In this document: piece after piece, positions 1 through 64,000 of the stretch | How positions within the stretch are numbered: the first letter of the stretch is position 1 | Layout: each line of letters opens with the position of its first letter | From: Nitrosomonas sp. | GTDB lineage: Bacteria > Pseudomonadota > Gammaproteobacteria > Burkholderiales > Nitrosomonadaceae | DNA: 64,000 nt | Assembly (NCBI GenBank): GCA_021604405.1 | Contig: BQJA01000004.1 | Span: forward strand, 19,096-83,095 | Reading direction: 5' to 3' | Notes under the pieces: generated by a model | The model's database searches: none | The model's input: only the letters and a program-made list of their open reading frames with translations | Told to the model about the DNA's origin: nothing | Made by a program: the position numbers and the translations under genes

Positions 1-640
1 AGCTGAGATGCGGATTGGCCAACAGCATGGTATTTCCACTACGCGTATAATCAGCACTCAACGCCCAGCCATTCGAAGCAGCCGGTTGGCTTGAAAAACC
101 AAAGCCAGGCAAAACCGTGCCACATTCTGAAATTCCAGCAATAAAGACGGTCATTACTCGTGTGGTATGGGCAATGATATCCTGTGGGGTTACCGGCAGC
201 ACGGCTCTGACGTCGTCAGAAATTAAATCAGGGTGATACCGTGCGAAATCATTAATCCCGTTAGCAAATGCTTCCAGGTTTGTTTTAAAGTCAGGCTGTT
301 GCTGCTCATGCCAATCTACGGCTAAATCTGGGATACCCAGCAATCGTACGGAACGGTCAGCTGCCAGGTAATCCTCGCCAAACAATTCAGCGCCTCGCCC
401 GCGCGCCACCGTATAAAGTTTAAGCAGCAAATCGGCGTGGCTGCGCATTTGCGCCCAGCCAAAAGCATAAAAAGCATCGCTGTCTTGGTGCGCGACAATA
501 TGCGGAATGCCCCAGGTATCCCACATAATCTCTGTGTCATCACGAATTTCTGTGGGTGATTGGACCGAATGACAGGCGACTAGAGAAAGAACGGTGCTTA
601 GGATAACGCACGGTAAATAACACCAGACCCGGCTTTCCAT
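1..640 (-). CDS. Penicillin acylase / N-acyl amino acid or AHL acylase (PvdQ-like, Ntn hydrolase), 5' part only, truncated by window edge
   Basis: Own translation of the minus strand from ATG at 640: MESRVWCYLPCVILSTVLSLVAC...IMWDTWGIPHIVAHQDSDAFYAFGWAQMRSHADLLLKLYTVARGRGAELFGEDYLAADRSVRLLGIPD...SNGWALSADYTRSGNTMLLANPHL; GIPHI and SNGWALS..NPHL are typical of the penicillin amidase family. Not in the ORF track because it is open-ended. Confidence 0.85.
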   Translation of the reverse strand, partial: MESRVWCYLPCVILSTVLSLVACHSVQSPTEIRDDTEIMWDTWGIPHIVAHQDSDAFYAFGWAQMRSHADLLLKLYTVARGRGAELFGEDYLAADRSVRLLGIPDLAVDWHEQQQPDFKTNLEAFANGINDFARYHPDLISDDVRAVLPVTPQDIIAHTTRVMTVFIAGISECGTVLPGFGFSSQPAASNGWALSADYTRSGNTMLLANPHLS

Positions 641-725
641 AGTGATTTTCCTTAATTGAATCGGATTGTCTGACGATACAGCAAGATCCCGTTAAACTAA
701 CCGAGGATTTGAATGTGTCAGGAAT

Positions 726-2339
726 TTATTGCGCGGTTGCGTGTTCAGCGCGTAGAATTTTCTTGTCAACTTTTCCGACACTCGTTCTGGTGATATTTTC
801 AACCTGTTTGAATTTCGTTAGTAACGCATGTTTGGAGATCGATCCGCGTTCAACAGACAGACGCACTTGCGCTTGCGCGGCCGATTCTTTGTACAGATTG
901 TTATCCACGATCAGTAATGCCAGCGGACATTCTCCCCAGCGCTTGTCCGGAACACCGATGACAGCGACTTCTTTGACGCCGGCGATCTGCGTTAAGATAT
1001 TCTCCAGTTCAAGGGATGATACCCACTCGCCAGCGACTTTGATGACATCCTTCAAACGATCGGTAATGCTCAGATATCCCCCGGGATCCAGGGTTCCGAT
1101 ATCCTGTGTACGCAGATAATCATTATGCCAGAGTGCTGCGCTGGCTTCAGCATTGTCGAGGTATCCTTGCGTCAACCAAGGCGCGCGCACAACGATTTCA
1201 CCGCTGCGATGACCATCGCGCGCTTGCAACTGCATCGTCTCATCAACAATCTGCAGATCCACCAAAGGTATTGCGCGCCCGGCACAGCATAATTTTACCA
1301 TCGTATCATCCGTCACCGAATCCGATGCAGAAGTCTTTACCTGTGCCAGCGTAAGTATTGGCGCAGTTTCGGATAAACCATACCCGGAAAAGCAATCAAC
1401 CCCCATTTCCATAGCCTGTCTGGCCAGTACTTGGGGTAAAGCGGATCCGCCAACCACGACTTTCCAGTCGTGTAATTTCACCGCGGCAGATTGTGCCGCG
1501 TTCAGTACCATTTTTAAAAGAGTGGGCACACAATGTGAGAACGTAACTTTTTCTTCAGCAATTAATCGCAACAGCAAATCGGGGGCATACCGCCCCGGAT
1601 AAACTTGTTTCATACCGAGCAACGTAACAATGTAAGGAATGCCCCAGGCATGCACATGAAACATCGGTGTCAGCGGCATATAAACATCTTCGGCATGCAA
1701 ACGTTGCCGTGCTGCCGGCGCAGTTAATGCGACGCCAGCAGCGAGTGTGTGCAGCATCAGCTGCCTGTGCGTGTAATAAACACCTTTAGGATTGCCAGTC
1801 GTTCCCGTCGTATAGAAAGTTGTTGCCCGGGTATTTTCATCAAAGTCGCTAAAATCAAAACCGCTGCTTTGATCTGCCAGCCAGCGTTCGTATTCATCAT
1901 CAAACTGCAAATCGGTATGCGGCGCTGGCGTTCCATCGACCAAGACAATATATTTTTGTATGCCGGATAATTCTGCGTGAATGCTCTCGATAACTGGAAT
2001 GAAGTCCGCGTGTACCAGCAACATCGACGCACGGGAATGATTTAACGTATAGGCAATCTGGGCCGGTGTCAGTTTGGTGTTGACGGTCATCAAGGTTGCG
2101 CCAAACATTGGTATCGCGAAATAGCTTTCGAGATAACGATGGCTGTCATGGTCCATGATCGCAATTACGTCGTTCTGTTGCATACCATACGCTGCCAGTG
2201 CGGCGCCAAACAGGCCAATCCGTGCGTACACTTGGCGGTAACTCATGCGTAACTGATCGCGATAGATAATTTCCTGGTCGGCTGCATTGGCCAGTGGTGT
2301 ATGCCAAAGGTGTTTTAGTAAAAGTGGATAGGATGTCAT
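726..2339 (-). CDS. AMP-dependent acyl-CoA synthetase/ligase (medium/long-chain fatty acid type)
   Basis: TTGTTGNPKGV AMP-binding motif, GYGLSETAP, LKDVIKVAGEWVSSLELE, C-terminal TSVGKVDKK. Confidence 0.9.
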   Translation of the reverse strand: MTSYPLLLKHLWHTPLANAADQEIIYRDQLRMSYRQVYARIGLFGAALAAYGMQQNDVIAIMDHDSHRYLESYFAIPMFGATLMTVNTKLTPAQIAYTLNHSRASMLLVHADFIPVIESIHAELSGIQKYIVLVDGTPAPHTDLQFDDEYERWLADQSSGFDFSDFDENTRATTFYTTGTTGNPKGVYYTHRQLMLHTLAAGVALTAPAARQRLHAEDVYMPLTPMFHVHAWGIPYIVTLLGMKQVYPGRYAPDLLLRLIAEEKVTFSHCVPTLLKMVLNAAQSAAVKLHDWKVVVGGSALPQVLARQAMEMGVDCFSGYGLSETAPILTLAQVKTSASDSVTDDTMVKLCCAGRAIPLVDLQIVDETMQLQARDGHRSGEIVVRAPWLTQGYLDNAEASAALWHNDYLRTQDIGTLDPGGYLSITDRLKDVIKVAGEWVSSLELENILTQIAGVKEVAVIGVPDKRWGECPLALLIVDNNLYKESAAQAQVRLSVERGSISKHALLTKFKQVENITRTSVGKVDKKILRAEHATAQ

Positions 2340-2386
2340 ATTGATTTAATTCCAGACCTGCAGAGGTGATTTCATATTAAATAGGT

Positions 2387-3688
2387 CTAACCCTGATTAA
2401 CCGGAAGAATTTGGTTCGAGCCCTTTTTCGTGCGTGCCCAGCGCTTCCTTTGCCAAATAATAACCCCCGTTACTGAAAGCACTGCAACGAGTAATCCCAA
2501 TACCGATATCATGATACGTCCAGGCAGGCCAAGAATTCGTCCGGAGTGCAGTGGGAATTGTGCGTCCAGAAATATATCCCCTGCGCTCCCGGTTCCTGGT
2601 ATTTTTTCTCCAAGTAATGAACCATCCTGGCCGTCGAAATAAAGCCAGGGATTACCCAGACCAAACTCGGCATGATCTTGTCCTGGTTTATGAAATGTAA
2701 CGCCGTAGATGCCATACTCTGCATCATAAAACATACCGCCGGGAGGAATGCGCCAATTTCTTTTTTGCGATTCCGCATAGGCTAATTCGATAATTTGGTC
2801 TCGTCCAGTGGTGGGCTCGATGGGTTCATCATGTGGATTGGGAGTTCGTATAGCAAAGGGATCCGGCGTAAGTGTGGAGAACATTGAGACGATGGGGCGT
2901 GTGATTTCCATTTTAAGATTCATCGAAACAGCAGTTATGGCAAGTATCAGTAATAACACCCATAACCATACGCCACCGGAACGGTGCAGATCAAAATTTA
3001 GCTTGTAACTGCCTTGCTGCCAGCGGAAAGCAAATGATTTTCGCCAGGCTTCACGGTTGGGAAACGAAATACATAAGGCGATGAAACAATCGATAGACCA
3101 AACGATTGCCAGGATACCCATAAATATAATGCCCAATTCAATATCGAATGCATCCGGGATGTGCATGCTGTAGTGCAGCTTATACAGAAAAGGAATGAAA
3201 TTTTCACGCGTGAGCGAGATTTCACCCCAATATCGAGAGCCGAGTATTTCTCCGCTAACCGGATCAATCGCTATTTGATTGAAATCTATATTAAATGCTT
3301 TGTCAGTTTCTGGATCGATGCGTCCTGTTACCCCGAGTCCCAAGTTTTCATCGGCTTCGATAGATAGCGGTAACCACGTAATCAGAATTCTTGGGTCCGA
3401 TGCTTCAAGCTGGTCAGCAAGCCTGGTCGGAGAAAACGATTCTCCTTGGCTCTGTCTGTCGAATAGTTGCGGATTCAACCATTCATCAAGTTCATGATCC
3501 CATGAAATGATTGCACCGGTCAGACCCGAGATAAAAAGGAAGACGGCTAAAAATAGGCCCGCCCAGCGGTGTAATGTCGTGAGAATCTGACGATTTACTC
3601 TGGATTTCCCGAATTGCCTTCCTTGCTGTCGAACAGCAGCCGGTTGTGCAGTATCAATTGATTTATTCATCATGCTAGGCGACACCAT
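2387..3688 (-). CDS. PepSY-associated TM domain protein (possible ferric-siderophore reductase, FoxB-like)
   Basis: LHRWAGLFLAVFLFISGLTGAIISWDHELD N-terminus and several TM segments typical of PepSY_TM proteins; siderophore context. Confidence 0.8.
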   Translation of the reverse strand: MVSPSMMNKSIDTAQPAAVRQQGRQFGKSRVNRQILTTLHRWAGLFLAVFLFISGLTGAIISWDHELDEWLNPQLFDRQSQGESFSPTRLADQLEASDPRILITWLPLSIEADENLGLGVTGRIDPETDKAFNIDFNQIAIDPVSGEILGSRYWGEISLTRENFIPFLYKLHYSMHIPDAFDIELGIIFMGILAIVWSIDCFIALCISFPNREAWRKSFAFRWQQGSYKLNFDLHRSGGVWLWVLLLILAITAVSMNLKMEITRPIVSMFSTLTPDPFAIRTPNPHDEPIEPTTGRDQIIELAYAESQKRNWRIPPGGMFYDAEYGIYGVTFHKPGQDHAEFGLGNPWLYFDGQDGSLLGEKIPGTGSAGDIFLDAQFPLHSGRILGLPGRIMISVLGLLVAVLSVTGVIIWQRKRWARTKKGSNQILPVNQG

Positions 3689-5345
3689 CTGCTGTTACAA
3701 GTGTTGAAACGATTGTTTCGGATTCGGTTTTTGCTGGCTGACCCGAAACATCCGTCAAGCGACCATTTTCCATGCGTATAAGGCGATCGGCTAAGTGAAA
3801 ATAACGATCATCATGGGATATTACCAGTATTGTTTTATTCATCGCACGTAATTCAGGGAGCAATTCATGATAGAAGATCTCTTTAAAAACAGGATCCTGG
3901 TCAGCCGCCCATTCATCAAACACCAGAAATGGCCGGTTCTCAAGATAGGTTATCACTAGTGCCAGACGTTTTCGTTGTCCTTGTGATAGCGTAAGCGTGG
4001 TAAAAGTACCATTTTTGACTTTTACTTTATGTTGTAAGTGCAGTTTTGTCAGTAGCTTGTTCCCTCTTTGATCCAAATCCTCTGCATGGTTTGTTTCAAG
4101 TAATCGATCAAAAAGGTGGAAATCAGAAAAAATTGTCGAAAAATATTGTCTGTAGTAATCACGATTCACATCATTGATGGTTGCGTCATTTAGCATAACT
4201 TTTCCTTCTTCCGGCGGGTAAAGGCCTACCAGCAACTTTGCCAAGGTTGTTTTGCCGCTGCCATTGCCGCCAATCAGAAAGGTAATTTCTCCTGGATGAA
4301 ATTCCAGATCTACCGGACCCAGCGTAAACATTTCATCTTTTTGTTCATGATAATAGCGATGCAGAACACCTTTCAGCCTGATGGATTGCAATGGTGGTAA
4401 ATCAACTTGTCTGGTTTGTGATTCAGAGGAAGACATGGAACGCGTAACTTCCTCAATGCGCTCAGCCGAAACCTGCGCCAGATTTGCGCGAGGAATATTC
4501 AATAACAGTGCTTCAAGTGGACCCAACATATAAACGAATACCAGTGCATACCCCGTCATGATCAAGGCTCGGTCGGGAACATCGCCAACCAGCATGAATA
4601 GCACCATTCCAATGAATGCATAAATCAGAAAATTTCCCCAACTTGCTGATGCTACAAAGATGGACATGCCAAGCGTTCGTTCCTTACGCACTTTTTCAAT
4701 TGATCGCCCGAGCACTTCATCATAGAAGGTCGTACGTTTGTCACGGTTAAGGCGCAATTCCTTTGCGCCGTCCGTGAGTGACCGAAAATAAGCAAATAAA
4801 GTGTCTTGCTCTTCAGCGGCAATATCAAGGTGCCGTATGGCGCGAAGATGGGCAAGGTGATATCCCAGTGAGCCAAATCCAATGACCAGGATCGCAAGTA
4901 AGAAAACCTGCCATGATAAAAAAGCCATGTAAACCAGGCAGCCAGCAACCACCACTGCGTTTGTGAGGATTACCGGAAAAGTTACAAAAAATTCGGCCAC
5001 GCGGGTGCAATGTTCGGAAAGCGCGGATTGTATGCGCGCGGCACCCAGTAATTCGAGTTGCCGGTAGTCGGAAGTTATCACGCGTTTGGCGATAAAGCTA
5101 CGAAGTTCCGCGTGTGCACGCTGCCCCAGCCTTTCAAATAAAATGGCCGAGGCCATGTAACTCACCATGACACAGAGTGCGGTGGCTGCGAATATCAGTG
5201 CCATTTCACTGTTATCCGACTCGGTAGTTGTCAGTGCGGCGCTGATTTGCGTAAGCAACAGAACGCTGCAAACACCATGCACGATGCAGGCAATTGATGC
5301 GCTTAAAAGCAGTGGCTTAGATTGTTTAATAAGATACTTCAACAT
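3675..5345 (-). CDS. Cyclic peptide/siderophore export ABC transporter, TM-ATPase fusion (PvdE/SyrD family)
   Basis: TM domain followed by FLIGGNGSGKTTLAKLLVGLYPPEEG (Walker A), LSQGQRKRLAL signature and FDEWAADQDPVFKEIFY (Walker B region), typical of PvdE/SyrD. Confidence 0.88.
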   Translation of the reverse strand: MLKYLIKQSKPLLLSASIACIVHGVCSVLLLTQISAALTTTESDNSEMALIFAATALCVMVSYMASAILFERLGQRAHAELRSFIAKRVITSDYRQLELLGAARIQSALSEHCTRVAEFFVTFPVILTNAVVVAGCLVYMAFLSWQVFLLAILVIGFGSLGYHLAHLRAIRHLDIAAEEQDTLFAYFRSLTDGAKELRLNRDKRTTFYDEVLGRSIEKVRKERTLGMSIFVASASWGNFLIYAFIGMVLFMLVGDVPDRALIMTGYALVFVYMLGPLEALLLNIPRANLAQVSAERIEEVTRSMSSSESQTRQVDLPPLQSIRLKGVLHRYYHEQKDEMFTLGPVDLEFHPGEITFLIGGNGSGKTTLAKLLVGLYPPEEGKVMLNDATINDVNRDYYRQYFSTIFSDFHLFDRLLETNHAEDLDQRGNKLLTKLHLQHKVKVKNGTFTTLTLSQGQRKRLALVITYLENRPFLVFDEWAADQDPVFKEIFYHELLPELRAMNKTILVISHDDRYFHLADRLIRMENGRLTDVSGQPAKTESETIVSTLVTADGVA

Positions 5346-5630
5346 GGTCTGTTAATTTTTAAAAGATATCAATAGTGACGAATGGCGAAAGAAAATGTTT
5401 ACTTCGTCACCCCAATCTGTCTGTTAATTTTCAGTCAACTAATAATTACTCAAAGATGTTTGTGGCCGGTTCTTTGCCGCTACTTTCCAATTGTATGGCC
5501 GTTTTACAATTTTTTGCATCGATCTGAGTCACGTAAATTTCGCAACAGATTTTTAATAAACAATAATACATCTCATTCGTCTTCTAAAAGTATAGATATA
5601 AGATGACTGAAAATCGCTTCTTGGAAATGA

Positions 5631-6737
5631 ATGAAACATTTTAATTTAAATGATCAACCTGACGAATTGTTGATGGGTCAAAGTGCGCTCTCGAATCGCT
5701 TCACTTCTTGTCCGGATCAGCGTTGCTATGACATTACGTATGAAGGTCGAGCACTCCGTATCAAAGAGCGTGAAAAGGGAATAGAAACGCTTTGGTTTTT
5801 ATTTATCCAATCAGACCAATTGCGCTTGGAATGGGCGGGTTCTTCTTCTGAGTATCCTGAAACGACTGAACTACTTGCGGCGATAGAGGCTGCAGTAGTG
5901 AACTATCCCCACCAACAAAAAATTTCTTTGCAGGTCCCGGGCGGGGAAATACAGACGTTATTCGACTCAGGTGTGTTGATTAAGAATGAGAATAATCAAC
6001 TTGTTGTTTATGTTGATGCCTTTTGGCAGCAAGTCGGCGTATGGTGTTCCGCAAAATCTGCCCAGGTGTTTCCCATTCACTATGTCTTTAGTCAGGGACG
6101 GAGTCACCCACTCAGGCCGCCAAAGCCGGTGGGCAAGGTTTATCAAAGATATATTCCGTGGCTGGGGCGTACCTTGGCTTTTCGGGTAATTGACGCTGAG
6201 ACAGATTTGAGGCGGTTTAATCGCTGGATGAATGATCCAGTCGTGGCAAACTTCTGGCAAGAAGAAGGCGATATGTCAAAGCACCTTGATTATCTCGCAG
6301 CTATCGAAGCTGATCCGCATGTAATTGGCCTGATTGGTTGTTTTGATGATGAACCTTTCGGTTATTTCGAGATTTATTGGGCAAAGGAAGACCGGCTATC
6401 ACCCTATTATGATGTAAATGATTTTGATCGCGGCTGGCATGTATTGATCGGTGAGTCACATATGCGTGGCAAGCCTTTTGTCACAGCCTGGCTGCCATCC
6501 ATTTCGCACTACCTGTTTCTTGATGATGATAGAACACAACGTCTTGTCATTGAGCCTCGCATCGATAACAACAAAATGATACGAAATCTTGAGAAGTGCG
6601 GCTATATAAACATCAAGGAATTTGATTTTCCTCACAAGCGCGCAGTGCTTGGCATGTTGTCACGTGAACGTTTTTTTGCGGAACAACGCTGGGTGCCGCG
6701 CCACGTATCTCCGCCTCAGTCTGTCTCAATGTTCTAA
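5631..6737 (+). CDS. Siderophore-biosynthesis N-acyltransferase (IucB/AlcB/RhbD-type GNAT)
   Basis: RFNRWMNDPVVANFWQEEG, HVIGLIGCFDDEPFGYFEIYWAKEDRLSPYYD, RGWHVLIGE, RLVIEPRIDNNKMIRNLEKCGY. Confidence 0.88.
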   Translation: MKHFNLNDQPDELLMGQSALSNRFTSCPDQRCYDITYEGRALRIKEREKGIETLWFLFIQSDQLRLEWAGSSSEYPETTELLAAIEAAVVNYPHQQKISLQVPGGEIQTLFDSGVLIKNENNQLVVYVDAFWQQVGVWCSAKSAQVFPIHYVFSQGRSHPLRPPKPVGKVYQRYIPWLGRTLAFRVIDAETDLRRFNRWMNDPVVANFWQEEGDMSKHLDYLAAIEADPHVIGLIGCFDDEPFGYFEIYWAKEDRLSPYYDVNDFDRGWHVLIGESHMRGKPFVTAWLPSISHYLFLDDDRTQRLVIEPRIDNNKMIRNLEKCGYINIKEFDFPHKRAVLGMLSRERFFAEQRWVPRHVSPPQSVSMF

Positions 6738-6747
6738 GGATTAAATA

Positions 6748-8049
6748 ATGAAAATTTTTGATTTAATAGGTATCGGCTTTGGACCATCCAATATAGCGCT
6801 TGCTATTGCGCTCGAAGAAAAAAAACAGGCTGGACGTCATACTGAGTTTTTTTTTATTGAAAAACAGCCCAGCTTCGCATGGCACGCAAACATGATGCTG
6901 GATAACGCGCATATGCAGGTTTCCTTTCTAAAGGATCTGGCCACAATGCGCAATCCGTTGAGTCATTTCACGTTTATTAATTATCTGCATGAGAAGAGAA
7001 GATTGCAGGATTTCATTAATCTAAAAACTTTTTTCCCGAGCCGTCGTGAATTTAACGATTATCTTGCGTGGGCCGCGGGTCACTTTGATCATAGTTGCGC
7101 ATATGGTGAAGAAGTCATTGAGGTATTACCGGAAAAATTTAGCGATGAGATTTTATTGCTGCGCGTTCGATCGCGCGATAGCAGGCAAGTCGTTCGCGAA
7201 CGATTAACGCGAAGCCTGGTGGTCAGTATTGGTGGTCAGCCCAGACTGCCGGATTGTTTTATACCGATACATAACGATGCGCGAGTTTTTCATTCAAATG
7301 ATTATTTGAAGCGGATTAAACAACATACGCATGCGCGCAAAATAGCAGTCGTTGGAGCAGGGCAGAGCGCATCAGAGATTTTTATCGATTTGCATAATCG
7401 TTTCAGCAACGTACAAATAGATTTGATTATGCGTGCCCGTTCAATTAAACCATCGGATGACAGTCCATTTGTCAATGAAATTTTTAATACCGAATTTACC
7501 GATTTTGTTTTTAATACGCCAGAACAGGAGCGGGAAAAAATACTTGACGAATTCTGGCACACTAATTATGCGGCACCCGATCTGGTACTGATTGAACAAA
7601 TGTATAACGTGTTTTATCAGCAAAAAGTTGCCGGTACCAGTCAGCATCGCTTTTTACGGCGCCATGCAGTCAGGAAGGCAATCGCGCAACCAGACGGTAT
7701 TCAATTCACACTCTACGACTTGAATAACGATTGCGAGAAAATCTCAACCTATGATGCGGTGGTTCTGGCAACAGGCTATCAACGTGACCATTACAAAGCA
7801 TTATTAGCACCGCTGATGCCTTACCTGAAGGATTGTTCGGTTAATCGCCAATACCGGATGGATAGCATACCGGCGTTCAAGCCAGCGATTTTTCTGCAAG
7901 GCGCCTGTGAGGCAAGCCATGGTTTAAGCGATACGTTACTGTCAGTAACGGCCGTCCGCACCAGCGAAATAGTAGATGAATTGTTGCGAGTCGTCGATCA
8001 AACAAAAAGCATACGGCCACAGCGTTCTGTCGCTTCGACCGTGGCTTAG
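6748..8049 (+). CDS. L-ornithine N5-/L-lysine N6-monooxygenase (PvdA-like)
   Basis: GIGFGPSNIALAIAL FAD motif, FIEKQPSFAWH, MQVSFLKDLATMRNPLSHFTFINYLHEKRRLQDFINLKTFFPSRREFNDYL, VVGAGQSASEIF, ATGYQRD. Confidence 0.92.
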   Translation: MKIFDLIGIGFGPSNIALAIALEEKKQAGRHTEFFFIEKQPSFAWHANMMLDNAHMQVSFLKDLATMRNPLSHFTFINYLHEKRRLQDFINLKTFFPSRREFNDYLAWAAGHFDHSCAYGEEVIEVLPEKFSDEILLLRVRSRDSRQVVRERLTRSLVVSIGGQPRLPDCFIPIHNDARVFHSNDYLKRIKQHTHARKIAVVGAGQSASEIFIDLHNRFSNVQIDLIMRARSIKPSDDSPFVNEIFNTEFTDFVFNTPEQEREKILDEFWHTNYAAPDLVLIEQMYNVFYQQKVAGTSQHRFLRRHAVRKAIAQPDGIQFTLYDLNNDCEKISTYDAVVLATGYQRDHYKALLAPLMPYLKDCSVNRQYRMDSIPAFKPAIFLQGACEASHGLSDTLLSVTAVRTSEIVDELLRVVDQTKSIRPQRSVASTVA

Positions 8050-8098
8050 ATAGTTTCGCAAACAATAACAACTAAATTTATTAGAAGAAAAAAATTAA

Positions 8099-10360
8099 AT
8101 GATAAGACAAATCAGACTGAAAATTATTCCTAAATATTCTTTATTATTTTTTGTTTCACACTTGATGGCTTTTTTTCTATCTTTTGATAGTTATGCGCAG
8201 TCGAAACAGGAACAGGCAAATCAAGCTGGCGAATTTAAAAAGCAGCAAGCACCCCTCGCATCTGCATCGCAGACAGAATCCGCGAAGGCCGATCCTCAGG
8301 TTCTCCCAGAAATTACAATTGAAGGCAAAGGCTCTAGAAATATTGCCGGGTATGTAACCAAGCGTAACAACACGGCAACAAAGACGGATACGCCAATTCT
8401 GGAGACGCCGCAATCGATATCTGTGGTAACCCGTGATGAAATGGATATCAGAAGTGTGCAGGAAATGACTGAAGCCTTGCGCTATGTCCCTGGCGTCACC
8501 GTGGATCAATTTGGCTTTGATGGCCGTGGTTATGAGTATCTGTTAATGAGGGGATTTAACGCGCTTACCACGGCTAATTTTCGTGATGGCTTGAGCAACG
8601 CGGCGCAAGGTCTGTTTTTTTCATCGTTTATTACAGATACATATGGATTAGAACAAATTGATGTACTGCGTGGTCCTTCATCAGTTATGTTTGGGCGTGG
8701 TGATGCCGGTGGTATCGTTAATCGTGTCACGAAGCGACCAAACGATAATCCAGTTCGAGAAATTCAATTTCAGTACGGCAATTTTAATCGTAAGCGGCTC
8801 GCTGCTGACTTAGGCGCGGTGAGTAAGGATGGCACGGTCATGTTTCGGTTGGTCGGGACAGGTCTGGATACGAATACGCAGGTCCGATATCCCAACACGG
8901 GCGGTGATCGTGCAAATCTTGAACGTGTCTATATTGCGCCATCGATAACCTGGCGCCCGACAAATGCCACGACCCTCACGTTGATGGGCGACATATTGAA
9001 TAACCGCAGTGGATCGTCGCCTTTTTACCTGACGGCACCCAATGGTGGTTTTACCAATGTTCTACAAAGTGATCCGCAATTTACAAAATACAACACCAAT
9101 CAATATTCGTTCAGTTATCAATTTGAGCATCTCTTCAATGACATCTTTATTGCACGCCAAAATTTTCGATTTGCAGAGCAAACAGGGAATTTTCAGGATT
9201 TATTTTCAACCGGGTTCAATACGGCTGACCAACCTACACTCGCGGATAGAGAAGCTTACGGTACGAAAGAGCGGTTAAACCAGATTGTTCTGGATACGCA
9301 TTTGCAAACCAAGCTTGACACCGGACCGGTTAATCATACCGCATTAATAGGGGTGGATTGGAATCGGACAAATGCGACGCTTAAATATTTTGAAGGCTAC
9401 AATAATGGACTCACTGTGCCGGGTATTGATATTGCAAATCCGGTGTATAACGTGCCAATTGCCAGCCCGAATGCATTGCTTGATGATGCAGAACAGCGAA
9501 TCGATCAGCTTGGTTTTTATATTCAGGATCAAATGCGGTATAACGAAAACTGGATTGTTACACTGAGCGGACGCCATGACAGAATTCATTCGAGAGATAA
9601 GAATTTTTTGAGTGGGACAACAGCCAAAGTCAACGATAACGCTTTTACCGGACGGGCGGGTTTAACCTACGTATTTTCAAACGGCATCGCGCCTTATTTT
9701 AGTTATTCACAATCCTTCTTGCCTCAGGCCGGCTTTGATTCCAGTAATAATTCTTTTGACCCGACACGCGGCGAACAATATGAGGCAGGTGTCAAATACC
9801 AGCCTGTGGGAGGGAGAAGTTTGTACACGGCTGCATTCTTTGACCTGACAAAAACCAATGTACTAACGCGTGACCCAAATGACGCAACGGGTTTCCGGTC
9901 TACCCAATCAGGAAAAATACGATCACGCGGCGTTGAGTTGGAAGCCCGTGCGGAGTTGCTGCGCGGTTTGAATATGATCAGTTCTTTCACTTATCACAAT
10001 GTAAAAAATATCGACGATACTGATTTCGAAGGCAAGATGCCAGTGCAAGTGCCAAAAACGATGGCATCCGGGTGGCTGGATTATTCTTTTGGCGCACTGG
10101 GTATCGATTGGTTGAGAGGTTTAGGTTTGGGTGGCGGGGTCCGCTATGTCGGCAAAGTGTTTAATGAACCAGAAAACACAAGTACAACGCCATCGTTTAC
10201 TTTGTTTGATGCAACGCTTCGCTACGAAAGGGGCCCCATGCTATTTAACATAAATGCCAGCAATATATTTGATAAAAGATATATTGCCTCGACATTTTTC
10301 GGTAGAAACTATTTAGGCACCGAACGTACGGTGATCGGTACATTGACGCTTAGATTCTAA
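8099..10360 (+). CDS. TonB-dependent siderophore receptor
   Basis: Signal peptide, plug domain (ETPQSISVVTRDEMDIRSVQEMTEALRYVPGV; IDVLRGPSSVMFGRGDAGGIVNRVTKRP), beta-barrel ending in ..TLTLRF. Confidence 0.95.
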   Translation: MIRQIRLKIIPKYSLLFFVSHLMAFFLSFDSYAQSKQEQANQAGEFKKQQAPLASASQTESAKADPQVLPEITIEGKGSRNIAGYVTKRNNTATKTDTPILETPQSISVVTRDEMDIRSVQEMTEALRYVPGVTVDQFGFDGRGYEYLLMRGFNALTTANFRDGLSNAAQGLFFSSFITDTYGLEQIDVLRGPSSVMFGRGDAGGIVNRVTKRPNDNPVREIQFQYGNFNRKRLAADLGAVSKDGTVMFRLVGTGLDTNTQVRYPNTGGDRANLERVYIAPSITWRPTNATTLTLMGDILNNRSGSSPFYLTAPNGGFTNVLQSDPQFTKYNTNQYSFSYQFEHLFNDIFIARQNFRFAEQTGNFQDLFSTGFNTADQPTLADREAYGTKERLNQIVLDTHLQTKLDTGPVNHTALIGVDWNRTNATLKYFEGYNNGLTVPGIDIANPVYNVPIASPNALLDDAEQRIDQLGFYIQDQMRYNENWIVTLSGRHDRIHSRDKNFLSGTTAKVNDNAFTGRAGLTYVFSNGIAPYFSYSQSFLPQAGFDSSNNSFDPTRGEQYEAGVKYQPVGGRSLYTAAFFDLTKTNVLTRDPNDATGFRSTQSGKIRSRGVELEARAELLRGLNMISSFTYHNVKNIDDTDFEGKMPVQVPKTMASGWLDYSFGALGIDWLRGLGLGGGVRYVGKVFNEPENTSTTPSFTLFDATLRYERGPMLFNINASNIFDKRYIASTFFGRNYLGTERTVIGTLTLRF

Positions 10361-10410
10361 GTATCGTTACGCTATTTCCAACCCATATCCCCAGTTCTAT
10401 TGGAGTTTTT

Positions 10411-11376
10411 ATGCCACTTGATGACGACCTGGCAGCATTTCTCGAGCTTGTTAAAAAAAGCATACTTTGCGGAGAAAGAACCGCGATGCATTTGTTGACG
10501 CCAGAAAAAGCGCGAATAGAATACGATATTTCAACACAAATACTGGATGAGTCCGGGCCGCCTGTTGCGAACGTGACAGACATTGCGATTTTGTGTCGGG
10601 ACGGAAATTCCATTAATGCACGGTTATATCAACCAACTGAGTTTGCACAAGTCACACAGCCTCAACCGGTTTTACTCTATTTTCATGGGGGCGGGTACTG
10701 CATCGGCGGACTTGAGTCGCACGATTCGCTGTGCCGGTCTTTGGCGGCATTGACACCATGTTACGTGTTGAGCATCGCTTATCGCCTGGCGCCTGAATAC
10801 CGTTTTCCCACCGCAGTATATGATGCGCAGGATGCCTATCAATGGGTAATATCAAACGGGCATGAACATTCTTTGGATACAAACCGTTTAGCTGTCGGCG
10901 GTGATAGTGTCGGTGGAACACTGGCGACCGGATTGACAATTGCCGCTCGAGAAGAAAAGTGGCAGCAGCCGGCTTGTCAGATATTGCTGTACCCTTGTAC
11001 GGGTGCCTGGCAGAAAACTGGATCACACCGACGTTTTTCGCAAGGATATTTGCTTGAAGAGAAAACGCTGCAATGGATGTTTACGAATTATCTTCGCGAT
11101 GAGACCGATCGTGCCGATTGGCGTTTTGCACCGCTGCAAGCAAAAAATTTATGCAGCCTTGCGCCGGCAATTGTGATTCTGCCAGAGTTTGATCCTTTGC
11201 TGGATGAAGGAATCGCTTATGCAGACAAATTGAAAGCCGCAGGTGTTGCCACTTGTGTCAAAATTTATTCTGGGATGATTCACGATTTTGCCCGTCTTGG
11301 AAATATAGTGAATGATGCCTATCAGGTACGAAAGGATATTGCAGATACGCTCGCTGCTACGTTTTATCTGAACTAG
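10411..11376 (+). CDS. Alpha/beta hydrolase, HSL-type esterase/lipase
   Basis: YFHGGGYCIGG (HGGG oxyanion motif) and GGDSVGGTLA nucleophile motif; C-terminal MIHDF His. Confidence 0.9.
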   Translation: MPLDDDLAAFLELVKKSILCGERTAMHLLTPEKARIEYDISTQILDESGPPVANVTDIAILCRDGNSINARLYQPTEFAQVTQPQPVLLYFHGGGYCIGGLESHDSLCRSLAALTPCYVLSIAYRLAPEYRFPTAVYDAQDAYQWVISNGHEHSLDTNRLAVGGDSVGGTLATGLTIAAREEKWQQPACQILLYPCTGAWQKTGSHRRFSQGYLLEEKTLQWMFTNYLRDETDRADWRFAPLQAKNLCSLAPAIVILPEFDPLLDEGIAYADKLKAAGVATCVKIYSGMIHDFARLGNIVNDAYQVRKDIADTLAATFYLN

Positions 11377-11573
11377 CTGTCCATTGGAAACCTTCATGAA
11401 ATGGCCGGAATTAACTTAAAACTGATAAAAAATACGTTTTGTATGAACGATGCACATTTCAGGGTAATTTTTACACAGCAGCGGTAAAGCGGGTAGTTTT
11501 TACTAGTCAGCTCAAGACCAGGCTGATGCAGAAGTACCTTTAAATATTCCCTAATTAAAATATTGGATCCGTT

Positions 11574-12947
11574 TTGGTGATGCGGTTTATCATTCGTTTG
11601 ACATTGTTTCTTTTTCTGACTGGGTGCAATATGCTGCCGCAGCGGGATCTGCAGGAAGTCGGTGCGGATCTGCCGAATCAGTGGCGTGGCGGACAACAAA
11701 CAGCCAGTCAACCGTTACCCGACAAATGGGTTGAAACATTCGATGACGCGCAGCTCCAAGAATTGGTTGCAACGGCCCTGGTCAATAATTATGAACTGAA
11801 GGCGGCGGCAGCGCGAGTCGATGCAGCGATTGCTCAGGCTCGGATAGACGGATCAGGCCGCTGGCCACAGATATTCATGAGCACCGATCGCGAACAAGCG
11901 CAGATACGCGAAGCGGGTTTCGGCTCATCTGATTTTGGCGTTTTTGAAGTCCTGTTCGGTATCAGTTGGGAAGTGGATGTGTGGGGGCGGATACGCGACA
12001 TCCAGCAAGCCGCGATATCGGAAGCCGATGCCACCAATACCGATTATTATGGCGCGAGGCTTTCCCTTGCAGCGCGTGTGGCCCAAATCTATTTTGAATT
12101 GATCGAAGCAAAGCTCCAGGCGGCGGTAGTGGAGGAGTCCATCAAAGATCGTACCATTATTGCCAGTCTGGTGCGCGGACGCTTCCAGCGTGGCCTGGTC
12201 CGAGGATTAGACCTGCGTTTGGCACTGACTGATCTGGCCAACGCAGAAGCAGAGCTTGAAGAAACACGTAATAGAATTCAGGCGACGGCGCGCCGTTTAG
12301 AGACTTTGTTGGGCCATTATCCGCAAGGTAATGCGTTGCAAGTGACTACTTTGCCACCCTTGCCTGGTGTTATTGCAGCCGGATTGCCCGCCGAGCTGCT
12401 GGAACGCAGACCCGACGTCGTTGCTGCATTCAGTCGTTTGCAAGCCGCAGATTTTTATATGACGAGCTCCAAGAAATTGCGTCTGCCGCGAATCACACTA
12501 ACGGCGGCAGGCGGCACACGAACTGCTGATCTAACCGAATTGGCTGATCCCAGATCGGCGGCGTGGAACGTGTTTGCAGGGCTTATGCAGCCCCTGTTTA
12601 CCGGTGGACGCATCGAAGGCGAAATCTCACGTAACCAAGCACACGCAGAAGAAGCACTGAATCTCTACAAAAATACCGCGCTTAATGCTTTTCGCGAAGT
12701 GGAACAGGCCCTGGCAGCTGAAGAATGGTTGCGCGGTCAAGAGATCTCGCTGAGAAAGGCTGTTGAACAAACTGAAGCAAGCCAGGAGCTTGCAGTTTAT
12801 TCCTATCGTAATGGCTTAATTCAGATTCTCACGCTGCTTGACAGTTATCGCAGCACACTGGTTGCCCAAAGCGCACACCTATCGATTACCCGGCAACTAC
12901 TTAGCAACCGGGTTAATCTTTACCTGGCGTTGGGTGGAAATGTATAA
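11574..12947 (+). CDS. RND efflux outer membrane lipoprotein, NodT/OprM (TolC) family
   Basis: LTGC lipobox, WVETFDDAQLQELVATALVNNYELKAAAARVDAA, ELLERRPDVVAA, GGRIEGEI. Confidence 0.92.
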   Translation: MVMRFIIRLTLFLFLTGCNMLPQRDLQEVGADLPNQWRGGQQTASQPLPDKWVETFDDAQLQELVATALVNNYELKAAAARVDAAIAQARIDGSGRWPQIFMSTDREQAQIREAGFGSSDFGVFEVLFGISWEVDVWGRIRDIQQAAISEADATNTDYYGARLSLAARVAQIYFELIEAKLQAAVVEESIKDRTIIASLVRGRFQRGLVRGLDLRLALTDLANAEAELEETRNRIQATARRLETLLGHYPQGNALQVTTLPPLPGVIAAGLPAELLERRPDVVAAFSRLQAADFYMTSSKKLRLPRITLTAAGGTRTADLTELADPRSAAWNVFAGLMQPLFTGGRIEGEISRNQAHAEEALNLYKNTALNAFREVEQALAAEEWLRGQEISLRKAVEQTEASQELAVYSYRNGLIQILTLLDSYRSTLVAQSAHLSITRQLLSNRVNLYLALGGNV

Positions 12948-12994
12948 GCGCTTGTTGCAGTGACCGTGCGGCGAAATTCTATGGCTATCAGCGC

Positions 12995-14185
12995 ATGAGT
13001 TTGCGACACCAATTACGCATCGCACTACTGATTGTGATTGCCGGCATATCGGTTGCAGTTGCCATCGTCAGTTTTCCTCCTCAGGCTGACGAACAGGAAG
13101 ACATTATCAAACCGCCCTCAGTGCAATTCAACACAGTAGAATTTCGGCGATTACGTATGGATATTCGCTCACAGGGACGTGTTATGGCGCAGACTGAGAT
13201 AGATCTGGTTACAGGCGTCTCAGGTAATATTACCAAAGTCTCGTCTAATTTTGTCAGTGGCGGGTTTTTTAATAAGGGCGATTTATTGGTTTCAATTGAT
13301 CCGGCCGAATACGATTTACGGGTGGCACAAGCGCAAGCCAGGGTGATGGAAGCGCAATATCAATTAACGCGGGAAGAGGCTGAAGCGCAACAAGCCCGTG
13401 ATGAATGGCAACAATTAGGAGAGGGAGATCCAAGTCCGTTGAGCTTGCGGGTTCCGCAATTGAAAGAAAAGCGGGCAAAGCTTGCAGCTGAGCAAGAAGA
13501 ATTAAGAAATGCCCGTTTGTTACGCCAGCGAACAGAGATAAGAGCGCCTTTTAATGGGCGGGTTCGCAACAAAGAAATCGGGTTGGGGCAATATATCGAT
13601 GATGGCACGATATTGGGCAGAATTTACAACAGCGATATGTTTGAAGTGCGGCTGCCCATCAGTACCCATGAGCTGGCTTGGATTGAGTTTCCTGATTTGC
13701 CTCAGCACAATCAGTCCGCCCGGTCTGCCGTTGTGAAGTTGACGGCCAGTTACCAGGGGCAACAGCAAACCTGGTCAGGAAAAATCGTGCGGAGTGAAGG
13801 CGTTGTTGATCAAGATACCGGGATGGTGATCGTCATTGCACAAGTTGCTGATCCATTTGGCTTGGCAACACAGAACAGGCAATCTGAAAGTAACACAAAA
13901 CCCACCAGCATTTTACCGGTCGGCTTATTTGTAGAAGCGACTATCGAAGGACGCTGGTTTGATGACTTGGTCGCAATCCCTGCCAGTGCGCTGTACAGGG
14001 ATCAGCATGTTGTGATCATCGATCCCGAGAACCGGTTGCGATTCCGTAATGTGGAGGTATTCAAGCGGGTGCGTGAGCTGGCAATCATTAAAACGGGATT
14101 GATTGAGAGTGAACGTGTACTGACGGCCGGGTTACATCATCCCGTTGAAGGAATGGTGGTTGCGCCCAACGAGTCTATCCGATGA
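12995..14185 (+). CDS. RND efflux periplasmic adaptor subunit (HlyD/MFP family)
   Basis: DLVTGVSGNITKVSSNFVSGGFFNKGDLLVSIDP lipoyl-like motif, TEIRAPFNGRVRNKEIGLGQYI; overlaps the RND gene by 4 bp. Confidence 0.92.
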   Translation: MSLRHQLRIALLIVIAGISVAVAIVSFPPQADEQEDIIKPPSVQFNTVEFRRLRMDIRSQGRVMAQTEIDLVTGVSGNITKVSSNFVSGGFFNKGDLLVSIDPAEYDLRVAQAQARVMEAQYQLTREEAEAQQARDEWQQLGEGDPSPLSLRVPQLKEKRAKLAAEQEELRNARLLRQRTEIRAPFNGRVRNKEIGLGQYIDDGTILGRIYNSDMFEVRLPISTHELAWIEFPDLPQHNQSARSAVVKLTASYQGQQQTWSGKIVRSEGVVDQDTGMVIVIAQVADPFGLATQNRQSESNTKPTSILPVGLFVEATIEGRWFDDLVAIPASALYRDQHVVIIDPENRLRFRNVEVFKRVRELAIIKTGLIESERVLTAGLHHPVEGMVVAPNESIR

Positions 14186-17100
14186 AATTGATTGTCTGGT
14201 TTGCTAAGAATCCGATAGCTGCCAATTTCCTCATGCTGATCATTATTGCCGGTGGCGCGCTGGGTTTAACAATATCCAAGCAATATACAGTTCCACCTGC
14301 GCCGCAGAATCAATTGAAGATAGAAATTGTTTATCCTGGTGCAAGCCCCGCGGAAGTGGAACAAGCATTATGTATTCCGATTGAGGCGGCTATCCATGAT
14401 TTAGAAGGTATCCGGCATATCAATTCGGTTGCTGACCAAGCTGAGTGCGATGTAATCGTAGAGTTTGATCCGGGGATTGACGCCGCACGTTTTCAGGCAA
14501 ATGTACAAGCCAGGATAGATCGCATTACGGTTTTTCCGAAAGGCGCTGAGAAGCTGAAAATTGAAGAATTACGTACGGCTGACTTGAATGCGGTGACAAT
14601 CATGGTGCATGGTGAAGTGGATATGCGCACCCTGATGCAGCAACGCGATCAACTGCAGGCAATGCTAAGCAAACACCCGGATATAGGAAAACTTTTTGCC
14701 TGGCCAGCGCTTCCTTATGAAATTTCGATTGAAGTTACGGAATCTGATTTACGTCGGTACGGATTAAGTTTTCAAGAAATCGCTGAAGCTATTCAGGCTG
14801 CTTCCAACAATATCCCGGCAGGAGAGCTTAAAACAACCGATGGAAAATTATTGCTAAGAAGCAAAAATCAGGCGATGTCCGTGGCAGATTATGCTGCTAT
14901 TAATCTAAGATCCGAGCGGGACGGTGCGCGTTTACTGCTGGGTAATATTGCGCAAATCCGTGAAACGGTTGATGAGAGGGATGTTTTGGCAAGAATCGAC
15001 GGCAAGCCGGCCGTATCATTATTTGTTATGTCAAAAGACCGCATTACGACAACAGTGGCAGCAGTTAATGAGGTTATTGCCGCATTTCGTCCTGGATTAC
15101 CTGACGGGGTCGGTATTTCGACTTGGGATGATTGGTCGAAATACTATGAGCAAAATATGTCGATGCTCATTCACTCGGCTTTTTCCGGCTTTTGTTTGAT
15201 ATTTCTGATATTAGCACTAACCTTGCGTTTTAAGCTCGCATTGTGGGTGAGCAGCGGGATTCTGATATCAGTCATGGGTACTTTCTGGATCATGCCGATG
15301 CTGGGGATTTCACTGAATACCTATTCAATCGCAGCGCTGATTCTAGTACTGGGTATTGTGGTGGATGATGCGATCGTGGTCGGTGAGAATATTTATACAC
15401 ATCAACAGCAAGGATATATCGGTTCGTCAGGCGCGATCAATGGAACGCTGGAAATTGCGCCGCTGATGATCATTATGGTGGTTTCGACAATGATTGCCTT
15501 TGTGCCCGGAATTTTTCTGCCCGGGCTGAGTGGTCATTTGATGTATAACGTCTCTGCCGTAGTCATTGTAACGCTGATGTTTTCTATGCTGGAAGCGCTG
15601 CTAATACTGCCTTCCCATGTATCGGGATACTATAAGCCTGCTGCCAATCAGAAGCAGGCTGGTTTAACAGCTTTTTTTGACGCGCTTCGAAATAAAGTCG
15701 ATGCAGGTCTGCACTGGTTAATTAACAGCGCGTATATGCCGATTCTTGGAACGCTGCTTCGCTTTCGCTACATAACGCTATCGGTATTTACTATGGTTCT
15801 GATGATTACGGTTGCATTCGTTTCTTCCGGACGCATTCAGAGTGTTATGGACATGCCGGTGAATGACTATTATTTGTTTGCAGTTCTTGAGATGGCGCCC
15901 GGCACGCCGTTTGAAGTGGTCAATCATGAAATGATGCGGCTGGAACGGATAGCCAATGAGATTCGCCGCGAATTAAACGCAGAGCTCGGAATTGACGCGA
16001 CAACTCCATTGAAAGATAGTTTTCAGCATATTATTACAGCGATTGAAGACAATTCGGGTTATGTGGATATTGAAATAGCGATTGATGAGCGTATTCGTTC
16101 ACGGGTGGATCGTATCAAACAGACATGGCAGGCGCGTTTTGGCGAACTTCCGCCTGATGCGACTTTATCTATTCAAACTTTCTGGCCAAGAAATCTGGGG
16201 GTGCCCGCAACGCAATCGTCCAAAGCAATCGAATTGAAATTGATCGCCCCAGATACTGCAAGCCAAAGCGCTGCAAGTGAGATACTTAAAGCCAGGCTTT
16301 CTTCTTATGCGGGAGTCCATAGCGTGACCGGCTCCATGCAGATAGGAAAGCCTGAGTTAAATCTCAAACTAAAGCCTGAAGCTGCGTATTACGGTTTAAC
16401 AATGCAAAATCTGGGAGAACAGGTGCGTAATGGATTTTTGGGACTTGAAGCGCAGCGATTCTTTCTTGATCGAGATGAAATTCGGGTTATTGTGCGCTTT
16501 CCTTTGGCGCATCGCCGTACTTTGGATGACTTGTACCGCATGCCGATAAAACTGGCTAATGGCAATACCGTTCCTTTTTTTACCATTGCAGAGGCAGAAT
16601 ACATGCCAGGCTTTGTCAGCATTACACGTCAGAATCGTGAGCGGATACAATTGGTTAGCGGGGAAGTATATAAAGGAGTGGCGAGTGTTGAAACTATTCT
16701 TGCCGACTTGCGCGAGAATGTAATTCCCAAACTGGAAGCGCAATTTCCAGGTCTCAGAATCGAGCCAGGCCAATCCAGACAAAAGCAGGAAGAAACAATG
16801 TCGTTGCTGTGGCGCTACGGGATATTAGCAGTACTGGCGATATATGCATTGCTGGCGGTGCCATTGCGTTCTTATCTGCAACCTCTCATCATCATGTCGG
16901 CGATTCCTTTTGGTTTTATCGGTGCCGTATTGGGTCATTTGCTGATGGATATCCCGCTATCGTTGGAATCATATGTGGCACTGTTTGCTGTAGCAGGGAT
17001 AGTAATTAACGATAGTCTGATATTAGTTGCAAAAATCAATGATATTTCGCAAAAGAAATCATCATCTTTTAATGCCGTAATGTTGGCGGGTAAAGCACGT

Positions 17101-17316
17101 TTTCGTGCAATATTTCTCACAACCGCCACCACTTTTATGGGGTTGATGCCGCTAATCAATGCGCAAAGTTCGGATGCGGAAAAGATTATGCCTATGGCCG
17201 TTTCCCTTGCATTCGGCATTTTGTTTTCGTCTTTGATTACCCTGTTTCTGGTTCCGACTGCCTGCGCTGTTTTAAACGGACGTTCCTGGTTCATCGGAGC
17301 GAGAGAAACGATATAA
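14182..17316 (+). CDS. RND multidrug/HAE1-type efflux transporter
   Basis: 1044 aa; ALILVLGIVVDDAIVVGENIY and QPLIIMSAIPFGFIGAVLGH motifs; 12-TM RND pattern. Confidence 0.93.
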   Translation: MKLIVWFAKNPIAANFLMLIIIAGGALGLTISKQYTVPPAPQNQLKIEIVYPGASPAEVEQALCIPIEAAIHDLEGIRHINSVADQAECDVIVEFDPGIDAARFQANVQARIDRITVFPKGAEKLKIEELRTADLNAVTIMVHGEVDMRTLMQQRDQLQAMLSKHPDIGKLFAWPALPYEISIEVTESDLRRYGLSFQEIAEAIQAASNNIPAGELKTTDGKLLLRSKNQAMSVADYAAINLRSERDGARLLLGNIAQIRETVDERDVLARIDGKPAVSLFVMSKDRITTTVAAVNEVIAAFRPGLPDGVGISTWDDWSKYYEQNMSMLIHSAFSGFCLIFLILALTLRFKLALWVSSGILISVMGTFWIMPMLGISLNTYSIAALILVLGIVVDDAIVVGENIYTHQQQGYIGSSGAINGTLEIAPLMIIMVVSTMIAFVPGIFLPGLSGHLMYNVSAVVIVTLMFSMLEALLILPSHVSGYYKPAANQKQAGLTAFFDALRNKVDAGLHWLINSAYMPILGTLLRFRYITLSVFTMVLMITVAFVSSGRIQSVMDMPVNDYYLFAVLEMAPGTPFEVVNHEMMRLERIANEIRRELNAELGIDATTPLKDSFQHIITAIEDNSGYVDIEIAIDERIRSRVDRIKQTWQARFGELPPDATLSIQTFWPRNLGVPATQSSKAIELKLIAPDTASQSAASEILKARLSSYAGVHSVTGSMQIGKPELNLKLKPEAAYYGLTMQNLGEQVRNGFLGLEAQRFFLDRDEIRVIVRFPLAHRRTLDDLYRMPIKLANGNTVPFFTIAEAEYMPGFVSITRQNRERIQLVSGEVYKGVASVETILADLRENVIPKLEAQFPGLRIEPGQSRQKQEETMSLLWRYGILAVLAIYALLAVPLRSYLQPLIIMSAIPFGFIGAVLGHLLMDIPLSLESYVALFAVAGIVINDSLILVAKINDISQKKSSSFNAVMLAGKARFRAIFLTTATTFMGLMPLINAQSSDAEKIMPMAVSLAFGILFSSLITLFLVPTACAVLNGRSWFIGARETI

Positions 17317-17532
17317 GCCATGGGCATTGAACGATTCTTCGTCGATATAGAAATTTCTTCTATGCGGCTATACGAATACCTTTGCATACCAGCGCAGGCA
17401 ACAGTTTTATGCCCGCCTGCTTGAGGAAATGACGGTGCAGTTCGAGCTGTTCGGAAATGTGATGAAAGCATCTGCCTTTTCATTGCACACATCAATGTGG
17501 CGATCAGTTCAATATCAACGCAAGTTAAAACA

Positions 17533-18192
17533 CTAGTATTGCACTGTAAGCGCCGCCAGGTAATCGTTGGTTGGCAACGCTATCAGCCATCCCTTCAGTT
17601 CTGGCCACGATGGATCGTCACAGACAATATGGTAGTCAGTATTGTTACCGGATATTATGGAAATCGTCTGAAGATGTTCGGAAATTCCAATACCTAAAGC
17701 TTTTAATGCGGATTCCTTGGCAACCCAGCGGCGCATGAATGCTTGCTGGGTTTTTCGGGCGCATCGACGTTCCAATGGTGAGAACACGTAGCGGGCCAGG
17801 CTGTTGACATCGATGGATCGATTGGTACATTCAATATCAACACCAACACATCGCTCTTTTGACGTTGCAATCAACGCAAAGCTGCCTGCATGCGAAACGT
17901 TGAATTCGATATGCGTATTGCTTTGCAGAAATGGTTTTCCATACGCATTCGTTGCAAAAAGTAAAGCCTCGGGTGTCGACATCACCTGCGGGGCCAGCAG
18001 CCTTCTCAGTGCAGCTCTTGTGGCTACCGAGCGCACACGATCCTCATGGAAATGCAGTGAAGTCGCATGCATGCGTTCGCTGTCGCTTAGAATTGACAAA
18101 TCAGCGTGATGCAAGGGAGCCTGCAGGTTTAACGGCAACAACCAGACTTCGATACCGTCTGGAACGGCAGAGGGCAGGGTTAACAATTGCAT
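17533..18192 (-). CDS. 4'-phosphopantetheinyl transferase, Sfp/EntD type
   Basis: FNVSHAG, CVGVDIECTNR, FMRRWVAKESALKALGIG motifs. Confidence 0.93.
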   Translation of the reverse strand: MQLLTLPSAVPDGIEVWLLPLNLQAPLHHADLSILSDSERMHATSLHFHEDRVRSVATRAALRRLLAPQVMSTPEALLFATNAYGKPFLQSNTHIEFNVSHAGSFALIATSKERCVGVDIECTNRSIDVNSLARYVFSPLERRCARKTQQAFMRRWVAKESALKALGIGISEHLQTISIISGNNTDYHIVCDDPSWPELKGWLIALPTNDYLAALTVQY

Positions 18193-18233
18193 AATTTACA
18201 ATGTTGCGTTCAGTGCGTCTCGATTTCTTCGGA

Positions 18234-18455
18234 TTAATTCTCAGATAATAGGTCGCGTGCCGTCAGTTTGTTGCGCGCTAACGTTTTTAAAAATTGTACG
18301 CCATAAATGCCAGTATTTTGGAATAACGCACAGAACAGCCAGCGACTGCCATTTTTATCTGTTGCCGGTAATACCGGCAACAAGCCGCCGTTGATATGAT
18401 CGACATATATATTGTAACTATTTGAGAAATCAGTTAGAAATGTGACGGATACATA
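18234..18455 (-). pseudogene. Unrecognised ORF fragment without ATG (possible 3' remnant of a gene)
   Basis: Open frame ...YVSVTFLTDFSNSYNIYVDHINGGLLPVLPATDKNGSRWLFCALFQNTGIYGVQFLKTLARNKLTARDLLSEN*; no ATG; 41 bp upstream of the PPTase on the same strand. Confidence 0.3.
18361..18381. repeat. Near-perfect inverted repeat gttgccggta-a-taccggcaac
   Basis: 10-bp arms around one base, read directly. Confidence 0.7.
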
Positions 18456-18819
18456 TTACAAGTCGAGCAAGTGAATGTGTCAAATAATGCTAGCATTAAA
18501 CAAGCTGGTTGGGATGAATAACATGATTATATGGAAAGGTCTGTTTGGGTTTTACTGTATCGTCTGGCCGGACCGGTGACAGCAGGATTATGTTCTCCAT
18601 TAGGACAAGCAGGTTATCCCAGGATTCTGATTAGCCGATTATTCACGATCATGTTGAATATTCCGGCCCAGTACAGGCCGGAGTGGGGAGGATGTATGCA
18701 ATCAGCCTAAAGACTGAGACTACCGCGATTGATGAGCTCAACTGGGAGAAACGTGCATTGGCTGTAGTTTTGCGTGGAGACACGTCAGGCATTTCATTCT
18801 GTAGGATAAGGCAAATTTG

Positions 18820-18862
18820 AATGCAGTTCGCTTGTCTGCAATTTATGTGGGCGAACTGCATT
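18820..18862. terminator. 12-bp perfect inverted repeat (aatgcagttcgc ... gcgaactgcatt), candidate terminator downstream of the peroxiredoxin gene
   Basis: Perfect 12-bp arms with a 19-nt loop; lies just 3' of the minus-strand gene ending at 18913. Confidence 0.5.
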
Positions 18863-18912
18863 ATCCATTCAATTTTCAACCGATAAATTCAGTTATATGA
18901 TCGTCATCCGCA

Positions 18913-19515
18913 TTAAAGCTTATCTGCGTTATGCGCCAGATAATCTGCAACGCCTTCTGCCGTTGGTTTTATTGCTTGTTGGCCCTTCTGCCAGCCTGCG
19001 GGGCATACTTCGCCATGTTGCTCTGAATACTGTAGCGCATCAATGATGCGAAGCATTTCCTCCACATTTCGTCCGAGCGGCAGATTGTTTACCGTTGCAT
19101 GTTGCACGATGCCTTGTTTGTCGATCAGGAATGAACCGCGCAGCGCGACGCCATCATCATGCTCAATGCCATAGCTTTTTATGATGCTATGGTTGACGTC
19201 CGCTACGAGCGGGTAGTGAATCTGACCAATTCCACCTTTTTCGGTTGGTGTATTACGCCACGCGTAATGGGTAAATTGAGAGTCGACAGAAACGCCGATA
19301 ACGACGGTATTACGTTTGGTAAATTCTTCAAAGCGCTTGTCGTGCGCAATGATTTCAGATGGGCAAACAAAGGTGAAATCCAGAGGATAGAAAAAGATTA
19401 CGACATATTTCCCCCGATAGTCGCTTAAAGTAAAATCGTTTTTAATGCTTCCATCAGGCATAACAGCTGCTGCTGTAAAATCAGGTGCCGGTTTGTTAAC
19501 TAATGTTGTACTCAT
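18913..19515 (-). CDS. 2-Cys peroxiredoxin (AhpC/TSA family)
   Basis: FYPLDFTFVCPSEI (peroxidatic Cys) and GEVCPAGW (resolving Cys). Confidence 0.96.
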   Translation of the reverse strand: MSTTLVNKPAPDFTAAAVMPDGSIKNDFTLSDYRGKYVVIFFYPLDFTFVCPSEIIAHDKRFEEFTKRNTVVIGVSVDSQFTHYAWRNTPTEKGGIGQIHYPLVADVNHSIIKSYGIEHDDGVALRGSFLIDKQGIVQHATVNNLPLGRNVEEMLRIIDALQYSEQHGEVCPAGWQKGQQAIKPTAEGVADYLAHNADKL

Positions 19516-19546
19516 ATCAGAAACAAGTGAAATATTTTAGAAAAAA

Positions 19547-19828
19547 TTAATGCAGAAACGATAACTTGGAATACTTGGCAGGAATTTCAGGTTTTTCCTC
19601 CAATTTGGTTGCGGATATATCTTTGTTAAGAAGATGGAGCCAATGGCTACGCAATCTCTTACAAGTTGTTTTGACAAGCTCCGATTGTGTATCCGGGTGT
19701 TGTTCGAGAAACATCAGATGCTCGTGAATAGCCAGAATCAGCTGTTTATCCTGAGAATTCGCGTAACGCGACATCAGATAAAAAATTGATGAGATTAGTG
19801 TGGGCAAGTCGGTTTGTACATTGTTCAT
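19547..19828 (-). CDS. Hypothetical protein, 93 aa
   Basis: Intact ORF on the same strand directly upstream of the peroxiredoxin; no recognised domain. Confidence 0.55.
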   Translation of the reverse strand: MNNVQTDLPTLISSIFYLMSRYANSQDKQLILAIHEHLMFLEQHPDTQSELVKTTCKRLRSHWLHLLNKDISATKLEEKPEIPAKYSKLSFLH

Positions 19829-20107
19829 ATGTCTGCAAATTACCAGAAAATTGCTATAGACTGATTAAATCATATCTTATCACGTATGTAAATGTGAATT
19901 GTTATCATTATTGTTAATTATTTATAAATCAATTATCCACACTTTGTCAGAGGCGCTAATCATTACCCGGTAGTCAGGAAAGGCACCAAATGCTGAAATG
20001 ACTCGGTTCTTCAGCTAATTCAGCGGAAGTGTTAATCGCGCAGATATGTACTGAGTATCAAGTCTTACCATTATTTGCCGTCATAGTAAGACCGATAAAG
20101 TTACTCG

Positions 20108-20743
20108 ATGAATTATTACTTTTCTTATCAAATGATTGAATCAAAATTTTTATTTATTCTGGCTGCTTTTCTGTTTTTATCAGCGTGTTCTGATAAGCAA
20201 CCTGGGCTACCGGCATTATCCGCTAATGCAGTGATTCTGGCCTATGGTGACAGTATCACCGCTGGAAATGGCGCGCCGCCAGCGCAGAATTACCCGAGCC
20301 TGCTGGCAGAAAAATTACAGCGCACGGTTATTAATGCGGGTGTACCTGGCGAAATTAGCGCTAACGGATTGAAGCGCCTTCCCGCCCTGCTGGACAAGCA
20401 CCAGCCGGCATTACTGCTTTTATGCCACGGTGGTAATGACATGATACGCAAGCTGGGCAAGAATGAATTGGCGAAGAACCTCAGAGCCATGATTGACGAA
20501 GCAATAAGCCGTGATATAAGTGTTGTACTCATCGGTGTTCCAAAACCGGGAATCTTCCTTGAAAGTCTGAACATATACAACCAGATTGCTGGGGAATACA
20601 ATTTACCGGTCGAGCGAGAGGTTGTGCCAAAAGTATTGGCCGATAATGCCTTAAAATCGGATTTAATTCATCCAAATGCACGCGGATACGCTATGATGGC
20701 AGATTCAATCTTTTTGCTGCTGAAAAAGAACGGGGCCATTTAA
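20108..20743 (+). CDS. SGNH/GDSL arylesterase (TesA-like), lipoprotein-type signal
   Basis: ILAYGDSITAGNG (block I), HGGNDMIRKL (block III), DLIHPNARGY (block V). Confidence 0.92.
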   Translation: MNYYFSYQMIESKFLFILAAFLFLSACSDKQPGLPALSANAVILAYGDSITAGNGAPPAQNYPSLLAEKLQRTVINAGVPGEISANGLKRLPALLDKHQPALLLLCHGGNDMIRKLGKNELAKNLRAMIDEAISRDISVVLIGVPKPGIFLESLNIYNQIAGEYNLPVEREVVPKVLADNALKSDLIHPNARGYAMMADSIFLLLKKNGAI

Positions 20744-21220
20744 GCGATGGCTGTTATTGCTGTTGGACAGGCTTCCTTGTTTCGTAGGTTTGAGGATCGA
20801 AAAGCCAGAATATGTTACGTTTGTCTGAGTACAATCTTTGTTATTCACATGCAGTAAGTAGATAAGCGCTGATATCTGAAACACCGAAATGTACCTGAAT
20901 CTTTCACTGTAACTCACCTGTCGCTTCTCTAACCGAAGTTTCCTCCAGACTTGCCTGGCTAATATGAAAGGTATGTTTTCTGTAACCCTATTATAATACG
21001 TTTTTTTACTCATTATCAGTCAGTTGGCGAAGGTCTAGCTGGCTCATTCTATATTACAGCGATGCAACTTGAATATCTGTTAGCAACTTGAATGCCTTGT
21101 CATCACCTGTAACAGGATTACAATGGGAGATGCTTATCTTGGCGCCAATTAACAATATTAGCGCATGAAAATCCGTCAGGTGTTTTTTATTTTTTAGCGA
21201 GTCGTTTTGAATTTATATTT

Positions 21221-22681
21221 ATGTTGCGAAAGTTATTAAAACATGGGCTGTTATTTCTTCTGTATGGAGCTGTCTGCAGCGCTGCAATGGCTCTATATTT
21301 ATTTATTGATCATTTACAAAACCGGCCAGATTTGCAGCCATGGCATTTAGCGACGTTGGATGACGACTATATTGCGGCAAAGAATGAAAAAATTACCAGT
21401 ATTGCTGATTATTTGAAGTTGGAAGATAAACTGTTCGGGCAACTGCAAAATCAGGTTTATAACCAGATTGAACCGGAACGTCGCCGTATGCTCAATCGAT
21501 ATAGCCGCGACAGCCTGGCAGACCCGGGCAAATTCGATCGCAACTGGAATAGAACGTTTGAATTAGAAGCGGCCAATCCACGTGGCGGTGTATTATTGAT
21601 TCACGGCTTGTCCGACTCTCCTTACAGCATGCGGGGCATGGGGGAAATTTTCCATGCAATGGGTTTCTGGGTGGTAGGCATCAGATTGCCGGGTCATGGA
21701 ACGGCGCCATCCGGATTGTTAAATGTAACATGGCAGGATTTTGCCGCTGTGACCGATTTTGCTGCCAATCACGTAAAACAGCAGATCGGTGAGGAAAAAC
21801 CGTTTTACATCGCTGGGTATTCCACGGGCGCTGCGCTGGCTGTGGAATATTCGTTGCGCATCCTGGCAGGCAGTGATGATCCCATGCCTGATGGGTTAAT
21901 TTTGCTCGCGCCTGCTATTGGTGTTTCCCCGATTGCTGCACTGGCAGTTTGGCAAGAAAGGCTGTCAGCAATACCCGGGCTGAAAAAAACCGCCTGGGAG
22001 AGTATTCAACCGGAGTATGATCCTTTTAGGTATCGATCCTTTGCGGTCAATGCGGGTAATCAAATACATAAATTAACCACAGAAATTAACAGACTGGTCC
22101 GTAAACTGGATCAAGGTCAAGGAATAAAAGGCTTTCCTAAGGTATTAGCATTTCAATCCATTGTTGATGCGACGATTAGTACACCAGCATTAATCAGCGG
22201 GTTGTTTGATCATTTGGCTAATGAAGGACATGAGCTTGTTTTATTTGATATAAACCGCAACACTGAAGCTGAGCCGTTGCTGGTATCAAGTCCCGAAGCG
22301 ACAACGAAAGCATTGCTAAAAAATCGCTTTCTACCGTTTAAACTGACTTTAATTAGCAATACCTCAAATGAATCGAATAAGGTGTCAGAATATCAAAAAC
22401 AGGCAAATAGCGATTTGGTGACGAAAAAACCGCTGGCACTTAGCTGGCCCAAAAGTATTTTATCCTTGTCTCATGTTGCGCTGCCTTTTCCGCCAAATGA
22501 TGTGTTATATGGTGTACAGCGGAATCCTAAACACGCCGGTATTTATTTGGGACGGATCAACATAATGGGGGAGAGGGGGTTGCTGCTGATTTCCGCGGAT
22601 GAAGTGATTCGTTTGCGCTATAACCCTTTTTTCCCTTACTTGAAACACCGGATGGAAGCGTTTGTAACAAATAATAATTAG
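21221..22681 (+). CDS. Membrane-anchored alpha/beta hydrolase
   Basis: N-terminal TM; GVLLIHGLSDSPYSMRGMGEIF, GYSTGAALAVEY nucleophile elbow. Confidence 0.85.
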   Translation: MLRKLLKHGLLFLLYGAVCSAAMALYLFIDHLQNRPDLQPWHLATLDDDYIAAKNEKITSIADYLKLEDKLFGQLQNQVYNQIEPERRRMLNRYSRDSLADPGKFDRNWNRTFELEAANPRGGVLLIHGLSDSPYSMRGMGEIFHAMGFWVVGIRLPGHGTAPSGLLNVTWQDFAAVTDFAANHVKQQIGEEKPFYIAGYSTGAALAVEYSLRILAGSDDPMPDGLILLAPAIGVSPIAALAVWQERLSAIPGLKKTAWESIQPEYDPFRYRSFAVNAGNQIHKLTTEINRLVRKLDQGQGIKGFPKVLAFQSIVDATISTPALISGLFDHLANEGHELVLFDINRNTEAEPLLVSSPEATTKALLKNRFLPFKLTLISNTSNESNKVSEYQKQANSDLVTKKPLALSWPKSILSLSHVALPFPPNDVLYGVQRNPKHAGIYLGRINIMGERGLLLISADEVIRLRYNPFFPYLKHRMEAFVTNNN

Positions 22682-23174
22682 TCGGCCCCGAAGCATATCT
22701 CAGCCAGCTAAAAGGCGCGTTTATTTTTTTATACGCATCAATTGTGTTTTTAAGAATGGCGACTAGCTTACATTGAGTCGAAACGGGCTTGGCTTCGGTA
22801 ACAGTCCGCTTGTTTTTCAACAGCTTAGTATGCGCTGTAAATGCTGCCGAAGATTTTTATACCTGGGACGGTTTTTGAGATGACAGGCGGTTTGCCTGCA
22901 AATTTTGCGTTCATCTGAACGCAATCATATTACTGTCACGTTACTCTGCTAGCATTCTGGCAAGCCGGAATTGTTAATGCGGGTGGACTCGGCGGTGGGT
23001 GCGGCATCAATATGATGCATCAGCTGGCGCAACGCTCCGTTCTGGAATTAATACTGCTTGGCCTGTATTACTTGATCGGGACGTAGACGGGTATACCGTT
23101 GTGTTTGACAACCAAATCAACTTCCAGTATTTTTGCCGAATATAATTTTATATAATCAAGTCAAGGAATTTTAA

Positions 23175-23696
23175 ATGAAACGGACTCTGTTAATCGCGGC
23201 CATGGCTTTGATGGCTGTCAGTATTATGAGCTGTACCAATACTCCTATTACTGTCAGTTCTGATTATGATCAGGATTATGATTTTGCGAAATTGAAAACC
23301 TTTAAATTTCTTGATATCCCGCCTGAGTCCGGTATCAATGAGCTGGATGCCGGTCGTCTCAAGCGTGCTGTAGAAAAAGTAATGGGCGGTAAGGGGTATA
23401 CGGTTTCTGAACAAGCCGACTTCGGCGTTGCCATGCATTTTGGTGTTCAAGAGAAGACCCAGATTGATACGATCAGTTATGGCTATTATGGCTGGGGTCC
23501 TGGTGGCGCTCAGGTCTGGCAATACGATGAAGGTACGCTCGTGATTGATTTTATTGATATGGAAAAAAATCATTTGATTTGGCGCGGATCAGGTACAAAG
23601 ATTCTCTCTGACAATCCGAGTATCGAAGAAAAGACAAAAAATATTAATGAAGCGGTTACTAAAATTTTGAATGAGTTTCCTCCGACGACGAAGTAG
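23175..23696 (+). CDS. DUF4136-type lipoprotein
   Basis: Lipobox (SIMSC), SDYDQDYDFAKLKTFKF, GTLVIDFIDMEKNHLIWRGSG. Confidence 0.85.
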   Translation: MKRTLLIAAMALMAVSIMSCTNTPITVSSDYDQDYDFAKLKTFKFLDIPPESGINELDAGRLKRAVEKVMGGKGYTVSEQADFGVAMHFGVQEKTQIDTISYGYYGWGPGGAQVWQYDEGTLVIDFIDMEKNHLIWRGSGTKILSDNPSIEEKTKNINEAVTKILNEFPPTTK

Positions 23697-24287
23697 AAAA
23701 TGGGTGCGGGACACCGCATTGGCAGGAGAAAGGGGAAGGGATGGTATTTTTTCGTGATTTTAGGCGATAAATCTGTTACCTTCTCATTCCCAATCTTGAA
23801 TTAAAGGCTGTGTATAACCGTTCGGCGTTTTTTTAACGGTATATTCAGTTTCACCCTTGTCTTGCTGTTTTTTTTGGCACTGCGCTATTTCCGTTGAGCC
23901 TTCGATTCTCCCAGCGCAAAGGATACCGTACCATTTATCGGCCATTCCGATAATCCGGATAGCAGTATTATTGCACGTGCGTACGTTACGGCCTGATGAA
24001 GCGCTGCACCGGTACGACGTTCCCGCAAAAGTTATATTTCATCCCGGTATGCAACCAAAATCAATAACTTTTTATCGGTTCGTGTCCAGCAATTTTTTTT
24101 CTGCTGCAACTATTTTACTCGCTGCCTATAATTAGCATTTTTTTATCTTTTTCTTTATATGCAAGGTATCTTTGTCATGAGATAAGCGCAAAGTGGTTTG
24201 AGAGAAGGAATTGGAAGAGATAATTTTATTAATATCTCTCCTGGGTTTAATGCGGTAAAGATAATGCCTTAGAGGAGGTCGATATAC

Positions 24288-25073
24288 ATGAAATTCAAGC
24301 TGTTTGTTGTGTTGCTGATGATTCTTCTTTTTTCAGCCTGCGCAACGACGCCGACAGGCCGCAGTCAGTTGGTGTTTATGCCAGATGATGAAGTGAATGC
24401 AATGGGATTGCAGGCATTTGATAATTTAAAAAAAGAAAAACCGATGAGTGACAACGTCGAGGTCGTTCAATTCGTGCAATGTATTTCAGATGCCATTACA
24501 CGTGAAGTTGGCGGAGAATGGGAGGTCGCGGTATTTAAGGATGCTTCATTGAATGCTTTTGCATTGCCCGGCGGGAAGATCGGCATGCATACTGGATTGG
24601 TCGGTCTGGTGGATAATCAGGATCAATTGGCAACAGTGATCGGTCATGAAGTGGCCCATGTACTCGCCAAGCATAGTAACGAACGCATGTCGCAGGAACT
24701 GGGCACGCAGGTGGGAATATCACTGATTTCAGCAGTTGCCGCGCCGCAGACGGCATTGGGACAGACGGCAGTCAGTTTGCTGGGGATAGGCGCGGAATAT
24801 GGAGTTATCATGCCGTATAGCAGATTGCACGAAAGTGAGGCGGATATAATTGGCCTGGATCTGATGGCTGAAGCAGGTTTTAACCCGATTGAAAGTGTCA
24901 CATTATGGCGCAAAATGGCGCAGGCCAGTCAAGGCGCGCAGCCAGCAGAATTCCTGTCGACACATCCGTCCCACGCAACGCGCATTGAAGATCTGCAGGC
25001 ACATATGCCAACAGCATTGAAGTTGCAGCAACAGGCAAATGCCAGCGGGAAGAAGCCGCGTTGTGTGAAGTAA
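24288..25073 (+). CDS. M48 family metalloprotease (LoiP/YggG-like lipoprotein)
   Basis: FSAC lipobox; VIGHEVAHVLAKHSNERMSQ (HExxH), SRLHESEADIIGLDLMAEAGF. Confidence 0.93.
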   Translation: MKFKLFVVLLMILLFSACATTPTGRSQLVFMPDDEVNAMGLQAFDNLKKEKPMSDNVEVVQFVQCISDAITREVGGEWEVAVFKDASLNAFALPGGKIGMHTGLVGLVDNQDQLATVIGHEVAHVLAKHSNERMSQELGTQVGISLISAVAAPQTALGQTAVSLLGIGAEYGVIMPYSRLHESEADIIGLDLMAEAGFNPIESVTLWRKMAQASQGAQPAEFLSTHPSHATRIEDLQAHMPTALKLQQQANASGKKPRCVK

Positions 25074-25180
25074 TGTAGAAACCGGTGAAACAGGGTTTAG
25101 CAAAATCTAATTTTGCAGGTCCAATAAAAGTGAGCCACTGTTAGATAGTAGATAAACCCTGAGATAGTTTTCGTCTACGA

Positions 25181-26179
25181 TTAAGGTTGAAATAGCACTC
25201 TGATCGGTTTTGGATTGATACTGAACTCAAGCGTGTTTTCTGCTTTGATGTCGCGGTTACGAAAATAATCGCCATCAACTTGTAAGGGGTAGTCCAGATC
25301 ATGCAGTGTAAGAGAAATATTTGCGCCCGTGAAATATTGCAATGGAAGGTTTGCCGGTTTGTGTTGTAGAATTTTCACGGCCTTGATCAATTCGTGCTTT
25401 CTTTGCGAGCCGGGTAAAAAACCAACAACAAGTTTATCGGTTGTTGGGCTGGCGTCAGGGACCAGCATTAAATTCTTTGCATAAGCTGAACTGTTGGCTA
25501 CAATCACGTAACCTGATTCGCGATTGACTGTTACCCGGCCGTCAACGGTAATGGTGACGGTTGGGTGATGCAGTGAAAATAAAGCGGTTGTTCCTTGCCA
25601 CGCATAAATGGTGTCATTAAGTGGTCCTGTTCGTTTGCCAATTCGTTTGACTGTCAGTGAATCAAGGCCCATGGATGCCATAATAAAAAAAGGTTTTTTC
25701 CCTTGGATTCCATTGCCGCTGATCAGGCCAAAGTATTGTTCCTGACATTTCCCGAAAGTAATGGCCCGAAGCAAATCATCGATATTTGCGCTCATATTAT
25801 AAGAACGTGCAATAAGCGATTCATTGCCGCCGGGAACAACATAAAGTGGCGTTTGTGCTCTGCTCAGCGCGCGCAGTAATTTTCTTACCGTGCCGTCTCC
25901 ACCGACGACGACGACCAGATCACTTTCAACAATATCGGTTGCCATGCGTCGATATCGCCGCATTTTTTTTTCTGATTCACTCACTATGACGGTTATTCCA
26001 TGACTGGTAAGCGTTTTCTCAAAATCAACCGCCCGAGAAATTGAATTTCCAGCACTAGATATCGGATTGAATATAACCAATACTTGCTTCGGTGCGGGTA
26101 GTTCAATTAACACTCTGTTTTGTTGAGATAAATTATCGCTGTTCACTTTAGAGGAAAATATTGTATTGTTTGCTAACAT
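25181..26179 (-). CDS. Diacylglycerol kinase catalytic-domain lipid kinase (YegS/DagK-like)
   Basis: VLVIFNPISSAGNS, VVVVGGDGTVRKLLRAL, VVPGGNESLIARS. Confidence 0.88.
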   Translation of the reverse strand: MLANNTIFSSKVNSDNLSQQNRVLIELPAPKQVLVIFNPISSAGNSISRAVDFEKTLTSHGITVIVSESEKKMRRYRRMATDIVESDLVVVVGGDGTVRKLLRALSRAQTPLYVVPGGNESLIARSYNMSANIDDLLRAITFGKCQEQYFGLISGNGIQGKKPFFIMASMGLDSLTVKRIGKRTGPLNDTIYAWQGTTALFSLHHPTVTITVDGRVTVNRESGYVIVANSSAYAKNLMLVPDASPTTDKLVVGFLPGSQRKHELIKAVKILQHKPANLPLQYFTGANISLTLHDLDYPLQVDGDYFRNRDIKAENTLEFSINPKPIRVLFQP

Positions 26180-26341
26180 TTTTAGTCAGTGCTGATGGAA
26201 CGCAGGTAAAGGGGCATAGATAACGATTTGAATCCTGCAGCAGTCGGCTGGTGCAACCATTTAGACATTGTCGTGATTTTTCTGAAGCCGAATTTCCAGG
26301 ATTTTTATGCGTAGAATTGTAAGTAATGCGTTATTTTGAAT

Positions 26342-27385
26342 CTATGGTAAGTCGACCGGCAGAACCTTGACTTCCGCCCAGATTTTATCGAGCCAAGCCG
26401 GGTCAATTGCTGGCAAACCATCCGCTATCCACTTCACGAGATACCTGGCAATGTTGGGGTAAGTGATACGGACTGCTTTCGTTTCATGCAGCCAATGTTC
26501 GATAGCGACAGGGTCCATATTGTGCATCGTGTGACCATACCCCAGTTCTTTGAGCGCCAGTGCGTTGGAAACTTGCTCCATCTGCGCATGCAGCGGTTTA
26601 GCCAGAATTTTTTTTCCTAACTGGAGTGATTCGCTGGCCAGTTCAAAACCGGCGTTACTGATGATACCAGCGCAATTATATAAGTCCTGTTGGAAGCCTT
26701 GACGGGACAGCGGATGGCAATGAATATGCGCATATGGAGACGGCACAACCTCCGGTGAATAAACAAAAAACTCAAAATCTTTAAACGGTGCTAAAAGCGT
26801 GATGATGTCATGTTGATTTTCAAAAGGTAAATAGACAACGATTTTATTAATTTGCACAGCCTGAGGAATGGCTGGCGTTTCGATAATCGGCGGCAAAATC
26901 GGTTGGTTGAAATGATGCCAGTGTAAGCCAATACCCACATCGGCCGGTGCGAAATTCTTCATAACAAGTTCGGCCAATGGATCACTGCCAGCTCGGGGTA
27001 TATCATGAAAAAATGCATATTGATGACCAATGCCAATTACCTTTTTGTTTTGCCGGCGTGACGCCCATGCGGATACCGGTTCAAAATCACTGATCACGAT
27101 ATCGTAGCGGCTCAAGTCCAGTTGTTTAATGTCTCTCAGAAAACGTATTGGTTTAGCCTGGTAAGCGGATTTAATGTAGTTGACTTTGCCGTTTCTGGAC
27201 TTAAAAGTTAGTCCTTCGTTCCACAGATAGTGATTAAAAACCGCCATTTCAAAAAACTTTTCTTTTGGTCTGCCAGAAAAATGATAAGTAACGTCAAATC
27301 CTGCAGCCTGTAATTCCTTGGCCATCACTCGGCCGCGGGTGATATGACCATTGCCGGTACCTTGAATACCATAAAATATTTTCAT
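26342..27385 (-). CDS. Glycosyltransferase of the MJ1255/VC2487 type (GT-B, MurG-like)
   Basis: MKIFYGIQGTGNGHITRGRVMAKEL, DIVISDFEPVSAWASR, CAGIISNAGFELASESLQLGKKILAKPL. Confidence 0.85.
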   Translation of the reverse strand: MKIFYGIQGTGNGHITRGRVMAKELQAAGFDVTYHFSGRPKEKFFEMAVFNHYLWNEGLTFKSRNGKVNYIKSAYQAKPIRFLRDIKQLDLSRYDIVISDFEPVSAWASRRQNKKVIGIGHQYAFFHDIPRAGSDPLAELVMKNFAPADVGIGLHWHHFNQPILPPIIETPAIPQAVQINKIVVYLPFENQHDIITLLAPFKDFEFFVYSPEVVPSPYAHIHCHPLSRQGFQQDLYNCAGIISNAGFELASESLQLGKKILAKPLHAQMEQVSNALALKELGYGHTMHNMDPVAIEHWLHETKAVRITYPNIARYLVKWIADGLPAIDPAWLDKIWAEVKVLPVDLP

Positions 27386-27906
27386 TGCAGCACAACTCCT
27401 AAACTGATTAATGCTGCACTAATGCCCAAACTCATGCCCGCAACTATATCAGTCGGGAAATGAACGCCTAATGCCACACGTGAAAATCCAATCAGGCTTG
27501 CCCAGCAAAGTAATAACATAAAAATTGATGGATAAAAAAAGCTGCAAATTACAGCGATCATAAATGCTGCCGATGCATGACCGGATGGAAAACTGAATTG
27601 ATCAGATGGCTTGATCACACTTCGAAAGTCATCGAGTGCTGATTCCGGCCGGTTACGTTTGCAACCATTTTTCATTACAAAATAAATGGGGCGCTCGATT
27701 GCAAAACCCAATAAGATTGCCTGGAGGAAAGGACTGGTATAATTTTCTTGCCAATAGACCCAGACAGCTAAAAGCAGGTAGAGATAACCGTCGCCCGTCT
27801 TGGAAACATACCTGCTTACATTTGCTAGTACCGGATGTAATCGTGCGTTAAATAGCCGATTAAACATGATGATGTCGTACTGATGTATTTCATTCAGCAA
27901 CTTCAT
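27382..27906 (-). CDS. PAP2-family phosphatase
   Basis: KNGCKRNRPESAL, SFPSGHASAAFMIA, SRVALGVHFPTDIVAG, the three PAP2 signature segments. Confidence 0.93.
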   Translation of the reverse strand: MKLLNEIHQYDIIMFNRLFNARLHPVLANVSRYVSKTGDGYLYLLLAVWVYWQENYTSPFLQAILLGFAIERPIYFVMKNGCKRNRPESALDDFRSVIKPSDQFSFPSGHASAAFMIAVICSFFYPSIFMLLLCWASLIGFSRVALGVHFPTDIVAGMSLGISAALISLGVVLQ

Positions 27907-28327
27907 AATAATCCTTACCCTTCATCCATGAAACTCGGTGAGATTACCGGGTGTTTGTGACATCCTAATGACTGTTAAATGACCTTTGTGTGACACAGTC
28001 ATTCAGACCGCGCTCAGATGAAAGGGTCGTGCGTCCAGGGTTATTATTTTTGCTCGATATGACTGCTATTCCTGGATGGCTGCCAGGCAATACCGTTGGT
28101 GGCAAATCAACGTTGTTCGCCCGATCAGCTGAATCTCCTGTTGTGGTGCGTTTAGCAGCGGTATTTATTGGGTTTGTAGCATGCAAAAACTGCTTTAGGT
28201 AAGGCTTATGAAGAGGGGTGTGCAGGTTTTCTCGGGGTCGCAGGCATGGTAATCGCGGATTCCAGGCCTGGATGATCGGAGTGTATGTCAATGAGGGGTT
28301 ATCGATTCAATAATAAGCGGAATTTTG

Positions 28328-28350
28328 CGGCCCCTTTAAAAAAGGGGCCG
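28328..28350 (-). terminator. Candidate intrinsic terminator/hairpin cggcccctttaaaaaaggggccg
   Basis: 10-bp perfect stem immediately 3' of the minus-strand diheme gene. Confidence 0.6.
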
Positions 28351-28386
28351 TGCTGTCAAGCAGTCTATTAAATAACTTTCAGACTG

Positions 28387-29985
28387 TTACAGTGTCGCCA
28401 AGAAGGCGACTAGATCCGCTTTTTCTTGATCGGTGAGGCCAATGCTAAAGCGTTCGTCATAAAAATCAACGACTTCATTTAAATCTGACGCCGATCCATC
28501 ATGAAAATAGGGTGGACGAGATGAAACTGAACGTAATACTGGACCTTTGAAGCGTGCAATATCCTTCCATTTGCCAGTAATCAGCGCGCGGCCTGGGTCG
28601 GTTGTTTCAACTGTTTCGCCTGTCGTTGTATTGCGTAATGTATATAACGGCATATCCGGGGTGCGGCGTGACGCATCAGAGATGCCGATATCCACCGGCA
28701 ATGGAACTGAGTGATTGCCTGCATTGGGAATATTGTGGCAGGTCGTGCATGATCCGGCAATTTCTTCGACGCCTAACTCGTCATTTAAGCCGCTTACGCC
28801 ACTGATCATGATTTGCGCAGAATTAAACAAATCTTGTCCGCGCAATATCGCGGCACGGGCATTTTTCTGAGCATCGCCACTGTCGTCCTGTGCATAATCC
28901 GGGTTATGACGTTTCCAGGCATCGTAGAGCGTCATGGCAACCGGGTTAAAGCTTTCACGCGTATGGTAGTCGCCATCCACCGTATCGTTAATACCAAAAT
29001 AATACGGAACTTCCTCTAGTGCCTCTGGACCAGCTTTTGCTTCATTTTCTCTCAGGTCTCCTGCGTTATAGTCATATATCTGCGCCGTGAACAGACTTGT
29101 CTCAAATTCAACAATAGCTTGAAGTTCTTCCGCGGTTAATTCTCGCAACGCTTCGGCATGACCGAGTGTGGCGTTGTTAGCCTGGGTTTCCAAATCTATT
29201 GCTACAGGAGCGAAGCAGGTTGACGTTCCAAAAATGCAGTCGCTTGAACTTTCATCGTTTGTTGTCTCGCGCCCTTCCCACATGACCGCATTCAGAAACT
29301 TGAGGTTCGTGGTCGGTAATGGACGTCGGTATAATGAAAGCTCTGTTTCGCTGGCAAAGCCGTAGGGATCATCTGCTGCAACTAATTCAAATTCCGCGTC
29401 ATCTGGAATTCCCAAGCCAACGCGTATATTTGCTTTGTTCAGCAACATGCTGTAGGCATTGCGGCGGTCATCAACCGTTGCTACGTTCTCAATCGGAGAA
29501 TTGGCGCCATCAACCAGACGAAACAGCGGATGTAATCCGTCAGTTTCTTCAAAGCGCTGTTGCACACCTTCTGGTGTAATGGTCCACCCTTCTTCAGGTG
29601 CGTGGCATGTTTCGCAACTGCGGTCATTGTCACCCAGGCTTTTGAAGAATGGATTGTTTAAATCAATTGATCCGGTTGTGCTATAGGTCGCATCGATACC
29701 ATGCGCATTCTCTGACTCGAACATGTTTGGCATGTTATCAGGCTCACCGTGATTTTCATCTATATCATTGCTGGCGTGTCTGTTGTTATCTTCATCGTGT
29801 CTGTGTCCGCGTCGATGGGATTTGCCATGTTTCCTTTCTTTGAATTCACTATGGTGCCGTTCTTTTTCTCCGTCATGAGCGCGGTGACGAGATCCGTCAT
29901 GATCTTTGTCTGCAAGTACAGGTGCCGCTAAAATTGTAAGTAAAACTGATATCAGCCCTACTTTGATAATATTGTTAATACGCAA
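28387..29985 (-). CDS. Diheme cytochrome c peroxidase/MauG-family protein with His-rich N-terminus
   Basis: Signal peptide; two CxxCH motifs (SCETCHAPEEGW, SCTTCHNIPNAG); FKGPVLRSVSSRPPYFHDGSASDLNEVVDFYDERF; N-terminal HRAHDGEKERHHSEFKERKHGKSHRRGHRHDEDNNRH. Confidence 0.88.
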   Translation of the reverse strand: MRINNIIKVGLISVLLTILAAPVLADKDHDGSRHRAHDGEKERHHSEFKERKHGKSHRRGHRHDEDNNRHASNDIDENHGEPDNMPNMFESENAHGIDATYSTTGSIDLNNPFFKSLGDNDRSCETCHAPEEGWTITPEGVQQRFEETDGLHPLFRLVDGANSPIENVATVDDRRNAYSMLLNKANIRVGLGIPDDAEFELVAADDPYGFASETELSLYRRPLPTTNLKFLNAVMWEGRETTNDESSSDCIFGTSTCFAPVAIDLETQANNATLGHAEALRELTAEELQAIVEFETSLFTAQIYDYNAGDLRENEAKAGPEALEEVPYYFGINDTVDGDYHTRESFNPVAMTLYDAWKRHNPDYAQDDSGDAQKNARAAILRGQDLFNSAQIMISGVSGLNDELGVEEIAGSCTTCHNIPNAGNHSVPLPVDIGISDASRRTPDMPLYTLRNTTTGETVETTDPGRALITGKWKDIARFKGPVLRSVSSRPPYFHDGSASDLNEVVDFYDERFSIGLTDQEKADLVAFLATL

Positions 29986-30741
29986 AATATACTCCTGTTA
30001 TTATTGATATAAAATTGACAAGGTTTGGCTGCAGCATATAGATGTTTATGATTATATGTTGCATGGTAAAAAGTTTTAATTCGCTTGTCCCGTGATTTGC
30101 TACGCGACAATTTTTGCCAATTCTTTTGAAAATTACTGATGGCCGTTCATCAGCATATCGCTGCAGTAATGCTTTATATTTAATGAATGATTGCTGCAAC
30201 AAAAACATTCAAAAAGTATGAATTGTTCAGCAATATTCGTGCCAATAGTTGAATGCTGTGATTAATCAATATGTTGCATTTTTGTTGCGGAAAGGTTGAA
30301 GTGGCCTTTTGTCGTTTGCAAATAATGAATTGTCTGTATATGTTTGTAACGATCTGTTTTAATAGGATTATATTTGTCTCTGAAAAGTGACGGAAAAGAT
30401 TGGATTGCCCAGGTTGTCACGAAGCAAGAACGTATTTAAACACGCGTTTTATTTCGCTGAGCAATGATTGCTGGCATGATGATTTTCAACCGGCATTGAC
30501 GAGGTTTCAGTCAGGGATATGGCGGGAAGGGATTAGCATATCCGAAAAATTTATTGTTCAGCCAGTCACGAGATGAAAGATTGATGCCAATTTAATGGCT
30601 TCAAATATTACGGGAAGCCGTGGACGGCTTTTCTGCCGCCACGGACGGGCGTTCAGGTGGCTGATTTGAGCGATCTGTCTGGTGTTTTAATATGTAATGT
30701 GTAACTATCAGCGACTGTCATCCCGATTGTGATCCATTCAT

Positions 30742-31113
30742 CTACAAGCGACCGCTTTTTTTCAGACGTCGATTAACCATCCAGCGGTAAATTGACGACA
30801 ATAACGGACGAATGACAGGTAAACCGATCAGCCAGGCGAGTGGCTTAAGTTTCGGTACACGGGTCATTAGCAGAATATAAGCATCTAGTTCGGAATATAT
30901 ATGCTGGTTCTCATCGCGCACGTGAAGCTCGGTCATGGCTTTGCGTGGATCGATACCGATGTCGCGTAAATAAGTGTCTCGCCCTGTAATATCAAACCAG
31001 CACACATCCTGGCCGTCTTTCCCCGCCATTTCCTCATAGTTCTGCCGGTCTTTAATACAGCTTGGGCAAGCGCCATCATAGTAGACGGTGATTTTTTTCT
31101 TCGATAAACCCAT
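30742..31113 (-). CDS. DCC-family (DUF393) thiol-disulfide oxidoreductase-like protein
   Basis: VYYDGACPSCIKDRQNYE (DxxCxxC), LDAYILLMTRVPKLKPLAWLIGLP. Confidence 0.88.
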   Translation of the reverse strand: MGLSKKKITVYYDGACPSCIKDRQNYEEMAGKDGQDVCWFDITGRDTYLRDIGIDPRKAMTELHVRDENQHIYSELDAYILLMTRVPKLKPLAWLIGLPVIRPLLSSIYRWMVNRRLKKSGRL

Positions 31114-31214
31114 AACTCATGCCTCTTATGAAGAGAAACCTGTATTTGCTTGTTTCCTGGTTATTTCAATCCTCGACTGAATTCATTTGGAATTAGAAAG
31201 CTAATAAATAAATC

Positions 31215-31649
31215 TCAATCCCATCCAGACGATTCGTAGCCTCGGTCTCGGAGGCAGCTGTCAACAAAATTTTGAAATGTATAATTCGGTTCGTTACCAC
31301 GGATTAAGCTGCGAATTAGACCGATAGTTGCCCCGGCAGCTGCGCCGGCGGCAGAACCGCTGCCGGCAGAACCGCTAATCGCACCGGCTACCGCACCTCC
31401 TGCTGCACCCGCTCCAGCGCCTATTGCTGTGTTCTTTGCGATATTTTTTCCGGTATTTGAGGAAGATGTATATTGTTCTGCAATTTTCTGGCATTCAGCA
31501 ATGTCCTGGTCAGCTTGTACCTGCCCGACACTTTTCAGGTGAGCATTCGGATAGAGAACCGGCTTTGGGCTGGCGCAGCCAGTTAATTGAAAACACACTA
31601 CGATCACAATCAGCATGATTGTTGTGTGCAGTTTGTTTTCTTTTTTCAT
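31215..31649 (-). CDS. Glycine-zipper lipoprotein
   Basis: LTGCAS lipobox; AIGAGAGAAGGAVAGAISGSAGSGSAAGAAAGATIG; FVDSCLRDRGY. Confidence 0.85.
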   Translation of the reverse strand: MKKENKLHTTIMLIVIVVCFQLTGCASPKPVLYPNAHLKSVGQVQADQDIAECQKIAEQYTSSSNTGKNIAKNTAIGAGAGAAGGAVAGAISGSAGSGSAAGAAAGATIGLIRSLIRGNEPNYTFQNFVDSCLRDRGYESSGWD

Positions 31650-32009
31650 AATTAATGATTCCTTCTTTCTTCATATTTCAAATTTGCTTTCATTTGGCAT
31701 TGAAACGACTCTGCACTTGCCGCCGCTGTTGAACAAACGCTGACCGGCATTCCCGTTACTTTTTCCGATTGCCTGCTGCGTGGGCTGTTAAAGAAAGCAG
31801 AGTCCCTAGTCCGGTTTATTCTTAGATAGGAAAAATACCATATTGTTTCATATTGCTGTGCAGCGAGCATGACATCTTGTTATCGTGTTCGAAATATCAT
31901 AAAGTGAGAATAGATTTTTAATAGAATCAGAATAATTCTAATAATGCTGTTAGCGCGGGACGATTAAATCGATAATTCAGCTGAAATTAGAAAAAGGCTA
32001 ACATATATC

Positions 32010-33695
32010 ATGACATACGCACACAAACAGTTTTTGGCAGAGAATACCCGAATCGGTGTCTACGAGATTAATGATGTCTTAAAAGTCAGACCCTTTGATA
32101 TCATTTATCGCGCCTGGAATCATCATCTTAAAGAGTGGGTGGTGTTGCATGAATATTTTCCTGGTGAAATTGCCACACGTGGGGATGATGGTTTAAACGT
32201 CGGACCAAAGCTTGCCAGCGACAAAGAAAATTTTGAATTTGGTTTAAAGGCATTTTTGCACCAGGCTGAAATTCTAATGCAAATCGAGCATCCCAACATC
32301 GCCGTTACAGAAAACAAACTGCAACTGAATGGCACGGTCTATCGGATTGAGGATTATCAGGCGGGCATGTCAGATTCCGGTCTCGAAAACTCGCTGACAA
32401 CAACATTTAGCGAAACTAAGGTTAGATCGATTCTGGCATCGATCCTGACAGCGCTTCAGACTATCCATGCGCACAAAATCGTACATGGTGGCATTCATCC
32501 CGGTGCGATCCTAATAAGCGGGAAGGGAGAGCCGATGCTGACCGATTTTGCCGCTGCGCGTCTGGCAATCGCCTTGCGCACTGGCAAACTTGAAGGCGAA
32601 TTAAGTCCCGGCTATGCGCCTGTGGAACAATATGACCACGCTCAGGCGCTCGGTCCCGCAACCGATTTTTATGCGTTGGGTGCAACAATGTATCATTGCC
32701 TTACCCATATTCATCCGGTTGCGGTTCAGGACCGGTTAGCGGCAATCAGTAATCATGAACCTGATCCGATGATTTTGCGTGCGAGCCGATTGAGCGCTGC
32801 GTATAGTGTGAATTTGCTGGAAACCATAGATTGGATGTTGCGTCCAGATTATCAAGAGCGGCCGCAAACAGCTGCTGAAATTTTAACGGCACTGGACCCG
32901 GAATACGCCGGCTCTCATGTCGATTCCAAGCCCTTTGGAAAAAAGGCCATGAACGGTGTCAATACAAATTCAGGTGCTAAAGATCGTGCATGGATATTTG
33001 TCATGGCCGGGATAATAGCCTTGATTGGAAGCGGATTATGGTTCGGTGAACAAAACACAGCATTTATGCGCAGCACGCCAGGTGCGGTGACAGCGTCGTC
33101 ATTGTCGCAACAGAGTGTTGATCAAGTTACTGTTAATACATTAGAAAACAAAGAATCGCCGGTCGCTGAGACCGGATTAAATCAAGTGTCTGAACCCGAA
33201 AAAATTTCCGAGATACATGAAATTGGCATACAGGACGCATCAAAAAAACAGTTGACGAAGGGGGATAAAAAAACGACACTGATACCGCGCGCTGACGATA
33301 ATCGATCGGACGTTGAGAAAACTCAGCAGCCGGCAGTAGTCGACAAAAGGCAGATTTCATCAGTAAAGCCGGTTCCGTCAGAAAAAGCGGCTGATAATAA
33401 TGGTACGATAAAATGGTATTTGGCTGCGGCAGAAAAAGCCATGAAGGAAATGCGTTTCACTACCCCGGTGGGCAACAGTGCATTTGAGTATTATCAAACG
33501 GTTCTTGCTGCAGACCCGAACAATGCGGAAGCGCTTGCCGGGCTGCAAAATATTGTTGATGCGTATATTCGTCTTATTGAAGAAGCAAAGACAGAAGGTT
33601 TGCCAAATACAGCGCGGGTCTATCTGCAAAGAGCAGAAGCTGTTTTACCGGAAGCGTCTGAACTGCGTAGTATCCGGGCAGAATTAGTCGAATAA
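32010..33695 (+). CDS. Membrane-anchored protein-kinase-fold protein with C-terminal TPR-like region (predicted pseudokinase)
   Basis: Kinase-like fold with HGGIHPGAILI where HRDxKPxNI is expected, LTDFAAARLA, PGYAPVEQY, DFYALGATMYHCLT; TM WIFVMAGIIALIGSGLWF. Confidence 0.82.
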   Translation: MTYAHKQFLAENTRIGVYEINDVLKVRPFDIIYRAWNHHLKEWVVLHEYFPGEIATRGDDGLNVGPKLASDKENFEFGLKAFLHQAEILMQIEHPNIAVTENKLQLNGTVYRIEDYQAGMSDSGLENSLTTTFSETKVRSILASILTALQTIHAHKIVHGGIHPGAILISGKGEPMLTDFAAARLAIALRTGKLEGELSPGYAPVEQYDHAQALGPATDFYALGATMYHCLTHIHPVAVQDRLAAISNHEPDPMILRASRLSAAYSVNLLETIDWMLRPDYQERPQTAAEILTALDPEYAGSHVDSKPFGKKAMNGVNTNSGAKDRAWIFVMAGIIALIGSGLWFGEQNTAFMRSTPGAVTASSLSQQSVDQVTVNTLENKESPVAETGLNQVSEPEKISEIHEIGIQDASKKQLTKGDKKTTLIPRADDNRSDVEKTQQPAVVDKRQISSVKPVPSEKAADNNGTIKWYLAAAEKAMKEMRFTTPVGNSAFEYYQTVLAADPNNAEALAGLQNIVDAYIRLIEEAKTEGLPNTARVYLQRAEAVLPEASELRSIRAELVE

Positions 33696-33904
33696 CGACC
33701 AACGCCCATTAGTTTTTGGACTTTAGAGTACCTTCTTTGTTGCGTTAGAATAGACTGGATGAGTGAAAATTAACCGGTGTATTGATCGTTAATTTCTTTT
33801 TGTGCGTAACTTTGCAGGTTATACTATTTACTGATTGCGCTATCTTGAATTTCGCTAAGTTGTCCCAATTGTTCTAATCTCAATTATTTATTTATTAACT
33901 CATT

Positions 33905-36322
33905 ATGATTCCTCAAGTAAAGGATTCCGAACATCTGTTGTTGCCATTGCTGCCATTACGCGATGTGGTGGTATTTCCGCATATGGTGATTCCGTTGTTC
34001 GTCGGACGACCGAAATCCATCAAGGCACTGGAGCTGGCTATGGAGTCAAGTAAAAGTATTTTACTTGTTGCGCAAAAATCAGCAGCCAAAGATGAACCTT
34101 CTCCCGATGATCTATACGATATAGGGAGCGTCGCCAGCCTGCTACAGATGCTTAAGTTGCCAGATGGGACCGTTAAGGTCTTAGTGGAAGGCAATCATCG
34201 TGCACGTATACTGGAATTAATTGATTCAGAGACACATTTCTCTGGAAAAGCGTTAGAGCTAGCGCCCGATATTGATGAAAGTCCTGAAGTTGAAGCAATG
34301 CGCCGTGCGATACTGACGCAGTTTGATCAATATATCAAACTCAATAAAAAAATTCCTCCGGAAATAATTACTTCACTGGGAGGAATCGAAGAAGGCGGGC
34401 GTTTGGCGGATACAATTGCTGCCTATTTGCCACTAAAACTCGAGCAAAAGCAAGAGATTCTGGAGATATTCGACGTAACAAAGCGTCTTGAGCATTTATT
34501 GGGCCTTCTAGAAACCGAACTGGATATTCTCCAGGTGGAGAAGCGTATTCGTGGACGAGTAAAACGTCAGATGGAGAAAAGCCAGCGCGATTACTATCTC
34601 AACGAACAAGTTAAGGCAATTCAAAAAGAACTTGGTGAAGGCGAGGAAGGTGCTGACCTGGAGGAAATTGAAAAAAAGATAAATGCTGCGCAAATGCCAA
34701 AAGAGGCACGGACAAAAGCCGAGTCAGAATTAAAAAAACTGCGTTTAATGTCTCCCATGTCTGCTGAAGCGACGGTGGTCAGGAATTACCTGGACACGCT
34801 TGTTTCACTGCCATGGAAAAAGAAAAGCAAGATCAGCAAAGATCTTAATGTCGCAGAATCAGTCCTCGAAAAAGATCATTACGGTCTGGAGAAAGTTAAA
34901 GAACGTATCGTTGAGTATTTAGCGGTTCAGCAACGTGTCGACAAGATGAAAGCGCCAATTCTTTGTCTGGTTGGGCCTCCGGGTGTAGGCAAGACTTCAC
35001 TGGGGCAGTCCATTGCGCGAGCGACAAACCGGAAATTTGTACGTATGTCATTAGGTGGTGTCCGTGATGAAGCAGAGATTCGTGGTCATCGCCGCACATA
35101 TATTGGTTCGATGTCCGGCAAAATTCTGCAGAATATGTCGAAGGTCGGGGTCAAAAATCCCTTATTTCTACTTGATGAAGTCGATAAAATGGGGATGGAT
35201 TTTCGTGGCGATCCCTCGTCTGCATTGTTGGAAGTGCTGGATCCGGAGCAGAATAATTCGTTTGTTGATCACTATGTTGAGGTCGAGTATGACTTGTCAG
35301 ATGTGATGTTTGTCGCCACGGCTAATACGCTGAATATTCCGCCTGCGTTGTTGGACCGTATGGAAGTGATTCGGCTGGCGGGTTATACCGAAGATGAAAA
35401 GGTGAATATCGCCACGCGTTATCTGTTACCCAAGCAGATGGAGAACCATGGTCTCAAGGAAAATGAGCTGATATTATCCGAATCTGCGATACGTGATATT
35501 GCCCGTTATTATACAAGAGAGGCCGGTGTTCGTGCCATGGAGCGGGAAATTTCCAAGATATGCCGTAAAGTGGTCAAGGCGCTATTACTCAAAAGCAATA
35601 AAAAAGGCAAAATTACCATCAACACGCGCAATCTGGATAAATATCTGGGTGTGCGCCGGTATACTTACGGTATTGCTGAAGAGAAGAATCAGGTTGGGCA
35701 AGTGTCCGGCCTGGCATGGACGGAAGTGGGTGGAGAATTATTGACCATTGAAGCCGTTGTGTTACCCGGTAAAGGCAAAACCATTACGACAGGTAAACTG
35801 GGCGAAGTCATGCAAGAATCCATTCAGGCCGCACTGTCTGTCGTCAGAAGCCGTTCGCAAGTGTTGGGGATTCCCGAGGATTTTTACCAAAAAAATGATA
35901 TTCATATACATTTGCCGGAAGGTGCTACGCCTAAGGATGGTCCAAGTGCAGGGATAGGAATCAGTGTGGCAATGGTGTCGGTTCTGACGGACATACCCGT
36001 CAAGGCATCCGTCGCGATGACCGGCGAGATCACCCTGAGGGGTGAAGTATTACGTATTGGCGGTCTGAAAGAGAAACTGCTGGCGGCTCGTCGTGCCGGC
36101 ATAAAGGACGTGTTAATTCCGGAAGAAAACGTTAAGGATCTGATTGATATTCCGGGGAATATAAAAAACGAACTCAATATTCATCCAGTAAAATGGATCG
36201 ATCAAGTTCTTGAATTGGCACTGGAGTATAAGCCGAAAGCGCTCTCTGCCGCTGTGGACACGACACCGCTAACGGCCGCGTCTAAGGAAAAGCCGGCAGA
36301 TAGTAATATAAAGTGTCATTAA
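33905..36322 (+). CDS. lon: ATP-dependent endopeptidase La (Lon protease)
   Basis: GPPGVGKTSLGQSIARATNRKFVRMSLGGVRDEAEIRGHRRTYIGSMSGKI; PEGATPKDGPSAGI catalytic Ser; full length. Confidence 0.98.
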   Translation: MIPQVKDSEHLLLPLLPLRDVVVFPHMVIPLFVGRPKSIKALELAMESSKSILLVAQKSAAKDEPSPDDLYDIGSVASLLQMLKLPDGTVKVLVEGNHRARILELIDSETHFSGKALELAPDIDESPEVEAMRRAILTQFDQYIKLNKKIPPEIITSLGGIEEGGRLADTIAAYLPLKLEQKQEILEIFDVTKRLEHLLGLLETELDILQVEKRIRGRVKRQMEKSQRDYYLNEQVKAIQKELGEGEEGADLEEIEKKINAAQMPKEARTKAESELKKLRLMSPMSAEATVVRNYLDTLVSLPWKKKSKISKDLNVAESVLEKDHYGLEKVKERIVEYLAVQQRVDKMKAPILCLVGPPGVGKTSLGQSIARATNRKFVRMSLGGVRDEAEIRGHRRTYIGSMSGKILQNMSKVGVKNPLFLLDEVDKMGMDFRGDPSSALLEVLDPEQNNSFVDHYVEVEYDLSDVMFVATANTLNIPPALLDRMEVIRLAGYTEDEKVNIATRYLLPKQMENHGLKENELILSESAIRDIARYYTREAGVRAMEREISKICRKVVKALLLKSNKKGKITINTRNLDKYLGVRRYTYGIAEEKNQVGQVSGLAWTEVGGELLTIEAVVLPGKGKTITTGKLGEVMQESIQAALSVVRSRSQVLGIPEDFYQKNDIHIHLPEGATPKDGPSAGIGISVAMVSVLTDIPVKASVAMTGEITLRGEVLRIGGLKEKLLAARRAGIKDVLIPEENVKDLIDIPGNIKNELNIHPVKWIDQVLELALEYKPKALSAAVDTTPLTAASKEKPADSNIKCH

Positions 36323-36477
36323 GCGCTAATCATTGGTGTGCTCGGCAATAAGGCGGTATTTTCGCGTGCGTGTCGGTTTTCTAACCCGCCTTTTTGCAGA
36401 ATGTTCGCGATGTTATTCGCTCTGCACTCAAAGGATTCTCAATGCGCTTGGTTATTAAGCTTTAGTTCACCATTAAT

Positions 36478-37137
36478 TCATGGCTCTCTGTCGCCGTTGT
36501 AATAATATGGCGCGACTGGTCGTTGAATAACTGCCCGGGTATCATCATCCGCATTTATTCCGATACGATGGTTGATAATGTGATTGTCGGGTCCACCATT
36601 GAAATGGCGGGTGGAGGGATAAATGTCCTTGCTCATCGTGGCGTCAGCGGGATGGTATCTGTGCGCTTCTCTTCTGAGAATCGTGCTTCCAATAATTCCG
36701 CTGATAATTCCGCCAGAAAGAATGGCCGCGGCATTTCCCGGTATCATAACGTCAGTAAAATCCACAATACCACAATTCATGCATACTGGCGGCTGTTGGT
36801 ATCTTGGGTCGATTGCTGCGTCTGTACTTTTAAGGCTTATGGCATTTCCGCCTGATGATGTCGAGCCAGCACGATTAACCTCCTTGAAAGGCATTTCGGC
36901 GTCAGGACTTGGTGTTGAGGTAATTGTTTGTTTCCGGCCACTTGGACTGTTCTGTTCAGCAGCCTTATTTTCAACATAAGATGATTGGGAAAATACACGC
37001 TCCTCAGCTATTCCAGGTATCAAGCCGATCATGACACTGAATACAAGCATACGGCAGATTTGCCAGGAAACTCCGGGAATCCGGGTTTTACTATTAATTG
37101 TATTTTTTTCTTTCGACATAATAAGTCTTATCGGCAA
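36478..37137 (-). CDS. Glycine-zipper-like envelope protein with CMNCG motif
   Basis: PVCMNCGIVDFTDVMIPGNAAAILSGGIISGIIGSTI resembles SlyB-like CxxCGxV..GxxxGxxxG proteins; N-terminal hydrophobic segment. Confidence 0.6.
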   Translation of the reverse strand: MPIRLIMSKEKNTINSKTRIPGVSWQICRMLVFSVMIGLIPGIAEERVFSQSSYVENKAAEQNSPSGRKQTITSTPSPDAEMPFKEVNRAGSTSSGGNAISLKSTDAAIDPRYQQPPVCMNCGIVDFTDVMIPGNAAAILSGGIISGIIGSTILRREAHRYHPADATMSKDIYPSTRHFNGGPDNHIINHRIGINADDDTRAVIQRPVAPYYYNGDREP

Positions 37138-37477
37138 ACTGAAATCCTCCTTTATACATAAATTATCTTACCTGTATTTATTGCAAACTGTTTCATTTAA
37201 AGACGTTTACTGCGAGTCCGATATAGCCAAAGGCAATTCGAGGTTGAGTATTTGACACGGCAGGCATGCGCTGATTCCAACAGCAGGGCAGGAGCGGTAC
37301 TTTCAAGCTGTTGCCGAGAGAAATGCAAGGGTTACGGGAGAACCTGCAATAGTCACGATTTTTTATATTTGACGAACAGGATAGCCACCGCCCACCAGCC
37401 TGCGCACTGACAGATGGGCTGTGCTGTGGTAAAAGATATCTTTTGTAACACCAATCCGGCTCAGGGAATGATGATTC

Positions 37478-40400
37478 ATGGTACAAAATAGCCTCACCAC
37501 AACCCGCATCGAATCTGTTAAAGCTTTAGCAAAATCGACGCTGCCTTCTGCAACGTCACTGCCCATGTTCATCGAGCAGTTTTACCGAAACATGGATGCC
37601 GATGAACTGGCCGAACGCGATCTACATTCTTTGTTTGAAGCCGCCCGCGCCTCGTGGGATTTGTTGCAGACCAGTAACGGTATCGATCCAGCCATCCGCA
37701 TTTACAACCCCGATAAGCAATCTGACAAGTGGGCGTCGAATTTTACAATCGTCGATCTGGTTTTGCCTGATATGCCATTTTTAGTGGACTCTATTGCTAT
37801 GGCCATGCAAAGACAGGGATTGGCTATTCATTTTCTTCTCCATCCTCTGTTTGTCACAGACCGTGCAAAAAACGGGACGATAGAAAATATCTGTGTTCCA
37901 AAACAAGCCAACAACTGGAAAAACGCCAAGCGAGAATCTGTCATACACGTTGAGATCGATCGAATCTCTGATACATCTCAGCAGGCGACCGTGTGCCAGG
38001 AACTCGAATCAGTGCTCACCGATGTTGAACATGCCGTTACCGATTGGCCTTTGATGCGAGAAAAAATTCTCGAAATAAAAGTGCAAGCTGCCAACGCACC
38101 CGCCAATATTGACAAACGCGAACGCACGGAAACACTGACTTTCCTGCAATGGATTCATGACGATCACCTAACCATTCTGGGTTATCGTGAGTATGCGCTG
38201 CGGGAGGTAGACAGCAACCTTGAATTGCACGCCCTGGCGTCTTCCGGTCTGGGCATTCTTCGCTGCGAAGATGCTGAGTCCCTGTCGCTATCCTTTGCAG
38301 CTCTGCCGCCTGAGATTCGTAAACTGGCAACCAGCAAGAATCTCCTGATCACCAACAAATCCAATTCCCGAGCCACCATTCACCGTCCTGGTTATATGGA
38401 TTACATCGGTGTCAAAAAATACGATTCTTCCGGTAAGGTCATCGGTGAGCATCGTATCTTAGGCCTTTATACGACTTCTGCATTTAATACACCGCCGAAA
38501 GATATCCCTTATCTGCGTTTGAAAGTTGAACGTTTGCTGGAACGCGCCGACCTGCCCGCGAAAAGCCACCGCGCCAAGTTGCTGATGGATATTGTGGGTT
38601 TTTATCCGCGTGATGAATTGTTTCAAATCAGTGACGACGATTTATTTCGCATCGTGACGGGCATTCTGCATATGCAGGAACGCCAGCGCGTACGGTTATT
38701 CGTGCGGGAAGATGCATACCGGCGTTTTGTGACATGTCTGGTTTATGTACCCAGAGAGCGTTTTTCGACCGGTGTCCGCATACGAATATTGACTGAATTG
38801 AAAAACGTCTTTGATGGTAGTGAAGAACCGCAGTTCAATGTACAGATCGGTGATTCGCTGCTAGCCCGTATCTTTGCTGTGATCCGGATTAGCGACTATC
38901 AATGCGACATGCCGGATATCAAAGAGCTGGAACAATCCCTGACTCTGTTGACTTGGCAATGGAAAGATTTCTTGCGCAGTGCGCTTTTCTGCGCCTACAG
39001 TGAAAGCACCTCGCTGCGCTTATTTGAGCAATATGCCGAAGCCTTTCCAGTGGACTACCAGGAATGGAACGATGCCAGTACGGGTGTTGATGATATCCAG
39101 TCAATGGAAAGTCTGAACGACGATAAACCCTTGTCGATTCGTTTGTATCAGCGGAAAGAAGACATGTCCAGATCCGGTCACTTCCGCATCAAGATCTATA
39201 ACCTGGTTGCACCCATTGTTCTTTCTGATACGTTGCCGCTACTGGAAAACATGGGATTGCGCGTGATCAATGCCAGGCCGTATCAAATAACAAAAACGAA
39301 TCAACAACAGGCCTGGTTGCTGGAATTTCAGGTCAGCACCGATTGCACCGGCTGCCTGGATCTTGACAATTTATCCGACTTGGTTAGCGATACATTCGTG
39401 GCAACCTGGTTCGGTAAAGTCGAAAACGACCCGTTCAATGCCTTGGCGATCAAAGCCAGTCTGCCTTCGCGCCAGGTCATTATTCTGCGCATGTACAGCC
39501 GCTACTTAAAGCAGGTCGGCCTGCCTTACAGCCAGCATTACATTGCCGAAACTTTGCAAGCAAAGGCTAATATCGCCAGCCGGCTGGTCGCATTATTTGA
39601 AGCAAAGTTTAGCCCAGACCGGCACAGCCTGGAACGCATGCAGTCCATTGAGAATGACATACAGCAGGCGCTGGATGATGTCAGCAGCCTGGATCAGGAT
39701 CGTATCCTGCGTGCACTGATGGGCTTGATACTTTGTACCCTGCGTACCAACTGCTACCAGGATGATAAATCTTATATGTCTATCAAGCTTAGCTCGCGCG
39801 ACATTGAGGAATTGCCCGAGCCCCGGCCGCGCTATGAAGTATTCGTGTATTCGCCCGATACAGAGGGCGTGCATTTACGCGCCGGCAAAGTGGCCCGCGG
39901 TGGCCTGCGCTGGTCGGATCGCAAAGAAGACTATCGTACTGAAGTCTTGGGCCTTGTCAAAGCACAAATGGTTAAAAATGCCGTTATTGTCCCCGAGGGC
40001 TCCAAAGGCGGCTTCATCGTCAAGGAATCATTGGCAGGGCTCGACCGCGCGACGATTAAGGAGAAAGTTCTCGCGTCATACAAAACCTTTATTCGGGGCT
40101 TGCTGGATATTACTGACAATCTGGTGAATAATGAAGTTAAACAGCCGGACGGCGTGATTCGCTATGACGATGATGATCCCTATCTGGTTGTTGCTGCAGA
40201 TAAAGGGACGGCAACCTTTTCCGACATAGCCAACGGCGTATCGCAGGCATATGATTTTTGGCTCAGCGATGCTTTTGCCTCGGGTGGCTCCAATGGTTAC
40301 GATCATAAAAAAATGGGGATTACCGCGCGTGGCGCCTGGGAATCGGTAAAGCGCCATTTTCGCGAACTCGGGAAGGATATTCAAAACGAACCTTTTACCG

Positions 40401-42307
40401 TTGTTGGTATTGGTGATATGTCGGGCGATGTGTTTGGTAACGGCATGTTGCTTTCCAAGCAAATCAAGCTGATTGCCGCTTTTGATCACCGCCACATTTT
40501 CATCGATCCCGACCCGGATGCCGCAGTCAGTTATAAAGAACGCCAACGACTGTTCGAGCTTCCCGGTTCCAGTTGGGATGATTATGATAGATCGTTGCTC
40601 TCCGAAGGCGGGGAGATATATTCCCGCAGTCTGAAGTCGATTGAACTTTCTGATGCGGCAGTAAAGGTTCTGGGGCTTGGCAAGAATCGCTTCACTTCAT
40701 TAACACTGATTAATGCGTTGTTAAAAGCGCCGGTGGAACTCATCTGGAATGGTGGTATTGGCACGTATATTAAAGCGTCCGGAGAATCGCATGCTGATGT
40801 CGGAGATCGCCACAATGACAATATTCGTATCAGTGCCAGCGAATTGCGCGCAAAAGTTATCGGTGAAGGCGGCAATCTGGGTGTCACGCAAATGGCGCGA
40901 ATTGAGTATGCCAAACTCGGTGGTATGTGCAACACCGATTCGATCGACAACTCTGCCGGTGTGGATTGTTCTGATCATGAAGTGAATATCAAAATATTGT
41001 TGAATGCCGCGATGCAAAGTGATGTCCTGGATAACGTCGCGCGCAATAAACTGCTGCGGGAAATGACCGACGATGTAGCGCAATTAGTTCTGCAGCACAA
41101 TTACACCCAAACACAGGTAATCAGCCTGATGGTAGACCGGCGGCAGTCCTTGTTCAATGAACATGTGCGGTATATGCGTGCTTTAGAGCGTTTGGGTTTA
41201 TTGAAACCCGCGATCGAATTTTTACCTGACGAAGAAGAGCAGGCGCAAAGAATTGTGGATGGTACGGGTATGACCCGGCCAGAGCTCTGTATTTTATTGG
41301 CTTACGCCAAGATTGACGTATTTTTGCAATTGGTCAGAAGTCATCTGGTCGATGAAAAATATTTTGTTGATGACACGAGCCACTACTTTCCGGAACGATT
41401 ACGTAGACCCTTCGCCGAACAAATTCGCCAGCACCGGTTGCAGCGCGAAATTATTGCAACCAAGACCACGAACAACATGCTCAACCGCATGGGCGCTACC
41501 TTTGTATTTAGACTGCAGGAATTGACCGGTGCACCGGCGTATCGTATCGTCCGCGCCTTCAGTATTATCCGAGACAGCTTCCGACTACCTGAATTGTGGC
41601 AGCAGGTTGATCACCTGGATAATCAAATTCCCACGTCACTGCAGTTTCAACTGCAACACCGGATCAATCAGCTCGCGGAACATGGCAGCTTATGGATATT
41701 GCGTACTTATCGTCAAAATGAGTCTATACACACCATGATCCGGGAATTTCGTCACTGTATTGAAACACTGAATAACCATTTTAACGGCTTTCTCTCGGAA
41801 TCGCATCGTGAACAGTGGCAATTAACGCAACAAGCGCTAAGCGCGGAGGGGGTGCCCGACAGTCTTGCTAATTCACTGGCGGCATTGGAAATTGACTATT
41901 TGTTCCTCGATATTATTCTTCTTGCCAACGATACCGGCAAACCACTGGAAGATTGCGCGAAGATTTATTTCTCCCTGCTCGACATACTTGATACATATTG
42001 GCTGCATCTGGAGATGCGCCGGTTTAAAGCGGAAGACAATTGGCACGCCGCTGCACGCTCCAGTCTGGAAGAAGAGCTTTATGTCCTTGAACGAAAAATC
42101 GCATGTGCCATGATCCGTGCTACGGAAGAAACACCGTTCGACCCATTTGCTGTCACGGCAGTATGGCAAGACAAAAACAGCAATCAATTGAGCCATTGTA
42201 AAGAGACATTCGGTGAATTGCAGTCGGTGGAGCCCACTAGCCTGGCAATTTTTATGGTCGCCATCCAACAGTTGCGCTCACTGTTGCATGTGAGTAGTAT
42301 GGGATAA
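37478..42307 (+). CDS. Large (GDH-180 class) NAD-dependent glutamate dehydrogenase
   Basis: 1609 aa; GKVARGGLRWSDRKEDYRTEVLGLVKAQMVKNAVIVPEGSKGGFIVK; GIGDMSGDVFGNGMLLS. Confidence 0.97.
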   Translation: MVQNSLTTTRIESVKALAKSTLPSATSLPMFIEQFYRNMDADELAERDLHSLFEAARASWDLLQTSNGIDPAIRIYNPDKQSDKWASNFTIVDLVLPDMPFLVDSIAMAMQRQGLAIHFLLHPLFVTDRAKNGTIENICVPKQANNWKNAKRESVIHVEIDRISDTSQQATVCQELESVLTDVEHAVTDWPLMREKILEIKVQAANAPANIDKRERTETLTFLQWIHDDHLTILGYREYALREVDSNLELHALASSGLGILRCEDAESLSLSFAALPPEIRKLATSKNLLITNKSNSRATIHRPGYMDYIGVKKYDSSGKVIGEHRILGLYTTSAFNTPPKDIPYLRLKVERLLERADLPAKSHRAKLLMDIVGFYPRDELFQISDDDLFRIVTGILHMQERQRVRLFVREDAYRRFVTCLVYVPRERFSTGVRIRILTELKNVFDGSEEPQFNVQIGDSLLARIFAVIRISDYQCDMPDIKELEQSLTLLTWQWKDFLRSALFCAYSESTSLRLFEQYAEAFPVDYQEWNDASTGVDDIQSMESLNDDKPLSIRLYQRKEDMSRSGHFRIKIYNLVAPIVLSDTLPLLENMGLRVINARPYQITKTNQQQAWLLEFQVSTDCTGCLDLDNLSDLVSDTFVATWFGKVENDPFNALAIKASLPSRQVIILRMYSRYLKQVGLPYSQHYIAETLQAKANIASRLVALFEAKFSPDRHSLERMQSIENDIQQALDDVSSLDQDRILRALMGLILCTLRTNCYQDDKSYMSIKLSSRDIEELPEPRPRYEVFVYSPDTEGVHLRAGKVARGGLRWSDRKEDYRTEVLGLVKAQMVKNAVIVPEGSKGGFIVKESLAGLDRATIKEKVLASYKTFIRGLLDITDNLVNNEVKQPDGVIRYDDDDPYLVVAADKGTATFSDIANGVSQAYDFWLSDAFASGGSNGYDHKKMGITARGAWESVKRHFRELGKDIQNEPFTVVGIGDMSGDVFGNGMLLSKQIKLIAAFDHRHIFIDPDPDAAVSYKERQRLFELPGSSWDDYDRSLLSEGGEIYSRSLKSIELSDAAVKVLGLGKNRFTSLTLINALLKAPVELIWNGGIGTYIKASGESHADVGDRHNDNIRISASELRAKVIGEGGNLGVTQMARIEYAKLGGMCNTDSIDNSAGVDCSDHEVNIKILLNAAMQSDVLDNVARNKLLREMTDDVAQLVLQHNYTQTQVISLMVDRRQSLFNEHVRYMRALERLGLLKPAIEFLPDEEEQAQRIVDGTGMTRPELCILLAYAKIDVFLQLVRSHLVDEKYFVDDTSHYFPERLRRPFAEQIRQHRLQREIIATKTTNNMLNRMGATFVFRLQELTGAPAYRIVRAFSIIRDSFRLPELWQQVDHLDNQIPTSLQFQLQHRINQLAEHGSLWILRTYRQNESIHTMIREFRHCIETLNNHFNGFLSESHREQWQLTQQALSAEGVPDSLANSLAALEIDYLFLDIILLANDTGKPLEDCAKIYFSLLDILDTYWLHLEMRRFKAEDNWHAAARSSLEEELYVLERKIACAMIRATEETPFDPFAVTAVWQDKNSNQLSHCKETFGELQSVEPTSLAIFMVAIQQLRSLLHVSSMG

Positions 42308-42479
42308 AGCGCTCAGCGACATATGGGCGTGGTTATCGCGACGCGCATATTTAATTTGCGCGAGCTTGACAACAATAAAAGATCTGTTATCGGTTCTGTA
42401 AATGAAGAAGATTATGGTACCGAAAAAATGGTTACACCATCGGTAGTTGATTATTATGTACCATTAGTGAGATTGGCAG

Positions 42480-42710
42480 ATGAATCAACGTTTGCATGTT
42501 GTTCTCAACATTCCGGTGCATGAACTTATCCATTATTATGAAGGTATGGTTGAATCGGTTGTGGCAACGACGACTGATGGCCGCACGATAAAATTTCCAG
42601 CCAGCATTCTACGCTCGATCGTGCAAAATAATGGTGTGCACGGTACGTTTGAGCTGGTATTCAATGAGCATTATAAGTTTGTATCGATCAATCGTATAGA
42701 TAACGGATGA
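42480..42710 (+). CDS. DUF2835-like small protein
   Basis: VVLNIPVHELIHYYEGMVESVVATTTDGRTIKFPASILRSIVQNNGVHGTFELVFNEHYKFVSINRI. Confidence 0.75.
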   Translation: MNQRLHVVLNIPVHELIHYYEGMVESVVATTTDGRTIKFPASILRSIVQNNGVHGTFELVFNEHYKFVSINRIDNG

Positions 42711-42823
42711 TTGCGCGCATAATCCTTGCTTTTATTACTAGACAACGTGCGTTAAACTTTCTATCCGACAAACTTCCCTGAATAAACACTTTTTTTACCC
42801 CCTATTTTATTAAGATAAGTCAA

Positions 42824-44488
42824 ATGGCTCAATATGTTATGTCTATGCTCCAGGTGAGCAAGATCGTCCCCCCAAAGCGTCAAATTATTAAGGATATTTC
42901 GCTCAGCTTTTTTCCGGGCGCGAAGATTGGTTTATTGGGGCTAAACGGTTCCGGTAAGTCTACAGTACTGCGGATTATGGCAAACGAAGACAAGGAATAC
43001 GATGGAGAGGTGCAGCGCCTGCCGGACATCCGCATTGGTTACTTGCCACAGGAACCACAGCTGAATCCAGCGCACACCGTGCGTCAGGAAGTGGAAGAAG
43101 GACTCGGCGAAGTGATGCAAGCGCAAAGAAAACTGGACGACGTATATGCAGCTTACGCCGAAGAAGATGCGGACTTTGATGCACTTGCTGCCGAGCAAGC
43201 ACGTCTGGAAGCGATTATTGCGACAGCTGGCAGCGATACTGAGCATCAGATGGAAATCGCAGCGGATGCGCTGCGCCTGCCACCGTGGGAAGCAGCCATT
43301 AAGCACCTGTCGGGCGGTGAAAAACGGCGTGTCGCGTTGTGTAAGCTGCTTCTGGAAAAGCCTGACATGCTGTTGCTTGATGAACCGACTAATCACCTTG
43401 ACGCTGAGTCGGTGGAATGGCTGGAACAATTTCTGGTGCGTTTTCCCGGGACCGTGGTGGCCGTGACACATGATCGTTATTTTCTCGACAATGCTGCCGA
43501 GTGGATACTCGAGCTTGACCGTGGCCGTGGTATCCCATGGAAGGGCAACTATTCGAGCTGGCTGGAGCAGAAGGAAGCACGTCTGGAACGGGAAAGTAAA
43601 CAAATGGACGCGCATATGAAGTCGATGAAGCGGGAGTTAGAATGGGTGCGACAGAACCCGAAAGGACGACAGGCAAAATCCAAAGCACGTCTTTCCCGCT
43701 TCGAGGAGCTCTCTTCTCAGGAATACCAGCAACGTAACGAGACTCAGGAAATTTTTATTCCGGTTGGTGAGCGGCTGGGTAATGAAGTCATAGAATTTAA
43801 AAATGTTCGCAAAGCATACGATGACCGGTTGTTGATCGACAATCTTAGTTTTAATGTGCCGCCAGGCGCAATTGTTGGCATTATTGGCCCGAATGGTGCT
43901 GGTAAATCGACACTGTTTAAATTGATAACCGGCAGAGACAAAGCAGATTCTGGCGAGGTGAATATCGGTGCCACGGTGAAGATAGCGCATGTTGATCAGG
44001 CGCGTGATGCACTGGCGAACGATAAGACTGTTTTTGATGCGATCTCCGATGGCAATGATATGCTTACGGTAGGCAAATATACAATCCCGGCGCGTGCTTA
44101 TCTTGGTCGTTTTAACTTCAAAGGTGGTGATCAGCAAAAGATTGTCGGCCAGCTTTCTGGTGGTGAACGGGGACGTCTGCATTTGGCCCGGACACTGATT
44201 TCAGGGGGTAATGTATTGTTACTGGATGAGCCCTCCAATGATCTCGATGTGGAGACTTTGCGTGCGTTGGAAGATGCGGTATTGGAATTTGCCGGCTGTG
44301 TGCTGGTTATTTCGCATGACCGCTGGTTTCTCGATCGCATTGCCACGCATATCCTGGCGGCTGAAGGTGATTCGCAATGGGTATTCTTCAATGGTAATTA
44401 TCAGGAATATGAAGCGGATAAGAAGAAACGGCTTGGTGAAGAAGGTGCAAAACCGAAGCGGCTCCGATATAAGCCGATCAGCCGTTGA
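42824..44488 (+). CDS. ettA: Energy-dependent translational throttle protein EttA (ABC-F)
   Basis: Two ABC domains: GLNGSGKSTVLRIMA, LSGGEKRRVALCKLLLEKPDMLLLDEPTNHLDAESVEWLE; GPNGAGKSTLFKL, LSGGERGRLHLARTL. Confidence 0.96.
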   Translation: MAQYVMSMLQVSKIVPPKRQIIKDISLSFFPGAKIGLLGLNGSGKSTVLRIMANEDKEYDGEVQRLPDIRIGYLPQEPQLNPAHTVRQEVEEGLGEVMQAQRKLDDVYAAYAEEDADFDALAAEQARLEAIIATAGSDTEHQMEIAADALRLPPWEAAIKHLSGGEKRRVALCKLLLEKPDMLLLDEPTNHLDAESVEWLEQFLVRFPGTVVAVTHDRYFLDNAAEWILELDRGRGIPWKGNYSSWLEQKEARLERESKQMDAHMKSMKRELEWVRQNPKGRQAKSKARLSRFEELSSQEYQQRNETQEIFIPVGERLGNEVIEFKNVRKAYDDRLLIDNLSFNVPPGAIVGIIGPNGAGKSTLFKLITGRDKADSGEVNIGATVKIAHVDQARDALANDKTVFDAISDGNDMLTVGKYTIPARAYLGRFNFKGGDQQKIVGQLSGGERGRLHLARTLISGGNVLLLDEPSNDLDVETLRALEDAVLEFAGCVLVISHDRWFLDRIATHILAAEGDSQWVFFNGNYQEYEADKKKRLGEEGAKPKRLRYKPISR

Positions 44489-44676
44489 TTTTTATTCAAT
44501 ACAGCGTGTCATGAGTCAGCATAACTTTGGCGTATATCCGGATAATTACGCGTTGATCTTTTATAAATAGGAAATATGCACGGTTAATAAAGGTAAAAGT
44601 GCATATATGGTTCATTGGTCGTGCCAATATGTTGAAACTCAGGCGCAACCGTATACATAACAAAAAAACCAAAATT

Positions 44677-45081
44677 ATGATTGGAATCTTGATTATCTCC
44701 CACGAGAATCTGGCCGACAGTTTAGTTCAGTGTGCGACGCACGTCTTGGGTGAAAAATTGCAGCAGGTGAAGTATTTGAGTGTATTTGCGCATGACAACC
44801 CTGATGACGTTGTTTTAAAGGCGCGGAAATTGGTCAGTCAGATTGATGCCGGCGATGGTGTGTTGGTGTTAAGCGATATTTATGGCGCGACGCCAAGTAA
44901 TATTGCCCGACAATTGATTAAACTTGGCAGGGTGGAATGTCTGGTTGGCGTTAATCTGCCTATGCTGATACGAGCGCTGACTTATCGTAATGAGCCACTT
45001 GTCGTCATGATAGAGAAGGCAGTCAATGGCGGAAAGGATGGTATCTTTCATGTACGCCTGGAACCATGCGATGCAGTATAA
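44677..45081 (+). CDS. PTS EIIA component, mannose/fructose (ManX) type
   Basis: MIGILIISHENLADSLVQCATHVLG, VLVLSDIYGATPSNIARQL; start set at ATG 44677. Confidence 0.9.
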   Translation: MIGILIISHENLADSLVQCATHVLGEKLQQVKYLSVFAHDNPDDVVLKARKLVSQIDAGDGVLVLSDIYGATPSNIARQLIKLGRVECLVGVNLPMLIRALTYRNEPLVVMIEKAVNGGKDGIFHVRLEPCDAV

Positions 45082-45340
45082 GGAAATAGAAATCATCAAT
45101 AAACTCGGACTGCATGCGCGTGCATCAGCCAAACTTACCAAACTGGCCAGTCAATTTAACTGTGAGGTATGGCTGTCGCGCAGTAGTCGCAGGGTTAACG
45201 CAAAAAGTATCATGGGTGTGATGATGCTGGCGGCGAATAAGGGTGCAAAGGTTGGAATAGAAACGATCGGCGAGGATGAAGTCGAGGCCCTTTCGGCTAT
45301 AGTGGAGCTGATTGAAGATTATTTTGGAGAAAGTGAATGA
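45071..45340 (+). CDS. ptsH: Phosphocarrier protein HPr
   Basis: LGLHARASAKLTKLA (His-15 site) and RVNAKSIMGVMMLAA (Ser-46 site); start set at ATG 45071. Confidence 0.95.
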   Translation: MQYKEIEIINKLGLHARASAKLTKLASQFNCEVWLSRSSRRVNAKSIMGVMMLAANKGAKVGIETIGEDEVEALSAIVELIEDYFGESE

Positions 45341-47064
45341 GCTTTATCTTGCACGGTGTTGGCGTGTCGGATGGCATAGCCATCGGGCATGCGCATCTTG
45401 CTAAGCCAACCGCGCTGGAGGCTGCGCATCATCTGGTGCCAAAAAATCAAATAGACAGGGAAATTGCGCGACTTAACGATGCGTTTGCTGTCGTACGCAA
45501 GGAACTGGAAACACTGCAGGCTTCGGCGATGGATGGCCCTGCTTTAGCGGAATTCAGCGCGTTTCTGGAGCTACACCACATGATTCTGGATGATCCCATG
45601 CTTTCGGAGGCGGCTAGCAATTGTATTGCTCAGACCCATTGTAATGCTGAATGGGCCATTACACAACAAATGGATGCGTTGCTGGAGCAATTTGAAAAAA
45701 TCGATGATGCTTACTTGCGAGAGCGTAAAACGGATGTGATTCAGGTTGTGGAACGGGTGCTTAAGGCTTTGCTGGGGCACCCTGGTTATATTCCGCCACC
45801 GGTAAAATACGCGGGTGACAGTATCCTGGTTGCGCATGATCTCAGTCCTGCTGATGTGATGCAATATAAACAGCATCATTTTAACGCATTTCTTACCGAC
45901 CTCGGCAGTCCAACCTCCCATACGGCGATTGTTGCGCGCAGTCTGAACATTCCTTCTGTCGTAGCCCTGCACCATGCACATCAGGTAATTCTTGAGAACG
46001 ATTATTTAATTGTAGATGGCAGCCAGAACATTGTCATTGTTAATCCTGGCAAATATGTATTGTCTGAGTACCGGTTGCGGAAAAGTCAGCTTGAGCTGGA
46101 AAAACGTAAGCTGAAGCGACTCAAGTCTGTTGTGACCATGACACTTGATGGCACGCCGGTCGAGTTGCATGCCAATATAGAATTGCCTCATGACGTGGAG
46201 CAGGTAAAAGAAAATGGCGCTGATGGTATTGGTTTGTTTCGAAGTGAGTTTCTGTTCCTTAATCGCGATAATTTGCCTGACGAAGATGAGCAATTTGAAG
46301 CTTATCGATCTGTCGCAGTCAACATGCGTGGCCTGCCCGTAACAATTCGTACCTTTGATCTGGGTGGGGATAAGAATGTTAAGAATATTACACGTGTAGC
46401 GGCCAATCCGGCATTGGGATTGCGCGCGATTCGCTTTTGCCTGGCGGAGCCCGGGCTATTTCATACCCAGTTGCGCGCGATACTGCGGGCCTCAAATTTT
46501 GGCAAGCTTCGTATTCTTATCCCGATGCTGTCCAGCGTCTCTGAAATTGAGCAGACGCTGCATCTGATTGATGAAGCGAAACAAAGCCTGCGTGATGAGC
46601 AAATTACATTTGATGAAGATATTCCGGTCGGCGGGATGATAGAAATTCCCGCCGCTGCACTGCGCCTTGATATGTTTTTGCGTAAACTGGATTTTCTGTC
46701 TATTGGCACCAATGACTTAATACAGTATACGCTTGCAATAGATCGTGTCGATGATGCCGTTGCACATCTCTATAATCCACTCCATCCGGCGGTTTTATGG
46801 CTTATTGCGCGCATTATTCAGTCGGCAAATCGCGCCAGAGTGCCCGTGGCAATTTGTGGTGAGATGGCTGGAGATATTCAGTTTACCCGTTTGTTGCTCG
46901 GTCTTGGTTTGCAGCAATTCTCCATGTATCCGGCACAACTGCTTACAGTTAAGCGCCAGGTATTGAACAGCTACTTACCAGATGTTATACCGCTGGCGCA
47001 TCGAATAGTAAAAACCGAGAATTCGGAAAAAATATCCGGCTTGTTGATGAAACTGAATAATTAG
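45337..47064 (+). CDS. ptsI: Phosphoenolpyruvate-protein phosphotransferase (enzyme I)
   Basis: TDLGSPTSHTAIVARSLNIPSVVAL active-site His, GADGIGLFRSEFLFLNR, FLSIGTNDLIQYTLAIDR. Confidence 0.97.
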   Translation: MSFILHGVGVSDGIAIGHAHLAKPTALEAAHHLVPKNQIDREIARLNDAFAVVRKELETLQASAMDGPALAEFSAFLELHHMILDDPMLSEAASNCIAQTHCNAEWAITQQMDALLEQFEKIDDAYLRERKTDVIQVVERVLKALLGHPGYIPPPVKYAGDSILVAHDLSPADVMQYKQHHFNAFLTDLGSPTSHTAIVARSLNIPSVVALHHAHQVILENDYLIVDGSQNIVIVNPGKYVLSEYRLRKSQLELEKRKLKRLKSVVTMTLDGTPVELHANIELPHDVEQVKENGADGIGLFRSEFLFLNRDNLPDEDEQFEAYRSVAVNMRGLPVTIRTFDLGGDKNVKNITRVAANPALGLRAIRFCLAEPGLFHTQLRAILRASNFGKLRILIPMLSSVSEIEQTLHLIDEAKQSLRDEQITFDEDIPVGGMIEIPAAALRLDMFLRKLDFLSIGTNDLIQYTLAIDRVDDAVAHLYNPLHPAVLWLIARIIQSANRARVPVAICGEMAGDIQFTRLLLGLGLQQFSMYPAQLLTVKRQVLNSYLPDVIPLAHRIVKTENSEKISGLLMKLNN

Positions 47065-47199
47065 TTCAGGCAAGTGCCTAGTCTGGTCTGGCGCTTTGAC
47101 GATATAATTGGATAAATGGCATGAACACGGAAGGCGCTGTTACGCTGCCTGGCAACGGTGTTGCGCGTTCGTTCCTCATTAATTAACAATTATTATTGT

Positions 47200-48327
47200 A
47201 TGCAAGCTCAAAACTCAGTCGGTGTTGTGACGCCGCAGTATGTGCACATAGACAGACCGTTACATTTGAAAAGTGGCGCGGTACTGAATAGTTATAATCT
47301 TGTGTATGAAACATACGGTAAACTTAATTCAGCCAAATCTAACGCAGTGCTGATCTGTCATGCGCTTTCGGGCAGTCATCATGTGGCCGGGGTTTATGCG
47401 GATCAACCCAAGAGCACCGGATGGTGGGACAATATGATTGGCCCTGACAAGTCAATTGATACGAATCGCTTTTTTGTTATTGGCGTCAATAATCTTGGTG
47501 GCTGTCATGGTTCTACGGGCCCTGCCAGCATTGATGCAAGAACCGGACGTCCTTATGGCGCAAGCTTTCCGATTGTTACTGTAGAGGACTGGGTGGAAGC
47601 GCAGGCGCAATTAGCCGATCATTTAGGGATTGATCAATTTGCCGCAGTTGGCGGTGGCAGTCTTGGGGGAATGCAAGCGATTCAATGGGCGCTGGATTAT
47701 CCAGAGCGTTTAAGGCATGCGCTGGTTATTGCCGCTGCCTCTAAATTGACAGCACAGAATATCGCATTTAACGATGTGGCGCGCCAGGCAATTATTTCTG
47801 ATCAGGAATTTTATGGCGGTGATTATTATTCGTATGATACGTTGCCGCGGCGCGGTTTAAGGTTAGCGCGGATGCTTGGGCATATTACTTATCTGTCCGA
47901 CGATTCCATGGCGATAAAATTTGGACGGGATTTGCGTAGCGGGGCGTTTTCTTTTGGTTACGATGTTGAGTTTGAAATTGAATCCTATCTGCGTTACCAA
48001 GGCGATAAATTTGCTGATCAATTTGATGCGAATAGCTATTTGCTGATGACTAAGGCACTGGACTATTTTGATCCGGCGAATGCTTACAATGGTGATCTAA
48101 GCGCCGCTTTCCGTACGGCAGAGGCAAATTTTCTGGTGTTATCATTTACATCCGACTGGCGCTTTTCACCGGAACGTTCGCGGGATATTGTTAAAGCGCT
48201 GCTGGATAACGAGGTCAACGTGAGTTATGCGAAAATCACGTCTCAACATGGCCACGATTCATTTCTGATGGTGAATCCCTATTATCATCAGCTGGTTCGC
48301 GCTTATATGGATAAAATTGAAATTTAG
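47200..48327 (+). CDS. metX: Homoserine O-acyltransferase MetX
   Basis: [68 protein letters not shown]; start set at ATG 47200. Confidence 0.96.
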
Positions 48328-48985
48328 TGGTCAGATTTACGAAACAATGATTTATAACACAAAGCCATCTGATACGTATCGACCCGATTTTGCGGCTATC
48401 GCTTTGTGGATAAGCTCGGGTGCGAAAGTCCTCGATCTTGGTTGTGGCGACGGCTCGTTGCTGCGCTATTTGCGTGATACACGCGGAATTTTTGGGTATG
48501 GCGTGGAAATTGATGACAATAATGTTCTCGGTTGCGTTAAAAACGGTGTGAACGTTATTCAGAGCGATCTGGAATCCGGTCTGTCAATATTTGAATCGGA
48601 TTCTTTTGATTACGTGATTTTATCGCAAACGTTGCAGGCGATGCGGCATACCGAAGAGATTGTCAATGAAATGCTGCGGGTTGGTAAGCAGGGGATTGTG
48701 TCGTTTCCCAATTTTGGCTACTGGAAGAACCGTATGCAAGTAATTTCAGGCCATATGCCGATATCGGAAGAATTGCCTTATCAATGGTTTGACACCCCAA
48801 ACATTCATCTTTGCACGCTTGGTGATTTTGAAGAATTATGTCGCTTGTGCGGCGCGCAGATTCTTGAGCGTATTGTGATGAATGGTAACCGGCAGATCAC
48901 GTTTCTACCTAATCTTATTGGAAAGCTGGCATTTTATCGATTCGAGCGGCAGATCAAAGAATCCATCAAAAAAACGGCGATGTAA
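48317..48985 (+). CDS. metW: Methionine biosynthesis protein MetW
   Basis: [51 protein letters not shown]; overlaps metX. The true start may be ATG at 48347. Confidence 0.95.
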
Positions 48986-49223
48986 GCATTAAAATTGATC
49001 ATGGTGTTGCGTAAAAAGCGCTGTCGGTAATAGCATGAATGGCAGCGGTCCAAAAAGTCCATTTTTCGACATTCCTGTTGCGTCCACACTTTCGTATCTG
49101 AACAATTTTGTTAAAGCGGAATGCCTGCGAAAAGAATCCTGGGCTTTCTTTTTCCCTGACTGAATCCCTTTAGTAATTTTCAATACCGACATGTCATATT
49201 ATTATAATGGTATGTTTTTCAAC

Positions 49224-49245
49224 AAAATAATCGGCCGATTATTTT
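49224..49245. promoter_or_regulatory. Perfect 22-bp palindrome aaaataatcggccgattatttt, candidate operator
   Basis: Identical to its reverse complement; lies between metW and the multicopper oxidase gene. Confidence 0.55.
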
Positions 49246-49424
49246 CTACTTAAAAATGTTAGGCGCTGTCACAAGCTAATTGTTCATTGTTATTGAGTTG
49301 TTTTAAACAAGTAACGAGATGATGCCGGATTTCGGCGATCGCTCGTTTGCTAAAAGGAAAATATGCCTTATCTAACCAATGACCATGCTATTATTATAGT
49401 TATTTATACGAGGAGGGAATCGCA

Positions 49425-51119
49425 GTGAATAGACGGGATGTAATAAAAGCTGGTGCAGTGGCGGTTGCTTCAACACCGGCGGTTTTTGGGGGTGCTGCGC
49501 AGGCGCAGCTTTGCCGTCCGGAAGGGGACAGGAGTCCGTTGACTGAGCCGGACAGTCCGCAGGTTTCGTCGTATACTGAGCCGCTTTATTTCCCGCCGGC
49601 AATGGTCGAGGTCAATCCGGCCTCGCTGAATCCACCACCCGATCCAAATCGCCATCAGCGCTACAATGAATTTTTACCTGCCAAGTTTTATGTTCAGCAC
49701 CTGACTGAAGGATTCTGGAATTACCATAAGGAATTATCTGCGCTGAATTCAGATGGCGGCTCACTCGCGTGGATGTTTAATGGTGCGACACCGGGTGAAA
49801 CCATGGTGGCGCGTTATGGTGAGCCCGTTTTTGTGCGTCGATATAATGACCTGCCTGACCTGGAAAACGCCCGTATGCCGTTTGGTTATCCGGCCAGTTC
49901 CATCCACTTGCATAATGCGCATACGGCGTCTGAGAGTGATGGTTTTCCGATGGATTTTACGGTTCCAGGAGAATTCTGGGATCATCACTATGCCATGTAT
50001 CCGGCGCGTAACAATCCCAACGAAGCCTTGGCCAGTCTCTGGTATCACGATCATATGATCGATTTTACCGCGACCAATGTGTATGCCGGTCTCTCGGCAA
50101 TGGCCATTTTCTATGATGATATCGATAGCGGTGATGAGAATGATTCTAATCCAGATGCATTACGCCTGCCCGGCAACCTGCAATTTGGTGGAGACAACCA
50201 GGGTAATCCGAATGGCTATGACATATCATTGATTCTGCACGACGTGCGTTTCACGCAGGACGGTCATCCAGCCTATAACGTATTCGATACCGACGGACAT
50301 CTGGGTGATTTGATTACGGTAAACCGTAAAGTAAAACCCTTCATGAATGTGGAGCCGCGCAAATACCGTTTCCGTATTTATGATGGCGGGCCATCAAGAT
50401 TGTATGAACTGGAGCTCAGTGACCGCAGCAGCATGACTTGTATTTCCAATGATGGCAATTTACTGGAACATCCGGTTGACGTGACGAGTATTGTTCTTGG
50501 GCCGGCCAATCGCTTTGACATTATTATTGACTTTTCACGCTATTCATCCGGCGATCATGTTGATCTGGAGAATGTGATGGAGCAGATCAATGGACAAGGT
50601 CCAACCGGCCGCCGCTTGCCGCCGGATCAGCATATGGAGGTTTTGCGTTTCAATATTGTCGACCTCAAAGGGCCGGATAACAGTCGGGTGCCTTCTTTCT
50701 TGCGCGCATTACCAGAGATTAATCTGGATGAGGTGGTGGCGCATCGTGAATGGGTATTTGACCATGATATGGGTTTATGGACAGTGAATGGTGATTTTAT
50801 GGATCCGACCGTTGTTTCGGCGGCGCCTAAACAGGGTACGGCTGAAATATGGACATTCAGGAATGCAGGAAGCTCTTGGGCACATCCGGTGCATGTGCAT
50901 TTTGAAGAGTTTCAGGTGCTGGAATGGAATGGCAAGCCGCCGACGGGTATTTTGAAATCCCGCAAAGATACGGCAGTACTTGGTCCCAACGATACCGTCA
51001 AAGTATTTTATCGTTTCGATGATTTCAAAGGCAGTTATGTGATTCATTGTCATAACAATGTGCATGAAGATAACGCCATGATGCTGCGCTGGGATGTTGT
51101 TGCGGCGGATGACCAATAG
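49425..51119 (+). CDS. Tat-exported multicopper oxidase, CotA/bilirubin-oxidase-like
   Basis: MNRRDVIKAGAVAVA Tat-like signal; copper motifs SIHLHNAH, LWYHDHMIDFTATNVYAGL, HPVHVHFEEF, HCHNNVHEDNAMM. Confidence 0.93.
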   Translation: MNRRDVIKAGAVAVASTPAVFGGAAQAQLCRPEGDRSPLTEPDSPQVSSYTEPLYFPPAMVEVNPASLNPPPDPNRHQRYNEFLPAKFYVQHLTEGFWNYHKELSALNSDGGSLAWMFNGATPGETMVARYGEPVFVRRYNDLPDLENARMPFGYPASSIHLHNAHTASESDGFPMDFTVPGEFWDHHYAMYPARNNPNEALASLWYHDHMIDFTATNVYAGLSAMAIFYDDIDSGDENDSNPDALRLPGNLQFGGDNQGNPNGYDISLILHDVRFTQDGHPAYNVFDTDGHLGDLITVNRKVKPFMNVEPRKYRFRIYDGGPSRLYELELSDRSSMTCISNDGNLLEHPVDVTSIVLGPANRFDIIIDFSRYSSGDHVDLENVMEQINGQGPTGRRLPPDQHMEVLRFNIVDLKGPDNSRVPSFLRALPEINLDEVVAHREWVFDHDMGLWTVNGDFMDPTVVSAAPKQGTAEIWTFRNAGSSWAHPVHVHFEEFQVLEWNGKPPTGILKSRKDTAVLGPNDTVKVFYRFDDFKGSYVIHCHNNVHEDNAMMLRWDVVAADDQ

Positions 51120-51188
51120 GCGAAGCAGTATAAGCCAGAATTTTACAGTAATGGACGGATGCGAAATTTATTTTAGGAGTAAACAAAC

Positions 51189-51812
51189 ATGAAAAACCGT
51201 AGAGCATTTCTCACGACTGCTGTTGGTGCATCAGTTGCTGTTACAGCAGTAGCGGCGCCGAAAGTTACAGAGCAGACGCCGGCGCTGATGACCTGTTCAC
51301 CTGCATCGGGCGGTAAAAATGCCAAACTTTTTCCACATGTCATTGTGCAAGACCAGCATAAACGTAAGGCCTGGTTTTATGAGGAACTGATCAAGGACAA
51401 GCTGGTATTGGTTAACTTCACCTCATCCAGAGGTGAGAATTATTACCCGATTATCGAGAACATGGTCAAGGTGCAGGAAATGTTGCAAGACCGTCTTGGT
51501 AAAGATGTTTTTATGTACACTATCACCACCGATCCTTATCGTGACAATCCTGACACACTGAAGGCGCTGGCTGATAAATATGATGCCAAATGGCAGTTCC
51601 TGAGCGGCGCACCTGAAGATATCAAACATATATTGGCATCATTTAATGCGCGCGGAAATCTTCACGCATTATCCTGGGTTGGCAATGAAAAGCTGGGCCG
51701 CTGGCTCAATAAGCCAAGCCGGTTGCATCCTCTTTACATTGCCGAATCAGTCGCACGTTTGAGCACGGGCAAACATTACAAACCCTATCTGGTGAGAATG
51801 CGCAGTGCCTGA
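51189..51812 (+). CDS. SCO1/SenC-like thioredoxin-fold protein lacking the CxxxC motif, Tat-like signal
   Basis: MKNRRAFLTTAVGASVAV; LVLVNFTSSRGENYYPIIENMVKVQEMLQDRLGKDVFMYTITTDPYRDNPDTLKALADKYDAKWQFLSG follows the SCO layout. Confidence 0.78.
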   Translation: MKNRRAFLTTAVGASVAVTAVAAPKVTEQTPALMTCSPASGGKNAKLFPHVIVQDQHKRKAWFYEELIKDKLVLVNFTSSRGENYYPIIENMVKVQEMLQDRLGKDVFMYTITTDPYRDNPDTLKALADKYDAKWQFLSGAPEDIKHILASFNARGNLHALSWVGNEKLGRWLNKPSRLHPLYIAESVARLSTGKHYKPYLVRMRSA

Positions 51813-51907
51813 TAAGCAGAACAAAGGTAAATTTACTTACAGTACAGGTTGATTGCTGTAAGACGCGCCAGTTATTTTTGATCGGTAAAGAATAAAGGTG
51901 AAATCAA

Positions 51908-54001
51908 ATGAACGTTTACGTGATTAACAAATTGGGCGTATTTACGCTGTTATACGGCCTTTTGCTGGGGAGCATGAGTTTGTCAGCTGTTGCGCAGCGC
52001 ACTGATTCTGCTGGTCCTGCTGGCGTGGGGGATTGTGCGCTAGCAGAAGATCCGATGACCGGGATGACGGGATGGATGGGCCATCCATGCACGCAGCCAC
52101 GTCCGGGAGCGTCGACGCAAACCAGTCCTGAGCCAGGCTTGACGCAGGTCGTGACGCCGGAAGGATTTTTCCCGCCGGTAGACCCGTTTGCCAATCCACC
52201 CGGGAGCAATTTCTTGTTGAATGTAGATTCGAATCTGTATGACTTTAATGGTGATGAAATGCCGAATACGCTGCCATCGACCCCGACGAATCCCTACAAT
52301 TTGCATGATGGTCCGGTTTTGACAAAAAGCATAGATCCGACAAGCCCGGAAGATGACTTAAATGACATTATCAGTAAGTTAGAGGCCGTGGTTAGCGGCC
52401 GGGAATACAGGAAGCATCCTAAGAAGAAATACAAAAGGAAACATCATCATGCGCATGATGATGAGTATGAGGATTGGCACGCGCATGAGGATAAGCATCA
52501 TGGACATGACGAAGCAGAATTTAGTCATGCTGATATAAACATGGCGCTTGCGATCCTTGAGGGCGATAAGGTTAATGACAGGGCGTATAGTGGTTTTCCG
52601 ATGCTTCACTATAACGGTCCCAACAAGGTCAAAAAAGTTGTGCCGATTTGTCATGACCCAGATGGTAATATTCTGCAAGAATGCGGTCCCAATGATACGG
52701 TTGTGGGTGGTAACGTTGATGTCAACATGATTTATTTTAATCAGCATATTAAGAGCGATACGGCTTTTGTTGATCCCAGTGCGGTGCAGGAAGTACCCTG
52801 GACAGTCACCTATCGCATTAATATTTTAAATCGCGGCCTGGAAGACTTTTCGCCGATGGCCATGAATTTTGATCGTGTCGGATCAGATCGCGGTCCGTTT
52901 CACGCATCCATGGACCAAAGCTACTTTCCAATGTTAGCGGAAGGAACGCAATATACGATTAAGATAAAACAAAATAAGGGCAAGTACTTCAATCTGGTTT
53001 ATACCTGGGGCTGGCGTATTCACCCACCACGTGTACAGGTGATGGAAAATGCATTGAAAACAGCGGGCCCAGATGGCGATACATTGCCAGAATGGGAGAA
53101 GAAAGCTTTCTGTGAAGGCGGCAAGACAGACCCTGATTGTGATCCAGTCAACAATGACGACGACCGGCTCTATGCAATTTCCCAAATTGGCGATTTATCG
53201 CCGGCCAAGAGAATGTGGAATACATTCCGTGCGATGCAAGATGGCAGTATTGATAATGAACAGGCAGCCACTGATTTGAGAGCGGCGTTCCTGGACTGGG
53301 TGGATCGCACCAAGTTGCCTTCAGGCATTGAGGCTGATCCGGATTCTACGATTACCCTGCTGTATGTAAATAATACCATTTATGGCAGTCGACAAGGTTT
53401 GCAAGGGGCGGGTAGTGAGTTGGGCCCTGCAAGTTATAAAGGTATCCTGAATGGTGGTGCGCCTGACTGGAATATTCGTCCCTATCATTACCGCGTGACG
53501 TTATTGAATGGGGATCATTTTCCGCATGGTTACATGAGTGTCGACTTTGGGGGTTCGCGTGGCTGGGAAAATCAGTTTCAGTTTACCGACCCAACGACTT
53601 TAATGGATCCGCAGGGACCGCATACTGGCACAACCGAAATTGAAGGACGGCAATTCTCTATTGAAGACGACATGATCGTATTGACTGGGGAAGATAATGT
53701 TTTTCCAATAAACCGGGGTGGTACTGAAGAGTTCTTCACAGCAGACCCCCGTAATCAGGAAGATCGTGATAATGGCCCGCCGCAATTAGGTTCAGGGTGC
53801 TTTTTTACCTTTGGTCGAAATCATGCCTGGCCGAATGCGGGCGGTCCGTGGGGCAGCATTGTTGTGATGCCGGTTCAAGCGGATGGTACGCCGACCAAAC
53901 ATGTGGTTGAGATAGAATTCAACTATGAGCCAAGCCGCCGGTTACGGATTTATCAGTTTGACCCGATGCATCATGATGTCGCAATTTATTCGTTGCACTG
54001 A
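51908..54001 (+). CDS. Large secreted His-rich protein of unknown function, 697 aa
   Basis: Signal peptide (..LLLGSMSLSAVAQ); His/Asp/Lys-rich segment KHPKKKYKRKHHHAHDDEYEDWHAHEDKHHGHDEAEFSHAD; no recognised domain; same strand as the MCO and SCO-like genes. Confidence 0.8.
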   Translation: MNVYVINKLGVFTLLYGLLLGSMSLSAVAQRTDSAGPAGVGDCALAEDPMTGMTGWMGHPCTQPRPGASTQTSPEPGLTQVVTPEGFFPPVDPFANPPGSNFLLNVDSNLYDFNGDEMPNTLPSTPTNPYNLHDGPVLTKSIDPTSPEDDLNDIISKLEAVVSGREYRKHPKKKYKRKHHHAHDDEYEDWHAHEDKHHGHDEAEFSHADINMALAILEGDKVNDRAYSGFPMLHYNGPNKVKKVVPICHDPDGNILQECGPNDTVVGGNVDVNMIYFNQHIKSDTAFVDPSAVQEVPWTVTYRINILNRGLEDFSPMAMNFDRVGSDRGPFHASMDQSYFPMLAEGTQYTIKIKQNKGKYFNLVYTWGWRIHPPRVQVMENALKTAGPDGDTLPEWEKKAFCEGGKTDPDCDPVNNDDDRLYAISQIGDLSPAKRMWNTFRAMQDGSIDNEQAATDLRAAFLDWVDRTKLPSGIEADPDSTITLLYVNNTIYGSRQGLQGAGSELGPASYKGILNGGAPDWNIRPYHYRVTLLNGDHFPHGYMSVDFGGSRGWENQFQFTDPTTLMDPQGPHTGTTEIEGRQFSIEDDMIVLTGEDNVFPINRGGTEEFFTADPRNQEDRDNGPPQLGSGCFFTFGRNHAWPNAGGPWGSIVVMPVQADGTPTKHVVEIEFNYEPSRRLRIYQFDPMHHDVAIYSLH

Positions 54002-54013
54002 ACAAATACATTT

Positions 54014-54044
54014 AGAACCCCCTTTTTTTGTAAAGGAAGGTTCT
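54014..54044. other. Imperfect hairpin agaacc...ggttct in the gap between two cluster genes
   Basis: agaacccccttttttt-gtaaaggaaggttct, 6-bp outer arms plus partial inner pairing (cttt/aaag). Confidence 0.35.
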
Positions 54045-54176
54045 GTATCAAATACTTACAGTAACAAAACATAAATGGGCCTCACGTTCAGTTTGCAAAC
54101 AAGCGGGTTTCTGATGATTTTTTTTGTTTCAAATTGTGTCATAACGAATAAATATTCATCTGCTGGAAAATCAATC

Positions 54177-55346
54177 ATGCGATACGTCTTTATAGTCATA
54201 CCGGCTGTTTTTTGTGGCTTTATTGCAGGGTGGTATTTATTTAGTGATGGCGCGCCGGCTGCCAGTCAGAATGCTGCCTTGGGTGATGTTGCAGATACTG
54301 TCGACGAAGGAGGTTATCCAACGGTAACGATTGCATCTTCGGTTTCACACAATTTAGGTATACGCCATGCCGCAGCAGAAAAAAGGGATTTGCACCGAAA
54401 TATCGAGACCATTGGAAAAATTACGCGGGTAGATCCAATGGCACGACGAACTGTCACACCGCCCATAGATGGCGCGCTCGCTTATATCGCTGATAAGCAT
54501 GATGGTGATTTTCTTGAACGCGGTGAATTGTTATTCACTGTCGTTTCGGATGAACTGTTTGATTTGCAGAAAGCGTATCAAAATGCTGTTTTATCCGGTG
54601 ATCCGTCAACTGCCGGCGGAATGATTCCGGATATGCGGCAAATGGGTTTATCGCCGGACCAGATTACTGCGTTACAAAACGGTGCGGTACCTGAGTTTCC
54701 AGTAGAAGTTTATGCCGCTGAAGACAGTTATATTTTTTCACGCCGAGGGTTTGTCGGAGAATCCGTCCATACCGGTTTTACAGTATTCAGTGTGGGTGGT
54801 CATTACAGTGTGATTGAGGTGACGGCTGAAGTTTTTGAACGCCAATGGTCATGGGTGGAAACCGGTCAAACCGCATCGATGACCGTGCGTGGTTTACCGG
54901 GCGCTGTTTTTGCAGGCACCGTTGCCCGTGTACAGCCTCCGGTGGGATTTACGACACGCTCACTTGAAGTCGTCCTGAAATTTAACACGGACGACCCCGG
55001 GCTTTCACAAAGCATGTTTGCCCATGTCAGTATTTCAGGCCGACCAAAGGAAAACGTGCTGGTCGTGCCATCTGGGGCAGTTATTCGTACTGGCAGTGAA
55101 CAACGCGTTGTTCGCAAGCATGACGATGGCAGTTACCAGCCCGTGGTCGTCGTCGCGGGAGAAGAATCAGGCGGCATGGTTGAAATACAATCCGGCCTGC
55201 AAGCGCATGACACGGTCGTGACATCAGGCCAGTTCCTCATTGATTCCGAAAGTAATTTGTTGGCGGATTTCTCCCGTATGTCAACGAATGATGCCGCACA
55301 ATCAACGTCAATCGATCCCCCTCACCACCACCACCACCACCATTAA
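54177..55346 (+). CDS. Heavy-metal RND efflux periplasmic adaptor (CusB/CzcB-like) with natural C-terminal His7
   Basis: HRNIETIGKITRVDPMARRTVTPPIDGALAYIADKHDGDFLERGELLFTVVSDEL; RGFVGESVHTGFTVFSV; ends SIDPPHHHHHHH*. Start set at ATG 54177. Confidence 0.88.
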   Translation: MRYVFIVIPAVFCGFIAGWYLFSDGAPAASQNAALGDVADTVDEGGYPTVTIASSVSHNLGIRHAAAEKRDLHRNIETIGKITRVDPMARRTVTPPIDGALAYIADKHDGDFLERGELLFTVVSDELFDLQKAYQNAVLSGDPSTAGGMIPDMRQMGLSPDQITALQNGAVPEFPVEVYAAEDSYIFSRRGFVGESVHTGFTVFSVGGHYSVIEVTAEVFERQWSWVETGQTASMTVRGLPGAVFAGTVARVQPPVGFTTRSLEVVLKFNTDDPGLSQSMFAHVSISGRPKENVLVVPSGAVIRTGSEQRVVRKHDDGSYQPVVVVAGEESGGMVEIQSGLQAHDTVVTSGQFLIDSESNLLADFSRMSTNDAAQSTSIDPPHHHHHHH

Positions 55347-55401
55347 TAATCATAATGCCGCGAATTAATGACCCAACCATAAGCGGGTGGAAGACAGCGC
55401 A

Positions 55402-58400
55402 ATGATTGCAAGCCTGATCCGGTGGTCAATTGATAATCGGCTGTTGATAGTGTTAATAGCGGCGCTATTGGGTGTCTGGGGCATTTGGTCGGTTAAGACC
55501 ATGCCGGTTGATGCAATACCTGATCTCTCGGATGTACAGGTGATTATTAAAACCGGTTATCCGGGTCAATCCCCGCAGGTTGTCGAAGATCAAATCACTT
55601 ATCCCATTTCGACTGCCATGCTCGCCGTACCCGGCGCAGTGACCGTACGGGGATATTCCTATTATGGCGACTCATATGTTTACGTCATTTTCTCCGATAA
55701 TACGGATATTTATTGGGCGCGTTCGCGCGTACTGGAATACCTCAACCAGGTGAATGATCAATTGCCCGGCGGCGTCACACCAAAACTTGGCCCGGATGCA
55801 ACCGGAGTTGGCTGGGTGTATCAGTATGCCTTACTGGATCGCACGGGTCAGCATGATTTATCCGAGTTGCGCACCCTGCAAGACTGGTTTCTGAAATACG
55901 AATTACAAGCGCTGCCGGGTGTGTCTGAAGTGGCGACAATAGGCGGTATGATTAAGCAATATCAGGTTGTCATTGATCCCGATAAGTTGCGTGGTTATTA
56001 CCTGACATTGGGTAACGTCAAACAAGCCATTGAAGAATCCAACCGGGAAATCGGCGGATCAGTGCTTGAGCTCTCTGAAGCCGAGTATATGGTGCGTTTT
56101 AAAGGTTATTTGAATGGTGTGGAAGATATTGCCCAAACGCGCGTGCCGACGATTCAGCGTCGGCTTTCTATTTCCTCCGTATTGCTTGACGATGTGGTGC
56201 AAACAATTCAGCTGGGCCCGGCCATACGGCGGGGTGTCGCGGATTTGAACGGGGAAGGGGAAGTGGTGGGCGGCGTCGTCGTCATGCGCGCGGGCGAGAA
56301 TGCGTTGGCAACCATTGATGCGGTGAAACAAAAGCTGCAGGCATTACGTGCCAGTCTTCCTGCGGGGGTAGAACTGATAGAAACCTATGACCGTTCTACA
56401 CTCATTAGCAGCGCAGTGGATACACTGACCGACCGTTTACTGAAAGAATTTGTTGTTATTATTCTGGTTTGTGGGTTATTTCTACTGCATTTCCGTTCAT
56501 CGCTGGTTATTTTAATCAGTCTGCCAGTGGGTATATTGGTTGCCTTTATTATCATGCGTACGCAGGGAATCAATGCCAATATTATGTCGCTGGGCGGCGT
56601 GGCCATTGCGATCGGGGCGATGGTGGATGCCACCATTGTCATGATAGAGAATGTGCACAAGCATTTGCAGCGTGCAGAAATGAGTGAAAAGAATCGTATT
56701 CAGGCTATTCAGGACGCCACTGCAGAAGTGGGCGCGCCACTATTTTTTTCACTGATTATTATTACCCTGAGTTTCCTGCCGGTTTTTGCTTTAGCGGCAC
56801 AGGAGGCGCGTTTGTTTGCGCCGCTGGCCTATACCAAAACCTACGCCATGGCAGCCGCTGCAGGTCTATCCATTACCCTGGTTCCTGCCTTAATGGTTTA
56901 TCTCATACGTGGAAAAATTCGCCGTGAAGAAGATAATCCACTCAATCGGCAATTAATTGCGTTTTATTATCCGTTGGTCAGTAAAGCATTAAGCAAGCCA
57001 CTGATCATTATCATCATCGCGGGCCTGTTAATCGTTTCACTCGCTTGGCCTTTATCACAGCTTGGCAAGGAGTTTATGCCGGATATGAATGAAGGTGATC
57101 TGTTGTATATGCCCACAACCTTGCCCGGTATTTCTATCGGTAAAGCTCGCCAGCTCTTACAGCAGACCAACCGGTTAATCAAAACAGTACCTGAGGTTGA
57201 GCAGGTTTTCGGTAAAGTAGGGCGGGCTGAAACAGCAACTGACCCGGCGCCATTAACGATGATTGAGAGCGTCATAAAACTCAAACCCAGTGCACAGTGG
57301 CGAACGGGTATGACGATAGGAAAAATAACGCAGGAACTGGATCAGCGTGTACAGGTGCCAGGCCTGCGCAATTCGTGGTTGATGCCGATTCGTACGCGAA
57401 TTGATATGCAGGCAACCGGCATAAATACGCCGATTGGCTTGAAAATAGCCGGTCCTGATCTTGCAGGTATCGAGGCGTTGGGTGCACAGGTTGAGTCCAT
57501 ATTGCGGACGATACCGGCAACCAGCACAGTTTTGTCAGATCGCACTACCGGTGCACGATATATTGACGTTGATATTGACCGCCGCGCGGCGACCCATTTT
57601 GGCATCAGTATTGCCGAAATTGAAGAATCAGCAAATATTGCAATCGGTGGTCTGGATATTACGTATACCGTTGAAGACCGTGCGCGTTATCCAGTCAATT
57701 TACGTTATCCACAAGAATGGCGGGATTCACTTGCCAAACTCAAAGCGCTTCCGCTGGTAATTAATGAAGACGTGCAAGTGCAGCTGCAGGATTTGGCTGA
57801 GATTGCGGTTGTAGACGGCCCGCCGGTGATTAAAAGTGAAAATGCGCGCATGAATGGCTGGGTGTATGTCACCATTATGAATCAGGATATCAGTGCCTAT
57901 GTGGCGCATGCCAGGCAGGTATTACAGGAACAACTGCAATTACCGGCAGGCTATACCGTTGATTGGACAGGGCAATACCAGTTTCTTGAGCGTGCGGCGG
58001 AACGGTTGAGCCTCATTGTGCCTGTTACGCTGTTGATAATATTTATCCTGCTGTATTTTGCCTTTCAGAGTATGGTGGAAACTTTGCTTGTGCTGCTTAC
58101 CTTACCATTTGCATTAGCCGGCAGTTTCTGGTTGTTATGGCTACTGGATTATCAGCTTTCCGTCGCTGTTGCTGTCGGCCTTATTGCTTTGGCCGGTGTA
58201 GCGGCTGAGTTTGGCGTGGTGATGATTGTCTATCTGCGTGAGGCGGTTATGCGCCGTAGGCCAAAGACACATACGGCACTTATCGCAGCAGTCGTGGAAG
58301 GGGCTGCGTTAAGAGTACGTCCTAAAGCCATGACCGTTGCCGTTATTGTTGTGGGTTTGCTACCAATCATGATTGGCGGCGGCAGTGGTTCAGAAATCAT

Positions 58401-58527
58401 GCAACGCATTGCGGCACCAATTATTGGCGGCATGATTACCGCACCCATGATATCCATGTTTTTAATCCCGGTTTTATATTACTTATGGCAAAGAAGAAAA
58501 CTTACACAACAGGAGGGCACATATTGA
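55402..58527 (+). CDS. CusA/CzcA-family heavy-metal efflux RND transporter
   Basis: MASLIRWSIDNR-type N-terminus, VDAIPDLSDVQVIIKTGYPGQSPQVVEDQITYPI, GVGWVYQYAL, GAMVDATIVMIENVHK, MPIRTRIDMQATGINTPIGLKIAG, LRVRPKAMTVAV. Confidence 0.95.
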   Translation: MIASLIRWSIDNRLLIVLIAALLGVWGIWSVKTMPVDAIPDLSDVQVIIKTGYPGQSPQVVEDQITYPISTAMLAVPGAVTVRGYSYYGDSYVYVIFSDNTDIYWARSRVLEYLNQVNDQLPGGVTPKLGPDATGVGWVYQYALLDRTGQHDLSELRTLQDWFLKYELQALPGVSEVATIGGMIKQYQVVIDPDKLRGYYLTLGNVKQAIEESNREIGGSVLELSEAEYMVRFKGYLNGVEDIAQTRVPTIQRRLSISSVLLDDVVQTIQLGPAIRRGVADLNGEGEVVGGVVVMRAGENALATIDAVKQKLQALRASLPAGVELIETYDRSTLISSAVDTLTDRLLKEFVVIILVCGLFLLHFRSSLVILISLPVGILVAFIIMRTQGINANIMSLGGVAIAIGAMVDATIVMIENVHKHLQRAEMSEKNRIQAIQDATAEVGAPLFFSLIIITLSFLPVFALAAQEARLFAPLAYTKTYAMAAAAGLSITLVPALMVYLIRGKIRREEDNPLNRQLIAFYYPLVSKALSKPLIIIIIAGLLIVSLAWPLSQLGKEFMPDMNEGDLLYMPTTLPGISIGKARQLLQQTNRLIKTVPEVEQVFGKVGRAETATDPAPLTMIESVIKLKPSAQWRTGMTIGKITQELDQRVQVPGLRNSWLMPIRTRIDMQATGINTPIGLKIAGPDLAGIEALGAQVESILRTIPATSTVLSDRTTGARYIDVDIDRRAATHFGISIAEIEESANIAIGGLDITYTVEDRARYPVNLRYPQEWRDSLAKLKALPLVINEDVQVQLQDLAEIAVVDGPPVIKSENARMNGWVYVTIMNQDISAYVAHARQVLQEQLQLPAGYTVDWTGQYQFLERAAERLSLIVPVTLLIIFILLYFAFQSMVETLLVLLTLPFALAGSFWLLWLLDYQLSVAVAVGLIALAGVAAEFGVVMIVYLREAVMRRRPKTHTALIAAVVEGAALRVRPKAMTVAVIVVGLLPIMIGGGSGSEIMQRIAAPIIGGMITAPMISMFLIPVLYYLWQRRKLTQQEGTY

Positions 58528-59198
58528 TGCATAAAAATTTTTCGACGATTTGCCTGGTGGCGCTGCTGAGTTGGAGTACCTTTTTGCTGGCTGAATCCGA
58601 TGCAGAGCAATCCGAAAATGCCTTTGCTGAGGGACTGGAGTACCAATTGATTAATCCGCCGGTTCCTACGCAAAACGATGATGGGCGCATCGAGGTTGTT
58701 GAGTTATTTTTATATGCCTGTCCGCATTGCAATGTGTTGGCGCCTAATTTAAAGGCGTGGGCAGAAGACAAGTCGGAATATGTACTGTTGAGGCGCGTAC
58801 CGGCCATCGTCGGCGCGCCCTGGGCGGATCAGGCAAGAGTATTTTATACCGCCGAGAAACTGGGTATTCTGGAAAAGTCTCACGCGGCATTATTCAAATC
58901 TATCCATGAAGAGGGCGATCAGTATGCGGATGACCGTTCGATTATGGAATTTTTTGTCAAACAGGGTGTCAAAGAGGAAGATTTTTTCTGGGCATTTCGT
59001 TCGCCTGATGTGGATGAAAAAGTGAGCCAGGCACGAATTTTGACTGTCAAATATGGCATACGAGGTGTTCCTGCGCTCATTATCAACGGAAAATATCGAA
59101 CGGCACAATACTTTACGGGAACGCAAGAAAGATTGTTGAAAGTATTGGATATGCTGGTTGAAAAAGAACGCGATGCACGCGATGCAGACATAAATTAA
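58527..59198 (+). CDS. DsbA-family thiol:disulfide interchange protein
   Basis: LFLYACPHCNVLAP (CPHC), YGIRGVPALIINGKYRT (cis-Pro loop); start ATG overlaps the RND stop (tgatg). Confidence 0.9.
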   Translation: MHKNFSTICLVALLSWSTFLLAESDAEQSENAFAEGLEYQLINPPVPTQNDDGRIEVVELFLYACPHCNVLAPNLKAWAEDKSEYVLLRRVPAIVGAPWADQARVFYTAEKLGILEKSHAALFKSIHEEGDQYADDRSIMEFFVKQGVKEEDFFWAFRSPDVDEKVSQARILTVKYGIRGVPALIINGKYRTAQYFTGTQERLLKVLDMLVEKERDARDADIN

Positions 59199-59209
59199 AC
59201 AACAGAATC

Positions 59210-59671
59210 ATGGATATGATTAGTCATTTCGACGTCAAGCACGTAAGACGCATTGCAATATTGGCCACCGTCATGTGTGCGGCGCCCTCAATGGCTGCAA
59301 CACCGTTTCCCGGAAAACTGCCTGCGACGATTGTCCATATTGAAGCCGCCAATGTTATTTACGTCAATATTGAAACATGGCCCGGATTCCGGCGTGATTT
59401 TCGCGTAACCCTGCCGAATCTTGTGGTGCCGGGGCAAGGTGAGGATGTCATGGCGTGTGAATTGGCGTTGGCACAACAGGCCTATGACTTTACGGTTAAT
59501 TTTCTCAGTGACGTGACGACGGTTCATGTTAAAGATATGCGGATGGAAAGCAGTTCAAGCGAAGACGCGGTTTCATCAATTTATACCGATCACGGGACAT
59601 TGGATAATGCGTTAAGACGTGAGCGTCTGGCCCGGCCAGCCGATATCGCTGCCGGTGAGCCGTGGTGCTGA
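59210..59671 (+). CDS. Secreted SNase (thermonuclease)-fold-like protein, probably non-catalytic
   Basis: LPATIVHIEAANVIYVNIETWPGFRRDFRVTLPNLVVPGQ...MACELALAQQAYDFTVNFL...VTTVHVKDM...LARPADIAAGEPWC follows SNase layout without the usual DGDT / DTPE motifs. Confidence 0.6.
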   Translation: MDMISHFDVKHVRRIAILATVMCAAPSMAATPFPGKLPATIVHIEAANVIYVNIETWPGFRRDFRVTLPNLVVPGQGEDVMACELALAQQAYDFTVNFLSDVTTVHVKDMRMESSSSEDAVSSIYTDHGTLDNALRRERLARPADIAAGEPWC

Positions 59672-59685
59672 GGGGTGCTTGCGAA

Positions 59686-60090
59686 ATGAAAAGGAGCGGG
59701 CGCGTTATTTCAGACTGTCTGATTGTGGGTGGCTGGTTGATGATTGCATCGGGCAGTCATGCTGCAGATTCAGAAGGGACCATTGGTTACGCGCAGGAAC
59801 GTTACCGACCAGCGCCCGTTTATAACGGGCCGGTACGGACAGGCAAACAAGTTTATGACTATGCATGTAAGACCTGCCATGACCGGACGACCCAGGGCGC
59901 GCCATTACCGGACGATGATATCGAATGGGGGTTGCGTGCCGGCAAAGGCATGGAAGTGCTCATGCAGCATGTCAAGGAAGGGTATAAAGGCCTGATGCCT
60001 GAAAAAGGAGGCTGCCGGAATTGCAGCGACGAAGAGTTACGCGCAGGGATTATGTATCTGTTGGAGTCCAGCGGCGTAGCGTTTAAATAG
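59686..60090 (+). CDS. Cytochrome c5-type class I c-type cytochrome
   Basis: YDYACKTCHDRTTQGAP (CxxCH), GLMPEKGGCRNCSDEELRAGIMYLLESS (Met ligand plus c5-type CxxC); start set at ATG 59686. Confidence 0.9.
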   Translation: MKRSGRVISDCLIVGGWLMIASGSHAADSEGTIGYAQERYRPAPVYNGPVRTGKQVYDYACKTCHDRTTQGAPLPDDDIEWGLRAGKGMEVLMQHVKEGYKGLMPEKGGCRNCSDEELRAGIMYLLESSGVAFK

Positions 60091-60541
60091 CAGGCAATGC
60101 GATGCGGTCATGGCGATCGTCGCCTGCAGAAAAACACGGGACATTCTGCCAAAAAAACACGATTTTTCTAATATAATATACTTAATATCAAGTCTATATA
60201 GTAACCTCATCATATACTTCGTAAAAAAAGTGAGGAAACTCCGCGTTTCCAGAACATACTTTTTCTTTCTGCTTGTCTGCATTTGACGACGGCTCGAATC
60301 TCTAGTACATTCTCTCCAAAATAATAATCCTGATTGTCAATATTTTGATCTTGCGATGTTATCATTTACGCAGGCGATCTTATTGATAAATGTTCTTGTT
60401 TATACATTTTTTATATTTTATGGGGATGCGCAGAGACCATGGAACTCTTATTGTATGCTTGTTGCCCTTGTGTGCCTTATTAGTCACAAAGCGGTGAAGT
60501 TTCTAAGAAAGTGTATGACTCATTTATCTTAAAGAGAAAAT

Positions 60542-61357
60542 ATGAATATAGTTAGAATATTACTTTTGGATGATGACGACAGCAATGTAAATTCAATAAC
60601 TAAATATTTTCAGCCGCTGGGTGCTGAAGTGGTTTTTACATCGAGTATTGATGAAGCCATTGTTCATTTAAAAAATACCCAACCCAGTCTTTTTTTAGTT
60701 TCTCTCAGCCTGGCGCATAACAATAATTGGTTTTTTCTCGATAAAGCAAAAAAAAGCCTGGCGCCAATTATTGGTTTGGTTGAGAAAAATCAATCTTCCT
60801 GGATGATGCAAGGGTGGACTCATGGCATCAATGCCTATTTGGTAAAGCCGTTGGATTACATGCACTTGAAAACATACCTGCCTTCAGCGCTCGCCCAGGT
60901 ATGGGCGATTAAAAAAAGGGTGAATACAACGGATGAACGGCGGTGTCTCGTCGACAGAAGAATCGTCGGGATGGGTCGACGGTGGTATGACCGTTTGAAT
61001 CAGATTAATAATGCAGAAAGTGACGAAAAAGGACCGACAAATTTCGGTCCTTTTACAATCTGCAGCGATAAGAAACTTGTTACCCGGAATGGGGAGGTTG
61101 TTAAGCTGACGCCAACGGAGTTCAAATTGTTGATGTTGTTGTTTCGAAACAGGGATCAGGTAGTTTCGATGGAAACGATTATTTCGCATATCTGGAATTC
61201 AAGCAACCGCGCCTCGGAAGAAGACGTGAAACAGTATATTTATATGCTCAGAAAAAAAATTGAAAAAACGCCTTCGAAGCCGTCTCTAATTCTTAATCAT
61301 AAAGGATTTGGTTATATGTTCTCCAGTGCGGTAATGGATTCAAGTGCTGCATCTTGA
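60542..61357 (+). CDS. OmpR/PhoB-type response regulator with atypical receiver domain
   Basis: VRILLLDDDDSNVNS; VKPLDYMHL; winged helix LTPTEFKLLMLLFRNRDQVVSMETIISHIW..EEDVKQYIYMLRKKIE..KGFGYMF; phosphoacceptor position reads VSLSL. Confidence 0.9.
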   Translation: MNIVRILLLDDDDSNVNSITKYFQPLGAEVVFTSSIDEAIVHLKNTQPSLFLVSLSLAHNNNWFFLDKAKKSLAPIIGLVEKNQSSWMMQGWTHGINAYLVKPLDYMHLKTYLPSALAQVWAIKKRVNTTDERRCLVDRRIVGMGRRWYDRLNQINNAESDEKGPTNFGPFTICSDKKLVTRNGEVVKLTPTEFKLLMLLFRNRDQVVSMETIISHIWNSSNRASEEDVKQYIYMLRKKIEKTPSKPSLILNHKGFGYMFSSAVMDSSAAS

Positions 61358-61468
61358 TTCAGAGCCGAGCCAGCCATTTCATGTTTCTGAATTTCGAGTA
61401 CTTAGTGCTGCTGGAATTATGATTTCTGGTACTGTGCAGTTGAACTTCAACCTGACGAAGAAGATGTA

Positions 61469-62011
61469 TTAAGGGGATGGAATTAGATCTAATAAATGGA
61501 ACGCGTCTATCGTCGCAGAACCGATTCTTCCATTTGCTGTAAAATCACCTATCTCGCTTTCACCGGTCTCTGCTGTCTGGCTGCTTGTGCTTGACAGCGG
61601 ATCTGAAAGCACCCAATGATTTATTTCCACAAAACCACCCCCATTTAATAAAATTATCAGTGGATTAAGCGATAGCAATATTAGTTCGTCTACACTTCCG
61701 TCCGGTTGCATTATGTTGGCTGATCGATTGTTTTCACCAACAGATATGATTTGTGATGATATATCACCAGAAGAATTACAAGTCGGGGGATTGGTGTCAT
61801 TGGTACAGATAGTAACATTTTGCATTATGGTGGCGCCATCAACAGTCATCGTTCCCTGTACAGTGATATCTCCTCGAAGACTATCAATGGAAGGTTCACC
61901 ATTAGCAAAAATAACAATACTTCTTTGAAAAGTGTATGTTTCTGACCAGGCGATATTCTGAAAGCAAAGTATCAGCAGCATTACAACAAAAGTATATATA
62001 GCGCTTCTCAT
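61469..62011 (-). CDS. Secreted protein of unknown function, 180 aa
   Basis: N-terminal signal peptide (LLILCFQNIAWS); no recognised domain; co-directional with the OM and C39 genes. Confidence 0.6.
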   Translation of the reverse strand: MRSAIYTFVVMLLILCFQNIAWSETYTFQRSIVIFANGEPSIDSLRGDITVQGTMTVDGATIMQNVTICTNDTNPPTCNSSGDISSQIISVGENNRSANIMQPDGSVDELILLSLNPLIILLNGGGFVEINHWVLSDPLSSTSSQTAETGESEIGDFTANGRIGSATIDAFHLLDLIPSP

Positions 62012-62093
62012 TTCACATCATCTCCTATGTAATGAAAGTGGTTGGAATAATATTTCGTTTATAATCCAAATCAATAAAATATCTGATACAAGA

Positions 62094-63341
62094 TTAGCGG
62101 GCGAACCGGTAAGGAAGCGCTACACTAATAACATAATCTGGTGAAGAATCCGTTAAACCAATCCCGCCATTGATGATAAAGAAAAGTTGTCGAGAAACTC
62201 TCGTCGCGAGTCCAAAATTCATAATGCTCTGAGGATCGCCTGACCCTGGTACATTAAAATTGGCTATTTGCGTCTTTTGCCGCCAGATTTGTTGCAAATT
62301 CAACGATAAGGAAGTGTAAGGGCTAGCCGCTAATGATGCGCCCAGTGAAAAAGAATACTGATCTCCCCGTTCGGTGTCGTTTTTTTTCAGTGTTGTTTGG
62401 TAATCAAATTGACTGGTAAAAGCTAACGGGTCTTGACGCTTAAGGGCTGTCATCGAAACGCGAAAATCATTGAAACCAGTTCCCATCAAAACATTGTTAT
62501 CGGTAATTTTGCCGCTAGCTGAATCCCATGTAAAACGCCCAACCAAATCAGGGAGCCAACCATCTTCGTGGAGTAGCGTTTTGGCGATTCCGACGCTGAT
62601 GTCACCCAGCGCTGCGCCCGTGCGACTGGTGTCCATCACGTTTGTGGCTCCTTGTGGAATTATATTTGTTTGATTGACAATTCGAGTGGGCAAACGGAGT
62701 TCCAGTTGTGATTCAAAAGGCAGTCCTGCGCGAAAAAAAAGACCGGTGTCGAATTCATTACGCTGAACATTCGCCGTCCTGACCCCTATTAATTGACCGA
62801 GATCATTCGTGACGAGTGACGGAAAATCATTTTCGCGTCGACTATAGTTAAAAAAAGGTTGTAATTCCATCTGACGAAATGGCAATAACAAGGCCCCAGT
62901 TTGAACTAAGCTGCGATCCAAGGCGCGTTCAGCCGCCAGTTCATCGACGGCAAATTCGCCGGGCGATGATTTCTTTTCTGCCTGATCCTGGGATTTATCA
63001 TTAGCTTGCGCTTGTTGCACGGTACCGGCCGCGGCACTGGGCTGGCCGGGAGATTGCGTATTATTTGGCGTTGCTGCATTTGCTGATGGCGCCTGTTGTT
63101 GGGATTTTTGTGTTTCCTGTCGGCCTTCCAGTAACTTTACCCGTCGATTCAGGTCGTCAATCACTGCATCCCGCTCCTCAAGCTTTTGCAGTAATAATTG
63201 TATATCTTGTTCCGGCATGGGCAAATTCTGCGCAAAGCTGGTTGAATGGAAGAAAAGCGCCATATAGATTAAGCTTGCGGCGCATATGCAGCCTGTTGCT
63301 GTCACTTTGGTTTTACTGAGGTGAAAAGTTACGTTTGACAA
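62094..63341 (-). CDS. Outer-membrane channel/'transporter'-like beta-barrel with N-terminal coiled coil
   Basis: Signal peptide, coiled coil QDIQLLLQKLEERDAVIDDLNRRVKLLEGRQ, Pro/Gln/Ala linker, barrel-like C-terminus ending ISVALPYRFAR; probable TTG start preceded by aaaggggga. Confidence 0.7.
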   Translation of the reverse strand: MSNVTFHLSKTKVTATGCICAASLIYMALFFHSTSFAQNLPMPEQDIQLLLQKLEERDAVIDDLNRRVKLLEGRQETQKSQQQAPSANAATPNNTQSPGQPSAAAGTVQQAQANDKSQDQAEKKSSPGEFAVDELAAERALDRSLVQTGALLLPFRQMELQPFFNYSRRENDFPSLVTNDLGQLIGVRTANVQRNEFDTGLFFRAGLPFESQLELRLPTRIVNQTNIIPQGATNVMDTSRTGAALGDISVGIAKTLLHEDGWLPDLVGRFTWDSASGKITDNNVLMGTGFNDFRVSMTALKRQDPLAFTSQFDYQTTLKKNDTERGDQYSFSLGASLAASPYTSLSLNLQQIWRQKTQIANFNVPGSGDPQSIMNFGLATRVSRQLFFIINGGIGLTDSSPDYVISVALPYRFAR

Positions 63342-63477
63342 TTATTCCCCCTTTATTAGTAACTTATGATAGTGAATAATGCAGTGTAACCTTGCTTTGA
63401 CAGCGTCAAAATGTTGTTTTTGACAATTATTCCCCCCTTTATTAGCAACTTATGACAATGAATGATCTACTGTAACA
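63323..63477. repeat. Imperfect tandem duplication, offset about 85 bp, spanning the gene-start region
   Basis: gtttgacaattattccccctttattagtaacttatgatagtgaat (copy 1) versus tttttgacaattattccccccttta​ttagcaacttatgacaatgaat (copy 2). Confidence 0.8.
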
Positions 63478-64000
63478 TGACAAATTCATCCAAATTAGGT
63501 GCTAATCGGTTTTGCGGAAAAGTTCCGTCATTTCGGGCGACAACAAAGCCAACTTTGCCTACTTCTGGAAACTCAATCCAGCTGTTCTGGAATGTTTTCA
63601 CGAGCATGGTACGGTTTCCCCAGGCGGGATCAGCCAGTAATACGCGGTTGCCATGCATCCCCCGGAAGATCACAAAATGGTTATAACCTTTGGTATCAAT
63701 GGGTACCACGATGGGCGCTTTTTCTAACAGCTGTTCAAATGAAAGTTTGCCATAACCAATGCCTCGGTAACCTCTACCGTCTACAAAGCGTTTAAGGTCC
63801 AATAAAGAAAATCCTTCCCGCATTCTGACTATGTGTGGATTTTTGATGTATTCAGCCCGGTTCATCAAGCCGATCGCGACTTCCCTTTCAGTGATCGGGT
63901 CATCATACTGATAGTTCAATAGTGTGGTTAAAGCAGCAGCGCCACAGCTTAAATCCCATTGCTGTACGACAACATTCGTATGGCGCATCTCCAATAAGGA
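63467..64000 (-). CDS. C39-family cysteine peptidase, 5' end probably beyond window
   Basis: VVVQQWDLSCGAAALTTLLNYQY (catalytic Cys), YNHFVIFRGMHGNRVLLADPAWGN (His/Asp); frame open to the window edge. Confidence 0.88.
   Translation of the reverse strand, partial: SLLEMRHTNVVVQQWDLSCGAAALTTLLNYQYDDPITEREVAIGLMNRAEYIKNPHIVRMREGFSLLDLKRFVDGRGYRGIGYGKLSFEQLLEKAPIVVPIDTKGYNHFVIFRGMHGNRVLLADPAWGNRTMLVKTFQNSWIEFPEVGKVGFVVARNDGTFPQNRLAPNLDEFVMLQ

Follow-up and report, generated by a model that had tools for sequence, protein, structure and literature searches.

The eight consecutive genes at 49425-60090 of the window (the whole 64,000-nucleotide stretch of Nitrosomonas DNA that was analysed) are a real conserved unit and not a chance neighbourhood. 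Our best explanation, to which we assign a probability of roughly 0.5, is that they encode a secreted two-subunit multicopper oxidase (MCO) complex of the iodide-oxidase kind, equipped with its own copper module. The original prediction had described the set as a possible undescribed system. The series MCO, SCO and 697-aa protein, however, has the gene order and gene types of ioxABC, so the core is most likely of a known kind, and it is the second half, the copper-pump module, that is most likely new. From the comparative analysis, homology of the core to ioxABC appears highly probable. The features are as follows.

49425-51119, + strand: IoxA-like MCO, 564 aa (Pfam Cu-oxidase, Cu-oxidase_2 and Cu-oxidase_3)
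51189-51812, + strand: IoxB-like SCO1/SenC protein without the Cu-binding CxxxC, 207 aa, with a Tat-like leader (Pfam SCO1-SenC, E 2.3e-10)
51908-54001, + strand: IoxC-like partner, 697 aa, secreted, in no Pfam family (family alignment; AlphaFold models of moderate confidence)
54177-55346 (ORF opens at 54075), + strand: CusB/HlyD-type periplasmic adaptor with a C-terminal His tail (Pfam HlyD_D23, E 5e-29; alignment)
55387-58527, + strand: CusA-type RND pump of the Cu(I)/Ag(I) class (TIGR00914, 1184 bits)
58527-59198, + strand: DsbA-like periplasmic thiol oxidase with a CPHC motif (Pfam DSBA, E 1e-14; orthologues at the same place)
59210-59671, + strand: small secreted protein with a suspected SNase-like OB fold and two invariant Cys (alignment; weak PDB thermonuclease match, E 0.003)
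59662-60090, + strand: cytochrome c5-like protein (class I cytochrome c) with CKTCH and a conserved GGCxNC (Pfam Cytochrome_CBB3, E 6e-11; alignment)

ORF calls and profile matches confirmed the predicted families and placed all eight genes, closely packed, on the + strand of the window. Measured by ORF starts, the successive intergenic gaps are 69, 95, 73, 40, -1 (tgatg), 11 and -10 bp, and the two tight junctions noted earlier, the tgatg at 58527 and the 11-bp gap at 59198-59210, were both seen. The adaptor probably starts at 54177 and not at 54075, since its homologues begin at 54177 in the alignment; with this start, the gap before it is 175 bp. The DsbA start was corrected to the tgatg at 58527, a longer ORF opening at 58485. 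The cluster adjoins metXW and is flanked by approximately 440 bp on each side without long + strand ORFs. Promoter and terminator scans gave signals not above those of shuffled sequences, the Rfam search returned no match, and the repeat search found nothing notable.

To follow the cluster across genomes, we used the 697-aa protein to query a set with one genome for each species and obtained 24 loci. This gene-neighbourhood search had been suggested as a check on the original prediction, and it found the MCO, SCO and partner together and in the same order in all 20 testable loci (20/20 named contigs reaching far enough upstream), with the MCO and SCO directly before the partner, so a refutation through lack of co-occurrence fails. 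In every testable locus, the size and position of the partner fitted those of IoxC. Co-occurrence of the cluster genes far exceeds chance, and the proposal of one periplasmic or extracellular copper-redox unit is borne out by its conservation across genomes. Core carriers among the checked loci belong to Proteobacteria and Acidobacteriota. Two versions of the cluster were distinguished by what follows the core. The efflux-type module consists of the CusBA-like Cu(I) pump, DsbA, SNase-like protein and cytochrome c5, and is carried by the window, other Nitrosomonas and many Gammaproteobacteria. The iox-type module consists of a second SCO and protein E, a fusion of a cytochrome c and a binding-protein-like part with one CxxCH, the C-terminal part of which matches Peripla_BP_6 in one member. 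Iox-type clusters occur in the window's genus (L062 in G002; L064 in G013, up to the contig end), and in Methylocystis (L057-L060; M. iwaonis, G1002, and Methylocystis sp. MJC1, G1072, were recognised by 100% matches, and the remaining two have the same genus label, g191). Another is present in G458 (L063), and further ones lie in loci from Gammaproteobacteria, Acidobacteriota and Bacteroidota (L037, L039-L041).

It is very improbable that the core and the pump, DsbA and cytochrome genes are two independent units that became neighbours by chance. Such independence would fit the Lysobacterales loci, which retain the adaptor and pump alone (no DsbA, SNase-like or cytochrome gene was found in L032-L034), the varying position of the SNase-like gene (L022, L030), and the 70-175 bp width of some intergenic gaps. 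Against it, the adaptor and pump follow the core in 14/14 efflux-type loci for which the sequence extends far enough, and the type of downstream module tracks core phylogeny without exception, one module change being sufficient on the partner tree (33 proteins). The DsbA, SNase-like and cytochrome genes are present downstream in most efflux-type loci. The efflux clade received 100/100 in both the MCO and partner trees; the iox group received 100/100 in the partner tree and 100/97 in the MCO tree. A glutaminyl cyclotransferase (PF05096) is a frequent addition to the gammaproteobacterial copies, and L032 holds two A-B-C sets in tandem.

The two versions can also occupy a common chromosomal site. 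Around L061, the efflux-type cluster of G006, and L062, the iox-type cluster of G002, the five upstream genes correspond (58-87% identical), as does the downstream gene (75%). Alternative versions of one function would be expected to share a site in this way, which argues for equivalent jobs. In the window's own genome, the four nearest upstream flanking genes of this site are present without a cluster, and the window's copy is located elsewhere.

Published work provides a comparison for this arrangement. The IOX of Iodidimonas sp. Q-1 and Roseovarius sp. A-2 consists of IoxA, a 62 kDa MCO phylogenetically apart from CueO, CotA, CopA and CumA, and IoxC (71 kDa); ioxA-F lie in one orientation, IoxB, IoxD and IoxF are SCO proteins, and the function of IoxC and IoxE is unexplained (PMC9415286). 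The window was compared with IOX by gene order, gene type, size and the descriptions in two papers, rather than by Iox sequences. The MCO, SCO and large domain-less partner follow one another in the order and strand of ioxABC, the MCO and partner are close in size to 62 and 71 kDa, and the MCO has four Cu motifs and falls outside the CueO and CopA families. In place of ioxD, ioxE and ioxF, the window has the CusBA-like pump, DsbA, SNase-like protein and cytochrome c5, and no gsp genes adjoin its cluster. The absence from the window of counterparts of ioxD (SCO), ioxE and ioxF (SCO) counts against our best explanation; a requirement of these genes for activity is not known. The sister iox-type clusters (G002/L062, G013/L064, L057-L060) share the A-B-C core, the Cys-less SCO and the invariant partner C terminus with the window, whereas a downstream SCO and the cytochrome c/binding-protein-like fusion replace its pump module. 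These MCO-SCO-C-SCO-E clusters match ioxABCDE gene for gene, by type, and no ioxF counterpart was found in them; the published IoxE thus probably joins a cytochrome c and a binding-protein-like domain in one protein.

The window MCO contains the Cu-binding motifs HLHNAH, HDHM, HPVHVH and HCHNNVHEDNAMM, with Met as the axial ligand, and a Tat signal (NRRDVIK). The four motifs, the axial Met and the twin-arginine leader were kept in 28/28 MCOs (the window's and 27 relatives). In a tree of 28 ingroup and 8 other MCOs, the window family formed its own clade apart from the other MCOs, and the window MCO grouped with the short MCOs of iox-type clusters, to which it is approximately 48% identical. 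These properties bear on a copper detoxification island, in which a CueO-like cuprous oxidase would counter Cu(I) in the periplasm together with the CusBA-like pump, the SCO and DsbA. The pump's membership of the Cu(I)/Ag(I) class and its three Met, the CPMH...CPICGM metal-binding segment of several gammaproteobacterial adaptors, and the His tails and His-rich loops would suit such an island. We nevertheless consider it unlikely: the MCO scored far under the cut-offs of the CueO (146.9 of 525 bits) and CopA (30.3 of 479 bits) models and has no Met-rich segment (2.8% Met), it is always accompanied by an IoxC-like partner, and the same core occurs without any pump in iox-type clusters. Between 49425 and 60090, no ORF for a CusC outer-membrane channel or a CusF chaperone was present. 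The score of the MCO against the PhsA model was also under the cut-off.

The Cys-less SCO pointed out in the original prediction reflects a genuine, family-wide loss: the gene B SCO lacks CxxxC in the listed relatives of both cluster types. The downstream SCO of iox-type clusters usually retains CxxxC. The 697-aa partner had no match among Pfam, NCBIfam or PDB sequences and is approximately 39% identical to the C proteins of iox-type clusters. At its C terminus, HH and then, at the very end, SxH were invariant in 33/33 family proteins, and this His motif could bind a metal. Copper and zinc are both present in published IOX (PMC9415286), a content that may be tied to the motif. The His-rich character that had been emphasised for the partner and the adaptor fared differently in the two proteins: the adaptor tail is kept among Nitrosomonas relatives in the alignment, whereas the His-rich stretch of the partner is a variable loop that relatives either lack or have in a different form. 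A first AlphaFold model of the partner gave mostly cupredoxin-type Foldseek matches at low TM-score, and a second, better model had rusticyanin as its top match with nothing significant; a cupredoxin fold is our guess from these models. A tblastn search found no plasmids with the partner. On a Skermanella plasmid, an MCO-SCO pair followed by a 618-aa protein was considered as a core locus and rejected, the 618-aa protein being unrelated to the partner.

A wider partner family became apparent in two genomes of the same genus (G014, G004), in which a 735-aa protein distantly related to the partner (hhalign 99.6%, E 2e-24) adjoins a 1565-aa MnxG-related oxidase. This giant MCO gave 368 bits to 9bxa, and the giant MCO of L065 matched the MnxG model NF041487 below the cut-off (192.6 of 3100 bits). 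The arrangement suggests that IoxC belongs to a broader family of MCO partners, marked by an invariant C-terminal His, which may serve several inorganic oxidases. The partner fold is accordingly not tied to iodide, and iodide is only the leading substrate. The arrangement beside an MnxG-like oxidase also lends some weight to a metal oxidase, in which the MCO and partner would oxidise Mn(II) (or Fe(II)) extracellularly and the partner would be a general subunit of metal-oxidising MCOs; the small MCO CotA is described in PMC3618234 as able to oxidise Mn(II). The window cluster resembles MnxG systems in having a secreted MCO with a partner, but its MCO is short (564 aa), shows no match to NF041487 and belongs with the short iox-type MCOs, and MnxE/F-like genes were not recognised. 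We regard oxidation of such metals as quite unlikely.

The second half of the cluster was then compared with known pumps. The pump scored 1184 bits against TIGR00914 (cut-off 701), matched E. coli CusA (3t51/3k07) over its length with 1284 bits, and had Met aligned with all three metal-binding residues of that protein (Met573, Met623 and Met672). The adaptor and pump are thus related to CusB and CusA with the metal-path Met kept; E. coli CusCBA differs in that the window cluster lacks CusC, CusF and CusRS and ties its pump to an MCO complex. The original prediction of a CusA-like Cu/Ag pump therefore stands, whereas a chain of periplasmic metal oxidation, sequestration and export is not the best-supported scheme. 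The pump is absent from sister clusters with the same oxidase core, so copper supply or homeostasis for the oxidase explains it better. As efflux-type clusters have CusBA in place of the second SCO, the pump may take over the copper role of that SCO. The predicted SNase-like protein is present and conserved, but its relation to SNase is weak: the best PDB profile match, to thermonucleases, had an E of 0.003, and Pfam SNase was recognised in 3/11 members of the small-protein family at E 0.015 or worse. A cytochrome c is encoded in both cluster types, and transfer of electrons to the cytochrome c5, as had been proposed, is possible.

From these genes, we infer complex formation, secretion, a substrate and accessory-gene roles in the following scheme. 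The IoxA-like MCO would be exported by Tat and the IoxC-like partner by Sec, as their signals indicate, and the Cys-less IoxB-like SCO would assist assembly. The MCO and the 697-aa partner would together form the enzyme, as shown for IoxA and IoxC in IOX purified from Iodidimonas and Roseovarius. At the type 1 copper, the enzyme would take electrons from a small reductant, most likely iodide, and it would reduce O2 to water with formation of I2/HOI. CusBA, DsbA, the SNase-like protein and cytochrome c5 would replace the second SCO and the fusion of the iox type, their probable tasks being copper supply or clearance, the setting of disulphides and electron handling.

Iodide as the main substrate has, in our estimate, slightly less than an even chance. 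Carriers beyond iodide-rich water and the distant partner relative beside an MnxG-like oxidase speak against it. Another possible, though doubtful, reading is that the efflux-type clade is a functionally distinct branch, in which an IOX-related oxidase is coupled to DsbA, cytochrome c5 and a Cu(I) pump of its own. The oxidase would act on Cu(I), Mn(II) or some other small reductant instead of iodide, its electrons would possibly pass to the cytochrome and not only to O2, and the IoxC-like family would be a new type of MCO partner subunit that MnxG-like oxidases use as well. The question of which enzymes turn aqueous iodide into iodine or iodate is still open. Nitrosomonas sp. Nm51, which is reported to produce iodate, and Nitrosococcus oceani oxidise iodide by a mechanism that was left open, as were operon presence and function for the ioxA/ioxC homologues in some Nitrosomonas (PMC12335899, 2025). 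For Nitrosomonas, the genes now offer an answer on paper to how such bacteria affect iodine in water, and candidate operon structures in two versions, with one shared site in two genomes, make the question directly testable. Extracellular oxidation of iodide, or of another small substrate, is a possible activity of the Nitrosomonas cluster. Among 101 genomes of the window's genus and relatives, 7 had any match and 5 were true carriers. Most Nitrosomonas relatives are thus without the cluster, which cannot explain iodide oxidation or iodate formation by all ammonia oxidisers.

The nearest named relatives of the window's genome, a 3.74 Mb draft, are Nitrosomonas (L018, L019). AmoA was found in the genus members G006 and G013 and in methanotroph carriers, and the search found none in the draft window genome or in the sulphur oxidisers; in the window genome, the multi-copy operon may have been lost in assembly. 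The distribution suggests a link between iodide-oxidase-like enzymes and copper handling in ammonia, methane and sulphur oxidisers. A class-wide alphaproteobacterial sample gave no match, nor did another family that was sampled. Cluster carriers are not confined to iodide-rich water. Two of them (L025, L032) are HGW genomes, a naming used for Horonobe groundwater (PMC5520028), and a title cited in PMC11231164 points to the Horonobe site as one studied for its iodine; the link between these carriers and the iodine site is only suggestive.

In two loci from the window's genus (L065 and L066, in genomes G014 and G004, respectively), the gene for a 1565-aa MnxG-like giant multicopper oxidase (MCO) directly adjoins that for a distant relative of the IoxC-like protein:
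L065:1590-8559, (-), distant relative of the IoxC-like protein and MnxG-like giant MCO
L066:3131-10109, (+), distant relative of the IoxC-like protein and MnxG-like giant MCO
This adjacency suggests that iodide-type and manganese-type oxidases share a partner family. A single HGW (Horonobe-type) gammaproteobacterium carried two MCO-SCO-partner sets in tandem:
L032:2547-11872, tandem sets

In gammaproteobacterial efflux-type clusters, a glutaminyl cyclotransferase (PF05096) gene separated the IoxC-like gene from the pump genes, as did its cluster-6 homologues in further gammaproteobacterial loci:
L024:11891-12880, glutaminyl cyclotransferase
L022:11854-12699, glutaminyl cyclotransferase

The protein at the IoxE position contained one cytochrome c motif in three loci, and its C-terminal part matched the periplasmic binding protein family Peripla_BP_6 in one member (E 8e-13):
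L057:10933-12618, protein at IoxE position
L062:12042-13787, protein at IoxE position
L063:7697-9697, protein at IoxE position

Among the plasmid loci L044, L045, L069, L070 and L071, MCO genes lay near SCO genes, and no IoxC-like gene was present, in Skermanella, Limimaricola, Comamonadaceae and Fuscovulum; the Paraburkholderia neighbours were unannotated. The Fuscovulum pair adjoined the type II secretion genes gspD/gspE, as does Iodidimonas iox.

Beyond the main cluster, the window contained:
60542-61357, OmpR-type response regulator, between the cluster and the FapF-like region
61469-63994, (-), FapF-like amyloid transporter, 180-aa secreted protein and peptidase-like protein
The latter region, just downstream of the cluster, may be where a functional amyloid (fap) operon ends; its transporter scored 49.8 bits to NF058560, under the cut-off.
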